Below, one piece after another: positions 1 to 52,384 of a stretch of DNA of 52,384 nucleotides. The notes under the pieces were generated by a model. The model saw nothing but the letters and a program-made list of their open reading frames with translations. It made no database searches and was not told the DNA's origin. Each line of letters begins with the position of its first letter. The stretch's first letter is position 1. The position numbers and the translations under genes are program-made. The stretch comes from a virus. Location: the IMG/VR virus record IMGVR_UViG_3300043410_000251, positions 1-52,384 of that record; one strand, given 5' to 3'.

Positions 1-40
1 CTCTGGAAGAAAAAGTATGATAGTAAGAAGGAGCTGAACC
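1..40. other. Left edge and leader of the first small gene
   Basis: The window opens inside a longer operon. Frames 1 and 3 are open from the edge but end within 50 bases (stops at about 48 and 20), so an upstream gene may end here and its frame cannot be decided. A clear Shine-Dalgarno AAGGAG (29-34) serves the gene that starts at 41. No promoter is visible. Confidence 0.5.
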
Positions 41-211
41 ATGCATGACATCAAAGAACAAATCCAAATTATTTGGGGTGCGTTACACGCGTACAGGGAA
101 GACCTGATTCCCGAGGGTGACCCGATGTACGATGAACTGTGGAATGATATTTGCACCGCGATGGCAGTTATTCAAGAAGATCTTAATGTGTCCGAGGAGG
201 TTGACCAATGA
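41..211 (+). CDS. Small acidic phage protein, 56 aa, function unknown
   Basis: An ATG at 41 is preceded by AAGGAG at a good distance and opens a 56-residue frame ending at TGA 209-211. The product is acidic and probably helical (it begins MHDIKEQIQIIWG) and has no cysteine cluster or membrane segment. Its stop overlaps the next start (208) in an ATGA arrangement, so the two are translationally coupled. I recognise no family. The strong ribosome site and the tight coupling are the reasons to call it a gene. Confidence 0.6.
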   Translation: MHDIKEQIQIIWGALHAYREDLIPEGDPMYDELWNDICTAMAVIQEDLNVSEEVDQ

Positions 212-297
212 TGACACGATGGGAAAAGTTTGAACGTGTGCTGCTTTTACTAGCCATAATGATACTTATTGCCGATTTATTTTATTGGAGACCATGA
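208..297 (+). CDS. Tiny single-span membrane peptide, 29 aa
   Basis: ATG at 208 overlaps the previous stop, and the frame ends at 297 where the next gene starts. After a short charged N-terminus (MMTRWEKFERV) the remainder is one hydrophobic stretch of about 17 residues, LLLLAIMILIADLFYW, which suggests a single membrane-spanning helix. It could be a phage membrane effector or only a coupling reading frame. Position and composition support it, but there is no homology evidence. Confidence 0.45.
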   Translation: MMTRWEKFERVLLLLAIMILIADLFYWRP

Positions 298-602
298 TGC
301 CACAACCCGATCCACTTGCCGAAGGACTACAAAAATGGATTATGGATGATGATCCATTCGTTGATGAAGTCGTTGATTTTGTGATGTTCAATATGTACTT
401 ACTTGGCGGGTGGATGAAAGCCACTTCCGAGGAGTATGAGGATGGAAATGAAGTAATGAAAGCTTTAGTTAAAGATTCCATCGAGGCTTTCTATCAAGGT
501 GCTGAAAATTATGCAAAACATTGTGACAATTTAGACGAAACCCCATTGTCAAGTCTTTCAAAACTGGTTAATAATCGCATCCCCAAGGAGAAAAAACGAT
601 GA
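297..602 (+). CDS. Early phage protein, 101 aa, function unknown
   Basis: The frame is open from a TTG at 285, but GGAG (287-290) sits correctly for ATG 297 and somewhat close for ATG 294, so 297 is taken as start. The product is acidic in the N-terminal third (WIMDDDPFVDEVVDF) and ends in a basic tail (PKEKKR). It looks helical, without signal peptide or recognised motif. Its stop overlaps the next start at 599 (ATGA). It lies in the early block of small accessory genes, where host-takeover functions are common, but nothing specific can be assigned. Confidence 0.65.
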   Translation: MPQPDPLAEGLQKWIMDDDPFVDEVVDFVMFNMYLLGGWMKATSEEYEDGNEVMKALVKDSIEAFYQGAENYAKHCDNLDETPLSSLSKLVNNRIPKEKKR

Positions 603-757
603 AGAACTACCAGATGAAACTTAACTTCGGTGAGGATGAGTATTGCCACGAGTTGTATGAGCGGTGGCTTGAAGTTTCTGATGAAGAAGACAACCCACGC
701 AACTGGGAAGAATTTAAGATGATCTACAGTCAGTTGATGAATAAAAATGACACCTGA
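599..757 (+). CDS. Small acidic early protein, 52 aa
   Basis: ATG 599 overlaps the previous stop (ATGA), and the frame runs to TGA 755-757, overlapping the next gene (start 747) by 11 bases. The product is rich in Glu/Asp and aromatic residues (ELYERWLEVSDEEDN). No family recognised. Gene status rests on coupling to both neighbours and on filling an otherwise empty gap. Confidence 0.5.
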   Translation: MKNYQMKLNFGEDEYCHELYERWLEVSDEEDNPRNWEEFKMIYSQLMNKNDT

Positions 758-1043
758 AGGTAAAGTTAAAAAGCAAGTAACTGCGATACTCAAACAGTAT
801 GGTGCTTACTACTTCAGCCCTGTAACAGGTGGGTTCGGAGCATCAGGTGTGCCGGACATAATTGCCTGTTACAAGGGCAGATTTATAGCGATTGAATGCA
901 AGGCGGGAAACAACAAACCAACTGCATTGCAGCTCAAAAACATAGACGATATTGATAGGCAAGGAGGGATCACCGCGGTAATCAATGAAGATAATATTTG
1001 GACAGTAGAGAGATTTTTAAAATATTTAGGAGAAAAGAAATGA
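747..1043 (+). CDS. VRR-NUC domain nuclease
   Basis: A 98-residue stand-alone VRR-NUC protein, a PD-(D/E)XK family endonuclease found in phages and in FAN1-type repair nucleases. The core is visible as GVPDIIACYKGRFIAIECKAG split in two halves: the PD aspartate in GVPDIIA and the E-x-K pair in IECKAG, followed by TALQL carrying the family glutamine. The whole protein is just this domain, as in other phages. Known relatives cut branched or nicked DNA, so a role in recombination or resolving replication intermediates is likely. It overlaps the gene before (11 bases) and the one after (ATGA). The ribosome site is weak, consistent with translational coupling. Confidence 0.88.
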   Translation: MTPEGKVKKQVTAILKQYGAYYFSPVTGGFGASGVPDIIACYKGRFIAIECKAGNNKPTALQLKNIDDIDRQGGITAVINEDNIWTVERFLKYLGEKK

Positions 1044-1495
1044 ACTGGAAAGCAACAACCCCAACAGAAACTACGAAGGAAGAAACCATGAAAGAATTTA
1101 AAGAGTACGGCATCGGTGGCGAAGAGATTTCGCAAGAAGCACTTGATATTGCAGAAAAGCATTTATCCCCTGTATTTACATCAGGCTTGAACGGCACAAC
1201 GGCAGAAGACATTGTCGGTACATATGCAGACAAAGTTAAGCCCAAGCGCAAGAGCATCGTTATCCCAAAAGTCAAAGTTGATGTGGTCAACCAACCACCA
1301 CACTACACCACAGGCGGTATCGAGACCATCGACTTCATCGAGGCAAAGCTCTCGCATGAGGAATACATCGGCTACCTCAAGGGTAACGTGCTGAAATACG
1401 CAAGCCGACTGGGACACAAGGGCGATGCCGTGACAGATGCAGGTAAACTGAACTGGTACACCACACGTCTGGCTCGTGCCTTGGGAGGTGAGTGA
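1040..1495 (+). CDS. DUF3310 domain protein (phage nucleotide kinase-like family)
   Basis: A 151-residue protein. The C-terminal half carries the DUF3310 signature: VNQPPHYTTGGIETIDFIEA, then YLKGNVLKYASRLGHKG and a closing LNWYTTRLARAL helix. This family is widespread in phages and is sometimes labelled nucleotide kinase after T7 gp1.7, but its reaction is not established for most members. The N-terminal 80 residues are charged and probably disordered. Start ATG 1040 is chosen over an in-frame upstream ATG at 998 because TAGGAG precedes it and it forms an ATGA overlap with the nuclease stop. Confidence 0.85.
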   Translation: MNWKATTPTETTKEETMKEFKEYGIGGEEISQEALDIAEKHLSPVFTSGLNGTTAEDIVGTYADKVKPKRKSIVIPKVKVDVVNQPPHYTTGGIETIDFIEAKLSHEEYIGYLKGNVLKYASRLGHKGDAVTDAGKLNWYTTRLARALGGE

Positions 1496-1947
1496 TGATC
1501 GTCGTACAGAAAGAATCCACTCCGAAGCAGATCTTTGACTTCTTCGTGCGCTTCCCAAGTTCTACAGTCTACGAGGTGCAAAACAATCTGGACATTGACC
1601 GCCAGAAGTGCGCAACGACTGTGAACTCCCTGTACAAGCGGGGCTTGCTCGAGCGCAAGAAGGTGGTGAACCGCAACACGGACATACCGCGTAAGCACGT
1701 GTTCAAGTACTGGGCGACAACGGATGAGTTCAAGCGTGTGAAGAAGATCACACCGAAGAGTCTGAAGGCTTTCAGCAAAGCGATGAAAGAGTTTGAGACA
1801 CCCAAGCCTGTAGAAGCACCCAAGCCACCACCACAGGTTCGCACCGCGCCACCTGAGACCAACACGATCCACCACAACGTGACTGTGACAATCTCTGCGC
1901 ATCCGGCTCTCTTGAAGTTGGCTGAGAGACTGGCGGGCATTCTATGA
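1495..1947 (+). CDS. Winged-helix-like DNA-binding protein
   Basis: A 150-residue protein. Residues about 8-75 look like a winged helix: PKQIFDFFVRFPSSTVYEVQ, then DRQKCATTVNSLYKRGLLER followed by a basic wing-like stretch (KKVVNRNTD). A Pro-rich linker (VEAPKPPPQVRTAPPE) leads to a short C-terminal segment that could be an oligomerisation helix. Start is ATG 1495 (spacing to GGGAGG is better than for GTG 1492), overlapping the previous stop. It may regulate early transcription. The fold is inferred from pattern only. Confidence 0.6.
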   Translation: MIVVQKESTPKQIFDFFVRFPSSTVYEVQNNLDIDRQKCATTVNSLYKRGLLERKKVVNRNTDIPRKHVFKYWATTDEFKRVKKITPKSLKAFSKAMKEFETPKPVEAPKPPPQVRTAPPETNTIHHNVTVTISAHPALLKLAERLAGIL

Positions 1948-2159
1948 ATGAACACGAAGACAATCTTCGTGACCTCGCTGCGATGTTTGCGATGATGGGC
2001 TTGCTCACCACGTGGAAGAAACTCCCTGATGATCTCAGGGAGATCCCAGAACACGCCTATCAACTCGCTAACGCATTCATGGAAGTCAGGGCTGATGAAG
2101 CCCTTGATCGTGAAGCCGAAGGTATTGCGTCAATCAAACCAAAGCGAGCCCCCAAATGA
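1944..2159 (+). CDS. Small helical phage protein, 71 aa
   Basis: ATG 1944 overlaps the previous stop (ATGA). The product is helical and acidic with a short basic end (KPKRAPK). It has a methionine-rich segment (LAAMFAMMGLL) which is amphipathic rather than a clear membrane span. No family recognised. The next tiny gene starts at 2156 over its stop. Confidence 0.6.
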   Translation: MNEHEDNLRDLAAMFAMMGLLTTWKKLPDDLREIPEHAYQLANAFMEVRADEALDREAEGIASIKPKRAPK

Positions 2160-2221
2160 CCATCTATGTACTTGAATTCTTTTTCTTGATATGGGTGTTG
2201 TGGGTAAATCTAAAAGACTAG
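2156..2221 (+). CDS. Tiny membrane peptide, 21 aa
   Basis: ATG 2156 overlaps the previous stop (ATGA) and the frame ends at TAG 2219-2221. The 21 residues MTIYVLEFFFLIWVLWVNLK are almost entirely hydrophobic or aromatic with a lysine-aspartate end, the pattern of a single-span membrane peptide. It is the second such micro-gene in the first 2.3 kb. It may be translated by reinitiation. It could equally be a spacer without function. Confidence 0.35.
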   Translation: MTIYVLEFFFLIWVLWVNLKD

Positions 2222-2230
2222 GAGACAGAG

Positions 2231-2410
2231 ATGATGATAGTAGAGAAGAAGGTTGTGCCATACGACACCGGCAAAGTCAAAATTGGTTTGCTTTACACAC
2301 CACCGAGGGACTACCCCATGAGCTTGGATGCTGAGAGACTGCAAAACGCGCTCTTGAACCCCCAGGTAAATATCTCATGGCTCGAGAAGCTTTTGAAGGG
2401 TCTGAAATGA
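2231..2410 (+). CDS. Small early protein, 59 aa
   Basis: ATG 2231 follows GGAGACAGAG at good spacing. The frame ends at TGA 2408-2410, overlapping the next start at 2407. The product begins MMIVEKKVVPYDTGKVKIGL in essence (actual start MMIVEKK-like with Val4) and contains LLYTPPRDYP-like central residues, then a C-terminal helix ending WLEKLLKGLK. This resembles short phage proteins of unknown role found next to zinc-ribbon genes. No function can be assigned. Confidence 0.6.
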   Translation: MMIVEKKVVPYDTGKVKIGLLYTPPRDYPMSLDAERLQNALLNPQVNISWLEKLLKGLK

Positions 2411-2697
2411 TCGAAGGACTCAGCCATGTGGGAACGGATCACGTCTGCAACATCTGCTCGTGTGACTACACCGATGACGAAGGCGGGGTGGAGGGCTACC
2501 TAGGCATCTTGCCTGTGGCGTTCTGCCCTACTTGCTTTGCCAGCGTTTGCGACATGGTAGAGCAGCTCAACGGACGAGACTGGGAAGGTCTGACGGATGA
2601 GGATATTGCCCTGATTGACTGGGAATCTTTGGTAACTAGAAAAGATTGCGTCCAAGCCATTGAAGTCACATTAAAGGAGAAAAACGGATATGAGTAA
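2407..2697 (+). CDS. Zinc-ribbon-like protein, 96 aa
   Basis: Start ATG 2407 forms an ATGA overlap with the previous gene; an in-frame ATG at 2377 lies inside that gene and is less likely. Two cysteine pairs, CNIC (about residues 14-17) and CPTC (about 40-43), suggest a structural zinc site. The middle carries the phrase WEGLTDEDIALIDW. A very similar WVGLTDEE phrase recurs in the gene at 3108, a short module common in phage early proteins. The function is unknown; it may bind nucleic acid or protein. Confidence 0.65.
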   Translation: MIEGLSHVGTDHVCNICSCDYTDDEGGVEGYLGILPVAFCPTCFASVCDMVEQLNGRDWEGLTDEDIALIDWESLVTRKDCVQAIEVTLKEKNGYE

Positions 2698-2890
2698 AGG
2701 TTCAGTTCCACGCCCATTCGCGGTGTCGAATGAAGAGTACGCCAACAGATGGGATGCCATCTTTGGCACTGACGCTAAACCAACCAAGAAAGAGCCGATG
2801 ACTTGGCCTTTCCCAACCGAACTTCTGCCCACAACACCTTTGGATAAGTTGCCGTTCAACCCTGAGAACGAGGACGATGCACCGCTATGA
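2690..2890 (+). CDS. Small early protein, 66 aa
   Basis: AAAGGAG precedes ATG 2690, giving one of the better ribosome sites here. The product is Pro-rich (SVPRPFAVSNEEY; TKKEPMTWPFPTELLPTTP) with an acidic end (ENEDDAPL) and is probably extended or disordered. It overlaps the previous gene by 8 bases and the next by ATGA. No family recognised. Confidence 0.6.
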   Translation: MSKGSVPRPFAVSNEEYANRWDAIFGTDAKPTKKEPMTWPFPTELLPTTPLDKLPFNPENEDDAPL

Positions 2891-3111
2891 CCAAAGATGA
2901 AATCATTGAGATGGTTCAATTTTGTTTTCCATCACATAGAGAAATGTGGTGTGTTGATGGGCATTTGCCAAGACTTGAACGCTTTGCCAAGCTAGTAGCA
3001 CAGCATGAGCGTGAGGCGTGTTGGAATGATATTTCCATTGCATTGCTTGGATCAGATAGGGAATTGACAAAACGTGTTTTTAAAGCCATCCGAGCAAGGG
3101 GACAAGCATGA
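2887..3111 (+). CDS. Small early protein, 74 aa
   Basis: ATG 2887 overlaps the previous stop. The sequence includes LERFAKLVAQHEREACWND, a helix pattern (RFAxLVAxHEREAC) seen in many phage early proteins of unknown function. The end, FKAIRARGQA, is basic. The stop overlaps the next start at 3108 (ATGA). No activity can be assigned. Confidence 0.65.
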   Translation: MTKDEIIEMVQFCFPSHREMWCVDGHLPRLERFAKLVAQHEREACWNDISIALLGSDRELTKRVFKAIRARGQA

Positions 3112-3656
3112 GCAACATGGAAGCATTCAATAAGATCATGTCTGAAATTGGCAATCAACTGACCGAAGAAGCCATCACCGCCATCAAAGCCGCACTAGAA
3201 GCGAAGGATGAGAAAGCCAATGATGAATTGCGAAGACTGCATGACCTACTAGGTAAAGCAAATGCGCTGGCGCGTATTCGTGCTAATAAAATTGACGAAT
3301 TAGAACAACGACTAACTAAGACCGAGGCGCAACTTGGGGAAGCAGTATGGAACTATGGCGAACTTAAAAGGGAGCAATTAGCGAACCAACAAAAAACTTC
3401 TGGTTCGCCAATAAATACATCAACCGCACTAGAAGCGAAGGATGAGCCTGTGGCGTGTAAAGAATGCCACCTGAAAGACACTGTGTACGACTTGTTGGGT
3501 GACCTGAAAGTTGCAAATTTGAAGCTATCAGTTCGTTCACAGCGCACATGGGTAGGGCTGACGGATGAGGAGAAGCACAGTGCCGCTTGGTCGAACGGAG
3601 AATTTGGCGATGGGGTGTTATGGGCAGAAAAGTTACTCAAGGAGCGCAACAAATGA
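3108..3656 (+). CDS. Coiled-coil early protein with duplicated segment, 182 aa
   Basis: Residues about 20-100 are strongly helical and charged with heptad-like spacing (NDELRRLHDLLGKANALARI; ELEQRLTKTEAQLGEAV), suggesting a coiled coil. The phrase ALEAKDE occurs twice, at about residues 30 and 108, encoded by an exact 23-bp direct repeat. Between them a CKEC pair (about 116-119) could bind metal. The C-terminus has WVGLTDEEKHSAAWS followed by LWAEKLLKERNK, a modular end common in phage accessory proteins. It appears assembled from short shuffled modules. No biochemical role can be assigned. Confidence 0.65.
   Translation: MSNMEAFNKIMSEIGNQLTEEAITAIKAALEAKDEKANDELRRLHDLLGKANALARIRANKIDELEQRLTKTEAQLGEAVWNYGELKREQLANQQKTSGSPINTSTALEAKDEPVACKECHLKDTVYDLLGDLKVANLKLSVRSQRTWVGLTDEEKHSAAWSNGEFGDGVLWAEKLLKERNK
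3190..3446 (+). repeat. Exact 23-bp direct repeat pair within one gene
   Basis: The 23 bases beginning CCGCACTAGAAGCG at 3190-3212 recur exactly at 3424-3446. The offset is 234 bases, a multiple of three, so both copies encode the same peptide phrase in frame. This is direct evidence for internal duplication or module exchange in the gene at 3108. Confidence 0.85.
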
Positions 3657-3672
3657 GCAAAAAGGAGAAGAA

Positions 3673-3873
3673 ATGAACTACCCCTACGGAGAAGATGACG
3701 ATGACATTCAAGAGTACATCAGCTACCGCAAAGCGTTTCCTAAGCGTGAGTACGTTCCGTTTGTTGACCGCAATGAAGTCCTAGAAGAAGTGGCTAAAGA
3801 GTTTGATAAGATGAAAGTCTTTGGCGATACGGCTGCAAGCTTTGCCATCTTTGTAAGGAACATGAAGAAATGA
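3673..3873 (+). CDS. Acidic small protein, 66 aa
   Basis: ATG 3673 is preceded by AAAGGAG; the frame continues upstream to 3565, but that part lies inside the previous gene and lacks a ribosome site. The N-terminus is very acidic (MNYPYGEDDDDIQEYISY), perhaps mimicking DNA or binding basic partners, though that is speculation. The C-terminal half is helical (VLEEVAKEFDKMKVFG) and the stop overlaps the oxygenase start at 3870. Confidence 0.6.
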   Translation: MNYPYGEDDDDIQEYISYRKAFPKREYVPFVDRNEVLEEVAKEFDKMKVFGDTAASFAIFVRNMKK

Positions 3874-4616
3874 CAATCGATCTCTCCAGTATGTTGGCGC
3901 GCCATGTTGTGTTTACCGAAGGTAAGCTCGAGGCATTCAAAGAGTGCGCTACGTACGTACAAGCCATGGGCGAGGAGGCTTTCACTGCTCAGCCTAGGAT
4001 GTCTGTTGCCATGCGGATGCAACTGCCTGACATGACTTTGTTTTCAAACTTTATGACCCCTGCGGAATGTGATGAGTTGATTGCACAGGCACAGTCTAGG
4101 CTTGAGAGATCTAAAACGTTTGACCCCAAGACAGGTAACCCTGTTGAACATCCAGTACGCACAAGCTTTGGAATGTTTTTCAAACGCAATGAGACACCAC
4201 TTGTTGAATACATCGAGCGAAAGATTAGCGCAATCACAGGTGTGCCTGTTGATCATGGTGAAGGTATACAAGTTCTGCGCTATGAAGTTGGTCAGGAATA
4301 CAAGCCACATCACGACTACTTTGACCCGAGCCGTCCTGGCTACGACAAGGTGGATGGTGGTGCCGGCCAACGCGTTGCAACGTTCCTCATGTACCTCAAC
4401 ACACCTGAGAAGGGTGGTGGCACATCATTCCCTGAATCTAAGATGCTTGTAGAAGCCTGCAAGGGCAACGGCCTGTTGTTCAGATATCCAACCACAGATA
4501 AAGAATCTAAATCCCTGCATGGTGGCGCGCCTGTACAAGCAGGGGTCAAGTGGGTGGCCACCAAATGGTTACGCGAGAAGCCTTACATCCGCCCCGACTA
4601 CCCGAAATCCAAATGA
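3870..4616 (+). CDS. 2OG-Fe(II) oxygenase, prolyl-4-hydroxylase-like
   Basis: A 248-residue protein with the P4Hc double-stranded beta-helix motifs. The iron ligands are H147-x-D149 in YKPHHDYFD and distal H217 in SLHGGAPV. K227 in GVKWVATKW is in the position that binds the 2-oxoglutarate carboxylate. The region RVATFLMYLNTPEKGGGTSF between them is highly typical of the family. Such enzymes hydroxylate proline or other residues using O2 and 2-oxoglutarate. Phage versions are common in aquatic viruses and the substrate is unknown. It is embedded in the early operon by ATGA overlaps with both neighbours, so it acts early, unlike the second oxygenase at 30972. Confidence 0.9.
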   Translation: MTIDLSSMLARHVVFTEGKLEAFKECATYVQAMGEEAFTAQPRMSVAMRMQLPDMTLFSNFMTPAECDELIAQAQSRLERSKTFDPKTGNPVEHPVRTSFGMFFKRNETPLVEYIERKISAITGVPVDHGEGIQVLRYEVGQEYKPHHDYFDPSRPGYDKVDGGAGQRVATFLMYLNTPEKGGGTSFPESKMLVEACKGNGLLFRYPTTDKESKSLHGGAPVQAGVKWVATKWLREKPYIRPDYPKSK

Positions 4617-4933
4617 AAATATTAGACCTCGTTAAATACGACCCTGAAAAAGGATGCTTTGTTTTGAAAGATAAGAAACCCGAACGTGCGCTTAACCCAT
4701 GGGAAGAGTTAGCACAGGTAGACCGCCCGAGTATCTTTTTGAAAGACCCATACTTCCGTGCCAAGACAGCGACAGGAACAATCAAAACCGAAGAAGGACT
4801 GGGCTACAAACAATTCGGGACATTCACCCGAGCAAAAGAGAGACAACCCAACAAACACGAAGGAGTACTAGAACATGCCAAGACCAAAACCACCAGAGCC
4901 CCTCAAGCCAAGGTTCATAAGGATGTCAGATAA
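4613..4933 (+). CDS. Basic early protein, 106 aa
   Basis: ATG 4613 overlaps the oxygenase stop. The N-terminus MKILDLVKYDPEKGCFVLKD resembles the opening of AP2- or NUMOD-like DNA-binding phage proteins, but the rest does not complete such a domain. The C-terminal third is Lys/Arg/Thr-rich and probably disordered. The last 59 bases overlap the next gene in another frame. A DNA-binding role is possible but unproven. Confidence 0.55.
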   Translation: MKILDLVKYDPEKGCFVLKDKKPERALNPWEELAQVDRPSIFLKDPYFRAKTATGTIKTEEGLGYKQFGTFTRAKERQPNKHEGVLEHAKTKTTRAPQAKVHKDVR

Positions 4934-5081
4934 GCATTGGATTATCTTGCAGCATCTTGGTGGTGCTGAATGGTTACGAGGGACACTAGATAAAAAAGAT
5001 CCGTTCCCTAAAAAATATTACGAAAAACTAAAGTTAACCAACGAAGGAAACCATGAGCAGAATAATTACGTTCGACGCTGA
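4875..5081 (+). CDS. Small phage protein, 68 aa
   Basis: AAGGAG at 4860-4865 lies well placed before ATG 4875. The product starts with a Pro/Lys-rich arm (MPRPKPPEPLKPRFIRM), then DKHWIILQHLGGAEWLRGTL, a phrase I associate with short conserved phage proteins beside DNA polymerase genes. It ends basic (NNYVRR). It overlaps the polymerase start (5053) by 29 bases. The function is unknown, but position suggests a replication accessory. Confidence 0.6.
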   Translation: MPRPKPPEPLKPRFIRMSDKHWIILQHLGGAEWLRGTLDKKDPFPKKYYEKLKLTNEGNHEQNNYVRR

Positions 5082-6876
5082 GACCTACTACGATAGAGAA
5101 TTCAGCCTGTCAAAGATAACAACTGAGGAGTACGTGCGTGATGACCGGTTTGAGATGATCGGTTTCTCATACAAGATCGATGACGAGCCCGCTCGTTGGA
5201 TCACAGGCGATGACGATTACATTCGCGCATCGTTGGAAGTCCTGCCTTGGAAGGAATCATTTGCACTGGCACACAACGCCATGTTTGATGCATCGATCCT
5301 GTCTTGGCGGTATGGCATCAAGCCGATGGCTTGGCTCGATACACTCTCGATGGCTCGGGCTGTGCGTGGTGCAGATGCCGGCAACAGTCTGGCCAAACTG
5401 GTTCAGCACTATGGCCTCGGTGCTAAAGGTGTGGAGGTGGACAACGCGATGGGTCTGCGCAAGAAGGACTTCAGCTCAGCTTCGCTTGAACGCTATGGCG
5501 AGTATTGCAAGAACGATACCGAGTTGTGTTGGTCTCTGTTTCATATCCTTGCACCCCACTTCAAGCAACCCGAACTCAAGCTGATTGACCTGACCATCCA
5601 GATGTTCTCCGATCCTGTGTTGGTGCTAGACACACCCCTGCTCGAGGCTCACCTCGAAGACGTGAAGGCGCGCAAAGAAAAGCTCATGCAAGCCATCGAG
5701 GCAAACAAAGACGAGCTGATGTCTAACCCACAGTTTGCAGAACTCTTGCGCAAGTGCGGTGTTGAGCCACCCACAAAGATCAGCATGACCACCGGCAAAG
5801 AGACCTTGGCTCTGGCCAAGAGCGATGAAGGCTTCAAGGCTTTGCTAGAACACCCTGACGAGCGCGTGCAGGCTCTGGTTGCAGCCAGGCTCGGTAACAA
5901 GTCAACGCTTGAAGAGACCCGCACCGAGCGGTTCATCAGCATCTCTAAGCGTGGTCCGATGCCTGTGCCCTTGCAGTACTACGCGGCTCACACTGGGCGG
6001 TGGGGCGGTACAGACAAGATCAACTTACAGAACCTGCCAAGCCGTGGTGCTAATGGTGGCAAGCTTAAGAAGGCGATCCGTGCCCCCAAGGGCTACGTGA
6101 TCATTGACTCAGACTCTGCGCAGATTGAGGCGCGTGTGCTTGCATGGTTCGCAGGACAGCTCGACTTGGTTGAAGCGTTCGAAAGGAAAGAAGATGTATA
6201 CAAAATCATGGCTTCTGCTATATACGGCAAGGGAGCAGAGGAAGTTACCAAAGAAGAAAGATTCGTGGGAAAAACCACGATTCTGGGATGTGGGTATGGC
6301 ATGGGGGCTCCTAAATTTGCAGCGCAACTCAAGACGTTCGGGACGGTGGTTGAAGATTCAGAAGCATCCCACATTGTCTCTACCTATCGCGCAACGTATC
6401 CTCTGATCCCTGAGTTGTGGAGGCAAGGTAACTCGGTACTGGAGGCCATCATGAACAACCAGTCTGTGCCGTTTGGTAATGGCTGTGTGGCCGTGAATGG
6501 TACAGAAGGTATCTTGATGCCCAACGGACTGCATCAGCCCTACCCAAACCTGCGCAAGGTGACCAACGAGGAAGGCCGTGAGCAGTTTGTCTATGACGCA
6601 CGACGTGGCGTGAACAAGATTTATGGTGGCAAGTTGGTGGAGAACATTTGCCAAGGCTTAGCCCGTTGTATTATTGGTGAGCAGATGATCCGTATTGCCA
6701 AGCGATACAAGACCGTGCTGACTGTGCATGATGCCGTGGCATGTATTGCCAGACAGGAAGAAGTAGACGAAGCCCTAGCCTACGTAGAAGAGTGCATGCG
6801 TTGGGTGCCAGAGTGGGCGACAGGATTGCCTCTGAACTGCGAAGCAGGGTATGGAGAAAGCTATGGAGACTGTTAA
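5053..6876 (+). CDS. Family A DNA polymerase with 3'-5' exonuclease domain
   Basis: A 607-residue T7-type replicative polymerase. The N-terminal proofreading domain begins [11 protein letters not shown] (acidic pair of Exo I), followed by [11 protein letters not shown] (Exo II) and [10 protein letters not shown] (Exo III). The polymerase domain has motif [18 protein letters not shown], the O-helix motif [17 protein letters not shown] and motif C LTVHDAV. Size is slightly below T7 gp5 (704 aa), with no obvious thioredoxin-binding insert. GGAAACC precedes the ATG. It opens the replication block and overlaps both neighbours, so it is probably translated from the same long early transcript. Confidence 0.95.
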
Positions 6877-7735
6877 TGAATATCGTGTCAAGGTATCAGT
6901 TCGCAACAACCTGTTGCTGACTGCCCTCGAGGATGCCGGCTACACCAGTGTGGCTTCGTTTTGCAGAGCAGCTGGTGTTAGTCAAACCGCGATGGGGCGG
7001 TTGATTGCCATGAAAGAGCCACCACTTTTAAACACTGGCGAGTTCAGTGCGTTAGCTAAGAAAGTTATGGAGGAGCTGTGCGCACTGCCAACTGAGTTAT
7101 GGACACCACAGCAACTGACCATGAAGCTTAGCACCAACGTGGCCGAGCGCGATCTTGATATGAACGGAATGCGCGCAGCTCTAGGTGTGACTGCTGAGGA
7201 TGCGTTCCAGATGCTTGAGGTTGACGATAGTCTCTTTGATGAAGAGCGTAAGGCTAAAGTTATGGATGTGGTTGATACACTTACACCACGTGAACGGAAG
7301 GTCTTAATTTTGCGGTATGGTTTGGACGGATGTAAGGAACATACTCTTGATGAGATTGGACCTATGTTTAAGGTGGGAAAAGAAAGAATCAGGCAGATTG
7401 AAGCCAAAGCCCTGCGTAAACTAAAGCATCCATCCCGACTAGATACATTCAGAGATTTGCTAACTCCAAAGTCTTCGGCAGAAAAAGCTTGGGAAGCCAA
7501 GCAAAGTATTTTGCGAGAAGAAGCAGAAGAAAAAGAACGTGAGTTAAGATGGCAGGAAGCTAAGAAACGGCAACAGGAAGCCCAAGCAAAAGCAGATAAA
7601 GAATTTCGTGAACGTATGGCTCTGCGGGGTACAGATACAACATGGATGGAACACCTCAAACGCACGAAGCCAGAGCTACATGCACGGCTTCTTGAGATCA
7701 GCAAAAGAAACGCATACTTGGTATTAGACAGATGA
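6863..7735 (+). CDS. Sigma-70 region-4 protein with N-terminal helix-turn-helix
   Basis: A 290-residue protein. Residues about 126-190 match sigma-70 region 4, which recognises the -35 element and the RNA polymerase beta flap: [17 protein letters not shown], then [20 protein letters not shown] and [11 protein letters not shown]. There is no region 2 or 3, so it cannot melt a promoter like a full sigma factor. Residues about 28-52 ([19 protein letters not shown]) look like a separate helix-turn-helix. The C-terminal 80 residues form a charged coiled coil. ATG 6863 is chosen because GGAG lies 6 bases before it; ATG 6851 is in frame but lacks a site. It could redirect host polymerase to phage promoters or act as an appropriator. 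Confidence 0.8.
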
Positions 7736-8409
7736 ACATTACTTGGTCTTACAGTAGCCTGAGCCTCTTTGATCAGTGCCCTAAAAAGTACTTCCATCTC
7801 AAGGTGGAGAAGAGCATTGTCGAGCCCGAGTCGGATGCCATGAACTACGGCAAAGACTTGCACTTGGCGGCTGAGTTATTTATCCGTGACGGCAAGCCAC
7901 TCCCAGGTAAGTACGCCTACATTCAGCCCATGCTTGACACCTTGAACAAGCTCGAAGGCGAGAAGCTTTGCGAGTATGAGATGGGTGTGAAGTATGAAAA
8001 CGGTGACCTGATACCTTGCGACTTCCATGACCCTAACCGCTATTGGCGAGGCATCGCTGACCTGCTTGTGATCAATAGGGAAAAGCGGGAGGCTCGTCTG
8101 GTGGACTACAAGACCGGCAAGAGCGCGCAGTACGCAGACACCAAGCAGTTAAAGCTTTTGGCTGCAGCTACATTCTTGCACTTTCCTGACATTGAGAAGG
8201 TCAAGGCAGGGCTCTTGTTTGTGGTGGCCAAGGACTTCATCAAGGAGGACTACGATGTGGAAAATACTTACGATCTGTTCGCTCCGTTCCATCCGATTGT
8301 GGATCAGTTGGTGGCGTGCCACGAGAACAACGTGTGGAATCCCAAGCGCAACTTTACTTGCAAGAACTGGTGTCCCGTCCTAGAATGTTCCCATAACGGC
8401 AAGAGGTAA
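7732..8409 (+). CDS. PD-(D/E)XK nuclease, Cas4/RecB-like, with Fe-S cysteines
   Basis: A 225-residue exonuclease of the RecB/Cas4 group. Motifs in order: [15 protein letters not shown] at the N-terminus, a conserved histidine in [17 protein letters not shown] (metal-binding Asp), then RLVDYKTGK with the D-x-K pair and a Gln in [10 protein letters not shown]. One cysteine near the start (C16) plus three at the end ([10 protein letters not shown]) fit the 4Fe-4S arrangement seen in Cas4 and AddB. It is coupled to the sigma-like gene by an ATGA overlap and sits with replication genes, so DNA end-processing or host DNA degradation is likely. No CRISPR array or cas1 is present. Confidence 0.85.
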
Positions 8410-8411
8410 CC

Positions 8412-8690
8412 ATGCCCCGCAATTACAAACGTGAATACGAAACGTACCAAGGTACGGAAGAGCAAAAGAAGAACCGTGCTCAGCGTAACAAAGCTCGTCG
8501 TGAGCTGACACGCGAAGGTAAAGTACATAAGGGTGACGGCATGGATGCCGCTCACGTGAAGGCTATTGATAAAGGCGGCTCTATCAAGAACGGTATCCGC
8601 GTGGAATCAGCAGCGAAGAACAGATCGTTTGCTCGCGACTCGAAACGCAACCTAGTGTCAGAGACAAGCAAGCGAGAGCGCAAGAAGTAA
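8412..8690 (+). CDS. Small HNH-like phage protein
   Basis: A 92-residue basic protein. The N-terminus (YKREYETYQGTEEQKKNRAQ) and the core GMDAAHVKAIDKGGSIKNGI plus AAKNRSF resemble the small HNH-like proteins found in many phages, where DH-x-x-P and N-x-x-S/R positions form the beta-beta-alpha-metal site. Here the first motif reads DAAH, the Asn is in KNRSF, and zinc-binding cysteines are absent. It may be an active minimal nuclease or a DNA-binding relic. GAGGT precedes the ATG, 2 bases after the nuclease gene. Confidence 0.65.
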   Translation: MPRNYKREYETYQGTEEQKKNRAQRNKARRELTREGKVHKGDGMDAAHVKAIDKGGSIKNGIRVESAAKNRSFARDSKRNLVSETSKRERKK

Positions 8691-8700
8691 TTCTGCAGGA

Positions 8701-8793
8701 ATCGTCTAGGACACGCAGACGTTAAAGCGAAGTGGGATCGGGTGGAAACCCCGAACGATAATAAAAATGCTTTGAAAGACCGCTTTCAGAGCG
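8701..8793 (+). ncRNA. Structured leader RNA candidate before the helicase gene
   Basis: This 122-base gap between tightly packed genes has several stems. ATCGT 8701-8705 can pair with ACGAT 8755-8759. CGTCT 8703-8707 can pair with AGACG 8717-8721 as an alternative. TCGGG 8738-8742 pairs with CCCGA 8750-8754 around loop TGGAAAC. The strongest is 8769-8778 with 8783-8792, ten pairs with one G-U and a four-base ACCG loop. No T-run follows, so it is not a standard terminator. The GTG start of the helicase lies 20 bases beyond the last stem, suggesting a cis-acting leader, a processing site or a small RNA. Confidence 0.45.
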
Positions 8794-8812
8794 ATTACGC
8801 ATCGGAGAAAAC

Positions 8813-10360
8813 GTGGAAGTAGTAGACAACAGAGCACTTTTGTTGCGCGTACGCGACGGCTACCGGATCACCAACGTGATTCCAAAGAGCCGCATTATCA
8901 AAGAACATCCAGACCACCACGAGGTGTTGGTGCACTGGGGCTTGGAAGAAGTAAAGGTTCTGCGCAATCTCAAGATCAGTGGCGCGCCCTCACCCATCGA
9001 GGGGCAGTATGCGTGGAACGGAATGTACAAACCGTTCGATCACCAGAAGACCACGGCTTCTTTCCTGACACTTAACCGCAAGGCTTTCTGTTTCAACGAG
9101 CAAGGCACTGGCAAGACCGGCTCTGTTATCTGGGCAGCAGACTACCTCATGAAGATGAAGCTTGTGCGTAGGGTGCTTGTGATTTGCCCACTGTCCATCA
9201 TGGACTCAGCCTGGAGAGCAGACCTGTTTAAGTTTGCTATGCACCGCACAGTAGACATCGCTCATGGTGCCCGCGAGAAGCGTAAAGAAATTATCAACGG
9301 CAGTGCTGAGTTTGTGGTCATCAACTTTGATGGTGTAGAGATTGTTGCAGATGACATCGCCAAAGCTGGCTTTGATCTGATCGTGGTGGACGAAGCCAAC
9401 GCATACAAGAACCCACAGACAAAACGTTGGAAGGTGTTGGCCAACATCGTCAAGCCCGACACGTGGCTCTGGATGCTCACCGGTACACCGGCATCTCAGT
9501 CTCCAGTAGATGCGTTTGGTCTTGCTAAGCTTGTCAGCCCCGAGCGTGTACCCAAGTACATGGGTGCATTCAGAGACAGTGTGATGCATAAGGTCACGCA
9601 GTTTAGATGGGTTGTGAAACCTAATGCGGAAACCATTGTTCATGAAGCCTTACAACCCGCCATTCGTTTTACCAAGGAGCAGTGCTTGGACTTACCAGAG
9701 ATGACCTACGTGACGCGTGATGTACCGCTCACAGCACAACAACAGAAGTACTACGACCTGATGCGTAAAGAGATGCTTGTCACTGCAGCCGGCGAGCAGA
9801 TCACCACAATCAACGCGGCAGCCAACCTGAACAAACTGTTGCAGCTCTCTGGCGGTGCGGTGTACTCAGACACTGGCGAAGTTGTTGAGTTTGATGCAAG
9901 CAACCGCTTGAATGTTTTACGAGAAGTTATCGATGAGGCCAGTCACAAAGTACTGGTGTTCGTCCCCTACAGACATGCTATTCAAGTTGTCTCTGACGAG
10001 TTGAGTAAGCATTACACAGTTGACGTTATTCATGGAGGAGTCACAGCAAGAAAGCGCACAGAAATATTCAACAGATTTCAAACAGAGAAAGATCCACGCA
10101 TCTTGGTTATACAGCCACAAGCTGCAAGCCATGGTGTAACACTCCACGCAGCCGACACCATCGTCTACTGGAGTCCAGTAATGTCCGTAGAGACATACCT
10201 GCAAGCAAACGCACGCGTGCACCGTGCGGGTCAGAAGAATCCAAGCACAGTCTTTCACCTGCAAGGCAGCCAAGTAGAACGTAAGATTTACAAGATGCTC
10301 CAAGAGAAGGTGGACATCCATACAAAGATGACCGATCTATACGGGGAAATACTGAGTTAA
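8813..10360 (+). CDS. SNF2/SF2-type DEAD-like helicase
   Basis: A 515-residue superfamily 2 helicase or translocase of the compact phage SNF2-like type. Motif I is EQGTGKTG (Walker A, residues 96-103), motif II VVDEAN, motif III LTGTPAS, motif V SHGVTLHAADTIVYW and motif VI QANARVHRAGQ. FDHQKTTASFL before motif I is the Q-motif equivalent. The start is GTG at 8813 after GGAGAAAAC, with no better ATG upstream. Such proteins remodel DNA or protein-DNA complexes during phage replication or recombination. An unusual structured leader precedes it. Confidence 0.9.
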   Translation: MEVVDNRALLLRVRDGYRITNVIPKSRIIKEHPDHHEVLVHWGLEEVKVLRNLKISGAPSPIEGQYAWNGMYKPFDHQKTTASFLTLNRKAFCFNEQGTGKTGSVIWAADYLMKMKLVRRVLVICPLSIMDSAWRADLFKFAMHRTVDIAHGAREKRKEIINGSAEFVVINFDGVEIVADDIAKAGFDLIVVDEANAYKNPQTKRWKVLANIVKPDTWLWMLTGTPASQSPVDAFGLAKLVSPERVPKYMGAFRDSVMHKVTQFRWVVKPNAETIVHEALQPAIRFTKEQCLDLPEMTYVTRDVPLTAQQQKYYDLMRKEMLVTAAGEQITTINAAANLNKLLQLSGGAVYSDTGEVVEFDASNRLNVLREVIDEASHKVLVFVPYRHAIQVVSDELSKHYTVDVIHGGVTARKRTEIFNRFQTEKDPRILVIQPQAASHGVTLHAADTIVYWSPVMSVETYLQANARVHRAGQKNPSTVFHLQGSQVERKIYKMLQEKVDIHTKMTDLYGEILS

Positions 10361-10367
10361 ATAATTC

Positions 10368-10395
10368 TTGACAATGTTAAGTTTGTGATTACAAT
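10368..10395 (+). promoter_or_regulatory. Near-consensus sigma-70 promoter
   Basis: TTGACA at 10368-10373 is a perfect -35 box, then 16 bases, then TACAAT at 10390-10395, one mismatch from TATAAT. It lies in the only non-coding gap between the helicase stop and the gene at 10419, whose AAGGAG site follows about 10 bases downstream. It should let host RNA polymerase start a transcript over the 130-aa protein, SSB-like protein, regulator and primase. Confidence 0.75.
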
Positions 10396-10418
10396 AGAGC
10401 GCACAAGGAGAAAATAAT

Positions 10419-10811
10419 ATGGACTACCCAACTGAAAAAGTAATCGCCGCATATATCAATTTGCGCGACGCTATCGCTGAGAAGCGTAAGCAACAAGAGG
10501 CAGAGATCCTGCATATGGAAGAGCAACTCGACATGCTCAACCAAGTGCTGTTGGCTCGCTGTGAAGAAGCCGGTGGAAACATTTCCGTCCCAGGAATTGG
10601 ACGTGTTAACCGCCGTGTTGATCATCAGTACTGGACTGACAACTGGCCTGCTTTCTACGAAATGATCAAGGAGCATGATGCATTCCATCTGCTACACAAG
10701 CGCCTGTCTATGAAGGCAGTGCGTGAGTTTCTTGAAGACAATCCTGACGCAACCCCACCTGGTCTGCATTCGGACAGCAAGTACGTGGTCACAGTGACCC
10801 GTGCATCTTAA
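10419..10811 (+). CDS. Conserved-looking phage replication-block protein, 130 aa
   Basis: The N-terminal 45 residues are a charged helix, probably coiled coil (NLRDAIAEKRKQQEAEILHM). The rest is VPGIGRVNRRVDHQYWTD followed by FYEMIKEHDAFHLLHKRLSM and ends DSKYVVTVTRAS. This layout (helix followed by a compact domain of KRL...V..Y type) is common in phage genes that sit before ssDNA-binding proteins. No enzymatic motif is seen. AAGGAG precedes the ATG and a strong promoter lies directly upstream, so it is likely well expressed. Confidence 0.7.
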   Translation: MDYPTEKVIAAYINLRDAIAEKRKQQEAEILHMEEQLDMLNQVLLARCEEAGGNISVPGIGRVNRRVDHQYWTDNWPAFYEMIKEHDAFHLLHKRLSMKAVREFLEDNPDATPPGLHSDSKYVVTVTRAS

Positions 10812-10831
10812 TTTTTAACCGGAGAAAATAA

Positions 10832-11713
10832 ATGACTGACGTAACTTTGTTTAAGGGCGGCATCCCCGCTCACTTGAAAAACGCTGAGCTCGATGCAGCA
10901 ACACTTGCCCTGATGGGTAACCAACCTGTTAAGGGACAATCAAACGCTAAGCGTATCTCTATCAAGGGTGGTGTGTGGCGTATGGTGGTGGACGGACAAG
11001 AAGTCGCTACCAACGAAGAGCGTGGCATGAACGTTGTGATCGTAGCTGCTGCGGCCAGTGAGTCACGCAAGTTCTATGCAGGTGCTTACGAAGAAGGTCA
11101 AGGTGCAAAAGCTCCCGACTGCTGGAGCACACTGGGTGACGTGCCTGATCCCCGCGCTAAGTCCCCACAATCAAACCGTTGCATGACCTGCCCACAGAAC
11201 ATTAAAGGTTCTTCTGGCCGTGGCGATGCACGTGCTTGCAAGTTTGAGCGTCGCCTTGCTGTGGTGCTTGAGAATGACCAACGCGGTGAGATCTTCCAGA
11301 TCGTTATCCCATCAAGCAGCTTGTGGAATTCTGACAACGGTAAGCTTGGCATCAAACCTTATGCAGCTTTCTTGGGCAGCCACGGCTTGAACGTGACGCA
11401 AGTTGTGACTGAGATGCGTTTTGATACAGCCGCCTCTGGTCAGAAGATTAACTTCAAGGCGGTTCGTCCTCTCGAGCCAGAAGAGATCGAGTTGATCCGC
11501 AGCTTGGCTAAGCACCCTGATGCCTTGCGTGCTATCGGCTCTACAACTGCCGAGATGGATGGTGCTGTGGCCGCCCCTGCACCTGCTGCCCCTGCCCCTG
11601 CGATTGAAGCACCTAAAGCTGCTGAGCCTGTGAAAGAGCCAGTCAAGCGTGAGAAGCCACAAGCGGCTGCTCCCAAGGATGTTTCGTCTATCTTGGACGA
11701 TTGGGCACAGTAA
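10832..11713 (+). CDS. Putative single-stranded DNA-binding protein
   Basis: A 293-residue protein. The N-terminal 230 residues include beta-rich segments (RISIKGGVWRMVVDG; MNVVIVAAAASESRKFY) and four cysteines C97, C117, C120, C136 (C-x19-C-x2-C-x15-C) that could hold zinc. An Ala/Pro-rich linker (about 235-280) leads to a short acidic tip ending SSILDDWAQ, the architecture used by ssDNA-binding proteins to contact replication partners. Position between the promoter and the primase supports that role. GGAG precedes the ATG. The identity is inferred from architecture and context; the fold is not certain. Confidence 0.6.
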   Translation: MTDVTLFKGGIPAHLKNAELDAATLALMGNQPVKGQSNAKRISIKGGVWRMVVDGQEVATNEERGMNVVIVAAAASESRKFYAGAYEEGQGAKAPDCWSTLGDVPDPRAKSPQSNRCMTCPQNIKGSSGRGDARACKFERRLAVVLENDQRGEIFQIVIPSSSLWNSDNGKLGIKPYAAFLGSHGLNVTQVVTEMRFDTAASGQKINFKAVRPLEPEEIELIRSLAKHPDALRAIGSTTAEMDGAVAAPAPAAPAPAIEAPKAAEPVKEPVKREKPQAAAPKDVSSILDDWAQ

Positions 11714-11720
11714 AAAGTTC

Positions 11721-11813
11721 GGAGTGAGGATGTGCGTCGGGTTAGCGCCGGCGCGTCCCATTAACCGGGAGGACGCTAATTGAACACTGCTTTATGTGAG
11801 CCGTCCTCACTCC
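11721..11813 (+). ncRNA. Structured RNA candidate with a 12-bp closing stem
   Basis: GGAGTGAGGATG at 11721-11732 pairs with CGTCCTCACTCC at 11802-11813 (eleven Watson-Crick pairs and one G-U). Inside, GCGTC 11734-11738 can pair with GACGC 11772-11776, and GGTTA 11740-11744 with TAACC 11762-11766. An alternative stem GCGTCC 11753-11758 with GGACGC 11771-11776 excludes the first. A perfect palindrome GCGCCGGCGC lies at 11745-11754. The region is non-coding between the SSB-like gene and a Cro-like gene, and no T-run follows. It may be a regulatory leader, a processed small RNA or an operator/origin. Confidence 0.6.
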
Positions 11814-11826
11814 ACCTTTACATACC

Positions 11827-12054
11827 ATGTACGGATATACCCTTTCACTCATTGAAGCGAACAAACGCGCTTCTCGATTTAAGCTTGGTGTCAAACTAGG
11901 ACGCGCTTGCATTGCAGCGAACGTGCCTGTGTCTGATGTTGCGAATCACTTTGGCGTATCGCGCCAAACTATTTACTCCTGGTTTTATGGCCGGAGTGAG
12001 CCACACTGGCGGCATGAGCACGCCATTGAACAGTACATAGAAAAACTGGCGTAA
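11827..12054 (+). CDS. Cro/CI-like helix-turn-helix regulator, 75 aa
   Basis: A 75-residue protein. The helix-turn-helix is clear: VPVSDVANHFGVSRQTIYSW followed by FYGRSEP, typical of small phage repressors and Cro-type proteins. The N-terminal segment LIEANKRASRFKLGVKLGR is basic and helical. It lies just after the structured RNA candidate, whose long inverted repeat might also be its operator. No strong Shine-Dalgarno is seen before ATG 11827. Targets are unknown. Confidence 0.75.
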   Translation: MYGYTLSLIEANKRASRFKLGVKLGRACIAANVPVSDVANHFGVSRQTIYSWFYGRSEPHWRHEHAIEQYIEKLA

Positions 12055-12089
12055 GCCGCACAATAACGCTGTTTTAGAAATGTGAGTGT

Positions 12090-14912
12090 ATGACCTCAAG
12101 GAATCTCTTTCTCTCCACGGTGCTGCCGACAGAAGGCATCTACTGTGTGGTGGGATTAAAAAAGGGAACCTCGAAGCAGGAATTTGTTGGATCGGTCCCA
12201 GAGCTTACTGAGCTTGTAGGGCATCTAGTTGAACAGGGGTATGACGCATACTTTGGATGCGCCAAGTTCGAGACGGATGAAGCACGGACAACGAAGAACG
12301 CTAAGTGGTTCAAATCATTTTGGCTAGATTTAGACTGTGGAGAAGGAAAGAAATATGAATCTCAAGCGCAAGCGATAACTGCCCTACGTGAGTTCTGCAA
12401 AGACACGGGGCTACCCAAACCAATCATCGTTAACTCAGGCCGAGGCGTACATACATACTGGGCGTTAGAGAATGCGATTGGTTATAACGAATGGAAACCT
12501 GTTGCCGAGTCGTTGAAGAAACTGTGCGTGACGCACAACCTACATGCAGATCCTGTTGTCACTGCGGATGCAGCACGCATCTTGCGAGTACCTGATACCT
12601 TGAACTTCAAGAACGAAGAGTCACCGTATCCAGTTGAAATTATGTCGATGTCGCAGCCGGTGGAGTTTGCGGCATTCAAGGACAAAGTTGGTGTAGACAT
12701 GATGGCCACACTGGCCGCGTCACCCAAGCGTCCGCTTGATGAGACCACATTGGCGTTGCTAGGCAACCGTGTGTCTAAGTTTTCCACCATCATGATCAAG
12801 GGCAAAGAGGGTAAAGGTTGTGCGCAGCTTACTCATATTTACGTCAACCAGAAAACCATTGAGGAACCTCTATGGAGATCCGGTCTTTCTATTGCTCAAT
12901 TCTGTGAAGATCGGGACACGGCGATACACCGCCTTTCAAGTAAGCATGATGGCTACTCACCTGCGGGTACTGAAGAGAAGGCCGCACTTATCAAGGGGCC
13001 ACATACTTGCGCCACGTTTGAAAAGACAAATCCTGTTGGATGTGATGGGTGCCCACACAAAGGCAAGATCTCTTCCCCAATTCAGCTTGGTTCTGAAATC
13101 GCCAAGGCAACTGCTGAAGACAATATTGTCGTTATCAAGAATGAAACTTTGGGGCAAGAGGTCACAGTCGAGATTCCAGAATACCCATTCCCTTACTTCC
13201 GCGGCAGGAACGGCGGTGTCTACCGCAAGGCAAACAAGGGTGATGCCGAAGAGGGCTCGGATGAACCGGCAGAAGATATTCTGGTCTACGAACACGACCT
13301 CTATGTGGTCAAACGATTAGAAGACCCTGAGTTGGGTGAGATGGTGTGGATGCGTCTGCACCTGCCAAGAGATGGCATACGTGAGTTCTCTATTCCTCTG
13401 GCCAGTGTACTGGCTAAGGACAAGTTAAGAGATGTGATCGCGTCTAAGGGCGTGGCGGCATTGAACAAACAGATGGACAGCATCATGGCTTATATGACAC
13501 GTTGGGTAAAGGAATTACAACTTATGACAAATGCAGAGAAGTCCCGCCTCCAGTTTGGTTGGACAGCAGACAATACGTTTGTGGTGGGAGACCGCGAGAT
13601 CAAAGTGGGGGAGACAATTTACAGCCCACCATCTTCATCCACTGCCAATCTGGTGCCAGCCTACGCTAAGAAAGGTGCATTAGAAAACTGGAAGCGTGTG
13701 GCCAACTGGTATGCGCGCCCAGGCATGGAGGCTCGTGCATTCAATCTGTTTGCAGGCTTTGGTACACCGCTCTTGAAGTTCACCAATCTTAAAGGTGTGC
13801 AGATTCACCTGACAGATGATGGCTCAGGCACTGGTAAGACTACGATCCAGATGATGATCAACAGTATCTTTGGTCACCCATCAGAGACCATGATGCTCGA
13901 GCAGGACACGTTCAAATCTAAGATGCACCGCATGGGTACGATCCAGAACATGCCTGCAACGATTGATGAGATCACCAACATGCACAATGATGAAGTCAGT
14001 AACTTGGCTTACATCAGTACACAAGGCCGTGGCCGTAACCGCATGATGTCGCAGTCTAATTCTGAGCGTCTGAACAATACCTCGTGGGCTCTGATCTTGT
14101 GGACCTCTGGTAACCGCAGTGTGCACGATGTGCTGTACAGCATGAAGACTTTTCCCGATGGCGAGTTGGCTCGTGTGGTGGAGATCAATGTGCCCCGCGA
14201 TACAAGCATGACCAAGGAAGAAACCGACGAGCTGTACAACCTGATGTTTGAGAACTACGGCGTAGCAGGCGAAGTCTATATGCAGTATGTGGTGGCTCAC
14301 CTCGATGCCATCAAAGAAAAGATCAAAGAAGTCCAGGCGAAGTTTGATGCCGATGCCGGCTTGACTCAGCGTGAACGCTTTTACTCTGCACTTGCAGCTG
14401 TGGCTGTTGTAGGCGGCATGATCGCTAAGCGCCTTGGCTTGCATGATATTGAGACCGGTTCTGTCTATCAGTGGGCAGTGCAGTACTTCTCTAACACCAA
14501 GTCTGCGGTCAAGCCTACGGCATCCGGCCCTCTAGATCAGATCGGTAGCTACCTCAACGAGTTCAACCAGTCTGTGCTTGTGGTCAAGAGCGAGGTGGAC
14601 AGCCGTACAAACATGGAGCAGGCTCCGATGCAAATGCCGCATAGAGAGCTGCTAGTACGCTACGAGCCTGACACCCATCTGTTGTTCCTGACCACAAAGC
14701 ATTTCCGTGACTGGTGTACAAAGCACCAGACTTCTTACAAGTCAATCAGCGAAGCGTTGGAAAAGGACGGCGTTGCGCAGCTTGGGGTTAAGAAACGTCT
14801 GGCTCGTGGTACAAAGCTGAATACCCCTGCGGTGAACACCATGGTGCTCGATACCCGCAAGATCGATGGCTTTGATATGCAGGAGTTCATGCCAGATGGA
14901 AATAAAGAATGA
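12090..14912 (+). CDS. Primase-helicase: AEP primase fused to P-loop ATPase
   Basis: A 940-residue replication protein. The N-terminal archaeo-eukaryotic primase-type domain has SFWLDLDCG (D80, D82), SGRGVHTYW (H121) and then DPVVTADAARILRVPDT. A cysteine cluster follows at about residues 310-325 (THTCAT-like segment, then GCDGCPHKGK), probably zinc-binding. The ATPase carries Walker A GSGTGKT at 578-584 after the segment FAGFGTPLLKF, with MPATIDEITNM as a likely Walker B and WALILWTSGN as sensor. The architecture fits phage DUF927-type or SF3-like primase-helicases that prime and unwind at the fork. The ribosome site is weak. Confidence 0.85.
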   Translation: MTSRNLFLSTVLPTEGIYCVVGLKKGTSKQEFVGSVPELTELVGHLVEQGYDAYFGCAKFETDEARTTKNAKWFKSFWLDLDCGEGKKYESQAQAITALREFCKDTGLPKPIIVNSGRGVHTYWALENAIGYNEWKPVAESLKKLCVTHNLHADPVVTADAARILRVPDTLNFKNEESPYPVEIMSMSQPVEFAAFKDKVGVDMMATLAASPKRPLDETTLALLGNRVSKFSTIMIKGKEGKGCAQLTHIYVNQKTIEEPLWRSGLSIAQFCEDRDTAIHRLSSKHDGYSPAGTEEKAALIKGPHTCATFEKTNPVGCDGCPHKGKISSPIQLGSEIAKATAEDNIVVIKNETLGQEVTVEIPEYPFPYFRGRNGGVYRKANKGDAEEGSDEPAEDILVYEHDLYVVKRLEDPELGEMVWMRLHLPRDGIREFSIPLASVLAKDKLRDVIASKGVAALNKQMDSIMAYMTRWVKELQLMTNAEKSRLQFGWTADNTFVVGDREIKVGETIYSPPSSSTANLVPAYAKKGALENWKRVANWYARPGMEARAFNLFAGFGTPLLKFTNLKGVQIHLTDDGSGTGKTTIQMMINSIFGHPSETMMLEQDTFKSKMHRMGTIQNMPATIDEITNMHNDEVSNLAYISTQGRGRNRMMSQSNSERLNNTSWALILWTSGNRSVHDVLYSMKTFPDGELARVVEINVPRDTSMTKEETDELYNLMFENYGVAGEVYMQYVVAHLDAIKEKIKEVQAKFDADAGLTQRERFYSALAAVAVVGGMIAKRLGLHDIETGSVYQWAVQYFSNTKSAVKPTASGPLDQIGSYLNEFNQSVLVVKSEVDSRTNMEQAPMQMPHRELLVRYEPDTHLLFLTTKHFRDWCTKHQTSYKSISEALEKDGVAQLGVKKRLARGTKLNTPAVNTMVLDTRKIDGFDMQEFMPDGNKE

Positions 14913-15120
14913 GGGCGCGGAAGTCCACATTGAGTGGCACCTGCTAACCCCAGGTGCTTCTTTCTTCATTCCCGCTATACAGACAACCCAGTTGGCCCGT
15001 GCAGTACGCAAGGCGGCTACCAGGCGGGGGATCCGCCTGACCCACAGGGTTTGTGTAGATAAGGGTTTTTACGGAGTTAGGTTTTGGAGAATCGCAACGG
15101 ATGTGTTACATTCCGACTAA
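14896..15120 (+). CDS. Small phage protein at the end of the rightward operon, 74 aa
   Basis: ATG 14896 lies inside the end of the primase gene, and the frame runs to TAA 15118-15120. A further upstream in-frame ATG at 14866 is deeper in the primase and unlikely. The product is MEIKNEGAEVHIEWHLLTPG, then a helix TTQLARAVRKAATRRGI and KGFYGVRFWRIA. This basic mixed fold resembles small phage proteins of unknown role. It is the last rightward gene before the terminator. Confidence 0.6.
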   Translation: MEIKNEGAEVHIEWHLLTPGASFFIPAIQTTQLARAVRKAATRRGIRLTHRVCVDKGFYGVRFWRIATDVLHSD

Positions 15121-15161
15121 CGTATGTAGTTCATGCGTTTTTCTCCTTCCTAAGTTGGTTT

Positions 15162-15188
15162 GCGCCCCTACCCCGGGGCGCTTTTTTT
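15162..15188 (+). terminator. Rho-independent terminator of the rightward block
   Basis: GCGCCCC 15162-15168 pairs with GGGGCGC 15175-15181 around the loop TACCCC, followed by seven T (15182-15188). It is oriented for rightward transcripts; the opposite side lacks a T-run. The last T belongs to the stop codon of the leftward gene ending at 15188. Confidence 0.92.
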
Positions 15189-18100
15189 CACCGTTCAATA
15201 CCGGCTTTTTCCAACACTAGGTAACCCTTCTTAGCCACCTGATCGTATTGATCCATCAGCTTATTGATTTGAGCTTGACGGGCATCAGGATCCATATCGT
15301 TTTGCGCCTTTAAGTAGTTAACTCGTTTGCGAATCAAGTTCATCTGATTCTGCAAGTTACGCAGGACTGGGGCAGCGGCATACCGTTTTTTGTTTTCCTC
15401 ATCAGCCATGTAAGTCTGGGCTTCTTCTTTTCTGCCCTGGCTCACCAAACGGTTGAATTGGTTAACAACTTCTTGAGATGTATGTGTGATCTCGTAGAAG
15501 TCCGTAGCTGCACTGCTGGTGTTGGGGTTGGTCATGAACGACTTGAAGAACGGCTGCTCTTCAATGTTCTTAGTAGGTGGCACCTTGCCGTTAGCTTCTG
15601 CAATCATCGAGCTTGCTACACCCATGGTGAATGTACCCAACTCAGCAAAGTAAGCTTGTGTCAGATGGTCAATCATTGCGGGTGACAGACCTGCTTTGTC
15701 TAAGCCCATGGCGCTGAGTGCTTTAGCAGCCTCACCTGCGTTAGGACCACGACTTGCAACAGGTAGTGCCTGGTCACTCATACCCTCGATAGGACGGCGT
15801 GAGTAGAACGAGTAGTTTGTTACAGCTTCCAAGATTGGCTTAGCGCCCTGGGGAATAATGATGCCTTCACCAGGCAGGTTATGGCGGATACCGTCAACAA
15901 CCGAGTGCAGGTATTCCTTACCCGTGCTAGTGCCGGACATGTAACGCACGGAAGCTTCTGGCAACGTCTTGAAGAAAAAACCAACTTCAAACGGCACAGG
16001 GACTTTGATGAACGACTTGCCGTCAGTTCCCCATGGGTTAGGCATGAGCCAGTTGTTATCCTTAACGTTGTCGGGCAGCTTTTTGTACTCATCATCGTCT
16101 TGCAGTGACATGGCGTACAGCGTAGAGAGCACCACCATAATAGCGGCTCGGCTCATGAACAAACGTTGAGCCTCTGCCTTTTCTTCTGGGTTCAAACCAT
16201 AACCTGTAGCTGCGCGGTAAAGCGTGTCCATACTGGTGATGGAAGCAGAGAAGAACGGGATCATGTGACGCAAAGCATGCAGAGTCTTAGAGTTACCATG
16301 CACAGAGAAGTTGATAGACTCACGGGCACGGAACGCGCCATAGTCGTTAGCCTCATCCACACTCATACCTTGCTTGAGACCTTGGTCTCTGGCTTTCTTA
16401 AAGATGGCCACGCGGGTTGCAGCATCAGACGCTTCGTGAGCTTGCATAACTTTATGCAGCATCTTATCGAGCACAGTCTGGTTAAGCTTCTGGGTACCGG
16501 CTTGCTTCAAGAACTGATGGATATCAATCGTTGAGTCCACCTGACCGATGACACCACGAGAAGCCAAGAACTTAGCTTCAGCAGAATTATTGGCCAAGAT
16601 CTTTGCGTATTCGGCAACGGCATGGAACGGAGTCACGATGCCAGAGTTAGCCACCATCGTTGCATGCAAGGGGTCACGAATCAACTGCTTGATCCAGTAC
16701 ATTGGGTTGAGCAGTGCAGTAGTACGCAGGACTTGTGTCGTAGCAGACAGGGCCTTGAGCAAAGGACCCATCTCATAGTTCATGATTTGGAACGCGGCCA
16801 GATCGTTGGGGTTGTCCAAGATAACGGACACATAACCGTTTGCATCGGCGTTAGGATCTGTTGGATCGCGATAACGCAGGTTCACATCAGGATCAGTTGG
16901 CTTGGCTGCAATCTTGGCAGCCCCCAAAGCTTTGAGTTGGCCGACAGCAACCTTACGAGTCTGGTTTTGATAAGCAGCAGCGATCATGGAGGCATAGTGC
17001 TTGTCCATGTTCTCCCAGATGTTACGTTGCAACTCACTGCCTGACAAATGCTCGAGTTCACGAACAGTCTTAGTGCCACCAGCTTTGCCTGTGTAGCCTT
17101 CTTGTTTCAAGGGAGCCAGGTCTTCACGAGCCGCATAGAGAGGTACATAAGACTTCATGCTGCGGTAGTAAGCAGCCTGTGCAGGGGACAAGAGCCCTGC
17201 GTTCTCCCACAGATCGATCAGGCTGTTTGTGGTCTTGCCCCAAATGTCAAAGACTTCTTGCATCTCTGGCACGGCTTGCATCTGCTGCTCAGCCCAGTTG
17301 ATATGGGCTTGCGTTACTTGACGCTCACGATTGACATGCAAGTCTTCGCGGTAACGGGCACGAATAGCTTTAGCCTCGTTGACCAACTTCATAACTACAT
17401 TGAGCGGGGCATTAGCTGCCTTGGCTTGCTTAGCTTGCTGAATCTTGCTCTTAGCAACAGCCAGCATTTGTGCGGCTTTGGCACGGCGCTGTGCGTCGAT
17501 CTTTAAGATTTCTTTACCGCGCAGGATACGAGCGACTTCACCCACAAACTCACGGCCTGTCATGCCGGAACCCTGCACCACTGCGTTCTTATCAAGGTTG
17601 TCGGCCACCAACTGCGACCGCGCTAGGTTAGCCGGATCTTGTTGGATGATGATAGTACCGTCGTTGTTAACAACGGGAATTCCTGACTGCAAACCATTTT
17701 TGATCAGGTTGATCACTTGGTTGAACGAGCGGATCAACATGTCTGCGCGAAGCTGACCGTTCTGGAATACAGGCAAACTCTTCAGGGTCTGCGCCAAACC
17801 AGACGTAGGATCCACGGCTGCAATACGGAAGCGTGTCCAGAAGTCGTTATCGTTCCAGTTCTTCTGTACTTTACCCACCACAGTCTTAACTTGCTGAGCA
17901 GTTGTCTGAGGTGCCTGGAGCTTAGTCAGCTTAGGCAACGTATACGGTTGTCCAGGTGCGGGGACATTGACCGGCCCTGCTGTGGCTTGGATCGGACCGC
18001 GGGTAGCGGTACTGCTTTGAATCGGACCCAACGAGGTGTTGAGCAGCTGTTCAGACAAATAAATAACTTGAGACAGAGCAGTCTCTGTTCTGGGTGACAA

Positions 18101-20968
18101 GCCAAGCACTGTGCGGATTGCTTCCACAAACTTAGACATCACACTACGGCGTCCCTTGTAGGGGATAGACTCAAGCACTTCTTGCATGAAGTTACTTGTC
18201 ATGCCGTGAGCAAGCATCTCATGTGGCTGGTTATACCGAGTACCTCTTGCGCCTTGGTTACCCAACGCATTAGAACCTGACAAAACTTTTTCTTCCGAAC
18301 GCGTCAGTGTCTCGCCACGAGCTTTTTTATCCGTCAAGTGCTTAAGAACAAATTTACTAAGCCTAGTCAGTTCAGTTACAAACTTGCCGGCATCTGTCGT
18401 AGGATTGTTCTCCCCATAGATAACCAGCGATGCAGTAACTGCATGGATCGACTCGTGTGTAGTCGTACGGTACTGGGCACCAAAGGGTTGACCTGAACCT
18501 TTACCAGCAACGCTGATATCTATGTACTTACCTCTTGGCTGCACACGACCTAGAACACCTGGATCGTAACCACCAACTTTTAAAATTTCTGCACGGCTAG
18601 TTGGAACAGTAAACTTGAATGTGTAACCAAGCTTTGTTAGTTCTTTTGCGCGGTTGTACAGTGCCTTAGCAATCTGACGGTTGGATTCAGGACCGCTCTG
18701 TGACAAGAACTTCAGCACTTGGCTAAATGTCTTACCTTTAATATCAGACTCGATATCCGCCGCCATCTCTTGACCGTGCTTAGTGAACGCGGCTTTAATT
18801 TCAGCTTCTGATTTGCCTTGTTCCCCAGCCTTGCGGTCAAGGTGGGCTTTCATGACCTTGGCAAAGTTAGTACCTGTGCTACGTCCTGCAGCGACGGATT
18901 TATTCCAAGCGGCTTGCTCTTCTGGGCTCAGTTGATCGTAGTCAGGCTGTGCAGGATCGCGGTGACGGTCCCACTCTACCGCAGGATCTAATGCAATTGG
19001 CTGCGTTCCTGTTCCTGTTGGAGGCGTTCCAGCAGGTACCCCGCCAGGTACCACTCTAGGTCCGACACCTCCTGGAGTTCCTTGGGGGGTTGCCGGAGGT
19101 TGGGGTTGACCAGGAACTCCCACATCAGGTGGAGCTTCTCCGGGTGCATTGGGGGTAGCTGCAGGTGGTTCAGCATTTCCTTCTCCTGGGAAGAGCTCTC
19201 CTTGGGGAGCAGCCATGAATGAACGATTTCTAATACCTTCTTCAATGTCTAACCCTGTTAGTCGTTGATAAGCCGCATCGAGCAATTCTTGCTGAGCGGG
19301 AGAAAGTGCTCTACCTTGACCAAGCTTATTCTGTTGATACAGCTGCTCCATTGCAGCTGCAAGGTCTAGCTCTGGATTAGCAGTGATCAAATTCTGTACA
19401 CGCTCTTCCACGATCTTTGCAGTGGACGAGTTGTTGCCGCGCATCACTTTAGAGGTGCTTGGATCTGCCTTGGCAATATCAATAACTTTGCGCAAGAACC
19501 CACCGATAGTCTCGGGTGCCGGAGCTTTTGGTGTTTGTGCAGGTGTTTGCTCAGGTTGTTGTGGCGCTTGGCCACGGAACAATTCACCTTGGCCGCCCAT
19601 AGGCAGCTCACCCTGTACTTGAGGGGGCAGTTCACCGGCAGGACGATCAGGACCAACCAATTGTTTAGGATCAGCTAATTGACCTTGAGGTACAACACCG
19701 GCCAGATCACGTTCTGGAGTACCCTCTGGTGTGAGCTTAATTGGCGAATATGGACCCACTGGCGCATTAGGATTAGCGGCAACACCGGGAGCCGCAGGGG
19801 CTGCGGGCGGCATAGGCATGCTAGGCGGCATCGCACCTTGGGGTTGTGCAGGTTGCACTACTGGAGGCTGTGCGGGAGGAGCAGGTGGTTGCGTAGGAGG
19901 CAAAAGTGTTCCGGCAGGAACGTTAGGTAAGTTACCACCGCTAATAGCACCGGCACCGCCACCAAGCAACGCACCACCAAGAGCACCAAGACCCGCTGCG
20001 GATCCAACACCCTTCATCAAATCAGTTTCAGGAATTACATCTTTGATGTTGTAATTTTTAGCAAAGGCACCGCCACCTTCTTCGATACCTTCACTCAGTG
20101 CCTCACCGGTAAGACCTTTAACAAAGCCCTGACCAGGCACTCTGCGGCCCATCAATGCACGCTCAATCGACGCCCCACCTAATTTATCGAGTCCTTTAGT
20201 TGCCGCCAAACTAACAGCCGCGGCTTCAATAGCCGCAATACGACCCTTACCTAGGGCCACACCATGAGCTTCTTCTTCGGGCATGCCTTGTGCACGCAAC
20301 TGCTTGTACAACTGCTCATAGGTATCAGAACCAACATCCGTACCTTGCATTACCGCATTACCAGCAACCGCGCCACGGACGCCGTATTTAGACAATGCTT
20401 CTTCAGTAGCATTACGCATGAGCAGCTTAGCGCCACCCTTGGTGAACATACCAAAACCATAACTTCCGATTAAGCTAGGGATCTGCTCAAAGAAGAATGA
20501 AGAAATCAGCGCAGGATCTTTGGCTGTTTCTTTGATGGATGTAATGAACTCATCAGTAAAGCCTTCGGCCTTCTGAATTTTCTCTGCACGTGCTTGTTCC
20601 TTTGCACGGAGAATGGCGCTCTTCTGTGCTTGGCCGTAGTCCTCTAACTGCTTACCATACGCACCAAGAACCGCACCTGGACCCTCTTTAAATAGTCCAG
20701 GGGTTTCGTCAGGAGAAACTTCGGATGCTTCTCTTGGTCTCTCGCCGGTAATTAGACGGCCTAATTGATCTGGAAACTGTGCAGCTTGACCTAAGCCAGA
20801 ACCTAAGCTGGCTAGGATATCTGACCCTGCTTCACCCCACGTGCGCTTTTCTTTAAGCGCAAGGTCAGGGAACTCCTCAAGAACTTTCCTGCGGACTTCC
20901 TCATCGGGGACATCATCAGGAATATCTTTGAGTAGCACCCCATTTGGAAGCCGCAGATTGTATGCCAT
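15188..20968 (-). CDS. Giant polyvalent / DNA-ejection protein with HExxH protease motif
   Basis: At 1926 residues this is the longest gene. The opening LRLPNGVLLKDIPDDVPDEE and the following Gly/Ala-rich amphipathic stretch are typical of internal virion proteins. Residues about 340-700 are a Pro/Gln-rich linker. A zinc-metalloprotease motif HESIH lies at 838-842, with a possible third ligand in PHEMLAHGMTSNF downstream. The C-terminal half contains coiled coils and a region like the LPD38 polyvalent-protein domain (IPFFSASITSMDTLYRAATG). Together with the two preceding genes it forms an ejection-protein trio as in T7 and P22. It probably enters the host with the DNA and may cleave a target there. 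The start ATG at 20968 shares a base with the previous stop. Confidence 0.8.
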   Translation of the reverse strand: MAYNLRLPNGVLLKDIPDDVPDEEVRRKVLEEFPDLALKEKRTWGEAGSDILASLGSGLGQAAQFPDQLGRLITGERPREASEVSPDETPGLFKEGPGAVLGAYGKQLEDYGQAQKSAILRAKEQARAEKIQKAEGFTDEFITSIKETAKDPALISSFFFEQIPSLIGSYGFGMFTKGGAKLLMRNATEEALSKYGVRGAVAGNAVMQGTDVGSDTYEQLYKQLRAQGMPEEEAHGVALGKGRIAAIEAAAVSLAATKGLDKLGGASIERALMGRRVPGQGFVKGLTGEALSEGIEEGGGAFAKNYNIKDVIPETDLMKGVGSAAGLGALGGALLGGGAGAISGGNLPNVPAGTLLPPTQPPAPPAQPPVVQPAQPQGAMPPSMPMPPAAPAAPGVAANPNAPVGPYSPIKLTPEGTPERDLAGVVPQGQLADPKQLVGPDRPAGELPPQVQGELPMGGQGELFRGQAPQQPEQTPAQTPKAPAPETIGGFLRKVIDIAKADPSTSKVMRGNNSSTAKIVEERVQNLITANPELDLAAAMEQLYQQNKLGQGRALSPAQQELLDAAYQRLTGLDIEEGIRNRSFMAAPQGELFPGEGNAEPPAATPNAPGEAPPDVGVPGQPQPPATPQGTPGGVGPRVVPGGVPAGTPPTGTGTQPIALDPAVEWDRHRDPAQPDYDQLSPEEQAAWNKSVAAGRSTGTNFAKVMKAHLDRKAGEQGKSEAEIKAAFTKHGQEMAADIESDIKGKTFSQVLKFLSQSGPESNRQIAKALYNRAKELTKLGYTFKFTVPTSRAEILKVGGYDPGVLGRVQPRGKYIDISVAGKGSGQPFGAQYRTTTHESIHAVTASLVIYGENNPTTDAGKFVTELTRLSKFVLKHLTDKKARGETLTRSEEKVLSGSNALGNQGARGTRYNQPHEMLAHGMTSNFMQEVLESIPYKGRRSVMSKFVEAIRTVLGLSPRTETALSQVIYLSEQLLNTSLGPIQSSTATRGPIQATAGPVNVPAPGQPYTLPKLTKLQAPQTTAQQVKTVVGKVQKNWNDNDFWTRFRIAAVDPTSGLAQTLKSLPVFQNGQLRADMLIRSFNQVINLIKNGLQSGIPVVNNDGTIIIQQDPANLARSQLVADNLDKNAVVQGSGMTGREFVGEVARILRGKEILKIDAQRRAKAAQMLAVAKSKIQQAKQAKAANAPLNVVMKLVNEAKAIRARYREDLHVNRERQVTQAHINWAEQQMQAVPEMQEVFDIWGKTTNSLIDLWENAGLLSPAQAAYYRSMKSYVPLYAAREDLAPLKQEGYTGKAGGTKTVRELEHLSGSELQRNIWENMDKHYASMIAAAYQNQTRKVAVGQLKALGAAKIAAKPTDPDVNLRYRDPTDPNADANGYVSVILDNPNDLAAFQIMNYEMGPLLKALSATTQVLRTTALLNPMYWIKQLIRDPLHATMVANSGIVTPFHAVAEYAKILANNSAEAKFLASRGVIGQVDSTIDIHQFLKQAGTQKLNQTVLDKMLHKVMQAHEASDAATRVAIFKKARDQGLKQGMSVDEANDYGAFRARESINFSVHGNSKTLHALRHMIPFFSASITSMDTLYRAATGYGLNPEEKAEAQRLFMSRAAIMVVLSTLYAMSLQDDDEYKKLPDNVKDNNWLMPNPWGTDGKSFIKVPVPFEVGFFFKTLPEASVRYMSGTSTGKEYLHSVVDGIRHNLPGEGIIIPQGAKPILEAVTNYSFYSRRPIEGMSDQALPVASRGPNAGEAAKALSAMGLDKAGLSPAMIDHLTQAYFAELGTFTMGVASSMIAEANGKVPPTKNIEEQPFFKSFMTNPNTSSAATDFYEITHTSQEVVNQFNRLVSQGRKEEAQTYMADEENKKRYAAAPVLRNLQNQMNLIRKRVNYLKAQNDMDPDARQAQINKLMDQYDQVAKKGYLVLEKAGIER

Positions 20969-22887
20969 TATTTTTTCTTCCCAAGATCGCTCCAGACACG
21001 CTCAGTATTACCGGATTTAGCGCCGTTGTCCATACCCTCAAATGGGTCACCAAGCTTCAGACGCTTGTGCAGATCACGGTAAAGTTTAGAGCCCTTTAGG
21101 ATTCTAGCCTTCTCTGCTTCAACTTGCGCACGTGCGGCGGCGGGATCCATAGCACCTAGTTTATCTTGCCCGATTAAAGAAACCGCGTTACGTTCTGCGG
21201 CATTCTCCAAAGACACAATTTGGCTGGCGTACTTAGATTCTTCACCTTTAATACCAGCTTCTTTCCTACGAGCAATATCTTCGCTGTGCATCTTGTTGTA
21301 CAGGTCTGCACGAGTAAGCCCCAGCATACCTTGCTGGAGTGCGCGGTCATCAGCAGAAGCTTGTTTCTGTCCTGCCATATAGGCAGCGATACCTTGGCTT
21401 GCGCCCTGACCAATGTTTGCACCAGCGTAACGAGATGTGCCACCCATCATGCCAAGACCGGCCTGTAAGAGCGCCAAGTACTTGTTCTGCTCTTTATCTG
21501 CAGCCATCTGGCCTCTGCGATCTTTGAGGTACGCAGCATACTCGCCAAGATAGTCACCCATGGGGTTGGTCTCAGCTGGGGCTTCAGGAGTAGGAGCAAC
21601 AGGGGCTTCTTGATCTGCTCTAGCTTCTGCGGCAGTGCTGGCCAGTCGTTTCAACTTTTCAGTTTCTGCGGCAGCGGCTGCATTGTCAGCATCTGTAATG
21701 ATGGGTTTAGCTTTCTTTATAGCTTCTTTCTTTTTCTTCTCTTCCTGACGGCGAAGAATGTCTTCGGTGTTAGAGAAGCCCTGCCCCATAGACCAGTTTT
21801 GGATAGCTTCACCAAGTTTTAATGGAGAGCCAGTGTACTCAGGTTCATCGCCTGGAACTACGCCGCCCATTGGGTCCATGTAGACACCACCGGCAAAGCC
21901 AGGTACAACTCTACCGCCCGCAGCCATGTTACGAGAATAGTTGTAGGTCTCTTTAGGCAGCTTAGACATGTCAGCGCCAGCTGCCAACCACTTGTCAGTG
22001 TTGCCTGGACCCCAGTTGTAAGCAATAGCGGCAATCTTAGGATCACCGTACTTGTCCATCATCTTCCCAAAATATTCACGACCCACACGGGCTAAATCAT
22101 CAGGATCATTTGGACGTGCAGGGCGAATACCATAACCAGGATCACGGGCGGTAGCATCCATAACCTGCATCTCACCTTTGGCGGTGCCGTACTTGGTCTG
22201 CGGGCCTTCTAGCAAATTACCGTTCTTATCGTAGCGGCGACCACCACTTTCTTTCATCATGATCTTATTGATCAGGTCACCAGCTGGCGTGCCTTCTTTG
22301 GTCAGCTTTGATATTCCTGCATCTTCAGATGGCGTGTTTTCTTTGTAAAGCTGTGTAATACCTTCAGACTTAGTTTGCTTAGGTTCGTTACCAACTTTAG
22401 AAGAAACCTCACGCTTGGTTTCTTTAACAGCAGTCTTGGCAGCACCAATAGGCAACGCACCAATACCTTCCATCTCTTCAAACTCACGGCTACTTGCTAA
22501 ACGATTACGAAGAGCACTGAACAATTTTTGCTCATCATCGCTCATTCCAAAACCGTCATCTTCTTCCTCATCATCGTCAGCTTCACCACCTTCAGCAAAT
22601 GCAACGATACCGCCTGGTGCAAAACCTTCAGTAGGCAAACCAGTAGGAAGTGCTTCAACTCCGTTAGTCTGTGCAGCCTCGCCCAAGATCTGATGTGCAA
22701 TTGGAGGCTCTCCCTCTTGCTGCATCCCACCCATCAAAGCTTCTTGCTCTTTCTGGGCTTGCATCTTTTCTTGTATCAGGGGGACGCCAATGTAAGCAGG
22801 GACCGTGCCATCTTGCACGCCCTGCGTGAGCATGTCGATAGAGAAGCTATCGGGATCAGCAATAATTTTTTGAGCAATACCGGCCAT
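20968..22887 (-). CDS. Virion protein with soluble lytic transglycosylase domain
   Basis: A 639-residue protein. Residues about 201-322 are an SLT lysozyme-like domain: MMKESGG with catalytic Glu213, GEMQVMDATA, then IAAIAYNWGPGN. The N-terminal part contains an acidic run (about 102-113) after GGIVAFAEGG, and the C-terminal part is Ala/Glu/Lys-rich with coiled-coil potential and a Gly-rich segment (GLGMMGGTSRYAGANIGQG). Such virion transglycosylases locally open peptidoglycan during DNA entry. It sits between two other ejection-type proteins with one-base junctions, so the three are probably made and packaged together. Confidence 0.85.
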   Translation of the reverse strand: MAGIAQKIIADPDSFSIDMLTQGVQDGTVPAYIGVPLIQEKMQAQKEQEALMGGMQQEGEPPIAHQILGEAAQTNGVEALPTGLPTEGFAPGGIVAFAEGGEADDDEEEDDGFGMSDDEQKLFSALRNRLASSREFEEMEGIGALPIGAAKTAVKETKREVSSKVGNEPKQTKSEGITQLYKENTPSEDAGISKLTKEGTPAGDLINKIMMKESGGRRYDKNGNLLEGPQTKYGTAKGEMQVMDATARDPGYGIRPARPNDPDDLARVGREYFGKMMDKYGDPKIAAIAYNWGPGNTDKWLAAGADMSKLPKETYNYSRNMAAGGRVVPGFAGGVYMDPMGGVVPGDEPEYTGSPLKLGEAIQNWSMGQGFSNTEDILRRQEEKKKKEAIKKAKPIITDADNAAAAAETEKLKRLASTAAEARADQEAPVAPTPEAPAETNPMGDYLGEYAAYLKDRRGQMAADKEQNKYLALLQAGLGMMGGTSRYAGANIGQGASQGIAAYMAGQKQASADDRALQQGMLGLTRADLYNKMHSEDIARRKEAGIKGEESKYASQIVSLENAAERNAVSLIGQDKLGAMDPAAARAQVEAEKARILKGSKLYRDLHKRLKLGDPFEGMDNGAKSGNTERVWSDLGKKK

Positions 22888-24131
22888 TATTTCCCCGCAT
22901 TCAAAGCGTTGCGCAATCCAAGAGTATCAATACCTTGGCCCTTTGGCTCTTTAATAGTGCCGCCCTTTTTCTTCATCAGACCATAAGCGCCAGCAGCCGC
23001 TGTACCGAGACCGGCAATCTGTGAAGTCATGCTAGGTGCAGCCTGATACTGAGTAGTAGTCATGCCAGGCACAGCGTAACCACGCAACAAAGCGTTGTAC
23101 TGGTTGTAAGCCTGCATTGGGGCTTGTTGTTGGTTGGCGTAGTTCTGGATAGCCTGATTGATGATCTGCTGTTCCTGAGCCTGTTGCTGGCCACCAACTT
23201 GTTGTTGCAGACCCAAAATACCCTGCTGTGCAGCCAACTGCTGATTGCCAATATTCGCTAAACCCGCACCTGCTTGGCCAGCCATGCCGTAGCCTTGTTG
23301 CGCTGTATTCAGACCTTGAAGACCAAGATTTGCGCCGTACTGCATATTCTGCAGGGCACCTTGATATGCGGCTTGTTGGCCTTGCAACTGGTTGTTGTTC
23401 ATCAAAGACTGCAATGAACGATTAGCTTCAGCGTTTTCAATCGCTTGACGGCTTCCACCAAAAGCACCGGCTTTTGTGGCCTGAGCATTACGCTGGGTTC
23501 TAGCAACATCTGCTTGACGTTGAGCAGCTTGATTCTGGATGTCCACCACATTCTGCATGTAAGGTGACATGAAAGAACCTACGGCGTTACTCGCATCGTA
23601 TGTGCCAGTCTTAGGATTAAACACATTACTTGTTGCGCTAAGGTAATCGCCACCCATACCCTGTGCTTGCTGTGCAGTGCCGAGGGCACCCATACCGCCC
23701 ATACCAGTCAGACCAGTAGCTTGGTTGTATTGGCCAGGCATTTGCAGATTAGCGGCGTTGTACTGAACCTGTTGTTGCAAGGGGCTGAAACCCGCTACGT
23801 AGTCCTGTGGGTTTGTGCTGTAAGGCTTGAAGGTGTCGGCTTTAACACCAGTAACATTCTTTACTGGTTGACCGGCCTCGTTCAACATGGGCTTACCAGT
23901 TTCTGGATCGATGGCAGCCTTTGTATTAAACATTTCCTCCATTGCACCGCCAAGCACGGTCTCTACTTGGGGACGTAACCAATCAGGAATGTTTGATGTG
24001 TTGGTTGTTGAAGATGTTGGGCCACCGCCACCGCCACCATAAATGCGACCATGACCACCAGGCTTAATGCTGGTTGCGCTATCGCCAAGGGGCTCACCCA
24101 TGGCATAAAGTTCTCGGCGGGAATAGCTCAT
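22887..24131 (-). CDS. Gln/Ala-rich internal virion protein candidate, 414 aa
   Basis: The N-terminus has a Gly-rich patch (GRIYGGGGGGPTSSTT), followed by IPDWLRPQVETVLGGAMEEM and a long Gln/Ala-rich helical region with MQNVVDIQNQAAQRQADVAR and KAGAFGGSRQAIENAEANRS. The AGAFGGSRQ phrase is characteristic of phage ejection or tail-associated proteins I have seen annotated as structural. The end, GAYGLMKKKGGTIKEPKGQG, carries a KKGG-type motif shared with other late proteins here. It is probably the first of three ejection proteins (analogous in place to T7 gp14). No enzymatic motif. Confidence 0.65.
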   Translation of the reverse strand: MSYSRRELYAMGEPLGDSATSIKPGGHGRIYGGGGGGPTSSTTNTSNIPDWLRPQVETVLGGAMEEMFNTKAAIDPETGKPMLNEAGQPVKNVTGVKADTFKPYSTNPQDYVAGFSPLQQQVQYNAANLQMPGQYNQATGLTGMGGMGALGTAQQAQGMGGDYLSATSNVFNPKTGTYDASNAVGSFMSPYMQNVVDIQNQAAQRQADVARTQRNAQATKAGAFGGSRQAIENAEANRSLQSLMNNNQLQGQQAAYQGALQNMQYGANLGLQGLNTAQQGYGMAGQAGAGLANIGNQQLAAQQGILGLQQQVGGQQQAQEQQIINQAIQNYANQQQAPMQAYNQYNALLRGYAVPGMTTTQYQAAPSMTSQIAGLGTAAAGAYGLMKKKGGTIKEPKGQGIDTLGLRNALNAGK

Positions 24132-24559
24132 ATTAGTACCTCAACAAGGGTATTTCTGGGTTCAAAGTCGTAACGCTTCCAGAGGCGGACAATTGAATCG
24201 CGTCCGTACCCCTGTATTTTCGTCGCACCACGCAGTTTTAACAAGGTTTTAAACTGCTCAAAAGTCTCTTGGCTTGAAATAAGTTTACCGCCAATCGCTG
24301 TCACAAACGCCACCCTGTGCAAGGGGTAGTTGATAAACGAGATTGTCGTGGCACCATGCACATTGCCTTCCTCATCAGCGGCCACAACAAGCAGCCAAGC
24401 ACCGCTAGTCAGAAAGCTTTGGATGTGATCAACTGTGTAGTTATGTGCCCAGTCTGGGAAGTCGCCACCTTTTGTCATGGCTTCTTCCAAGAAAGTCTTT
24501 ACCATAGGCCAGACTTGCTGGACATAGTTGGTATCGACATGGCGGATGGATAAACTCAT
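24128..24559 (-). CDS. GNAT-like acetyltransferase
   Basis: A 143-residue protein with the layout of a GNAT N-acetyltransferase: SLSIRHVDTNYVQQVWPMVK at the start, the strand pair WLLVVAADEEGNVHGATTIS, and a C-terminal QGYGRDSIVRLWKRYDFEP where GNAT enzymes have their alpha4 and final strands. The acetyl-CoA pyrophosphate loop (Q/R-x-x-G-x-G/A) is not well preserved, so activity is uncertain. It sits among virion genes with ATGA overlaps on both sides, a common spot for phage GNAT-like proteins whose role is unclear. Confidence 0.65.
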   Translation of the reverse strand: MSLSIRHVDTNYVQQVWPMVKTFLEEAMTKGGDFPDWAHNYTVDHIQSFLTSGAWLLVVAADEEGNVHGATTISFINYPLHRVAFVTAIGGKLISSQETFEQFKTLLKLRGATKIQGYGRDSIVRLWKRYDFEPRNTLVEVLI

Positions 24560-26355
24560 TTAGGCAGTTTCTTAATCAATTCTGAAATACCACCACCGAA
24601 AGTTCGCGCAGTTGGTGCTTCTTTGTTGAACTGACTAAATGGTGTATTCAGACCAGTAGTACGGCCATAGCGGGCGTTTTCTAAGTCAGCCGCAGTCAGG
24701 CCAACTTTACGCATTTCCGCCAATACTGCGTTCATATCTGCGCCACCGGGCTGCGCCATCTGCTTATCAGCAAGGTCACGTAAGCTCTGGTTAAGTGCAC
24801 CAATACCTTGATGTGTAAGGGCGTAGTTATACCCAGCCGAAGTTGGCAAATCACGACCATAGTTGCTTACATTAAACATCGTCAATGGATCGGCATAGTT
24901 TTGATACTGTGCTTTATAACGTCCAGCAGATGGCACGGGTGTAGTTGGTGTAACAGGTGGTACATAAGGCGCTACATATGGCGCTCTGTACGGAGCTACA
25001 TAAGGTCCAACGTAAGGTGGCACGTAAGGTGGCACGTAAGGTGGCACATAAGGATCTACATAAGGATCTACATAAGGATCTACATAAGGATCTACATAAG
25101 GATCTACATAAGGATCAACGGGAGACTTGTTATGGCTTAACAATCCTTCGCAGATATATGTATGAGCATCATCAATTGTGATACTTACAACATCACCTGA
25201 TTCGGTTTGCTCAACGCCACGAACAATCTGACCACTAATCATATCGCCAAGGCGTATGTCCTTTGCAGCAACCCAATCTCCGACTGATCTAAAGAATTTG
25301 TGCGACAGACTGCAAACAAACTCAACATTATCAAATTTAATTTTGATGCGTTCGGAACCAGAAATAATAGATACTTGTGTAACTGCATGATTACCCCAAG
25401 CTAAAGTGGTTTCGTGTTGCGTTCTAACAATATCTCCAACTTGCAATTCACCTGCAGGTTTAAGAGTGCCATCCGCCAGCAAAATACGCATGTTGGGCGC
25501 AGGGCAAGTATCTGGTGGAACAAATGGTTCTACGTAAGGATCTACATACGGATCTACAAAAGGCGCAACGTAGGGATCTACAAATGGATCTACAAATGGA
25601 TCTACAAATGGATCTACAAATGGCTCCACAAATGGTTCTATGTAGGGTTCAACATAAGGAAGCTGTATGAAAGGAGCTACATAGGGATCTTTAGGAGCTG
25701 TACCAGGAATTATGAGTTCCCCTGCATCAGGTATTTGATCAATAGGTGGACCAAAAGGTGCGACATATGGGTCGACATATGGATCTACGGGTCCAACAAA
25801 TGGATCTACAGGCCCGACATATGGATCGCCGCCAAATGGACCAGGTGTAAATGGATCCCCACCAAATGGATCTATAGGTCCAACGAATGGATCTACAGGA
25901 CCATCATACGGATCATTAATAGGCAACGGATCCCAGTTATGGGGTGTGAAATCATCAGGGCTAGTAAAAGGCGTATTCAGAATATCCCAAACACCACCAG
26001 AAGGTAGAGGTGTTGCAGCGGGGCCGTAATCTAAATCACCGGCAGCAGGAGTGTATACGGGCGGTTGCATACCGGTGAAATCCATTGTAGGATTACCGGT
26101 GATTGGGTTAATACCAGATCTAGCACCACCATCACCGCCGCTACCAGCACCGCCGTAGTCAAACCCACCAGCGTCATACCAGTCATTTGCACCTAAATCG
26201 GAATTATTAATTGTTCCTAAAGTAGAATCCCCGCCAATATCAAAACGGCGAACACCACCAGAGATGCGACCACCAGTGCCGTACTTAACTACAGGCTCAC
26301 TTGAATTTCCGGCTTCTTGCAAAGCCTCATTAAACGCTACACCGCCACCAGCCAT
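24556..26355 (-). CDS. X-Pro-Tyr/Phe-Val repeat protein with embedded Hint (intein-like) domain
   Basis: A 599-residue protein in five parts. Residues 1-140 are Gly-rich. Residues about 150-281 contain repeats of the type VDPFVGP and VDPYVDP. Residues 284-409 are a Hint domain. Residues 412-467 are a regular X-Pro-Tyr-Val array. The C-terminal 130 residues (QYQNYADPLTMFNVSNYGRD; ADLENARYGRTTGLN) resemble phage structural segments. The repeats probably adopt an extended proline-rich rod. The Hint domain has its nucleophile C284 and ends H408-N409 but is followed by Lys, so canonical splicing is unlikely and cleavage is expected instead. Its place between virion genes suggests a tail or ejection component. 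Confidence 0.8.
   Translation of the reverse strand: MAGGGVAFNEALQEAGNSSEPVVKYGTGGRISGGVRRFDIGGDSTLGTINNSDLGANDWYDAGGFDYGGAGSGGDGGARSGINPITGNPTMDFTGMQPPVYTPAAGDLDYGPAATPLPSGGVWDILNTPFTSPDDFTPHNWDPLPINDPYDGPVDPFVGPIDPFGGDPFTPGPFGGDPYVGPVDPFVGPVDPYVDPYVAPFGPPIDQIPDAGELIIPGTAPKDPYVAPFIQLPYVEPYIEPFVEPFVDPFVDPFVDPFVDPYVAPFVDPYVDPYVEPFVPPDTCPAPNMRILLADGTLKPAGELQVGDIVRTQHETTLAWGNHAVTQVSIISGSERIKIKFDNVEFVCSLSHKFFRSVGDWVAAKDIRLGDMISGQIVRGVEQTESGDVVSITIDDAHTYICEGLLSHNKSPVDPYVDPYVDPYVDPYVDPYVDPYVPPYVPPYVPPYVGPYVAPYRAPYVAPYVPPVTPTTPVPSAGRYKAQYQNYADPLTMFNVSNYGRDLPTSAGYNYALTHQGIGALNQSLRDLADKQMAQPGGADMNAVLAEMRKVGLTAADLENARYGRTTGLNTPFSQFNKEAPTARTFGGGISELIKKLPK
24955..25122 (-). repeat. 12-bp tandem repeats encoding X-Pro-Tyr-Val (C-terminal array)
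   Basis: This 168-base stretch encodes residues 412-467 of the repeat protein. On the coding strand the first units repeat GATCCTTATGTA (Asp-Pro-Tyr-Val), then units with Pro, Gly or Ala in the first place. Several consecutive units are identical in DNA, so the array is recent or actively homogenised and may vary in copy number. Confidence 0.9.
25129..25506 (-). other. Hint / bacterial-intein-like (BIL) domain within the repeat protein
   Basis: A 126-residue domain, residues 284-409. Block A: CPAPNMRILLADGTLKP with ELQVGDIV. Block B equivalent: VCSLSHKFF (S349-x-x-H352). Block F: SITIDDAHTYICEGLL. Block G: S407-H408-N409. There is no homing endonuclease, and the residue after Asn is Lys410 (then Ser411), not Cys, Ser or Thr. 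This corresponds to A-type BIL domains, which typically self-cleave rather than splice. Confidence 0.88.
25513..25908 (-). repeat. Degenerate Pro-Tyr/Phe-Val repeats (N-terminal array)
   Basis: Encodes residues 150-281. Units are more diverged than in the C-terminal array (DPFVGPIDPFGGDPF; VEPYIEPFVEPFVDPF), with a cluster of near-identical 12-base units encoding Val-Asp-Pro-Phe. The different ages of the two arrays and the Hint domain placed exactly between them suggest insertion into, or expansion around, the domain. Confidence 0.8.
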
Positions 26356-26365
26356 ATTGTTCTCC

Positions 26366-27358
26366 TTATGCAGGTAAATACTTACGTGCGTTTATCTGTT
26401 TACCTTGTTTTGGATTACCAGTACGGGCTTTGCGTACCTTGTTCATCATGCTGTAGAGCTGTTTAGCACCTGCATCGGTTGAGCCATTACCTAGATGTGA
26501 AACCACATCAGCGGGTACAACAAACTCGCCATCAGCCAAACGGGCTGGCTGCTTATTACCAATACTTGCAGGGATGCTATCAGACATTCCATCGCCGGGG
26601 CCTTTGAGCATGCGACCACCATCAGAGTAGCCACCCAAACTTGCAATACCGCCAGTGTCGCCACCACTTGCAAAGCTATAAGGGCGGTATGCACTTGGGT
26701 CAAATCTATACTGACTTAACGCACCAGTGTATGGCTTTTTCTTAGGTATACCACCACGCAATTGATCTGAGATCATGCCAAGACCAGCAATACCAGCACC
26801 GCCGGCAAGTAGTTGTTGCTTGGGGGTTAGGTTACCAAACCATTCTTTAGCACCGCTCATGATGCCTTTATTGGCCGGAGCTTGTGAGGCGTTAACCGAC
26901 ATTTGTTGCTGAGCTAAACCAGTAGGATCTGCCATGGTTGCAGCGGGGCTACCGGCAGGTACGGGGCTACCGAAAGAATCAAAAGACTGTCCAAGAGGGG
27001 CTTCACCAAACGCGCCGTATTGTGTAGCTGTAGGAGTAAAAGATTCAAACCCGGGAGTTACTGTAGCCGCCGGCGTGGCTGCCGCAGTCGTAGCAGCAGG
27101 TGCAGTATTGGCGGCTGTTGTAGTTGCTTCAGCAGCACCAGGCATAAGGCCACTAATACCAGAGGCCGCACCACCCATCAAACCACCAAGCAACGCGCCT
27201 TGCAGTGGGTCTTTACCTTGGACAAGAGATGTTCCACCACCGACAGCAGCGCCGGTCATCATGGCTTCTAAAAGAGCTGCCTCACCAACACCCCCGCCAA
27301 TGTAGAGATTACGTGTGCCATCTTTACGATAGCCGTTGAATTTATTTGGGATAAGCAT
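26366..27358 (-). CDS. Late virion-associated protein with conserved LADGEFVV tail, 330 aa
   Basis: The first 110 residues are Gly/Ala-rich and helical (AAVGGGTSLVQGKDPLQGAL; GLMGGAASGISGLMPGAA), possibly membrane-active. The middle includes LTPKQQLLAGGAGIAGLGM. The C-terminal 90 residues follow a pattern recurrent in phage late proteins: GDGMSDSIPASIGNKQPAR, LADGEFVVPADVVSHLGNGS and AKQLYSMMNKVRKARTG, ending basic. The role of this module is unknown. It sits directly before the Hint repeat protein. Confidence 0.6.
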   Translation of the reverse strand: MLIPNKFNGYRKDGTRNLYIGGGVGEAALLEAMMTGAAVGGGTSLVQGKDPLQGALLGGLMGGAASGISGLMPGAAEATTTAANTAPAATTAAATPAATVTPGFESFTPTATQYGAFGEAPLGQSFDSFGSPVPAGSPAATMADPTGLAQQQMSVNASQAPANKGIMSGAKEWFGNLTPKQQLLAGGAGIAGLGMISDQLRGGIPKKKPYTGALSQYRFDPSAYRPYSFASGGDTGGIASLGGYSDGGRMLKGPGDGMSDSIPASIGNKQPARLADGEFVVPADVVSHLGNGSTDAGAKQLYSMMNKVRKARTGNPKQGKQINARKYLPA

Positions 27359-27391
27359 GGGTAAAGTGCTCCTAGAATTGGGGGGATATTA

Positions 27392-28060
27392 TCATGTTGG
27401 TAACGCTGACACAAATGTTGCGGTCAGAATTACAGATGGAATTGCGGGTACATCATTTGGCGCAGTACCAAAGCCGGCTTCGTATTTAAGTTGGACGTTT
27501 GTATCGTCTGTCATCCAATAAAGCTCAAAATAATCACCAGCATTCATAGGTAAAACAAAATTCCAAGCAGGGACAGATTCCGCCGTTGTACCTTGAATAG
27601 ATACTTTACTTGCCGAAGCTGAGATATTTGCACCATTAACTTTTGGCCAAATCCAAATAGAAGCTGTAGCACCAGAAGCTTTATCCAATTGCGCAGAAAA
27701 TTCAAAGTTGTAATATCCAGCAGTGTTGGTCACGACACGAGAAGTTGGAGTGCCTAAAGCTACACCACTTGAATAATCTGTGGCATTGAACGTGATTGCT
27801 TTTGCTGTGTTGGTAGCTACTTGGGTTTGTGTCGTAGCATCGTGGAATGCGCCATATGGGAAAGTAAGACCAGAGCCATCAGCGGATGGAGTTCCCGATG
27901 CATTTAGGCGGGCAATAAAGTCATCAATACGATTAAAGTACAAACGCAAGACGTTACTGTACTGATCTTGGAAACGCTGATCCCACATCTGCGGCGCAAG
28001 GGGTAAGCTTGGGGCCGCTAACTTATCGATCTGGTAATCAGTGGTAACAATATATGTCAT
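27392..28060 (-). CDS. Tail-fibre-like protein with C1q/TNF-like C-terminus, 222 aa
   Basis: Residues 1-60 include MWDQRFQDQYSNVLRLYFNR and DDFIARLNASG, a conserved N-terminal segment of phage virion proteins that may be an attachment helix. From about residue 70 the protein is beta-rich and Ser/Thr/Ala-rich: TNTAGYYNFEFSAQLDKASG, ASIWIWPKVNG and MNAGDYFELYWMTDD, the pattern of a jelly-roll C1q/TNF-like trimer. This suggests a small fibre or spike head. It overlaps the nozzle-like gene by 4 bases. Confidence 0.65.
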   Translation of the reverse strand: MTYIVTTDYQIDKLAAPSLPLAPQMWDQRFQDQYSNVLRLYFNRIDDFIARLNASGTPSADGSGLTFPYGAFHDATTQTQVATNTAKAITFNATDYSSGVALGTPTSRVVTNTAGYYNFEFSAQLDKASGATASIWIWPKVNGANISASASKVSIQGTTAESVPAWNFVLPMNAGDYFELYWMTDDTNVQLKYEAGFGTAPNDVPAIPSVILTATFVSALPT

Positions 28061-29961
28061 CGTCTACCATCCGGTCTAATATCAATACGAGGCGCACCAA
28101 GCTGCCAAGCAGTATTAACTTGGTTTGAGCCAATCTTAAATATCATCTGGCGACCACGCATACGGGTAAATATCTGACCCGTAAATTCTTCTGTGATCAC
28201 GTAAGTATTACTTTTTGCTACCGGTTTAGAAACGTCACTTGTTACGCCCGAGCCAGAGTTGGCCAAGCCATATAGTGTCATCGTCACCGTGGCAGCATCA
28301 CCATTGGGGGCCGCCTCTGCATTTTCAAATGTCAAGTCAGGCAGAACACGCCAGACAAAACCAAAGTTATGACCGTCACCAATATCAAACTCAGATGAAC
28401 TAATGTAAGCATCGATTGGGAGAGCCGTACCGTCAGTATTGTCGTTCAAGCCAGTCTCTTGATTAATCAAGTTACCCGTAACCGTACTGCTGTTGTACTT
28501 AGCGGCAATAGGATAGGACAACAAACCAGAATCAAGCCAAGCCGTGCGCTCCATCGTGCCGTAATACCAGACTCTTTCTGCATAGTTGTAGATAACGTAC
28601 TTGTCTATGGTTGTAGAGTTGGCTGAACAATAGAACCACCAAACTTCATTAAATCCTTCATTTGTACCGCAAAAAACCTGCAGTGATTGCTCTTGATTTA
28701 AGTCTTGGAATACGTAGCGACGTAAGTCACAATTTAATGTTTGCACGCGACCATCGTACATATAGAACTTATCCACACCCATCCAGTACACAACACCAGA
28801 CGCAATCACAACTGAGTTAGGACTCATCACCGAAATATTGTCACCCAGAAGTTGCGAGCCCCATACATAGGGCGGTCCTAAGTACTGAAGCGAATACACA
28901 CTGGAGTCAGTTAAAACCACGATCTCTTGACGAGTCTGGACGTAAGTAATAATTTCTGAGCCGTGAGATAGACGTAAACTACCGGCCTGGTTGGTGACAG
29001 ACGGAATCCAAGTAAATGGGTCTTCTTGGTCTGACCAACGAATAAACATTGGGTCAAGCGTATTTGGGGATGCAGAGTTAGGATCGTTTGTACCAAAAAC
29101 AATTAAGAACCTAGACGCATCTGAAACAATAAAGGAGTTCTGCACTACTGGAGTTTCGGCATCACCCAAAGAAGTTAGTGCAACTCCACGGGTAGTCACA
29201 CCTCCGGTGGCATCCCAGTAATATATAGGTCCGCCACGAGGTCCATAGATTAAGTTTTGGCCAAAGTTAATTTGGTTCCACAAACGAAGCGATGAAGTAG
29301 AAGTCCCGCCAAAACCCCATGTCGTGCCTGTTTGACCCCAAGCACCCGCGCCCCATCCCGTCAATGGAACAGGAATTGCGGGTCCAACATTAACTTGGTA
29401 AGCGGCAACAACAGAAGCGCCACCACCTGGAGATCCAGAGGCATCCGTTGCATTGGCTGTAGCAGAAGCTACAAAAGTATATGTGTTGGCAGTGAGTACA
29501 GTAACTTGGTACTCGGCATTTAGCACCGTGGCAGTGATATTTCCACCAAGACCTGTAGCACCGCTAAAAGTTACGAAGTCGCCAGTTACGCAGCCATGGT
29601 TTGTGTCGGTTACCGTAATAACGGCTGAGCCATTTATTGCTACAAAAGGATTGTTATTAATCGTGGGCGCTGGAACTACTCTTAACGGGGTAACGTCATA
29701 AAAAAGACTGCCCTGTTCAATATAAAACTTAAGATTTGTGCCGACACCAATTACGTTTGTGCCGTCTAATAAAGCCCAGTTCCATAAAGAGCGACAAACA
29801 CCCTGGTATGTAGCTGTTGAAAATGGCTCCCAGCCACCAATTACTTCTGGGTTGCCTTGACGGAAACGTATTTTGTTGCACTCGTACCAACCACCCTCGG
29901 TTGTATAACGAGTGTTCTCCCGGTTGACGCCCGGCTTGAACAGAATTTTTTGTAATGGCAT
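28057..29961 (-). CDS. Tail nozzle / stabilisation-type structural protein, 634 aa
   Basis: The start is taken at 29961 (MPLQKILFKPGVNRENTRYT) because the 28 upstream codons overlap the endolysin and look non-native. The N-terminus and EGGWYECNKIRFRQGNPEV are typical of a phage structural family in podoviruses. Blocks such as IYGPRGGPIYYWDATGG, RFLIVFGTNDPNS and VYWMGVDKFYMYDGR recur like beta-propeller blades, as in P22 gp10 and T7 gp12 nozzle proteins. An inserted Ig-like stretch (about 120-190) is Thr/Ala-rich. Assignment to the nozzle is an inference from size, propeller-like pattern and company. Confidence 0.6.
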   Translation of the reverse strand: MPLQKILFKPGVNRENTRYTTEGGWYECNKIRFRQGNPEVIGGWEPFSTATYQGVCRSLWNWALLDGTNVIGVGTNLKFYIEQGSLFYDVTPLRVVPAPTINNNPFVAINGSAVITVTDTNHGCVTGDFVTFSGATGLGGNITATVLNAEYQVTVLTANTYTFVASATANATDASGSPGGGASVVAAYQVNVGPAIPVPLTGWGAGAWGQTGTTWGFGGTSTSSLRLWNQINFGQNLIYGPRGGPIYYWDATGGVTTRGVALTSLGDAETPVVQNSFIVSDASRFLIVFGTNDPNSASPNTLDPMFIRWSDQEDPFTWIPSVTNQAGSLRLSHGSEIITYVQTRQEIVVLTDSSVYSLQYLGPPYVWGSQLLGDNISVMSPNSVVIASGVVYWMGVDKFYMYDGRVQTLNCDLRRYVFQDLNQEQSLQVFCGTNEGFNEVWWFYCSANSTTIDKYVIYNYAERVWYYGTMERTAWLDSGLLSYPIAAKYNSSTVTGNLINQETGLNDNTDGTALPIDAYISSSEFDIGDGHNFGFVWRVLPDLTFENAEAAPNGDAATVTMTLYGLANSGSGVTSDVSKPVAKSNTYVITEEFTGQIFTRMRGRQMIFKIGSNQVNTAWQLGAPRIDIRPDGRR

Positions 29962-29969
29962 CGGCAGTC

Positions 29970-30446
29970 CTAGGATAGAAACAAGGCACGCTCGTCGATG
30001 CGACGCTTTTGCAGCCCTTTGAGTATTTTGCCACCAGCCATGCAATACTTCAAGAGTTCTTCGGCAGCGCCTTCTTTATCACCGCGAAGCAGCTTTTGGC
30101 GAAGCGTCGAACGCTGGAGTGTTCCCAAACCGACGTTAAAACTAAAAGACACAAGACCGTCAAACATCCCTTGTGTAAGAGGAACAGGACAGAATCGCTC
30201 CACTCCACGTTCAAACCTGTCAAGATCGCTCCTGAGAATCCCATCAACTTCCTCCATTGAATATTTACGCATGGCCTCTGCGGGTGGCACAAAAGCATCA
30301 CGTTGATCTATTTTAAGTTTGCCCTGCTCCGGAAACATTACGTGCCCAACACCTACCGTCCACAACTTTGCAGGGCATTTATACGGATTCTGTCGCACCC
30401 CTTCATGGTGCTGAATCATCTTGATGGCCTTGGGGCTGACGTTCAT
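29970..30446 (-). CDS. Endolysin, GH24 lysozyme (T4/P22 type)
   Basis: A 158-residue muramidase. The catalytic triad spacing E-x8-C/D-x5-T is exact: Glu15 in HHEGVRQ, Cys24 and Thr30 in LWTVGVGH. FSFNVGLGTLQRSTLRQKL and a C-terminal LQKRRIDERALFL complete the fold. A Cys in the Asp position occurs in P22- and R21-type enzymes. There is no signal peptide or N-terminal SAR helix, so it should depend on a holin, which is the overlapping upstream gene. Confidence 0.93.
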   Translation of the reverse strand: MNVSPKAIKMIQHHEGVRQNPYKCPAKLWTVGVGHVMFPEQGKLKIDQRDAFVPPAEAMRKYSMEEVDGILRSDLDRFERGVERFCPVPLTQGMFDGLVSFSFNVGLGTLQRSTLRQKLLRGDKEGAAEELLKYCMAGGKILKGLQKRRIDERALFLS

Positions 30447-30958
30447 TTGCCGAAAGCTCTGCCGCCAAAGTGGAAAGCAATGATGCTGGCAAACAAAGCC
30501 TGGGTGTCAGAATCCCACAGCATATTGAGCATGTCGTCAAAAGGAACGCTCATATAGTATCCATACCAGAAGCCAGCAATATCCACAAACATCAGCAAGA
30601 AGAAGAAGCCATAAGTAATAACAGGCCGTACACTTGCCCGGAGGTTCTTCATCCATTGTGATGTCCCTTCATTCAAACTCATGTCGTGGGCGTAGATGGC
30701 TTGCATCTCAGCCTGCTGCGCACCAATCAGGACTTGCTGTGTATTGGCCGCGCTTTCGGTGGCCAGCTGTTCTGACTTGATATGCTCCACACGCTCTTGG
30801 GCTTCAAAGCCAAGCTTGCGCATCTCCAACTCACGTTGAATCTGCATCTGGGCCAGCGCCAACTCATGTTTCTTGTCTTGCTGACCTTGGAAGAATTCCA
30901 GGATCTTGGGCAGGCCGCCCATCAGAAACGAGATCAAGGTTGAGAGCAATGTCAGCAT
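30443..30958 (-). CDS. Holin of the three-TM (GTA-type) family
   Basis: A 171-residue protein. A hydrophobic N-terminus (LLSTLISFLMGGLPKILEFF) is followed by a charged coiled coil (ELALAQMQIQRELEMRKLG). Then come a strong membrane segment VITYGFFFLLMFVDIAGFWY and a last hydrophobic stretch LFASIIAFHFGGRAFG. This layout is that of the holin_3TM / GTA holin family. It overlaps the endolysin by 4 bases, which supports a lysis role. Confidence 0.8.
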   Translation of the reverse strand: MLTLLSTLISFLMGGLPKILEFFQGQQDKKHELALAQMQIQRELEMRKLGFEAQERVEHIKSEQLATESAANTQQVLIGAQQAEMQAIYAHDMSLNEGTSQWMKNLRASVRPVITYGFFFLLMFVDIAGFWYGYYMSVPFDDMLNMLWDSDTQALFASIIAFHFGGRAFGK

Positions 30959-30971
30959 AAAGTTCCTTTAA

Positions 30972-31490
30972 TTACCATTGAACGGGTTCGCACATGATTT
31001 CCATATTAATGGCAATCCTAAAATCGTCTGTATTACTTTGGTGTGGTTGGTGTTTTAAATGGTTTGGGAAAATTACCAAGTCACCAGCTCTTGGCTTAAA
31101 ACAAAATACTTCGTTATTTGCCTCGTCATAGAAACTAATACCGCCTTCTTTGTATGACTTTGTTTTAGGAACCTGGAGGTAGTAAACCGCGTTGATGATG
31201 CTGGTCCGCATATGGTCATGGATGCCACCACGGTAAAAGTCCTTGTTTGTAAGGTACGCCCAGCACGTGCGCTTGTTGTTTTCTAAAAGCTTTAAGCCGT
31301 CAAACAGATCTTCCGATATCTCAAGCAGCTTGCGGTACAACTCATCAAATGATTCCCTGTTTGAAGTTAATGGGAAACTGTTACCTCTTGTATATACATA
31401 TTTAGCATGCTCATAGATGACGCCTTGCGCCATAGAGTTCTTATTGGAGTGCTCGCCAATGTTGAATATATACAGCGGTAACTTATTCAT
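30972..31490 (-). CDS. 2OG-Fe(II) oxygenase-like protein (late, TIGR02466-type)
   Basis: A 172-residue protein. The iron-binding pattern is GGIHDHMRTSIINAVYYLQV (H91, H93 region), followed by GGISFYDE and FKPRAGDLVIFPNHLKHQPH with the distal His, and RIAINMEI with the Arg that binds 2-oxoglutarate. This is the short phage putative-2OG-Fe(II) family, distinct from the prolyl hydroxylase at 3870. The substrate is unknown. ATG 31490 gives an ATGA overlap; a GTG at 31496 is also possible. Being among lysis and tail genes, it may modify virion proteins. Confidence 0.78.
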   Translation of the reverse strand: MNKLPLYIFNIGEHSNKNSMAQGVIYEHAKYVYTRGNSFPLTSNRESFDELYRKLLEISEDLFDGLKLLENNKRTCWAYLTNKDFYRGGIHDHMRTSIINAVYYLQVPKTKSYKEGGISFYDEANNEVFCFKPRAGDLVIFPNHLKHQPHQSNTDDFRIAINMEIMCEPVQW

Positions 31491-31768
31491 TTGCACCCAT
31501 TTTCTTTTTTAGTTTCTTCATTCTGCATGAGTTTGATACCAGACAGGAACCCAATCATGCCGCCGATTAGAGTAGAAAAAGCGGGTGAAATCATCTTGAA
31601 AATTTCGGCGTTGTCCACTTCCTTGGCCCATAGTCCCAACATAAAGGCGATTACCATAGCCAATACGGAGATACACAGGGTCGCGCTGACCATTAAGGTC
31701 ACCCACAGCGTCAGCTTTTCTTTCACTTCTATCTGCGGCTTTCGTGGTTGGCGTATCGGTTTGTTCAT
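31487..31768 (-). CDS. Small two-span membrane protein, holin-like
   Basis: A 93-residue protein with a basic N-terminus (NKPIRQPRKPQIEVKEKL) and two hydrophobic segments: LWVTLMVSATLCISVLAMVI with following FMLGLW, and AFSTLIGGMIGFLSGIKL. Both ends are charged. This is the form of class II holins or antiholins. It lies two genes before the three-TM holin, with 4-base overlaps, so the phage may have two lysis membrane proteins. Confidence 0.6.
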   Translation of the reverse strand: MNKPIRQPRKPQIEVKEKLTLWVTLMVSATLCISVLAMVIAFMLGLWAKEVDNAEIFKMISPAFSTLIGGMIGFLSGIKLMQNEETKKENGCK

Positions 31769-32004
31769 ACGTATTTGTCAAAGCGTCTTGTGTTGTTAAA
31801 TATTTCTAACTCAATCGTGTGCTGGTGTGCGCGTTTGTTGTACAGCTCAACTTCAAGGGCGTCAACTGCTTTGTTTACCTTTTCGTACTCAACCGCCAAC
31901 CTGTATTCATACTCCAACCGCTCGGCTCGCTTTTCAGCGGCTATGGCCTTTACATCGTAGGGCGTGGGGAACACAAACGGATACCATTTGCGAAGCTGGA
32001 TCAT
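31765..32004 (-). CDS. Coiled-coil late protein, 79 aa
   Basis: The short hydrophobic/aromatic N-terminus (LRKWYPFVFPTPYDV) is followed by a long charged helix (EKRAERLEYEYRLAVEYEKV) with heptad spacing. It has overlaps of 4 bases with both neighbours. The position within the lysis region would fit a spanin partner, but there is no true N-terminal membrane anchor, so this is left open. Confidence 0.5.
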   Translation of the reverse strand: MIQLRKWYPFVFPTPYDVKAIAAEKRAERLEYEYRLAVEYEKVNKAVDALEVELYNKRAHQHTIELEIFNNTRRFDKYV

Positions 32005-32285
32005 TTCTTTTCACGTTCAGCCGCCCTCGCATAAAAATGCAAAACCTTTGCCCTAATCTCTGCCGAATCCGCCGTCCCAGCCCACATCGCCAAGTTGTTC
32101 CAGATCACCAGCAACTGCTCAGTACCGCAACTATTTCCATTCGTAGTCAGCCACATGGACAACTGCGAGTGCCGTACTCCCGGATCGCCAATCCAACTCA
32201 GTCCATAGAAGTCAGTAACAATACATCGTTCATTCGCGGTGGCCCCTGCCAGACACAGCAACAGTGGCAGCAAGAGCCAACGCAT
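32001..32285 (-). CDS. Exported small protein with signal peptide, 94 aa
   Basis: The N-terminus MRWLLLPLLLCLAGATANE is a clear Sec signal peptide with a likely cleavage after ATA. There is no proper lipobox (a Leu, not Gly/Ala/Ser, precedes the cysteine), so it is not an Rz1-type lipoprotein. The mature part has two cysteines (ERC; SCGTE) that could form a disulfide and an amphipathic C-terminus (FYARAAEREKK). It is periplasmic by prediction, at the head of the lysis cluster, function unknown. Confidence 0.6.
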   Translation of the reverse strand: MRWLLLPLLLCLAGATANERCIVTDFYGLSWIGDPGVRHSQLSMWLTTNGNSCGTEQLLVIWNNLAMWAGTADSAEIRAKVLHFYARAAEREKK

Positions 32286-32291
32286 ACATAG

Positions 32292-33161
32292 CTAGAACGT
32301 GATCGAGCCTGAACTCGTCCACTGGTAAATATTAAATCCGCCGCTTGTTGTTACTGTTGGCGAACCTGTTGTGGACGCAGCTAGTTTGTATGAGGATGGA
32401 TAACGAATGATAACGATACCTGAACCGCCAGCGCCAGAAGTTTGATTTACACAACCTCCACCACCACCTCCGGTATTTGCAGTTCCAGAAGTTCCATTAC
32501 CAGAATATGAAGCTGCACCGCCGCCACCTACACCGCCAACACCATTCACTTGTGGCGGAGTTCCACTAGACCCACCCCCGCCACCAGCATAGGTAACTAC
32601 AGAACCTGAAATGGAAGACGCAATACCAGCACCGCCATTACCACTTGCATAACCAATTACGGCGTTTAAACCTGCTGTTCCAGCTCCGCCACCGCCACCA
32701 TTTTGTCCAAAACTAGTTGCGTTTTCTCCTGAACCGCCAGAATTGCCTTGGCCAGCAGTTCCTGTGCCTCCAATATAGGCGGTTGACCATGCGCCACCAC
32801 CGCCTGACCCCCCAGCAACTCCGGCAGCACCAGTACTATAAAAACTGCCGCCGCCGCCGCCTCCAAAGGCAGTAACATTATTAAAAACAGAATTGTTTCC
32901 GTTGCTACCAGCAACTGAAGAACTACTGTTATTTCCCGCGCCACCAGCGCCAACAGTTACAGTGATTGACGAGCCTGAAGTTACACCAGAAAATCCTGCA
33001 AGTAAACCACCAGCTCCACCACCTGCTCCATATCTTCCACCTGCTCCACCGCCAGCAACGACCAAGTACTCCACGTTAGGTGGAGCAATACCAGTCCAGT
33101 TCTGATCCTTGACGGCTTGGGACGCTTGACTCAGCGTCCACACTCCAGATAGTTGGGCCAT
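32292..33161 (-). CDS. Glycine-rich adhesin/tail-fibre protein (paralogue 4)
   Basis: A 289-residue protein. The N-terminus WTLSQASQAVKDQNWTG is followed by VEYLVVAGGGAGGRYGAGGG and repeated poly-Gly blocks separated by conserved strands: ITVTVGAGGAG, NSVFNNVTAFGGGG, VTYAGGGGGS, GIVIIRYPS and a terminal IYQWTSSGSITF. The protein belongs to a family of four neighbouring genes (five domains). Poly-Gly segments of this kind form packed polyglycine-II helices in the S16 gp38 adhesin, so a receptor-binding role at the fibre tip is inferred. Confidence 0.7.
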   Translation of the reverse strand: MAQLSGVWTLSQASQAVKDQNWTGIAPPNVEYLVVAGGGAGGRYGAGGGAGGLLAGFSGVTSGSSITVTVGAGGAGNNSSSSVAGSNGNNSVFNNVTAFGGGGGGSFYSTGAAGVAGGSGGGGAWSTAYIGGTGTAGQGNSGGSGENATSFGQNGGGGGAGTAGLNAVIGYASGNGGAGIASSISGSVVTYAGGGGGSSGTPPQVNGVGGVGGGGAASYSGNGTSGTANTGGGGGGCVNQTSGAGGSGIVIIRYPSSYKLAASTTGSPTVTTSGGFNIYQWTSSGSITF

Positions 33162-33162
33162 A

Positions 33163-33510
33163 TCAGGCTCCTTGAGTTACTTCAACCCATGATGTTGTAG
33201 CTTCGTCCCATGTGTACATCTTGCCGTCTGTAGGCATAGCAACAGGAGACTCCCACAAATATGTGTCAGCGTTTTTAGTCCAGCTTGGGAAAGGCTGTGG
33301 AGCCGCAAAGCCTACGCCGTCCCATGTAAAACCGATACCAGCGTAATTCTTGTGCAGTGGGCGGCCTTCGGGATGTTGACCGCCGTGAGTGTTGTAGCTC
33401 GTTTGAACCCACTCAGAAGGATCGCCCCAGTGACCTGTTGCCAAAGTCTCAGCATCAATGACAATGACCTGATCGACAACGCCGTTAGTGATGTGTGCAA
33501 AATGTGCCAT
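33163..33510 (-). CDS. Small virion-type protein between adhesin genes, 115 aa
   Basis: The start is set at ATG 33510 (MAHFAHITNGVVDQVIVID), preceded by GGAG, instead of further upstream in the frame. Downstream it has HGGQHPEGRPLHKNYAGIGF and DGVGFAAPQPFPSW, motifs of a small protein family widespread in marine and freshwater phages, often near fibre genes. It is Trp-rich (ending MYTWDEATTSWVEV), which could bind carbohydrate. The function is unknown; a fibre accessory or chaperone role is possible. Confidence 0.65.
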   Translation of the reverse strand: MAHFAHITNGVVDQVIVIDAETLATGHWGDPSEWVQTSYNTHGGQHPEGRPLHKNYAGIGFTWDGVGFAAPQPFPSWTKNADTYLWESPVAMPTDGKMYTWDEATTSWVEVTQGA

Positions 33511-33521
33511 TTGATTCTCCA

Positions 33522-34430
33522 TTAAAAAGTTACTGTCCCAGAGGAAGTCCATGTATAAATTTGATAGCCATCAGCGTAGTTTATCTGAGGGTTGCCTGTT
33601 GTGGAAGTGGGTGGTGCGCAGTTAGCAGGGTAACGAATGATGACAATGCCAGAACCACCTGCGCCACCTGCATAAATGCTTCCGCTACTTCTTTCACCAC
33701 CACCGCCACCACCGCCTGTATTGGCAGTTCCAGAAGCTCCAGATGAAGCGCCGTTACCAGCACCTCCAGCATTTCCGCCGCCGCCTGCGCCACCCAAACC
33801 ATCTCTTACATAGTTTGAAGAACTACCGCCAAAAGCGCCTCCTCCACCACCAGCATAAAACTTTCGTGATCCATCTATGGTTGAACAAATTCCTGTACCA
33901 CCATCACCACCTGCGGCTCCCGATACTGATGCATCCAAGCCTACAGAACCAGCTCCGCCACCACCACCTGCGGAATTTTCACTTGATGAAGAGCCAGCTC
34001 CACCTGCATATCCTTGTCCAGATGTGGGATCGCCACCTGCGCCACCAACTTTAGCGCCTCCGCCACCAGACCCGCCATTACCGCCTTTGTTGGTTGATCC
34101 TGATGAGGCCGCATAAGTAGAGTTTCCATAGCCACCACCGTAACTAGTAATGGATGAAAAAACAGAATTAGAACCAACTGAGCCGTTAGCATTACTACCG
34201 CCAGCACCTCCAGCACCCACAGTAATAGTTAAAGCAGTACCAGCGGCTACAGCAAACCCAGCGGCTTGCAACAAACCACCCGCACCACCTCCACCACCAC
34301 CTACCGAAGCTGATTGGCCTCCCGCGCCACCGCCACCGCCAGCAACCACCAAGTATTCAACATTAGATGTGATACCGCTGGTCAGCGGGTTAAAAGTCGC
34401 CGATACGTAACCGCCTAAGTAACTGCTCAT
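33522..34430 (-). CDS. Glycine-rich adhesin/tail-fibre protein (paralogue 3)
   Basis: A 302-residue protein starting MSSYLGGYVSATFNPLTSG, an N-terminus shared in style with paralogue 1, followed by the same domain order: VEYLVVAGGGGGAGG, LTITVGAGGAGG, NSVFSSITSYGGGY, KFYAGGGGGA, GIVIIRYPANC, and an end IYTWTSSGTVTF. Different spacer sequences lie between the conserved strands, so specificity could differ from the neighbours. The conserved ends favour recombination among paralogues. Confidence 0.7.
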   Translation of the reverse strand: MSSYLGGYVSATFNPLTSGITSNVEYLVVAGGGGGAGGQSASVGGGGGGAGGLLQAAGFAVAAGTALTITVGAGGAGGSNANGSVGSNSVFSSITSYGGGYGNSTYAASSGSTNKGGNGGSGGGGAKVGGAGGDPTSGQGYAGGAGSSSSENSAGGGGGAGSVGLDASVSGAAGGDGGTGICSTIDGSRKFYAGGGGGAFGGSSSNYVRDGLGGAGGGGNAGGAGNGASSGASGTANTGGGGGGGERSSGSIYAGGAGGSGIVIIRYPANCAPPTSTTGNPQINYADGYQIYTWTSSGTVTF

Positions 34431-34439
34431 TTCTATTCC

Positions 34440-36167
34440 TTAGAAGGTGATTGAACCACTGGCGGTGAATGTGTAAATCGTTCTGCCAGCATTTGTTGTA
34501 ACTGTTGGTGAACCCGTAGTAGAGGCCGCAGCTTGAGGCGCAGAAATAATCACTACACCAGAGCCGCCGTTACCGCCAAGACCTTGATTTCCTGTACCGC
34601 CACCGCCACCGCCACCGGTGTTAGCCGTACCAGCCGTACCGTTTTCAGGAGAGTTTGATCCGGGGCTTGATGAGTTGTAGCTAGAACCACCACGACCACC
34701 ACCACCAGAACCACCAGCAGCCCCAGGGTAAATAGCGAGGCCACTACCAGCACCACCATTCCAGTAGTTACCGCCACCGCCACCACCAGCATAAGTCACA
34801 GAAGAACCAGTAATAGAAGATGCAGTTCCATTGCCACCAGTACCTAATACAGAACCAGTTGCATTTGCACCAACTGCACCTGCACCACCGCCACCACCGC
34901 CTACGCCAGCACTATTACCACCACCGCCAGCATTACCTTGACCAGAAGTTCCTGCAAAACCATTGCTTGAACCACTACCCATACCACCACCACCAGAACC
35001 ACCAGTAGAGCCGCCCCCTGCCGCAGCACTTCCGCCAATACCACCGCCTGTAGCTGTGAAAGAACCAAAGACTGAATTGGAACCACTTGTACCGATAGTT
35101 GATTCGGTTGCGCCGCGCGTACCACCACCGCCCACAGTCACTGTGATGGCTGAACCTGTTGCGTAGTAGCTAGTACCAGTCAATAAACCACCAGCACCGC
35201 CACCGCCACCTACACCACCTGCACCAGCAGCACCGCCAGCAGCAACAAGGTAATCTACAGACAACAAAGGAGTTGCTGTTGTAGGAGCCAAAGTACCAGA
35301 AGATGTAAACGTGTGAATAACATAACCGTTGGCGTAGCTTAATGTGCCGCCAGTGAAGAACTGAACTGTGCCGGGGTAACGAACGATAACAATGCCTGAA
35401 CCGCCGTTTGAGCCTGTAGCGGCATTTCCACCGCCACCTCCACCGCCTGTGTTAGTTGTCCCCGCAGTACCAGAACTACCTGAAGTAGTACCCGCATCTC
35501 CACCGCCACCAACACCGCCTTTCCCTGTATTTGCGTCTGTTCCACCACTAGCCCTACCACCACCACCGCCACCTGCGTAAGTAGTTACAGTTCCAGAAAT
35601 TGATGACGCAATGCCTGCACCACCATTACCTGCATATCCATCAGGTTTAGCATTTAAGCCAACTGTACCAGCACCGCCTCCACCTCCGTGGTAATGAGGT
35701 GCGCCATCAGTTCCAATTACAGAACCACCCGCATTGCCTTGACCTGCTGTTCCTTGTGCGCCAGCAACATACGATGAATACGTATATTGACCTGCTGAAC
35801 CGCCACCAGAACCGCCTGTTCCACCTAAAGCAACAGCATTTTGGCTAGATGAATACCAAGTACCGCCCTTACCACCACCTGTAGCGGAAATACTACCAAA
35901 TACAGAACTTGAACCGCTTGTAGCTGGTGATGTTGATTCGTTTGGGCCGCCTGTTCCGCCACCACCAACTGTTACGGTATAAGAAGTTCCTGTGGCAACA
36001 GTTACGATACCAGTAAGCAAACCACCGCCAGCTCCACCAGCTCCACCAGCTCCTCCGCCACCTGCTACAACAAGGTACTCAACCCATTTAGGCGCAATAT
36101 AGCCTGACCATGCACCCTGATTGATTGCTTGGTTAACTTGCTTCAGTGTGAATAGACCTTGTGCCAT
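34440..36167 (-). CDS. Tandem two-domain glycine-rich adhesin/tail-fibre protein (paralogue 2)
   Basis: A 575-residue protein, twice the size of its neighbours because it holds two copies of the Gly-rich domain. Copy 1 runs from WVEYLVVAGGGGAGGAG to VIHTFTSSGTLAPT, and copy 2 from VDYLVAAGGAAGAGGVGG to IYTFTASGSITF. N-terminal FTLKQVNQAINQGAWSGYI resembles the N-terminus of paralogue 4 and may be the attachment part. Probable fused duplication. A role in receptor recognition is inferred. Confidence 0.7.
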   Translation of the reverse strand: MAQGLFTLKQVNQAINQGAWSGYIAPKWVEYLVVAGGGGAGGAGGAGGGLLTGIVTVATGTSYTVTVGGGGTGGPNESTSPATSGSSSVFGSISATGGGKGGTWYSSSQNAVALGGTGGSGGGSAGQYTYSSYVAGAQGTAGQGNAGGSVIGTDGAPHYHGGGGGAGTVGLNAKPDGYAGNGGAGIASSISGTVTTYAGGGGGGRASGGTDANTGKGGVGGGGDAGTTSGSSGTAGTTNTGGGGGGGNAATGSNGGSGIVIVRYPGTVQFFTGGTLSYANGYVIHTFTSSGTLAPTTATPLLSVDYLVAAGGAAGAGGVGGGGGAGGLLTGTSYYATGSAITVTVGGGGTRGATESTIGTSGSNSVFGSFTATGGGIGGSAAAGGGSTGGSGGGGMGSGSSNGFAGTSGQGNAGGGGNSAGVGGGGGGAGAVGANATGSVLGTGGNGTASSITGSSVTYAGGGGGGNYWNGGAGSGLAIYPGAAGGSGGGGRGGSSYNSSSPGSNSPENGTAGTANTGGGGGGGTGNQGLGGNGGSGVVIISAPQAAASTTGSPTVTTNAGRTIYTFTASGSITF

Positions 36168-36173
36168 AAAACC

Positions 36174-37049
36174 TCAGAATGTGATTGTGCCGGATGCAAC
36201 AAACTTATACACGCGCCATCCGCCTGTAATGTAAGTTTCTGGTGATCCAGTTGTTGACGCAGCTTGGGCCAAGTATGAGGGGTAACGAATGACAACAATA
36301 CCAGAGCCACCATTAGCACCCGCAGCGTCCAAGCCACCATTAGCATAATAATCAGTACAAGAACCGCCACCGCCACCGCCTGTATTAGCTTGTCCAGCAA
36401 ATCCGGGGCCAACTACAGAAGTTCCGCCGTTACCGCCACCGCCAGCCCCACCTAAACCGGGATAAGAGCCTGACAAATTTCTGTAAAATGAAGCGCCGCC
36501 GCCACCAGCGTAAAAAACCGCGCTACCGGTGATAGATGAGGCTAAACCCGTTCCACCACAAGCGCCGTATACTGCACCGGGGATACTAATACCAGCAGAA
36601 CCTGCGCCGCCCCCGCCGCCTCCAGAATAACCTACAGTAGTGGTGCCACCATTGTTACCTTGGCCAACCGTTCCAGTACCCGGTGAATAACCGTATCTTG
36701 CCCCACCACCGCTACCGCCACTGCCACCGCAAACACCACCACCCAAAGCAGTTATGGTTGTACTACCTGCAAGGACAGAATTCGCGCCAGCGCTACCTAC
36801 GGCAGTGCCGCTTGCACTACCAGCGCCGCCAGCACCGACTGTAACTGTAATAGAAGAGCCCGCGGTAACGGCAAAACCTGTTGCAGTTAAAAGACCACCA
36901 GCACCTCCACCGCCACCGGAATTACTGTTTGGTTGGCCGCCTTGACCGGGGCCACCACCAGCCACGACAAGGTATTCCACCGTTGTTGGAGCAGTGTTAA
37001 TGCCGTTAAAGGCGTTAGATACGTAGCCGCCTGTATATCGTTGAGACAT
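36174..37049 (-). CDS. Glycine-rich adhesin/tail-fibre protein (paralogue 1)
   Basis: A 291-residue protein, first of the adhesin array in transcription order. It starts MSQRYTGGYVSNAFNGINT, then VEYLVVAGGGPGQGGQP, ITVTVGAGGAGSAS, NSVLAGSTTITALGGG, VFYAGGGGAS, GIVVIRYPS and FVASGTITF. The same framework as the three following genes, with different loops. It lies 12 bases after a small tail-type gene. Confidence 0.7.
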   Translation of the reverse strand: MSQRYTGGYVSNAFNGINTAPTTVEYLVVAGGGPGQGGQPNSNSGGGGGAGGLLTATGFAVTAGSSITVTVGAGGAGSASGTAVGSAGANSVLAGSTTITALGGGVCGGSGGSGGGARYGYSPGTGTVGQGNNGGTTTVGYSGGGGGGAGSAGISIPGAVYGACGGTGLASSITGSAVFYAGGGGASFYRNLSGSYPGLGGAGGGGNGGTSVVGPGFAGQANTGGGGGGSCTDYYANGGLDAAGANGGSGIVVIRYPSYLAQAASTTGSPETYITGGWRVYKFVASGTITF

Positions 37050-37061
37050 GAAAGTCTCCTA

Positions 37062-37466
37062 TCAGGTGATTGCTTCGAAGCTAGCTGTGTAAGTCAAGGC
37101 AGAGCCTGTGCCTGATGTCACGCCAACAGACTGGTTCTCCGTCACATAGAACGAAGTGGTCTTGTCAGTCACGATCAATGAGGCGTTAGGCGGGACGCTA
37201 ATCTGGTAAGCCAGATACGCAATCACAGTACCGCTACCAAACGTTGCGTTGTTGGCAATAGCCACAGTCGCAGTTGCAGCAGACGATGTGGTGTTTGACA
37301 CCACAATCGAGTCAATCTTGTTTACAGTACCTGATGCTGGCGTCAGGCCAGTCAAAGAGGTTGTGCCATTATGCGTCCATGACGTTGTAGCACCTGTGGT
37401 TGAGGGGATCACATAAGCCGTGTTACCGTAAATACTGGTGACGGCTACGATGTTTGGATTTGCCAT
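37062..37466 (-). CDS. Beta-rich small tail/virion protein, 134 aa
   Basis: Ser/Thr/Ala-rich with alternating beta pattern (IVAVTSIYGNTAYVIPSTTG; AYQISVPPNASLIVTDKT; SFYVTENQSVGVTSGTGS). Proteins of this form, starting MANPNIVxVTSIYG, occur near fibre genes in aquatic phages and are probably small virion proteins. There is no membrane or metal motif. It has a short gap (14 bases) to the preceding fibre-like gene. Confidence 0.6.
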   Translation of the reverse strand: MANPNIVAVTSIYGNTAYVIPSTTGATTSWTHNGTTSLTGLTPASGTVNKIDSIVVSNTTSSAATATVAIANNATFGSGTVIAYLAYQISVPPNASLIVTDKTTSFYVTENQSVGVTSGTGSALTYTASFEAIT

Positions 37467-37480
37467 GTTAGCTCCTTAAA

Positions 37481-38098
37481 TTAACCGAAGACAATTGCCA
37501 TGGCAATCGCTTTACCTGTGGATGCGCCGCCAAGATTGTTAAGCGCCGTTGTTGCATTAGTTGCCCCTGTGCCACCGTTTGCAATAGCCAACGTACCAGC
37601 TACTGTAACCGCACCTGATGTGTCCGTTGCAGGTGTCAAACCTGTAGAACCAAAACTAATTGTGGTCACGCCGTCGGCAACGCTGGAAGAAACCTTCACA
37701 TAATCTGTGCCGTTAAAGTAAACAAAACAACGTTCACCAACAGCAACCGAAACACCTGTCTGGCCGGAAGCTTTGAAAGTTACCGTACCCCCAGTAGCCG
37801 CGTTCTCTACCATGTAGATTTTGCTGTAGCTTGGGGCCGTGATGACTTTGGTTGTGGTCAGCGTGCCAGTAACACGAATCGCCATGTACTGCGCTGTAGT
37901 TGAACCGATGTTGCTGGTAGTTGCATCACCAGTCGTATTAGCCAAAGTGATTGCGCCATCGTTTGCAAAAGACAAAGTGCCCGCAATAGCGATGTTGACG
38001 TATTCGGTAATGCCGTTGTTGACTGTGTCGCCCCAAGTACCAGAGAGCGTGCCCTGCGTTGGGGTGACTAGCCCTAGTTGTCCTGTTGTAGCTGCCAT
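37481..38098 (-). CDS. Tail-fibre-like protein with fibre repeat, 205 aa
   Basis: N-terminal LVTPTQGTLSGTWGDTVNNG and ITEYVNIAIAGTLSF are typical of phage fibre or tail proteins. The C-terminus LAIANGGTGATNATTALNNL is the classic GGTGAT fibre repeat seen in many phages. The middle has beta-rich segments such as CFVYFNGTDYVKV. A shaft or attachment part for the adhesins downstream is likely. Confidence 0.7.
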   Translation of the reverse strand: MAATTGQLGLVTPTQGTLSGTWGDTVNNGITEYVNIAIAGTLSFANDGAITLANTTGDATTSNIGSTTAQYMAIRVTGTLTTTKVITAPSYSKIYMVENAATGGTVTFKASGQTGVSVAVGERCFVYFNGTDYVKVSSSVADGVTTISFGSTGLTPATDTSGAVTVAGTLAIANGGTGATNATTALNNLGGASTGKAIAMAIVFG

Positions 38099-38107
38099 TT
38101 AAAGCTC

Positions 38108-38926
38108 CTATGGTGTGGTCGTAATGTTAGTCCAACCAGCATTTTGGGTATTTCCAATATTTTGCCAGTTTGCGTTCTGTGTGTCATCAATTATTTCCCA
38201 AGTTTTTCGTATCGACTCGGAAGTGGTAATTGCGGCTGTGTCGGACACAGTCGATGTATACGTTGTAGCCGCTGTTTCGGCAGACTCGATTGCCCCGATG
38301 ACCTCATCCAAAAACTTGGCGAATGTTGCCGCGCCGGTTTCGGTTGTATCTATTGTGGCGGTTTCATTTACAGTCAGACCGTAATAATCCGTCGCCGCTG
38401 TCTCTGACGTTGAACTTACCGCCGTCTCATTAACGTCTGCATTAAAGAACGAACCGACAAACTGTTCGGTCGATGTAGCCGCTGTTTCAGCCAAGGCTAG
38501 CGCAAATGTTGCTGCTACCGCCTCACTTGTTGCCGTTGCCGCAGACTCCTCGACCAATAGCCCAAAAGTAGCAAACACAGACTCTGCTGTGGTTGTGGCC
38601 GCTGTATCACTTACGCTGGCTGTATATCCTGTGACAACATTTTGTGTCTCGCTAATCGCCGCAGTTTCAGCTACAGCAAATGCAAAAGTGGCTTGGACCG
38701 ACTCAGAATCCGATATAGAACCAAGACCGCCCCAACTTAAGTCGCCCCAAGCGCTTTCGCCCCAAGTGTTGGCCGTAGAGATTGACTCTGCACGACTAAC
38801 AGAAATTGTAAGCTCGGGTATTTCAGACGTTGAGGTGGCAGCAGACTCGGATACGCTGTCGGCAAAGGCAGTTACACCACCCCAACCAGCAGCCCCCCAA
38901 GTGCTGTCGCCCCATGCTAAAGCCAT
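38108..38926 (-). CDS. Repetitive Thr/Ala/Glu-rich tail protein with Trp/Gly blocks, 272 aa
   Basis: N-terminal blocks LAWGDSTWGAAGWGGV and ANTWGESAWGDLSWGG are Trp/Gly-rich repeats. Then a unit of about 25-30 residues centred on (V/A)-(S/N/A)-E/D-T-A-A-x-x-T-x-E is repeated about eight times (VAETAAISETQ; VSDTAATTTAE; VNETAVSSTSE). The end has two WxNI repeats (NANWQNIGNTQNAGWTNI). It is probably a long fibrous or surface-exposed tail component. No enzyme motif is visible. Confidence 0.6.
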   Translation of the reverse strand: MALAWGDSTWGAAGWGGVTAFADSVSESAATSTSEIPELTISVSRAESISTANTWGESAWGDLSWGGLGSISDSESVQATFAFAVAETAAISETQNVVTGYTASVSDTAATTTAESVFATFGLLVEESAATATSEAVAATFALALAETAATSTEQFVGSFFNADVNETAVSSTSETAATDYYGLTVNETATIDTTETGAATFAKFLDEVIGAIESAETAATTYTSTVSDTAAITTSESIRKTWEIIDDTQNANWQNIGNTQNAGWTNITTTP

Positions 38927-38927
38927 A

Positions 38928-39506
38928 TTATGTCAATGAGCAAGAGTATGAAACTGCAATCGTGTCGCCTGAAACAACCGCTTTAGAGCTACTAAAGTCA
39001 CCAGCAGAAAACAAAGTTCCTGTGGTGTTGTCGATTGTTGCAGAACCGCCAATGTTGATAAAGCAGCCAGCCACGGTACCTGTTGAGGTAATGGCAAATG
39101 TGGAGGCTGAAGAAGTAGACTTGGTGCAAGTCGTACCGCTTACATAGGCCGCAGCACTAAATGTAGGAGTCTTGCGGTTACCGGAGTATGTGGGGGCATT
39201 AGCCAAACCAACTTCCAACCAGCCGGCGTGTGAAGACTGGGTGTCAGTAATAGCGGCTGTACCAGTACCTTTGAGGCCCATGACAACTGCGCCAGCGGCT
39301 GAGTTACCAAGAATAGTGTCCAAAGTCAGGTTCTTACCCACTGTGGTAACCAGGTTCTCAATAGCATCTTCCCACTTTACGTTACCGTCTTTGTCATAGC
39401 AAACGGCGTAGTAGCGGCCTTCAATGGTCGCTGTATCAGATGGGGCGGTGTTGTAGCCAGTAGACGCTTCGCATTTGTCTGAGGCTGAGATTTTGTCTAA
39501 AGACAT
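38928..39506 (-). CDS. Beta-rich virion protein, 192 aa
   Basis: The N-terminus SLDKISASDKCEASTGYNTA is followed by GRYYAVCYDKDGNVKWEDAI and NLVTTVGKNLTLDTIL. This N-terminal pattern, with a KDGxxKWED segment, is seen in phage structural proteins of unknown detail. Downstream repeats are Ser/Thr/Ala-rich. It is adjacent to head-tail and tail genes; a minor structural role is inferred. AAGGAG (complement of about 39511-39516) provides a ribosome site. Confidence 0.6.
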   Translation of the reverse strand: MSLDKISASDKCEASTGYNTAPSDTATIEGRYYAVCYDKDGNVKWEDAIENLVTTVGKNLTLDTILGNSAAGAVVMGLKGTGTAAITDTQSSHAGWLEVGLANAPTYSGNRKTPTFSAAAYVSGTTCTKSTSSASTFAITSTGTVAGCFINIGGSATIDNTTGTLFSAGDFSSSKAVVSGDTIAVSYSCSLT

Positions 39507-39515
39507 GTTAACTCC

Positions 39516-39938
39516 TTATAAAAGTCTGATTAGTGCAGATGTGCTTGTGTCTGCGGGCATAGTCACAGTAAATGTGTTACTTGAGATTTTGTCACTACCA
39601 AAGTCAAGCACACAAACTGCTCCATTATCTCCAGCTTTGTAGATCAAAGCACCACGTGCCGTAATCGTACCTGTCCAACTAGGACTGCTAAACGTCACAT
39701 ACACAACGCTGCCGGATGGTGTGAGCGCAGAGTTCACTGTAGCTGTTACTACCTGACCACCAGCGGAATAATCACCGCCAGAAGCCTCGCCTACAGTCGT
39801 ATATGCTGATGTTGTTTGGTCAAGCGAAGCCGCATTTGTATATAACGCTAGATAAAAAGTATCCGTAGTTAAATTAATCGTGCCATCGGCAAGACCAGAG
39901 CGCAACGTATTGCAGGAGTAGTTACCAGTAAAAGCCAT
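39516..39938 (-). CDS. Tail/virion protein, 140 aa
   Basis: Opens MAFTGNYSCNTLRSGLADG and contains DTFYLALYTNAASLDQTTS, then GALIYKAGDNGAVCVLDFG. The phrase FYLALYTN...AYTT.GE..G..Y..GG is a recognisable phage structural pattern found close to adaptor genes. It is beta-rich and probably a head or tail surface protein. It directly abuts the adaptor gene (one shared base). Confidence 0.65.
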   Translation of the reverse strand: MAFTGNYSCNTLRSGLADGTINLTTDTFYLALYTNAASLDQTTSAYTTVGEASGGDYSAGGQVVTATVNSALTPSGSVVYVTFSSPSWTGTITARGALIYKAGDNGAVCVLDFGSDKISSNTFTVTMPADTSTSALIRLL

Positions 39939-40603
39939 TAGGTCACCTTCTGACGATACTGACCAGAGCGATATGCATCCTGACGCTCCATACCATCACC
40001 CAGACGTTTAGCCAACGCAAGTGCTTCTTGATACTTTGTATTGTAGAAAGCCATGATATCTTGCTCACCCTTCATGTAGGTATAAGCTTCAACCAAAGAG
40101 CCGTACAACAGAACAGAATCAAAGTTATCACCAAGCCAAGATGTCTCGGCATCAACAATAGATGTTGGGTAATAGTAGTAGTGCAACTCAACGTTGTACG
40201 TGGTGTCTGGTGTTGGACCAAGAATAAACGTCAACTCATCTTCATTATCTGAACGAGGGCCAAACAAAGCGTAGTACTTTGGAAGGCCAGTATCGTTAGC
40301 TTGTGGGTACGCTTGACGAATATAGTTAACGTCTTTATTCAGCAAGTATTCGTATGTGCCAGACTCCAACGTACCATCAACGACAGCCATTGAGTACACA
40401 GCCAAAAAGTCCAACGGGCATTGCAAATATTTATTACTTGCTGTGGTAACACCAGTCACGTTCTTGCGAAGTGAAGGGAACTGTACCGTGTTGTAAATAC
40501 GCTGCTCAGCTTGTTTAACGAAAACAGGAATCTCCGCCACGAAGTTAGTCTCCGTGTTTTCCGTATACGCTTGAATAGCGTCGCTGAGTTCAGTGTAATT
40601 CAT
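39938..40603 (-). CDS. Head-tail adaptor protein (SU10/T7 gp11-like)
   Basis: A 221-residue protein. FVKQAEQRIYNTVQFPSLRK near the N-terminus, DFLAVYSMAVVDG and then ELHYYYYPTSIVDAETSWLG followed by LLYGSLVEAYTYMKGE are characteristic of a phage adaptor family that forms the ring under the portal in short-tailed phages. Helices at both ends with a central beta region fit a T7 gp11/P22 gp4-type ring protein. Confidence comes from pattern and gene order. Confidence 0.75.
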   Translation of the reverse strand: MNYTELSDAIQAYTENTETNFVAEIPVFVKQAEQRIYNTVQFPSLRKNVTGVTTASNKYLQCPLDFLAVYSMAVVDGTLESGTYEYLLNKDVNYIRQAYPQANDTGLPKYYALFGPRSDNEDELTFILGPTPDTTYNVELHYYYYPTSIVDAETSWLGDNFDSVLLYGSLVEAYTYMKGEQDIMAFYNTKYQEALALAKRLGDGMERQDAYRSGQYRQKVT

Positions 40604-40878
40604 GCCATTGGGCCCCGTGCCATTGTGCCTTTAGTTGCAGCACCAGTACCGCGAATCTTAATGCCGGATGTTTTGATTGGCTCATTACCAGCAGACTTGC
40701 TGTAGTTACCAATACTTACATCGAGCTCGTCCAGCTTGCTACGATTTGGGCGTGCAGCCAACTCAGGCAAAGCTTCTTTAGCACGACCTGCATAAGCAGA
40801 AGCGGGCTTGTTATCACGATTAGCACCAGTCTTCACTGGAGGGCTATTCTTCTTTGTAGGTTTAACTTGTGCAACCAT
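40600..40878 (-). CDS. Basic small late protein, 92 aa
   Basis: Lys/Arg/Ala-rich (TKKNSPPVKTGANRDNKPAS; RPNRSKLDELDVSIGNYSK) with a C-terminal SGIKIRGTGAATKGTMARGP that resembles the GK/RG-T-G-A-A-T-K-G tails of the tag family described for the genes at 42693-44073. It is probably disordered. It overlaps the adaptor start by 4 bases. Confidence 0.55.
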   Translation of the reverse strand: MVAQVKPTKKNSPPVKTGANRDNKPASAYAGRAKEALPELAARPNRSKLDELDVSIGNYSKSAGNEPIKTSGIKIRGTGAATKGTMARGPMA

Positions 40879-40880
40879 GA

Positions 40881-41075
40881 TTAACCTCGCATTTGGTTCA
40901 TTGCGCGCGCCATGTTACGGCCAACTTTACGCATAGCTTCACCGGTTACAGTCTTAGCGCCGCCAGATTTCTTAGCGCCACTTTGAATACCAAGGCTAGG
41001 GCCGTCATCACCAAGGTTCTTGCCTTTGGTTTTGCCGGTTTTGGTAATACCGTCCGCTGCTTTTGTGTATGCCAT
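40881..41075 (-). CDS. Small late protein with KADGITKTGKTKG motif, 64 aa
   Basis: The start is set at 41075 (MAYTKAADGITKTGKTKGKN), with GGAG upstream, rather than further upstream at 41114. The N-terminal motif A-D-G-I-x-x-x-G-K-T-K-G-K is the same as the C-terminal tag of the genes at 42693, 43223 and 43585, but placed at the other end. The remainder is basic, ending RNMARAMNQMRG. Confidence 0.6.
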   Translation of the reverse strand: MAYTKAADGITKTGKTKGKNLGDDGPSLGIQSGAKKSGGAKTVTGEAMRKVGRNMARAMNQMRG

Positions 41076-41085
41076 ATTCGACTCC

Positions 41086-41514
41086 TTATGTCGTTGTAAC
41101 TGATACTGTACCAAGTTCTATGGTTAAAACCAAGTTATTTGGTGTCAAACCATCATCAAAATTTCTTGATCCACCAACAGGGTTCCAGCCCCATTGAAAG
41201 ATGCGACTGCCAGCTTCTGGGTAGCCAAAACCATCAGGAGCTGTACTGTTAGTAGTCAAGATTTGCAAACCGCTTTGACCTGACACTCGGTAGCTAACAT
41301 CAGGGCGTGGTTCCCGTACCGCTTGAGGATCATCAACTGGGTACATACCCAATTGCAACTGTGGATGATCTGGGTCCCAGCAGGAACGGCAAACTTTAAT
41401 TTTGTAAGGCTTAGTCTTAACCGTCTGGGTACGCAATTCCTTGAGCATATAACGCCCATCGCAGCGGTCACATTCCGCAATTGCATACTTACCAGAAGCA
41501 AACCGATTAGGCAT
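41086..41514 (-). CDS. Zinc-binding head-tail region protein, 142 aa
   Basis: Two CxxC pairs, C15-DR-C18 and C42-RS-C45, form a probable zinc site at the N-terminus (IAECDRCDGRYMLKEL; KIKVCRSCWDPDHPQ). The C-terminal half (GFGYPEAGSRIFQWGWNPVG) is beta-like. Proteins of this arrangement lie between the adaptor genes of related phages, where they may be minor virion components. It overlaps the 311-aa adaptor start by 8 bases. Confidence 0.65.
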   Translation of the reverse strand: MPNRFASGKYAIAECDRCDGRYMLKELRTQTVKTKPYKIKVCRSCWDPDHPQLQLGMYPVDDPQAVREPRPDVSYRVSGQSGLQILTTNSTAPDGFGYPEAGSRIFQWGWNPVGGSRNFDDGLTPNNLVLTIELGTVSVTTT

Positions 41515-42442
41515 GGTAGAACAAGTTCCTTGGCACGAAACGCAAAGGCGAAGTATCGCGGTCTTCGGCAGATGCCAATTCCCACTGCTGTTCGTAATCA
41601 GCTTTCAGACCCATAACACGCTGAGGATCAACATCTGGCAGCTTCATGCTCAATAAATAAGCAAGGCCAGCCACCATACAAGGGATAAACCGGAATGGGA
41701 TATCTTGGATTGATGTACCTGTACCAGCATCTTGGATGCGTCGCATACGGTAATACACAAACATGTACTGATCACCAGGCGCGTTAGGTGTAGGCCACAC
41801 ATTAATCGCCGGCAAATTCTGCACAGTGATTGCCGCACCATCAGCGTGACTTGCAGCCGTAGTGCCGTTCTGCCCACGAGCGCAATTCAACAATTGGTTG
41901 GTTACGGGGTTAACGTTTGGGTAACTAATGGTTTCATCCCCAACTTTAATAAACCCGGCAGTGGTAAGACTGGCTACATCAGACACAGTAATTGTGGTAT
42001 CTGAAGCAGTAATAGCCCCATCAATAGTAACCGTAGAAAGGTTTTCCTGGCCAGACTGACGGTTGTACCAGACCTGAATTGGACGTCCTTGTGCCAGCTT
42101 ATTTGGCAAGCTCATGTACGTAGATTCAGAAATGCTACTGATATTGATGTCGATCTGGTTGGATGTGCCGTTGCTTTGGCGAATCACAGTGTCCAGCAGG
42201 TTAATCGTATCCGTAGGCATAGGGTACATAGCCTGACCCGTCACCATAGGAATCTGACCCTGTTCAACAGTCCAGAAATTCAAACCACGATTAGCCCACT
42301 CAATCGTTAAAAGGTTTAACGAACGGCGGGCTGTACGAAAGTTGTAACCAGTGCGAAGTTCTTGACCGCAACGCTCGAACGCCTCCTCGATGAGGTCGTT
42401 CATGTCCAAATTAAAGACGGTGGTTCCGGTAGTCTTAGCCAT
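41507..42442 (-). CDS. Head-tail adaptor / P22 gp4-like tail accessory protein
   Basis: A 311-residue protein. LIEEAFERCGQELRTGYNFR then ARRSLNLLTIEWANRGLNFW followed by VTGQAMYPMPTDTINLLD is the signature of P22 gp4-like accessory factors that close the portal. A central insertion (TIDGAITASDTTITVSDVAS) is a beta domain of Ig-like appearance. The C-terminus has a conserved helix (MKLPDVDPQRVMGLKADYEQ). It is probably the first ring below the portal. Confidence 0.75.
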   Translation of the reverse strand: MAKTTGTTVFNLDMNDLIEEAFERCGQELRTGYNFRTARRSLNLLTIEWANRGLNFWTVEQGQIPMVTGQAMYPMPTDTINLLDTVIRQSNGTSNQIDINISSISESTYMSLPNKLAQGRPIQVWYNRQSGQENLSTVTIDGAITASDTTITVSDVASLTTAGFIKVGDETISYPNVNPVTNQLLNCARGQNGTTAASHADGAAITVQNLPAINVWPTPNAPGDQYMFVYYRMRRIQDAGTGTSIQDIPFRFIPCMVAGLAYLLSMKLPDVDPQRVMGLKADYEQQWELASAEDRDTSPLRFVPRNLFYHA

Positions 42443-42699
42443 TATTTCCTCACTGTCTTAGCAGACTGCTTAAATGCCTTAGCTGTTGGCGCACCTTTAC
42501 TACCAGGCTTGCGCATTTTCTCACCGGAACCAGCAGCGATTCTTTTACGCTTTGCATTGATATTGGCATAGAGACCAACCTTTCCGCCCTCGGCGTATTG
42601 AGTAAAGTCCGTGTCATCCCGGCGGGCTTTTTTAACCCCGCTAGGCATTTTTGAGGGTGACACGGCACCCATTCCACGGCTTGCTCTCATAGTTAGCAC
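42442..42699 (-). CDS. Basic small late protein, 85 aa
   Basis: Strongly basic (KMPSGVKKARRDDTDFTQYA; RKRIAAGSGEKMRKPGSKGA). It includes YAEGGKVGLYAN, the YAEGG phrase shared with other late proteins in the window (43.2 kb and the SLT protein). It overlaps the previous gene by 7 bases and the adaptor start by one. Probably disordered; could be packaged with DNA. Confidence 0.55.
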   Translation of the reverse strand: MLTMRASRGMGAVSPSKMPSGVKKARRDDTDFTQYAEGGKVGLYANINAKRKRIAAGSGEKMRKPGSKGAPTAKAFKQSAKTVRK

Positions 42700-43211
42700 A
42701 TCTTTCCGCGAGTCTTGCCTTTAATGGCAATACCATCCGCACGCTTGGAAGCAGAAGAAACTGAACCGCCAGCTTTAAAGCCAGGGATACCACGCTTACG
42801 GTTATAAGATTCAGCGCGCTCCCGCATGGTTTCTTGGCGGAGTGGTGGTTTCTTGAATCGAGCCAAACGACCTAATTCATCACCTGTATCAGGGGCTGCA
42901 TCTGGAATCTTAGGAAGTGTTTTTCCCGCACTGGAGGAGTCGCCACGACGTGTCAAACCTTGCTGTTTGTTCATGTAATCGCGCAAGCTCAAACCGGACT
43001 TAGCCAGTTCTTCTTTGGTGACAATCCCTGCTTTAGGCTTAGCCATGGGTTTTTCTGTGGGGAATACAGTCTCTGAAGTCCCTGCAGCGCCACGTTCATT
43101 AGGTACCAACGTACGATCTGTACGTCGATTTGCTATTTCCATATCGTCATACGGATCATCTTCGTAGACTACATCGCCTTCAGCGTACTTTTTCATTTTA
43201 CGTGTTGCCAT
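42693..43211 (-). CDS. Late protein with ADGIA-KGKT tag, 172 aa
   Basis: The start is set at 43211 (MATRKMKKYAEGDVVYEDDP), with AAGGAG at a good distance. The middle is charged and predicted disordered (NRRTDRTLVPNERGAAG; RRGDSSSAGKTLPKIPD). It ends SSASKRADGIAIKGKTRGKM-Cys, nearly identical to the C-terminus of the next upstream gene. No enzyme motif. The conserved terminal tag suggests recognition by a common partner. Confidence 0.6.
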   Translation of the reverse strand: MATRKMKKYAEGDVVYEDDPYDDMEIANRRTDRTLVPNERGAAGTSETVFPTEKPMAKPKAGIVTKEELAKSGLSLRDYMNKQQGLTRRGDSSSAGKTLPKIPDAAPDTGDELGRLARFKKPPLRQETMRERAESYNRKRGIPGFKAGGSVSSASKRADGIAIKGKTRGKMC

Positions 43212-43222
43212 GATTGTGCTCC

Positions 43223-43573
43223 TTACATCTTGCCGCCGCCACACATGGCGATCATTCTGCCTTTAGTTTTGCCTTTGGTAGCAATACCATCGGCGCGTTT
43301 AGAAGCTGAAGAAACAGAGCCACCAGCCTTTAAGTTTGTTAATCTTGGCTTCTTTTTTGGAGCCAAAGTAGTAGGGTCGCGTTCTTGCCTATCTACCAAA
43401 TCATCGAGTGGCCTAGGGTCAACCATCTTACCGTTCTTGGGTCGGTAAACTAAATCGTCTAACTTTCCAAAAGTTGTGTCGGGTTTTGGCATAGCTTTGT
43501 CATAGGCTCTGCCTGCGCTTTCACGCATCTTTGAGTCCATCATTTCTTGGATAGCGTCTTCTTTAATACCCAT
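43223..43573 (-). CDS. Late protein with ADGIA-KGKT tag, 116 aa
   Basis: A helical N-terminus (DAIQEMMDSKMRESAGRAYD) is followed by a charged linker (VDPRPLDDLVDRQERDPTTL) and the C-terminal tag SSASKRADGIATKGKTKGRM then a Cys/Gly/Lys tail (IAMCGGGKM). The tag and the preceding LKAGGSVS are shared with the gene at 42693, including at the DNA level (about 43271-43333 versus 42718-42779). Function unknown. Confidence 0.6.
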   Translation of the reverse strand: MGIKEDAIQEMMDSKMRESAGRAYDKAMPKPDTTFGKLDDLVYRPKNGKMVDPRPLDDLVDRQERDPTTLAPKKKPRLTNLKAGGSVSSASKRADGIATKGKTKGRMIAMCGGGKM

Positions 43574-43584
43574 GATATTTCCTT

Positions 43585-44073
43585 TCAGCAGGCTCTGCCG
43601 CCCTTTTTCATTTTGATCATCGTACCCTTGGTTTTGCCTTTAGAAGCAACGCCATTGATACTCGGAGCGGCAGTCTTAACACTGCCCATTTTAGACGCCG
43701 CAATGCCGCCTTTTTTAAGTTTAGACAAGTCAGTACCTTTACTGCCCTTGTGCTCTTGCTTGTCGTGCATTTTGAATGCCTTTTTCACGATGGCTTTATC
43801 TTGTTTGATATCGGCCTTCATGTCTTCTTTCATGTCGCTCTTAGCCATCTCGCCACCCTTTTTAAAAAGCGCCAACTTACCGTGATCAGTTTTAGGCTTG
43901 TTTACTTTTTGAATGTCTGGACGAGCCATTCCGCCGGAGCCAAACTTTCTACCTTTGTCCGCAGCGTTGAAATCTTTTCCGACACTTTGGGGAACACCAG
44001 CTTTTTTGGCAAATGCAGGACTATGCGCTACAGCGGCCATAAAATTACGTTGTTTCTTACTAACCGAGGGCAC
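43585..44073 (-). CDS. Basic late protein with KGKT-type tag, 162 aa
   Basis: The N-terminus PSVSKKQRNFMAAVAHSPAF then GVPQSVGKDFNAADKGRKF is a phage pattern (S-K-K-Q-R-x-F-M-A) present in many small late proteins. The rest is Lys-rich with KKGG repeats (ALFKKGGEMAKSDMKEDMKA). It ends SINGVASKGKTKGTMIKMKK then GGRAC, a diverged version of the tag shared with the two following genes. It might condense DNA or bind the virion interior; no evidence decides. Confidence 0.6.
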   Translation of the reverse strand: MPSVSKKQRNFMAAVAHSPAFAKKAGVPQSVGKDFNAADKGRKFGSGGMARPDIQKVNKPKTDHGKLALFKKGGEMAKSDMKEDMKADIKQDKAIVKKAFKMHDKQEHKGSKGTDLSKLKKGGIAASKMGSVKTAAPSINGVASKGKTKGTMIKMKKGGRAC

Positions 44074-44308
44074 TTCGTTGCTCCTTCATAAACTCATCCA
44101 GCTTACCTTCAAGCCTGTCCAATCTGGCCAGAACTCGATTGATATCTGCATGCATATCATTCTTAGTCACAAACTTTTCGGCGTGTTCTTCCCGTGTCTT
44201 ACTCAGCAAAATGCCTATGCGTTTTACTTCGTCGTGAGACACCTTTACCCAAAGCATCAAAGCTGCTGATGCAAAAGATAGAAGAACATTCCAAACCATT
44301 AGTTCCAT
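44060..44308 (-). CDS. Single-span membrane protein with coiled coil, 82 aa
   Basis: The N-terminal hydrophobic segment (LMVWNVLLSFASAALMLWVK) is a probable membrane span, followed by a charged coiled coil (KNDMHADINRVLARLDRLEG). The arrangement resembles haemolysin XhlA-type or spanin-like phage proteins but is inserted here in the head-gene region. It overlaps the next gene by 14 bases. Confidence 0.6.
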   Translation of the reverse strand: MELMVWNVLLSFASAALMLWVKVSHDEVKRIGILLSKTREEHAEKFVTKNDMHADINRVLARLDRLEGKLDEFMKEQRSALG

Positions 44309-44309
44309 A

Positions 44310-44555
44310 TCAGCACTTCCAGGCTCTAAGGGACTTGTTTATGCGTGAGTCTGGGTCTTTGGCGGTTTTGGCGGATGTCAATTTCTTTTTCATCCCTTCC
44401 ATCCTCGCACAGAAAGAGTCTCGCCGGGAGCCGCCTTCGGGCTGGGGCGGTTTCAAATTCATGCCTTGCTTTTTCGCGGAGGCGCGACCCTTCGCATTCA
44501 AGCCACCCTTGGGATTCTTGCCTTCTTTCCTCTGCCATGCTGGTGTTTTAGCCAT
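44310..44555 (-). CDS. DUF6321-like small basic phage protein, 81 aa
   Basis: The sequence MAKTPAWQRKEGKNPKGGLN, then AKGRASAKKQGMNLKPPQPE and a C-terminal helix ending INKSLRAWKC, follows a pattern I associate with the DUF6321 phage family (AWxRKxGKNPxGGLN). The function is unknown and members are usually in the structural gene region. It overlaps the glycosyltransferase stop by 8 bases. Confidence 0.65.
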   Translation of the reverse strand: MAKTPAWQRKEGKNPKGGLNAKGRASAKKQGMNLKPPQPEGGSRRDSFCARMEGMKKKLTSAKTAKDPDSRINKSLRAWKC

Positions 44556-45285
44556 TTGCTACTTTCAGTTTAGATTTGCGAACGGCCTCCAAAAGAGGAA
44601 TTACAACCTCTTCACGGAAGTTATTCTCAAACGTGTCTGTACCAACGTGCGGTAAGCTGATATCTACATCGATGTGAATCTTAAAGCCATGCTCACGGGC
44701 GCGATCACAGAACAAATAATCTTCACCAACGTACTTGCCATCCTTCAGTGCAAAGTCAAAGATGCTGCAAATCTGCTCACCTTTAAACTCATACATCCAC
44801 TCTGGATGATCAGCCACCATTTTTTCAAGAACATGACGCTGGATCAACATAAAACCAGTGCCAACACGCTCTACACGCATCAGTGAACCATCAAACTCTA
44901 GGTCCTGGTTCTCGTTGAAATACAGGTCAGCAAAGAAATAGCGATCCTTGGCACGGCGTGGATATGCGCCAGCAGTGATATCTTTACCGCTACTCTGGGC
45001 CAACAAACGCAAAACATCATCTGCTGTGGCAATCACATCAGAATCAATAAACAGCAGCTCTGTGCAATCTGACTTAAGGAACTCATGCACCAACTGGTTT
45101 CTAGCCATAGTGATGATTGAGCACCCAGACACATCGCCCATATTGACGGATACACCAAACTGCAACGCCTTGGGCATTAACGCCGCAATGTTGTAAGCAA
45201 GTTTGATATTGATCTTGCCGTCATAGGCTGGGATGCCGATAAACAGCTTACGCCCAGTCAGAACCGCTTGTTTTGCTTCAGCCAT
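44548..45285 (-). CDS. Glycosyltransferase family 2-like protein
   Basis: A 245-residue GT-A type enzyme. RKLFIGIPAYDGKINIKLAY opens the nucleotide-sugar domain, LLFIDSDVIATADD contains the metal-binding D81-S-D83, RVGTGFMLIQRHVLEKM and YVGEDYLFCDRAREHGF carry the acceptor/catalytic part, and SLPHVGTDTF ends the core. Such phage genes glycosylate virion proteins or host targets. It is placed directly after the capsid-decoration candidates, which are rich in Ser/Thr, so virion glycosylation is a reasonable but untested idea. Confidence 0.82.
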   Translation of the reverse strand: MAEAKQAVLTGRKLFIGIPAYDGKINIKLAYNIAALMPKALQFGVSVNMGDVSGCSIITMARNQLVHEFLKSDCTELLFIDSDVIATADDVLRLLAQSSGKDITAGAYPRRAKDRYFFADLYFNENQDLEFDGSLMRVERVGTGFMLIQRHVLEKMVADHPEWMYEFKGEQICSIFDFALKDGKYVGEDYLFCDRAREHGFKIHIDVDISLPHVGTDTFENNFREEVVIPLLEAVRKSKLKVANG

Positions 45286-45565
45286 AAAACACCGTTACAG
45301 ATGCCATATTTGAGAGAGAAGCATACACGCTCGTAGAGCAGAGTACACCCTCACCTGGAATTAACATATAAAACGAGTTTGGGTTTGAGTTTGATGGGAT
45401 GTCAATCTCAATAACTGTTGTGCCGCTAGATCCGCCATCTTTGATGATAAGCGTGCCAACAACACTGGCAGAAGCACAGACAGAAATACCCTTAACACGC
45501 GCACGACCACCAAAAACGGAGCCGGATGCGTTTAAGTGCGTACTCTTAACATCAGTTTGCATCAT
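45278..45565 (-). CDS. Small beta-rich capsid-region protein, 95 aa
   Basis: A 95-residue beta-rich protein (GSVFGGRARVKGISVCASA; VGTLIIKDGGSSGTTVIEID; MLIPGEGVLCSTSVYASLSN). The pattern, with a final SVTVFYG strand, is typical of small virion proteins near the capsid gene. AAAGGAG at 7 bases from the ATG is a strong ribosome site that follows directly after a terminator hairpin. It overlaps the glycosyltransferase by 8 bases. Confidence 0.65.
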   Translation of the reverse strand: MMQTDVKSTHLNASGSVFGGRARVKGISVCASASVVGTLIIKDGGSSGTTVIEIDIPSNSNPNSFYMLIPGEGVLCSTSVYASLSNMASVTVFYG

Positions 45566-45580
45566 AATTAATCTCCTTTA

Positions 45581-45603
45581 AAACAAGGGGGCCGAAGCCC
45601 CCG
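45581..45603 (-). terminator. UUCG-loop terminator after the 165-aa capsid-region gene
   Basis: On the leftward RNA, GGGGGC (complement of 45597-45602) pairs with GCCCCC (complement of 45587-45592) around a UUCG tetraloop, followed by UUGUUUU. The stem is short but strongly stable. The Shine-Dalgarno of the next gene follows within 10 bases, so termination is probably partial. Confidence 0.75.
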
Positions 45604-45610
45604 GAGTCAA

Positions 45611-46108
45611 TTAGACGTTTTGTTGGCCGAGCAATGGATCAACAACGAAGTACAAGATCGTACCGGAGATAGAACCACCTGTAGGAGCGTCACCAGATGT
45701 GCCGCCACCGGTGATTGTCACCAAGTTGCTTGTAGACATTGTGGTGCCCATGTTTGCACCAGCAGTGGCAGAAGCTTGGTTAATAACCAGCTTGCCGGTT
45801 GTAGCAACAGCTGCTGAAATCAGGCCGGTGTTTGTAGCGGTAGAAGTACCGTACAAAGTGAAGCCCATGTCAAACGTAGGAGTTGTGCCGCCTGTAGCTG
45901 CGCACACTGCTTGAATTTCAACAATGATTGCGCCTGCGGGCAAAATTACGTCTGAAGAATTAGAAGAGGAAACAGATACCGCTGTACCTGCTGCATCAGC
46001 GCCAGAAATGTAGAACTGCGCGGCCATCAAGCCGGAGCCACAGTAAGAGGTGCGAGTTTGATCGCCGCCACCTGAACGCCAAATACTCTGTGTGGTAGAA
46101 ACTGCCAT
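45611..46108 (-). CDS. Candidate capsid decoration protein, 165 aa
   Basis: A Ser/Thr/Ala/Gly-rich beta protein (AVSTTQSIWRSGGGDQTRTS; LPAGAIIVEIQAVCAATGGT; FDMGFTLYGTSTATNTGLIS). Its place straight after the major capsid gene, between two terminators, suggests a separate expression level and a head decoration or cement function. No family recognised with confidence. Confidence 0.65.
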   Translation of the reverse strand: MAVSTTQSIWRSGGGDQTRTSYCGSGLMAAQFYISGADAAGTAVSVSSSNSSDVILPAGAIIVEIQAVCAATGGTTPTFDMGFTLYGTSTATNTGLISAAVATTGKLVINQASATAGANMGTTMSTSNLVTITGGGTSGDAPTGGSISGTILYFVVDPLLGQQNV

Positions 46109-46259
46109 GATAAATTGTCCTTACATACAAGATCAGCGCATCAATCGGTATGTCGTTTGCCGGGTCAATTTGATGCACCGGGAACCCCGGAACGATTGCA
46201 ATATACAACAAAAGAAAAGGGGGCACAAGCCCCCTTCTCTACATATTTCCTAAGAAATA
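46109..46259. other. Intergenic region after the capsid gene
   Basis: This 151-base gap is the largest non-coding stretch in the late block. It contains the capsid terminator (46209-46236), a short hairpin CCGGG/CCCGG at 46178-46190, and AT-rich symmetry at the capsid stop (46243-46260). A leftward TTGACC (complement of 46163-46168) has a 17-base spaced but poor -10 candidate; I do not call it a promoter. Confidence 0.6.
46209..46236 (-). terminator. Terminator downstream of the major capsid gene
   Basis: On the leftward RNA an eight-pair stem AAGGGGGC with GCCCCCUU (complement of 46217-46236) closes a four-base loop and is followed by UUCUUUUGUUGU. It lies 24 bases after the capsid stop codon. 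Confidence 0.88.
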
Positions 46260-47168
46260 TTAAGCGCCTTGTGAGCCGTACATGCCGAGTGGATCGCTCC
46301 AACCGAATGAATAACGCTCGCGAGACTTGTAACGAACGTTACCTGTATCGAAGTCGCCGTCCATAGACTGCTGCAAAGGTGTACGCACGAAGTGCTTCAT
46401 GCCGTTAGGAACGTCTGTGGTCAGGAACCAAGCGTTAGTATCGGTCAAGAAGTGGTTAACGGTATAGCCTTCAGAGACTGAACCGTTGTTCTTCAATGCG
46501 TTGATATCGTTGTCGTTTGTGCCAACGCGCAATTCTGTTTCCAGCAAGCGTGTAGCAACGAACTGCAATGATGGGGGAACAACCAATTTCTTGGGTTTAG
46601 AAGCGATCAGCAAGCCACGCTCATCTGTCCACAAGCTAATCTGAATAACGGCGGCTTCCAAAGAAGTCTCGTTCAAGTCAGCAGGGGTAGAAGGAATGTT
46701 GCTGTTAGTACCGCCAGAAACCAAAGGATGGCTAGCTGAGAACAAAGCGACACCGTCACCACCAACGTAGTTAGAGCTGAAGCCGTTGTTCAACACAGCG
46801 GCGGCTTTAACTTGCTTGGTGTAAGCCATAGCGCGGGCCAAAGCTTTTGTGTAACGTGCAGACAAAGAGTCATACAAGTTATCTTCAATAGCTTCTTCAG
46901 TCAAGCTGAAGCCCAAAGCAATGGTTTCGTGGTTGTATCGAGCAGTCCATGCTTCCTGTGCATTGTCATAAGCGATGGCAGAGCCCTCGTTCTTAACAGG
47001 TGCAGCAGAAAAACCAGACAGTTTTGTCTCTTCTTCGAAGCTACGCTCAGATGTCTCTGTTTCGTAGATCTCTTTGTGCTCTTCGCCGTATTTAGCATAT
47101 TCCAAACCGAACAAAGCGTTCAGGCCTGGGAGCAACTCTTTAAGTAGTTGTGCGCGTGAAATAGCCAT
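46260..47168 (-). CDS. Major capsid protein, HK97 fold (Mu gpT-like)
   Basis: A 302-residue protein. KELLPGLNALFGLEYAKYG, EIYETETSERSFEEETKLSG, GFSLTEEAIEDNLYDSLSAR and a C-terminal RYKSRERYSFGWSDPLGMYG are recognisable features of Mu gpT-type capsid proteins. A central HPLVSGGTNSNIPSTPADLN loop is typical. There is no cleavable scaffold domain, consistent with the separate scaffold gene upstream. The gene is followed by a strong terminator, which may protect its abundant mRNA. Confidence 0.9.
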   Translation of the reverse strand: MAISRAQLLKELLPGLNALFGLEYAKYGEEHKEIYETETSERSFEEETKLSGFSAAPVKNEGSAIAYDNAQEAWTARYNHETIALGFSLTEEAIEDNLYDSLSARYTKALARAMAYTKQVKAAAVLNNGFSSNYVGGDGVALFSASHPLVSGGTNSNIPSTPADLNETSLEAAVIQISLWTDERGLLIASKPKKLVVPPSLQFVATRLLETELRVGTNDNDINALKNNGSVSEGYTVNHFLTDTNAWFLTTDVPNGMKHFVRTPLQQSMDGDFDTGNVRYKSRERYSFGWSDPLGMYGSQGA

Positions 47169-47181
47169 GGTAAGTTACTCC

Positions 47182-47799
47182 TTAGATACCAGTAGTATCA
47201 GTGTACTGGTGCAAGTTAAACTTGACCAAGAACTCATAATAAGTTGTGCTGGAGTTGCCACGGACACCAGTAGCGGTATCAGGAACAACATCAATCACAC
47301 GAATAGGCAATGTAGCTGTAGTACCAGCAGAAGCACCGTCAATACCGTAGTAGGAATCGCCAGTGTTTGTAGAGCCAGTATTAATAGACAAAGCTACGTT
47401 AGAACCAACCAACGCACGTGAGAACGCTGTAGGTGTAGTAGTTTGACCGCTAGTTGCCACAACTTTAAAGAGGGCGTTAGGATCATCCACAACATAGCCA
47501 AAAGCCAAAGCTGTAGATGTAGAAGTAGCTGCTGGGTAGTACTGACCCTGAACGGTTTGACCGCTAGAGTTCACGTACTGGCAACCAACCAACACACCAA
47601 CGCTGTCGCCAGAGTTAGATGTGGTGTTTGCTACCAAGTAGCCATTGGTGTCAACCTTAACGGTGTCACCATTCAGAATAGCAGTAGCGTAAGCCGCTGC
47701 AATGGGGATTTGACGGATCGCTCCGGCGTAAGGCAAACCATCAAGACGATTGATTGGTTTTAGGCCGTACGTCTGGGTAACGCTTGGATAAGCAGCCAT
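47182..47799 (-). CDS. Head-region virion protein, 205 aa
   Basis: MAAYPSVTQTYGLKPINRLD, ILNGDTVKVDTNGYLVANTT, then DSVGVLVGCQYVNSSGQTVQ and YYPAATSTSTALAFGYVVDD. This pattern (GLxPxxxxxG; AIxxGDxVxxxxxGYL) is found beside capsid genes in many aquatic phages, usually as a structural or decoration protein. It is beta-rich. It lies between the 149-aa gene and the capsid gene, 13 bases from the latter. Confidence 0.7.
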   Translation of the reverse strand: MAAYPSVTQTYGLKPINRLDGLPYAGAIRQIPIAAAYATAILNGDTVKVDTNGYLVANTTSNSGDSVGVLVGCQYVNSSGQTVQGQYYPAATSTSTALAFGYVVDDPNALFKVVATSGQTTTPTAFSRALVGSNVALSINTGSTNTGDSYYGIDGASAGTTATLPIRVIDVVPDTATGVRGNSSTTYYEFLVKFNLHQYTDTTGI

Positions 47800-47818
47800 T
47801 TTTTAAGCTCCAAAAGAT

Positions 47819-48268
47819 TTAAGTACCTTTACCAAAGCTGCTCGAAGATTTACGCTCTTGGAAGAGCGGCATCCGCGCATCGCTTTGACGCATGAAACTA
47901 TTGTCTACAGCATCCGTCTGAGATTGTGTTTGAGCTGCGAAGTGTTTGTTTCGCTGGTCAACAAACTCTGATGGAGTTTTGCAAAGCAATAATCCGCCAA
48001 TCTCAATGTTGTCTTTAAAACGACTATGAGGATCAGCTAACAGTTGGAATTTGGGTTGCTCCTCTAGTGCAACGGGTTCCCAACCTTCACGGAGTTTGGC
48101 CGAAAGGTTGCGGGGATCTGCCGCATTCAATGTCGAGACGCGAATCCAACGGTAGTTGTAACCTGGCTGTTTGTCTGGCTCAGGCAACATTTCAGGAAGC
48201 GCCCACTGCTTAGGACGCTCTTGTACCGCACGTGTTTGTAATTCTCTTGTCAATTTACTTTCAGCCAT
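47819..48268 (-). CDS. Head-region protein, 149 aa
   Basis: NYRWIRVSTLNAADPRNLSA then KLREGWEPVALEEQP and GLLLCKTPSEFVDQRNKHFA. This WIR-x...D-x-x-N-L-x-x-x-x-x-x-G-W-x-P-V motif is conserved in a protein family adjacent to scaffold genes in aquatic podophages. The C-terminus is Gln/Ser-rich and disordered. Role unknown; a capsid-assembly or portal accessory is possible. It overlaps the scaffold gene by 8 bases. Confidence 0.65.
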   Translation of the reverse strand: MAESKLTRELQTRAVQERPKQWALPEMLPEPDKQPGYNYRWIRVSTLNAADPRNLSAKLREGWEPVALEEQPKFQLLADPHSRFKDNIEIGGLLLCKTPSEFVDQRNKHFAAQTQSQTDAVDNSFMRQSDARMPLFQERKSSSSFGKGT

Positions 48269-49223
48269 TTTGGGCCTCCACTTTTAGGAACTCACGAACA
48301 TATTGTTCAGGTGTAATTCCTAGTTTTTTAATTGTATTCAACTGGCTCTGCTTTAGTTTCACCTTGTTTGGAGAGGTGCTACGAGCTACCGGGGCTACGA
48401 CTGTGCTAGGTTTTGGCTTAGCAGGCTCAGTTTTGGCCGTTGATTCATTAGATGTCCTTTGGAAAACCTCAGGAAATCGTTGACGGATTGTTTTGTCCAA
48501 TTCCGCATAGTATTCATCCGAGCCAACTGGAACGCCAGAATCCTTCAGGTCTTCGTGAACACCTAAAGCATAAGCCGTCATCCCCTTGTTTTGGCCAAAC
48601 CAGCGATTGCGGTTCTGCCAATCTTCAGCCTTGTTGTCGGGCTTAGGAACACGTTGTTGCTGCTCTTGACGGGGTTGTACTTCAATTTCCTCCTCTTGTA
48701 AAGGGGGTAACTTAAAGTTTTTAATTTGCATTAATTTGTAATTGACATTCTGCAAGGCCTGTTGAGCCTCAATCATCTTGTCAGTATCACCAGAATCATA
48801 TGCCTCGCGGTATGCGCGCTTGGCCATTTCCAACTCCATGTTGGCGGCATTCTGGACTGTGGCAATGTACTCTTTCTCACCATTGGTAAGAATAGTCTTG
48901 ATGCGTTTGTTCTCTTGCAACAGGCGCTGAGCTACGCTTAAAGCCTCTTGTTGTTCACGTAATGCAGCTTCTTTTTCGCGGCGCTCATCGTGCCAAACCT
49001 TACGCATCTGTTTGAGCTTAGTCTTGACCTCATCGTCATACTTATCAAGCTCGTCTTTTTCCAGCTCTTCCACCAAAGGCTTTGGCATGGGTTCGCGACC
49101 ACGGTCTTGGGCGGGTGTATCGTCCTCTACCTCAATCTCAAACTCAGATTCTTTTGCCTCTGGCTTGTCTTTTTCTACAGACTCGTCTGGAAATTTAAAT
49201 TCGTCTTTTTCAAATTCAGGCAT
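48261..49223 (-). CDS. Capsid scaffolding protein
   Basis: A 320-residue, highly charged helical protein. The N-terminal 60 residues are acidic (EKDEFKFPDESVEKDKPEAK), then a long coiled coil (KLKQMRKVWHDERREKEAAL; EYIATVQNAANMELEMAKRA), then a Gln/Pro-rich linker, and a basic C-terminus (NKVKLKQSQLNTIKKLGITP) which in P22-type scaffolds binds the coat. Position between the portal and capsid genes supports the call. Confidence 0.82.
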   Translation of the reverse strand: MPEFEKDEFKFPDESVEKDKPEAKESEFEIEVEDDTPAQDRGREPMPKPLVEELEKDELDKYDDEVKTKLKQMRKVWHDERREKEAALREQQEALSVAQRLLQENKRIKTILTNGEKEYIATVQNAANMELEMAKRAYREAYDSGDTDKMIEAQQALQNVNYKLMQIKNFKLPPLQEEEIEVQPRQEQQQRVPKPDNKAEDWQNRNRWFGQNKGMTAYALGVHEDLKDSGVPVGSDEYYAELDKTIRQRFPEVFQRTSNESTAKTEPAKPKPSTVVAPVARSTSPNKVKLKQSQLNTIKKLGITPEQYVREFLKVEAQNG

Positions 49224-49234
49224 TTTGTACTCCT

Positions 49235-49657
49235 TTATTTGCGTTTAATACCACGAGGATCATCAACAGTACCCTCTACAGAGTCATCGTTGATGATGCG
49301 GAACTCACGGCCATGAATTACCAAACGGGTTCCGGCATGGGGGCGTACAAGGACAAAATCACCTTGCTTGCACCATGGACCTGTTGGAAACTTGTCCGGA
49401 TCTTTGTAGCAGTCTGGACCCATATCGACAACGAACAAAACGGTTGTGAGTGTCTCTTCATTGCGCATGGTTTCTGCTGGTTTAAGAAGGCTAGTGCCTT
49501 CAATCATTTCCTCCACCTCTGGAATAGCGCACAAAATGCGATAGCCAGATGGCTTTGGTAGTTGTTTGCCTTTTTCTTCATTTGTTGCGGTGAAGTTGTA
49601 GGCTCCGACAACTTGCGGGTTGTTGGCGTCTGTAGCCAACAGGATGGAACTAGTCAT
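49235..49657 (-). CDS. Phage GroES-like co-chaperonin
   Basis: A 140-residue Cpn10-like protein. KPSGYRILCAIPEVEEMIEG, FVVDMGPDCYKDPDKFPTGP and WCKQGDFVLVRPHAGTRLVI match the GroES beta barrel. A mobile loop is recognisable between (GTSLLKPAETMRNEETLTT). It probably replaces host GroES in GroEL-assisted folding of the capsid protein, like T4 gp31. It is positioned before the scaffold and capsid genes. Confidence 0.85.
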   Translation of the reverse strand: MTSSILLATDANNPQVVGAYNFTATNEEKGKQLPKPSGYRILCAIPEVEEMIEGTSLLKPAETMRNEETLTTVLFVVDMGPDCYKDPDKFPTGPWCKQGDFVLVRPHAGTRLVIHGREFRIINDDSVEGTVDDPRGIKRK

Positions 49658-49838
49658 CCATTTTCTCCATGGTTTGTTGCAGGTCTAGTGCATATCCTCG
49701 CACGGTGAGCAGACCCTTGATCTCACCGCAGAGTTTCTTGTACTCCTCAAAAGACTCGGCTCGGCCTTCGGCCAAGTAGTCTCTGAGTTGAGCAACCTTC
49801 TCGTCAGATTGCTTTACCAGTACATCAATTACGTCCAT
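49650..49838 (-). CDS. Small helical protein between portal and co-chaperonin, 62 aa
   Basis: A fully helical charged protein (VLVKQSDEKVAQLRDYLAEG, then EYKKLCGEIKGLLTVRGYAL). Small proteins with the phrase GEIxGLxxxxxxxxDL are common immediately after portal genes in podophages. It overlaps both neighbours by 1 and 8 bases. Possible portal-associated or assembly factor; no specific evidence. Confidence 0.65.
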   Translation of the reverse strand: MDVIDVLVKQSDEKVAQLRDYLAEGRAESFEEYKKLCGEIKGLLTVRGYALDLQQTMEKMDD

Positions 49839-52273
49839 TATTCTTCCTTAGATTCTTGGTTTACTTTGCTGTGGTGTTTTTCTGATAAGTGACTCAGAAC
49901 TTCCACGCCTTTGTCAATCAAGTGCGCTTGCTTTGTATTGCGCATTTGTGCCACGGACTTCATAGCATCAATCTTCTGGCGTTGTGCCTCCAGACCCAAT
50001 TGCTCTTGTTTGAGCTGTGCATCTGTTGCATCTTTAGCCACCTTACGTTGCTGTTCGGCCATCTTAATTTGCAACTCTTGTTGTTGCAATTGAACCAATG
50101 GGTCTTGAGCTTGCTGCTGGGCTTGTTGCTGAGCTTGCTGTTGCTGATTACTTGCAAGCAGGCGCTGTGATGCCTGTGCCAACAACGGCGCCAAACGTGC
50201 TTCCACTTCTGGATCCATGTTGATTTCTTCGCCGGCCTCGTCCTTCTGAGGTGGCAAACTCATACCCAACTGCAACTCAATCTGCTTACGATACTCAAAG
50301 CCTAAGTGCTCATTAATGTGAGCCATCATTGCCTGCTGTAACTGCTGAGCCATTGGGTTGTTCTGCAACAAAGACATGATCTTAGGATCTTGCATGGCCG
50401 ACATATGGACCATGATGTGAGCCTGGTGATCCTGATACATGAACGCCTTGACCGGCTTCATCATCAACACGTTTTGATTTTCAGACACTGGGTCTGTAGG
50501 CTTGAGATCGTCATCCATAGGCACCAACTTAGCCGCATCTTTGATGCCCAACACATCCAGCATCTGACGGTGCAACAGTGGCATGTTGTAAAGCTGAGGT
50601 GACTGCTGAGCCAGCTGCATAACAGCCTGATACTGCACAATCTTTTGCGCCATAGTAGACGCATTAGGATCGCTAACGGGAATAACATCCACATCATCGT
50701 AGTCGCTACGCTTGGCTTTGCGTGAACCTTCAGTGGGCTCATAGCTATACTCTTCAGGTGTATACGCCGCAATAATTTCTTTCAAGAGTTTTAATTCTTG
50801 TTTCATTGCAAAGTGCACGCGCGCCTGAACAGCACTCATCACCTTCAACGTACGCTCAAGGATAGCCAGCGTAGTTCCCACTGGGGCGTTAGCAGACATA
50901 TCGCTAATCTGCAAATCAGCCGTATTAGCAAAACGGCGACCCTCGTCAACAATCTGACCCAGCAAAGCCATCAATGTTTGGCTAGGTTCCTTGTATGGCA
51001 AAGGCAATAAGTTATCGCGAATCGTGCCACTTGGTACGTCCACATCGCGCCATTCGCCTGGAGCAATAGGTGTATCGTCTCCCTTTACACGAAGACCGCG
51101 AGCTTTAAAACCGCCGGGTAAATTACTTAAAGTACCAGCATCGACAAGCTGACGAATAAGAGAAGTGCCTGACTTAGCAAAAGCCCCGATAAGGTGTATG
51201 AGGCCAAAACAGTAGAAACCAAATCCAGGAACGTATCCATAGTGGACGTAGTGCTGTCGTTTTTGATATGTCTCATCGCCTTCCTTCCAGTTACGGCGCA
51301 CAGCCAAAACTTTGCTAGAACCCTTCTCTACCGTAACAATATAAGGCAACTTAATACCGGTGGGCTCGCCATCTATCTTATGCTCATAGCCAGGCAGATC
51401 AAGATCCACGCTCATCTCAAGAAGCTTATAGCGGTTATCTGTCGTGGCTCTAAAGCCCATCTTCTCCGCAATTTTCTTCTCTACTTCATCCAACACATTC
51501 TCTGGGTCACCCAGATCAATGTCACGATAGAAGCCAGCCACTTGCAAACGGCGCAGCTCATTCTCTGTCTTACGCATTACATGGGTAACACGCTCAGAAG
51601 TCTCTAAGTCACTAGCGCCATAAGGAACAACCAAGTCCTCCGCCGGCACAAACAGCGACACCTGACGCTCCATGTGCGGATCGTAATAGACTTTCTTAAA
51701 AGCATTACCAGACAAACCCAAGCCCCACAGCATACGCTCATGCTCAGGACGGAACTCAGTCATCACATCGGTCAACTGATAGTTCATGTCATCGGCCACA
51801 CGAATGGCAGCCGCTTTCTTATCGGGCGTTTCTTTACCAATGATCTGAGTCTTCACCGGACCAGCCGCAGGGAACGTACTCATCATTGTTTCAGCTTGGA
51901 ACTTAACCAAAGCTTCCGACAACAGTGGGTGATAAACGCCACATGCACCTTCCCAAGGTTCAGTGCGCTCTTCAATCTTCATGCCTAGCAACTCAAGACC
52001 GTCTACATAGGTCTGCATCCAGTCTTTGCGGCTACCAATGTCATCATCAAAGTCGCCAGACAACTCGCTAGCTAATTCTTGTAGTACAGCTTCGTCCAGA
52101 TACTCAGCTAAGTTGGCATCAAACTCATCACCGCCCTCTACCTCTTCTGGGCCAATATTAATTTCCAACTCGGTGAGTTCAATCTCAGGCTCCATCTCGA
52201 TCTCAATCTCTGGGCCTTCTGTTAGGGCTTCTAATCCCAGTGGTGCCTGGTACAGTGCTTTATCAATAGCCAT
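49838..52273 (-). CDS. Portal protein, P22-type
   Basis: An 811-residue portal, comparable to P22 gp1 (725 aa). WMQTYVDGLELLGMKIEERT, EPWEGACGVYHPLLSEALVK, FQAETMMSTFPAAGPVKTQI, then GNAFKKVYYDP are portal hallmarks of this family. The clip/stem region lies around LRVKGDDTPIAPGEWRDVDV and YKEPSQTLMALLGQIVDEG. The last 110 residues are Gln-rich coiled coil (QQAQQQAQDPLVQLQQQELQ) consistent with a barrel extension. AAGGAC precedes the ATG. Confidence 0.9.
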   Translation of the reverse strand: MAIDKALYQAPLGLEALTEGPEIEIEMEPEIELTELEINIGPEEVEGGDEFDANLAEYLDEAVLQELASELSGDFDDDIGSRKDWMQTYVDGLELLGMKIEERTEPWEGACGVYHPLLSEALVKFQAETMMSTFPAAGPVKTQIIGKETPDKKAAAIRVADDMNYQLTDVMTEFRPEHERMLWGLGLSGNAFKKVYYDPHMERQVSLFVPAEDLVVPYGASDLETSERVTHVMRKTENELRRLQVAGFYRDIDLGDPENVLDEVEKKIAEKMGFRATTDNRYKLLEMSVDLDLPGYEHKIDGEPTGIKLPYIVTVEKGSSKVLAVRRNWKEGDETYQKRQHYVHYGYVPGFGFYCFGLIHLIGAFAKSGTSLIRQLVDAGTLSNLPGGFKARGLRVKGDDTPIAPGEWRDVDVPSGTIRDNLLPLPYKEPSQTLMALLGQIVDEGRRFANTADLQISDMSANAPVGTTLAILERTLKVMSAVQARVHFAMKQELKLLKEIIAAYTPEEYSYEPTEGSRKAKRSDYDDVDVIPVSDPNASTMAQKIVQYQAVMQLAQQSPQLYNMPLLHRQMLDVLGIKDAAKLVPMDDDLKPTDPVSENQNVLMMKPVKAFMYQDHQAHIMVHMSAMQDPKIMSLLQNNPMAQQLQQAMMAHINEHLGFEYRKQIELQLGMSLPPQKDEAGEEINMDPEVEARLAPLLAQASQRLLASNQQQQAQQQAQQQAQDPLVQLQQQELQIKMAEQQRKVAKDATDAQLKQEQLGLEAQRQKIDAMKSVAQMRNTKQAHLIDKGVEVLSHLSEKHHSKVNQESKEE

Positions 52274-52281
52274 ATGTGTCC

Positions 52282-52384
52282 TTAATAATATGCAACTTTA
52301 CGGCGGTAAACCTGGTCTTCTTCTTCATCAGTGTTTAACCTCAAAAAACCGCCCTGTCTAAAACGAATTAAAGCCTGCGTGCTT
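52282..52384 (-). CDS. 3' end of a gene upstream of the portal (partial)
   Basis: The last 33 codons of a leftward gene are visible, ending in TAA (complement of 52282-52284): LIRFRQGGFLRLNTDEEEDQ followed by VYRRKVAYY. The stop lies just 8 bases from the portal start. In related phages the gene before the portal is often terminase large subunit or another packaging gene, but the fragment is too short to decide. Confidence 0.6.
   Translation of the reverse strand, partial: STQALIRFRQGGFLRLNTDEEEDQVYRRKVAYY

Follow-up and report, generated by a model that had tools for sequence, protein, structure and literature searches.

A conserved folded RNA between two replication genes of a lake phage, with copies in many other phages

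The element and its surroundings

The window analysed here is the whole 52,384-base IMG/VR virus record of a lake phage. Between two of its replication genes we have found a 93 nt element, which belongs to a family of folded RNAs that we call type D. The main features are listed below; R1 is the covariance model of type D.

10368..10395, plus strand: sigma-70-like promoter (11 of 12 bases agree with the consensus), which probably serves the operon containing the element
10832..11713, plus strand: upstream gene, 293 aa, called SSB-like in the preliminary description; phrog_27714 and phrog_23155 (function unknown)
11721..11813, plus strand: whole element, an intercistronic copy of the putative type D leader RNA (fold z -3.39; R1 match at 11724-11810)
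11721..11732, plus strand: 5' arm of P1, GGAGUGAGGAUG, predicted to pair with 11802-11813 (probability 0.99-1.00)
11734..11740, plus strand: 5' arm of P2, GCGUCGG (predicted probability of the inner five pairs 0.74-0.76; P2 covaries in type D)
11741..11747, plus strand: P2 loop, GUUAGCG, near-invariant
11748..11754, plus strand: 3' arm of P2, CCGGCGC, on the same basis as the 5' arm
11755..11781, plus strand: variable segment, with a local helix (11753-11758/11771-11776) particular to the window copy
11782..11798, plus strand: GAA and P4 hairpin, CAC-UGCUUUAU-GUG (arms 11785-11787 and 11796-11798, loop 11788-11795)
11802..11813, plus strand: 3' arm of P1, CGUCCUCACUCC, with the same probability as the 5' arm and compensatory changes versus locus L002
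11827..12054, plus strand: downstream gene, 75 aa helix-turn-helix (HTH) protein, without a Shine-Dalgarno sequence ahead of its ATG
12090..14912, plus strand: DUF927 primase-helicase, second gene after the element

No Pfam match has been found for the 293 aa upstream protein. Three sigma-70-like sites are found in the region, versus 6.4 expected, so the promoter at 10368..10395 is weak on its own. Farther downstream, the minus strand of 15188-20968 contains a 1926 aa open reading frame, the largest of the phage, which faces the replication genes. A weaker structured stretch (z -2.0) is present at 8691-8812, the junction between the HNH and SNF2 helicase genes; in locus L258 this junction has a type D copy.

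The preliminary description placed the element in non-coding DNA between the SSB-like and HTH genes, which is correct: it begins 7 nt past the stop codon of the first and ends 13 nt ahead of the ATG of the second. The 12 bp closing stem proposed there also stands, with 11721-11732 paired with 11802-11813 and one G-U among the pairs. The predicted folding energy is -42.7 kcal/mol, versus a mean of -29.9 for shuffled sequences, and one of 200 shuffles is equally good. The complement strand also folds better than its shuffles (z -3.81).

Inside this stem, two mutually exclusive helices sharing the strand GGACGC (11771-11776) had been proposed. The helix with GCGUCC (11753-11758) has a probability of 0.53-0.59 in the ensemble and lies outside the fold of the family. 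The helix with GCGUC (11734-11738) has a probability of 0.00 and is absent from the conserved fold. One of the two alternatives is thus unpopulated and the other lies in a segment that varies in the family. We have rejected the idea of competing inner stems: the 12 bp stem encloses the core of the type D fold, not a pair of stems in competition. The P2 hairpin of the window copy (GCGUCGG-GUUAGCG-CCGGCGC, 11734-11754) includes the 10-base palindrome GCGCCGGCGC (11745-11754) of the preliminary description. It is absent from the nearest relative, L002, which reads GCGCCAUCGC at this place. The features conserved in the family, namely the two loops and P4, were absent from that description.

There is no -10 box ahead of P1 in the window copy, so a 5' end at that place would require processing. 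The element is not called as an intrinsic terminator (GC-rich hairpin followed by a T-run).

Type D copies in other phages

Two stretches common to the window and L002 served as search patterns in IMG/VR. Pattern GAACACTGCTTTATGTGAG matched 15 stretches, and GGTTAGCGCC N20-50 GAACACTGC matched 31, two of them chance-like (L251 and L259, which we have treated as chance). L234 is the L002 contig again; all other matches come from other phages and other gene contexts. In the predicted type D fold, the stem P1 closes a domain that contains the hairpin P2 (loop GUUAGCG), a variable segment and the hairpin P4 (loop UGCUUYAU).

R1 was built from 19 phage sequences, with the window and L234 held out. 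Its training alignment omits L239, which has a long insert, and copies identical to L230 or L252. Its sole match in the held-out window lies at 11724-11810 (57.2 bits, E 1.9e-13), and the held-out L234 scores 60.9 bits. R1 also detects second copies, which had been selected by no type D pattern, in L232, L238, L241, L244 and L247. A looser pattern, TTAGCNCC N20-50 CNCTGCTTYATGNG, which frees the ends of the P2 loop and the middle pair of P4, matches at least 120 stretches. From these and other loci we have collected 136 distinct copies, though L389 looks like chance. When 15 whole viral records were chosen among the matches, R1 found 13 of them, with one or two copies in each.

No match of R1 was detected over 369 Gammaproteobacteria genomes, with strict filters and no positive control among those genomes. 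The whole records of Acidovorax phage AP1, ctpbd312 and Pseudomonas phage Rollin have no match to R1 or to R2, the model of the type A family described below (0 of 3 each). No cultured phage carrying type D has been found among the records of these three and HK022. In blastn searches against named phages, the window junction gave nothing useful, and single type D and type A copies gave short chance-like pieces at E up to 10.

A tRNA neighbourhood within 500 nt is present for 5 of 136 type D copies and for none of 121 type A copies. Type D is found behind the primase gene in L231 and L150. At this place L402 (2900-3090; MW202545.1, Manatee Spring) has a similar hairpin array with no type D or type A match, followed by what appears by eye to be a run of tRNA-like sequences.

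Covariation and strand

The predicted helices of type D are supported by compensatory change. In the 19-row alignment, from which the window and L234 are absent, 12 of the 19 pairs are changed on both sides. Its covariation score is 0.465, versus 0.193 in shuffles (reached by 0 of 500), and this score favours P1, as we trimmed the ends of the 19 rows at that stem. The results on the freed P4 pair and on mutual information depend less on these hand-trimmed ends. The middle pair of P4, free in the looser pattern, is AU in 97, CG in 14, GC in 14 and UA in 11 of the 136 distinct copies, and it is never unpaired. The third pair of P2 is standard in 135 of the 136.

A larger alignment, A6, contains 105 matches (102 distinct) from 100 chosen loci and is fitted to R1 itself. 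In its 102 distinct rows, 95.1% of the cells are paired, versus 30-48% when the partners are slid. Fifteen of the 19 pairs are changed on both sides, including all nine modelled P1 pairs. The 13 column pairs with the highest corrected mutual information are all predicted base pairs. The fourteenth corresponds to the ends of the P2 loop, columns 26 and 32, which are either G..G (89) or U..U (8): such co-varying ends are a predicted non-canonical contact. Copies whose P2 loop has non-G ends mostly have a C-G middle pair in P4, which hints at a possible contact between this loop and P4.

Another pattern leaves AGC free in the P2 loop and GC free in the P4 loop. Nevertheless, AGC is found in 126 of 127 distinct copies and GC in all 127. 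The single AGC exception is AGU, which could pair with GCU through a U-G wobble. Retention of AGC and GC is in keeping with a putative docking of the two loops, AGC with GCU, without proving it.

In the cells of A6, G-U pairs outnumber A-C by 133 to 24, so the folded strand is the transcribed strand.

Type A and other folded scaffolds

We have detected a second phage RNA family, type A, which is unrelated to type D. It has a closing stem, AAAGCGGAUGC, a variable hairpin and GCAGCGAGUA; examples are L003:2249-2313, L129:820-900 and more than 110 further loci (L110-L229). The type A pattern matches at least 120 stretches, and each of the first three pairs of its P1 is complementary in 113 of 115. 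The GAA and AGUA beside the stem resemble a sarcin-ricin or bulged-G motif. R2 has no match in the window, so the window element is without a AAAGCGGAUGC...GCAGCGAGUA core. Over 398 Pseudomonadota genomes R2 gives five matches, with 22-30 bits.

R1 was also run on 100 of the 120 type A loci and finds five type D copies there, which no type D pattern had selected. Three of the five have a type A copy at most about 20 nt away (L129, L130 and L151, with L130 and L151 identical in sequence).

Other folds are also present in these loci. A third conserved folded region, AAGGTGTGAGTG ... CCGCACCAGTYAG ... GGGAACTGAC, noticed by eye, is found at a different junction of these phages, about 150 nt ahead of the SNF2-like helicase gene, in L004, L005, L038-L049 and L052. 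In L129 (890-1230), L163, L232, L239 and L253, GTTGG...CCAAC stems form arrays by alternating with a second scaffold, ACGCATGGRGATTG ... CAGTCYCCAGCCGT, which encloses a type D core in L129 and L253. L129 (about 1190-1290), L239 and L247 contain terminator-like hairpins with T-runs, and within the loops of these hairpins there is another folded domain of at least 40 nt.

Placement of the copies

Placement has been analysed for 124 of the 136 type D copies and 113 of the 121 type A copies. The others have an unplaceable P1, are too near a contig end or have duplicate flanks.

Of the 124 type D copies, 44 have a TATAAT-like -10 hexamer whose end lies 5-7 nt ahead of P1, versus 2, 1, 5 and 2 in four control windows, and ten of these 44 also have a perfect TTGACA. 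In such copies the transcript should begin at P1. The first paired base is thus at the predicted transcription start, as judged from the -10 spacing, in 44 of 124 copies, and the window copy is not among them. The same test for type A gives 10 of 113, versus 0, 0, 2 and 1 in the controls.

Other copies follow a stop codon within 20 nt: 34 of 124 type D (13 of them also in the -10 class) and 72 of 113 type A (4 also in the -10 class). The window copy, with 7 nt after the stop and 13 nt to the next ATG, belongs to this class. Neither a promoter at the expected distance nor a near stop codon is found for 59 of 124 type D and 35 of 113 type A; some of these type D copies are second members of arrays, and some are unexplained. 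The next start codon lies at a median of 15-21 nt after P1. T-runs (at least five T in the 8 nt after P1) are found in 12 of 124 type D and 6 of 115 type A copies. Among 116 distinct type A copies, 80 lie between two genes in their own direction and none between two genes in the opposite direction. The few type D cases, 20 in all, include nine between genes in their own direction and one between opposite genes.

Many copies, varied gene contexts and tandem arrays are also what a mobile DNA repeat of the MITE or REP type, without any RNA function, would give. We regard this as very improbable. In type D the ends (P1) vary with compensation and the interior is conserved, which is the reverse of a MITE; G-U is tolerated and A-C is not, and the start is anchored at the promoter.

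Exchange at orthologous junctions

The upstream protein, used as query in IMG/VR, retrieved 25 loci. When an alignment of 12 upstream proteins (that of the window and 11 of the 25) served as query, 80 of 583 rows were kept, some of which overlap the 25 loci. The slot behind the upstream gene is empty in some loci; in others it contains a copy close to that of the window (L002), type A (L003, L005, L029, L038 and L059), a plain GC hairpin or one of several further folds. More large folds, each unlike types D and A, are seen in the SSB-like/HTH slot or behind the SSB-like gene in L017, L020, L023, L066, L083, L102 and L108.

Anchored on the HTH start, 54 distinct junctions are readable; 27 more loci have no recognisable HTH gene. 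In 34 of the 54 the genes overlap or abut (16 nt at most). The HTH starts of L011 and L016 were probably called too early, which concerns one or two of the short junctions. Seven have a short hairpin, four type A, two type D and seven another fold: longer gaps contain a hairpin or a larger fold. No Shine-Dalgarno-like motif precedes the HTH start in any of the 54.

The genes next to type D are diverse: 40 clusters among 79 flanks before it and 41 among 81 after it. PHROG matches of these neighbours include the large and small terminase subunits, DNA primase, HNH and SNF2-type helicase. In 49 pairs of a type D and a type A copy both flanking genes are homologous. These pairs involve 21 type D and 8 type A copies and include the junction of the window and others. 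Judging from the homologous flanking genes, type D is swapped at orthologous junctions for the unrelated type A, or for a plain hairpin at the SSB-like/HTH junction.

The preliminary description also considered that the element might be a replication origin, or a site bound by the adjacent HTH protein as its operator. The palindrome and the HTH neighbour in the window speak for such a site, to which we give almost no credence. The operator is unsupported because copies adjoin terminase, primase, helicase and other genes, and the palindrome is absent from L002. There is no GC-skew turn at the element, and the tolerance of G-U and not A-C is that of an RNA.

The diversity of the genes that follow type D also bears on a leader responsive to a ligand or protein, either a riboswitch or an autoregulatory site, which would control translation of the next gene. 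Near-invariant loops, a 5'-leader position and the distance of the start codon from P1 agree with this suggestion. Nevertheless, the 41 clusters after type D do not form a common downstream pathway, and there is no conserved expression platform, as T-runs after P1 are found in 12 of 124 copies. We consider it an unlikely explanation.

A proposed role for type D

The preliminary description suggested a structured regulatory leader and proposed a search for covariation and conservation in relatives. Both have been found, and the suggestion is now more strongly supported by a large family, deep covariation and copies which start at promoters. Type D is very probably a cis-acting leader or intercistronic module. 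Our main reading is that it acts post-transcriptionally, in cis, as a leader of the gene behind it; we estimate its probability at about 0.6. Type D probably controls the reading or the preservation of phage messages.

The mechanism that we propose has several steps. P1 would close the RNA, so that a new transcript would have a fully base-paired 5' end. Within an operon, type D would separate two cistrons and leave about 20 unpaired nt (7 + 13 in the window) between the stop codon and the start codon that follows. The P2 and P4 loops would probably dock, AGC with GCU, giving a compact body that might be recognised by a factor common to many hosts. The downstream message would have its 5' end shielded against end-dependent decay. 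In the window, translation of the HTH and primase genes would be kept coupled to that of the SSB-like gene; the missing Shine-Dalgarno sequence and the 7 and 13 nt spacings are what one would expect if translation were coupled across a folded spacer.

The transcripts of promoter-type copies include no upstream cistron, so type D must act downstream or on the transcribing polymerase. By analogy with known leaders, we tentatively propose that its main action may be to shield the 5' end from end-dependent decay. Plain shielding needs P1 alone, yet the core is near-invariant. It is therefore likely that type D works through a specific partner or ligand, beyond a base-paired 5' end. The contact might be with RNA polymerase, in the manner of the HK022 putRNA discussed below, with the ribosome or with a ligand.

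A broader possibility, of which we are far from certain, is that phages of freshwater bacteria share a kit of leader RNAs (D, A and others), interchangeable modules which are unrelated in structure. At orthologous junctions one would be swapped for another; they would stand exactly at a transcription start or between a stop codon and the next start codon, and would be strung in arrays. Their cores would dock on a machine conserved among hosts, be it RNA polymerase, the ribosome or the degradosome, and the modules would be plug-in controllers of expression which need no protein. If this is true, such a layer of phage gene control is undescribed so far. In any case, type D is abundant (at least 120 stretches with one strict pattern), deeply covarying and so placed that it could control phage messages with no protein involved. 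Should it bind a machine of the host, it would be a new handle on phage takeover of expression and a portable RNA part. The question raised is which partner binds these promoter-anchored, core-conserved leader RNAs.

Comparison with known systems

We have compared the element with Rfam 15 (4227 models). At gathering scores there is no match in the window. A stretch of 351 nt that includes the element gives, at E up to 10, one chance snoRNA match (11.3 bits) and no ribozyme; ten related loci give, at E up to 5, two snoRNA matches below threshold, where the SSB-like gene ends. Literature searches by topic and by core letters, outside subscription journals and the 2017 survey of 224 motifs, gave no description of type D, and none appears in passages of PMC8040213, PMC2864571, PMC3997798 and PMC9378689. 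Type D is almost certainly a new RNA family. The novelty lies in the family: its broad role as a cis-acting leader is of a known kind.

The lack of any ribozyme match at E up to 10 also argues against a self-cleaving ribozyme, or a specific RNase processing site, which would cut the polycistronic message. A compact conserved core between cistrons would suit such a site, and a cut before P1 would give the same 5' end as in promoter-type copies. In those copies, on the other hand, the transcript starts at P1 and there is nothing to cut. We find this explanation improbable.

The manA and wcaG RNAs of cyanophages are structured, are found in phage leaders and were detected by comparative genomics, according to PMC2864571. 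Unlike type D, they have other gene associations, and the Rfam models of known families have no match here. PMC2864571 also describes the STAXI motif, which is structured, occurs in tandem and can be near genes for single-strand-binding proteins. STAXI differs from type D in being made of repeated pseudoknots, and the window has no Rfam match.

A closer comparison is the putRNA of phage HK022. As described in PMC9378689, it has about 70 nt, paired from A3 to C72; putL lies just behind PL, and putR about 270 nt from the start of its transcript. Like type D, it is a phage cis RNA of similar size, which can directly follow a promoter; its core has tertiary structure, as is proposed for type D. 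Type D might, like putRNA, bind the transcribing RNA polymerase, which would then ignore pauses and terminators. No dedicated phage protein is seen, many copies lie just behind a promoter, and a near-invariant core across many phages would suit a host-conserved partner. We nevertheless doubt this explanation. The putRNA has two stem-loops versus the single closed domain of type D, it is present in few lambdoid phages, and of the two RNAs putRNA is the one known for antitermination. The HK022 record (NC_002166), searched at E up to 1 with L235 as a positive control, contains nothing that matches R1. Many type D copies are inside operons, between closely spaced genes, and a plain hairpin replaces type D at the SSB-like/HTH junction.

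For the post-transcriptional leader that we favour, the known counterparts are the 5'-terminal stem-loops that stabilise bacterial mRNAs, such as those of the ompA leader and the T7 gene 10 leader. Base-paired structures or hairpins at the 5' end impede RppH and RNase E, as stated in PMC3997798. Type D resembles these stem-loops in its 5' end, which is predicted to be base-paired at the transcription start. For them a hairpin is sufficient, whereas type D has a near-invariant two-loop core and is also found inside operons.

Follow-up and report, generated by a model that had tools for sequence, protein, structure and literature searches.

Canonical inteins require a cysteine, serine or threonine at position +1, directly after the domain. 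Bacterial intein-like (BIL) domains have been known for two decades; what they do in nature is still little understood. A-type BIL domains can cleave and, more rarely, splice by way of the freed α-amine (PMC4031507), and for the BIL2 domain of Tetrahymena those who solved its structure have reported splicing through isopeptide formation with a lysine side chain (PMC8616854). Here we describe a Hint domain of an uncultivated virus (IMG/VR record IMGVR_UViG_3300043410_000251), whose 52,384 bases were analysed in full and are referred to as the window. It is well supported that this Hint is an A-type BIL-like domain; its autoprocessing is inferred, no reaction having been observed.

The Hint domain and its host gene

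The host ORF (26355-24556, minus strand) encodes a protein of 599 amino acids, composed of a conserved N-terminus, a hypervariable proline-rich middle and a conserved C-terminal region of about 115 amino acids. The Hint domain covers residues 284-409, i.e. 126 residues (25129..25506, minus strand). A preliminary description, made from the sequence of the window alone, had placed all Hint blocks in these residues, and this assignment proved exact: the domain is complete from C284 to H408-N409, with a catalytic set consisting of C284 (codon 25506-25504), S349-L-S-H352, H398, H408 and N409 (codon 25131-25129), and W361 is also present. A homing endonuclease can be excluded, as had been proposed, because 126 residues are too short to hold one. 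N409 is directly followed by K410-S-P, so that the predicted absence of Cys, Ser or Thr at +1 holds as well. The placement between two X-P-Y/F-V arrays was likewise correct, since Pro-Tyr/Phe-Val repeats lie on either side, an X-P-Y/F-V linker upstream (25507..25890) and an S-P-V-D-P-Y-V linker downstream (24955..25125; both on the minus strand and with approximate bounds). A canonical class 1 intein is ruled out by Lys410 at +1 and also by the site, which is a hypervariable linker and not a conserved functional site of an essential protein. The anatomy of an A-type BIL domain is found: a Hint fold with Cys1 in block A, histidines in blocks B and F and a C-terminal His-Asn, located in a non-conserved, variable region of the host protein (the hypervariable linker, for which Hint-free homologues exist).

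A hidden Markov model built from 24 relatives with the window Hint left out finds this Hint with an E-value of 1.9e-57 and has no second match in the six reading frames of the window, so the match is not due to chance. The best Pfam model for the isolated domain is PF07591 (PT-HINT; E 1.1e-5), although its score of 26.2 bits falls short of the cut-off, which is 27.7. Of the profiles named in the preliminary description, PF14890 (Intein_splicing) does match, but below its cut-off (E 1.7e-4 for the isolated domain), whereas neither PF13403 (Hint_2) nor, in addition, the intein models of NCBIfam gave a meaningful match to the window Hint. The AlphaFold2 model, calculated from 25 aligned sequences, is all-beta (pLDDT 92.3, pTM 0.85). 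In a Foldseek search of the PDB with this model, the top match is BUBL1 BIL2 of Tetrahymena (6y75, 6tmm; TM 0.81, E 2e-11) and the second the BIL domain of Clostridium thermocellum (2lwy; TM 0.79), followed by inteins and Hedgehog; BUBL1 BIL2 is also the best PDB match by sequence (E 2.5e-5, 19% identity). The A-type BIL reading of the preliminary description is thus well supported, since the expected anatomy is present and BIL domains make up the two kinds of solved structure that lie nearest. The BFVD database already contains uncultured phage proteins named 'Hint domain containing'.

The conserved C-terminal region of the host protein (115 amino acids; 24559..24903, minus strand) is also present in Hint-free homologues and shows 74-90% identity in nine relatives; AlphaFold is not confident on it (pLDDT 49), and no Pfam domain was found downstream of the Hint. 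Release of a toxin was considered and ruled out, as no toxin domain was identified downstream of the Hint. A neighbouring gene (26366..27358, minus strand) encodes a C-terminal GPGDGxSDSIPA... domain, which is 70% identical over 87 amino acids to a domain fused to the Hint in one relative (L019), and which is found again in several proteins that carry Hints in other phages. A second neighbour (22887..24131, minus strand) is weakly similar to DNA ejection proteins (phrog_4287, E 4.6e-4), and in another relative (L141) the Hint is followed within one polypeptide by a region similar to this ejection-like protein (match E 2e-9). Genes for a stabilization-type virion protein (phrog_3287, 6e-68), a transglycosylase (SLT domain) and a 1,926-amino-acid protein with LPD38 are located nearby, and the same late block carries major-head- and portal-like genes. 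The sequenced phage DSL-LC04 has a stabilization protein that is 40% identical and a DNA transfer protein annotated in the corresponding stretch. Judged by these similarities, it is supported that the host gene belongs to a late particle/DNA-ejection cluster of a podovirus-like phage. Because of the gene order and the fusions in L141 and L019, there are good reasons to regard the product as part of the virion or as ejected from it, and for the 'virion-type' gene of the preliminary description the backing comes from gene order and from the host proteins of the relatives, not from proteomics.

Two further observations concern the surroundings. The 143-amino-acid gene at 24128-24559 has no Pfam match and is acetyltransferase-like by eye only; it is 79-90% identical in the closer sister phages, and the gene preceding it is hypervariable. 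At 34440-37049, two adjacent genes (575 and 291 amino acids) both match phrog_2295 and Gly_rich_2, as if a fibre-type gene had been duplicated in tandem.

Relatives, conservation and exchange of the module

Viral contigs, bacterial genomes and annotated phages were scanned for relatives, and 71 distinct Hint domains were found, carried by uncultivated phages and a few Sphingomonadaceae genomes. Counts of catalytic residues refer to these 71, counts of lysines and C-termini to the 69 Hints that end in HN. Close members occur in only 3 of 299 Sphingomonadaceae genomes, the sole close relative among the annotated phages (50,697 records) is MT835519 from human faeces, and a scan of a genome collection with a narrow peptide pattern matched only two genomes. 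The family signature is TxHExTxxWG ... DAHTYI ... LSHN(x)K.

The host regions upstream of the Hint form about 18 groups whose mutual similarity is undetectable at the threshold used. Annotated hosts match tail or large structural families, namely phrog_358 (large proteins of unknown function) and the tail proteins phrog_376 and phrog_1101, and a further host type is a J-like central tail fibre (phrog_31, phrog_5616). Over the 20 positions that precede Cys1, Gly and Pro account for 23% each, compared with 10% and 6% elsewhere in the hosts. The Hint stands at the protein start in L039 and L154-L156 and within 15 residues of the C-terminus in 34 of 69 cases (e.g. HN-IKQIL-stop, HN-LKENPE-stop); there are two Hints in the L061 protein and four in the L027-L029 proteins. 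As far as can be judged from these matches, the Hint is not a one-off but a module widespread among phages, mostly in predicted tail-type proteins. The arrangement of four Hints in series in one phage protein extends over L027-L033 (e.g. L029:2331-5846); in such a protein the first copy is without the terminal HN (SRTVK), the second without Cys1, and the last two are intact. In L108, two separate genes of one contig each have a terminal Hint with HN-VK, after which only a few residues follow.

The catalytic residues are highly conserved: Cys1 is present in 66 of the 71 relatives, the histidines of blocks B and F in 68 each, and the terminal HN in 69. Block B is SxxH in the window as against the common TxxH; in the relatives, its first position is Ser in 46, Thr in 24 and Ala in 1 (n=71). 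Ratios of dN/dS range from 0.03 to 0.39, mostly near 0.1, across all measurable close pairs of relatives; the Hint is under purifying selection in the relatives. A catalytically idle Hint fold that merely acts as a structural spacer or adhesion domain would fit the decayed copies in four-Hint proteins and the frequent location at the ends of tail proteins, but is made improbable by the finding that all five catalytic positions are intact in 63 of the 71 relatives, many of which are just 30-50% identical. The losses that did occur are not all alike. The N-terminal Hints of L154-L156 have lost both Cys1 and the block B histidine and kept HN-K, a pattern that makes sense, as the missing residues are those of the N-terminal reaction. 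Two copies in the four-Hint proteins (L027-L029 group) have lost Cys1 or HN, and therefore some copies need no full reaction.

Sister phages, in which the neighbouring 143-amino-acid gene is 86-90% identical, keep the same host gene without a Hint. Their homologues have a similar N-terminus, a C-terminal region that is 74-90% identical and differing low-complexity middles, so far as aligned sequences tell a strikingly hypervariable linker between conserved ends. In L079, L083 and L087 (gene ending near 6004), which are Hint-free, Gly-, Thr- or Pro-rich repeats are found instead of the Pro-Tyr-Val array. Hint-free homologues of the J-like fibre (L198, L201, L202, L204) are 47-60% identical to the Hint-bearing Sphingopyxis fibre and terminate in a short Gly/Pro tail. 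Since the host gene occurs without it both in the sister phages and among the tail-fibre homologues, the Hint is a presence/absence module. When the Hint tree is compared with host families 3 and 4, at least two and at least three changes, respectively, are required at well-supported branches. From this mismatch and the Hint-free homologues it follows that the Hint is gained and lost where linkers tolerate it and passes from one particle protein to another, without an endonuclease of its own.

The same observations, namely presence or absence in otherwise similar genes, insertion in tolerant linkers and exchange among hosts, would be expected of a selfish, self-excising passenger that persists because its removal spares the host. 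This is a serious possibility, albeit one we do not favour, and it is compatible with the explanation preferred below; the Hint has neither a homing endonuclease nor another mobility gene, however, and it shows a strong bias to tail or particle-type proteins instead of residing in tolerant linkers in general. Pure autocleavage, by which the Hint would split the host protein in two, the pieces remaining in the particle or separating upon infection without any ligation, is conceivable to a similar degree. The A-type BIL domains studied so far yield mainly cleavage products, and the proteins encoded at the host locus are much shorter in some of the sister phages, for which reason the linker seems tolerant. 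Half of the family, however, lies within 15 residues of the C-terminus with almost nothing to release and yet keeps HN(x)K.

The lysine at +1/+2 and the inferred reaction

The preliminary description treated Lys410 (25126..25128, minus strand) only as evidence for a missing nucleophile at +1. That part stands, with none of the 69 Hints having Cys, Ser or Thr there, but the residue is more than this: a lysine is found at +1 or +2 in 67 of the 69, the remaining two having Arg-Arg, compared with 9 lysines at 568 positions (1.6%) from +3 to +12, and Lys410 is proposed to be part of the module. Both lysine codons are in use (AAG 35, AAA 29), and the Hint tree implies about five shifts of the lysine between +1 and +2, throughout which it was retained; it therefore seems to be the residue, and not the DNA or the exact place, that is constrained. 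The lysine appears to travel with the Hint module and not with the host. It is not confined to phages or virion proteins, because 9 of 16 alphaproteobacterial pretoxin (PT-HINT) Hints taken as a control (manual count) also carry it at +1 or +2.

In the reaction that can be inferred, the upstream chain would be transferred after translation to Cys284 as a thioester with the assistance of His352, and Asn409 would cyclise with the assistance of His408, by which the downstream chain is freed. The upstream chain could then either be hydrolysed, resulting in cleavage, or be rejoined to the downstream chain at Lys410, via the α-amine or, as in Tetrahymena BIL2, via the lysine side chain. The Hint would depart and leave the host with a normal linker, rejoined or cut, so that the protein may come to resemble that of the Hint-free sister phages. 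Autoprocessing as such is likely, although no biochemistry or proteomics backs it; catalysis, its timing, the ratio of cleavage to ligation and any benefit for the phage are inferences. Whether some joining of chains occurs or only cutting is nearly evenly balanced. More speculative, plausible but tentative, is the proposal that the +1/+2 lysine of the phage BIL modules itself takes the upstream thioester to give an isopeptide-joined (branched) or re-tailed virion protein; this chemistry is unproven, and the alternation between +1 and +2 fits a side-chain nucleophile less well, as side chains point differently in an extended strand.

A thioester at Cys1 could also attack amines of an adjacent subunit or of the host cell's surface and so anchor the tail tip covalently. 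Many Hints do lie at the end of tail-tip proteins, the J-like fibre being an example, and BIL2 is able to hand its upstream domain to other proteins (PMC8616854); the conserved HN and the adjacent lysine suggest an internal acceptor, however, and nothing ties the Hint to any receptor, so that this role is highly unlikely. Our preferred explanation, which we consider probable, is that of a mobile, endonuclease-free, autocatalytic A-type-BIL-like module in a dispensable linker of a protein of the particle/DNA-ejection cluster. Its fold, complete catalytic set, purifying selection in the relatives, presence/absence, spread over unrelated hosts and near-invariant lysine are computed results, its catalysis an inference.

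About 70 members, their Hint-free counterparts and natural loss variants lacking Cys1 or HN constitute a compact and directly testable system, in which it can be asked if the lysine accepts the upstream chain and if processing is important for particle assembly or DNA entry. If both are the case, phages would have an enzyme-free route to finish or link tail proteins, and the modules would be a source of compact ligation tools without Cys, Ser or Thr at the junction; if lysine acts as proposed, protein splicing at lysine would be a routine step of phage-tail maturation requiring neither enzymes nor ATP.

Comparison with known systems

The fold, the general chemistry and the Hint annotation in uncultured phage proteins are already known; no study of these phage Hints was found. 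In the literature searched, which covered few subscription journals and is weak evidence of absence, there was no account of phage virion proteins being matured by a BIL/Hint domain, nor of the phage-wide family, its tail-protein habit, the presence/absence pattern or the near-invariant lysine. Apparently undescribed are thus the roughly 70 distinct phage-centred relatives in about 18 unrelated hosts, together with this pattern and this lysine.

The closest fold to the window Hint is that of BUBL1 BIL2 of Tetrahymena thermophila, which is eukaryotic, located between ubiquitin-like domains and activated by zinc, whereas the window Hint resides in a phage particle-type protein. The zinc ligands H48 and H125 of BIL2 are apparently not conserved, as the aligned window positions are not His (one alignment, by eye). 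PT-HINT domains (PF07591) resemble the phage family in that many bacterial members share HN(x)K, but the window Hint remains below the curated cut-off, and in place of the C-terminal toxin domain of PT-HINT proteins it is followed by a repeat linker and the conserved 115-amino-acid region; in about half of the phage members hardly any sequence follows the Hint. Phage inteins of terminases and portals (e.g. TerL of Corynebacterium phage Zion) have the same fold and 25-32% identity, but are located in conserved enzymes or portals, unlike the present Hints in variable linkers. An analogous architecture, with fold and chemistry that are unrelated as far as known, is the S74 intramolecular chaperone of tail spikes, a self-removing C-terminal domain of phage fibres. 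A-type BIL domains (e.g. 2lwy) share with the window Hint the fold, the HN end, the lack of a +1 nucleophile and the variable host regions; they have been described in bacterial proteins, whereas the present family is phage-borne and has a signature of its own.
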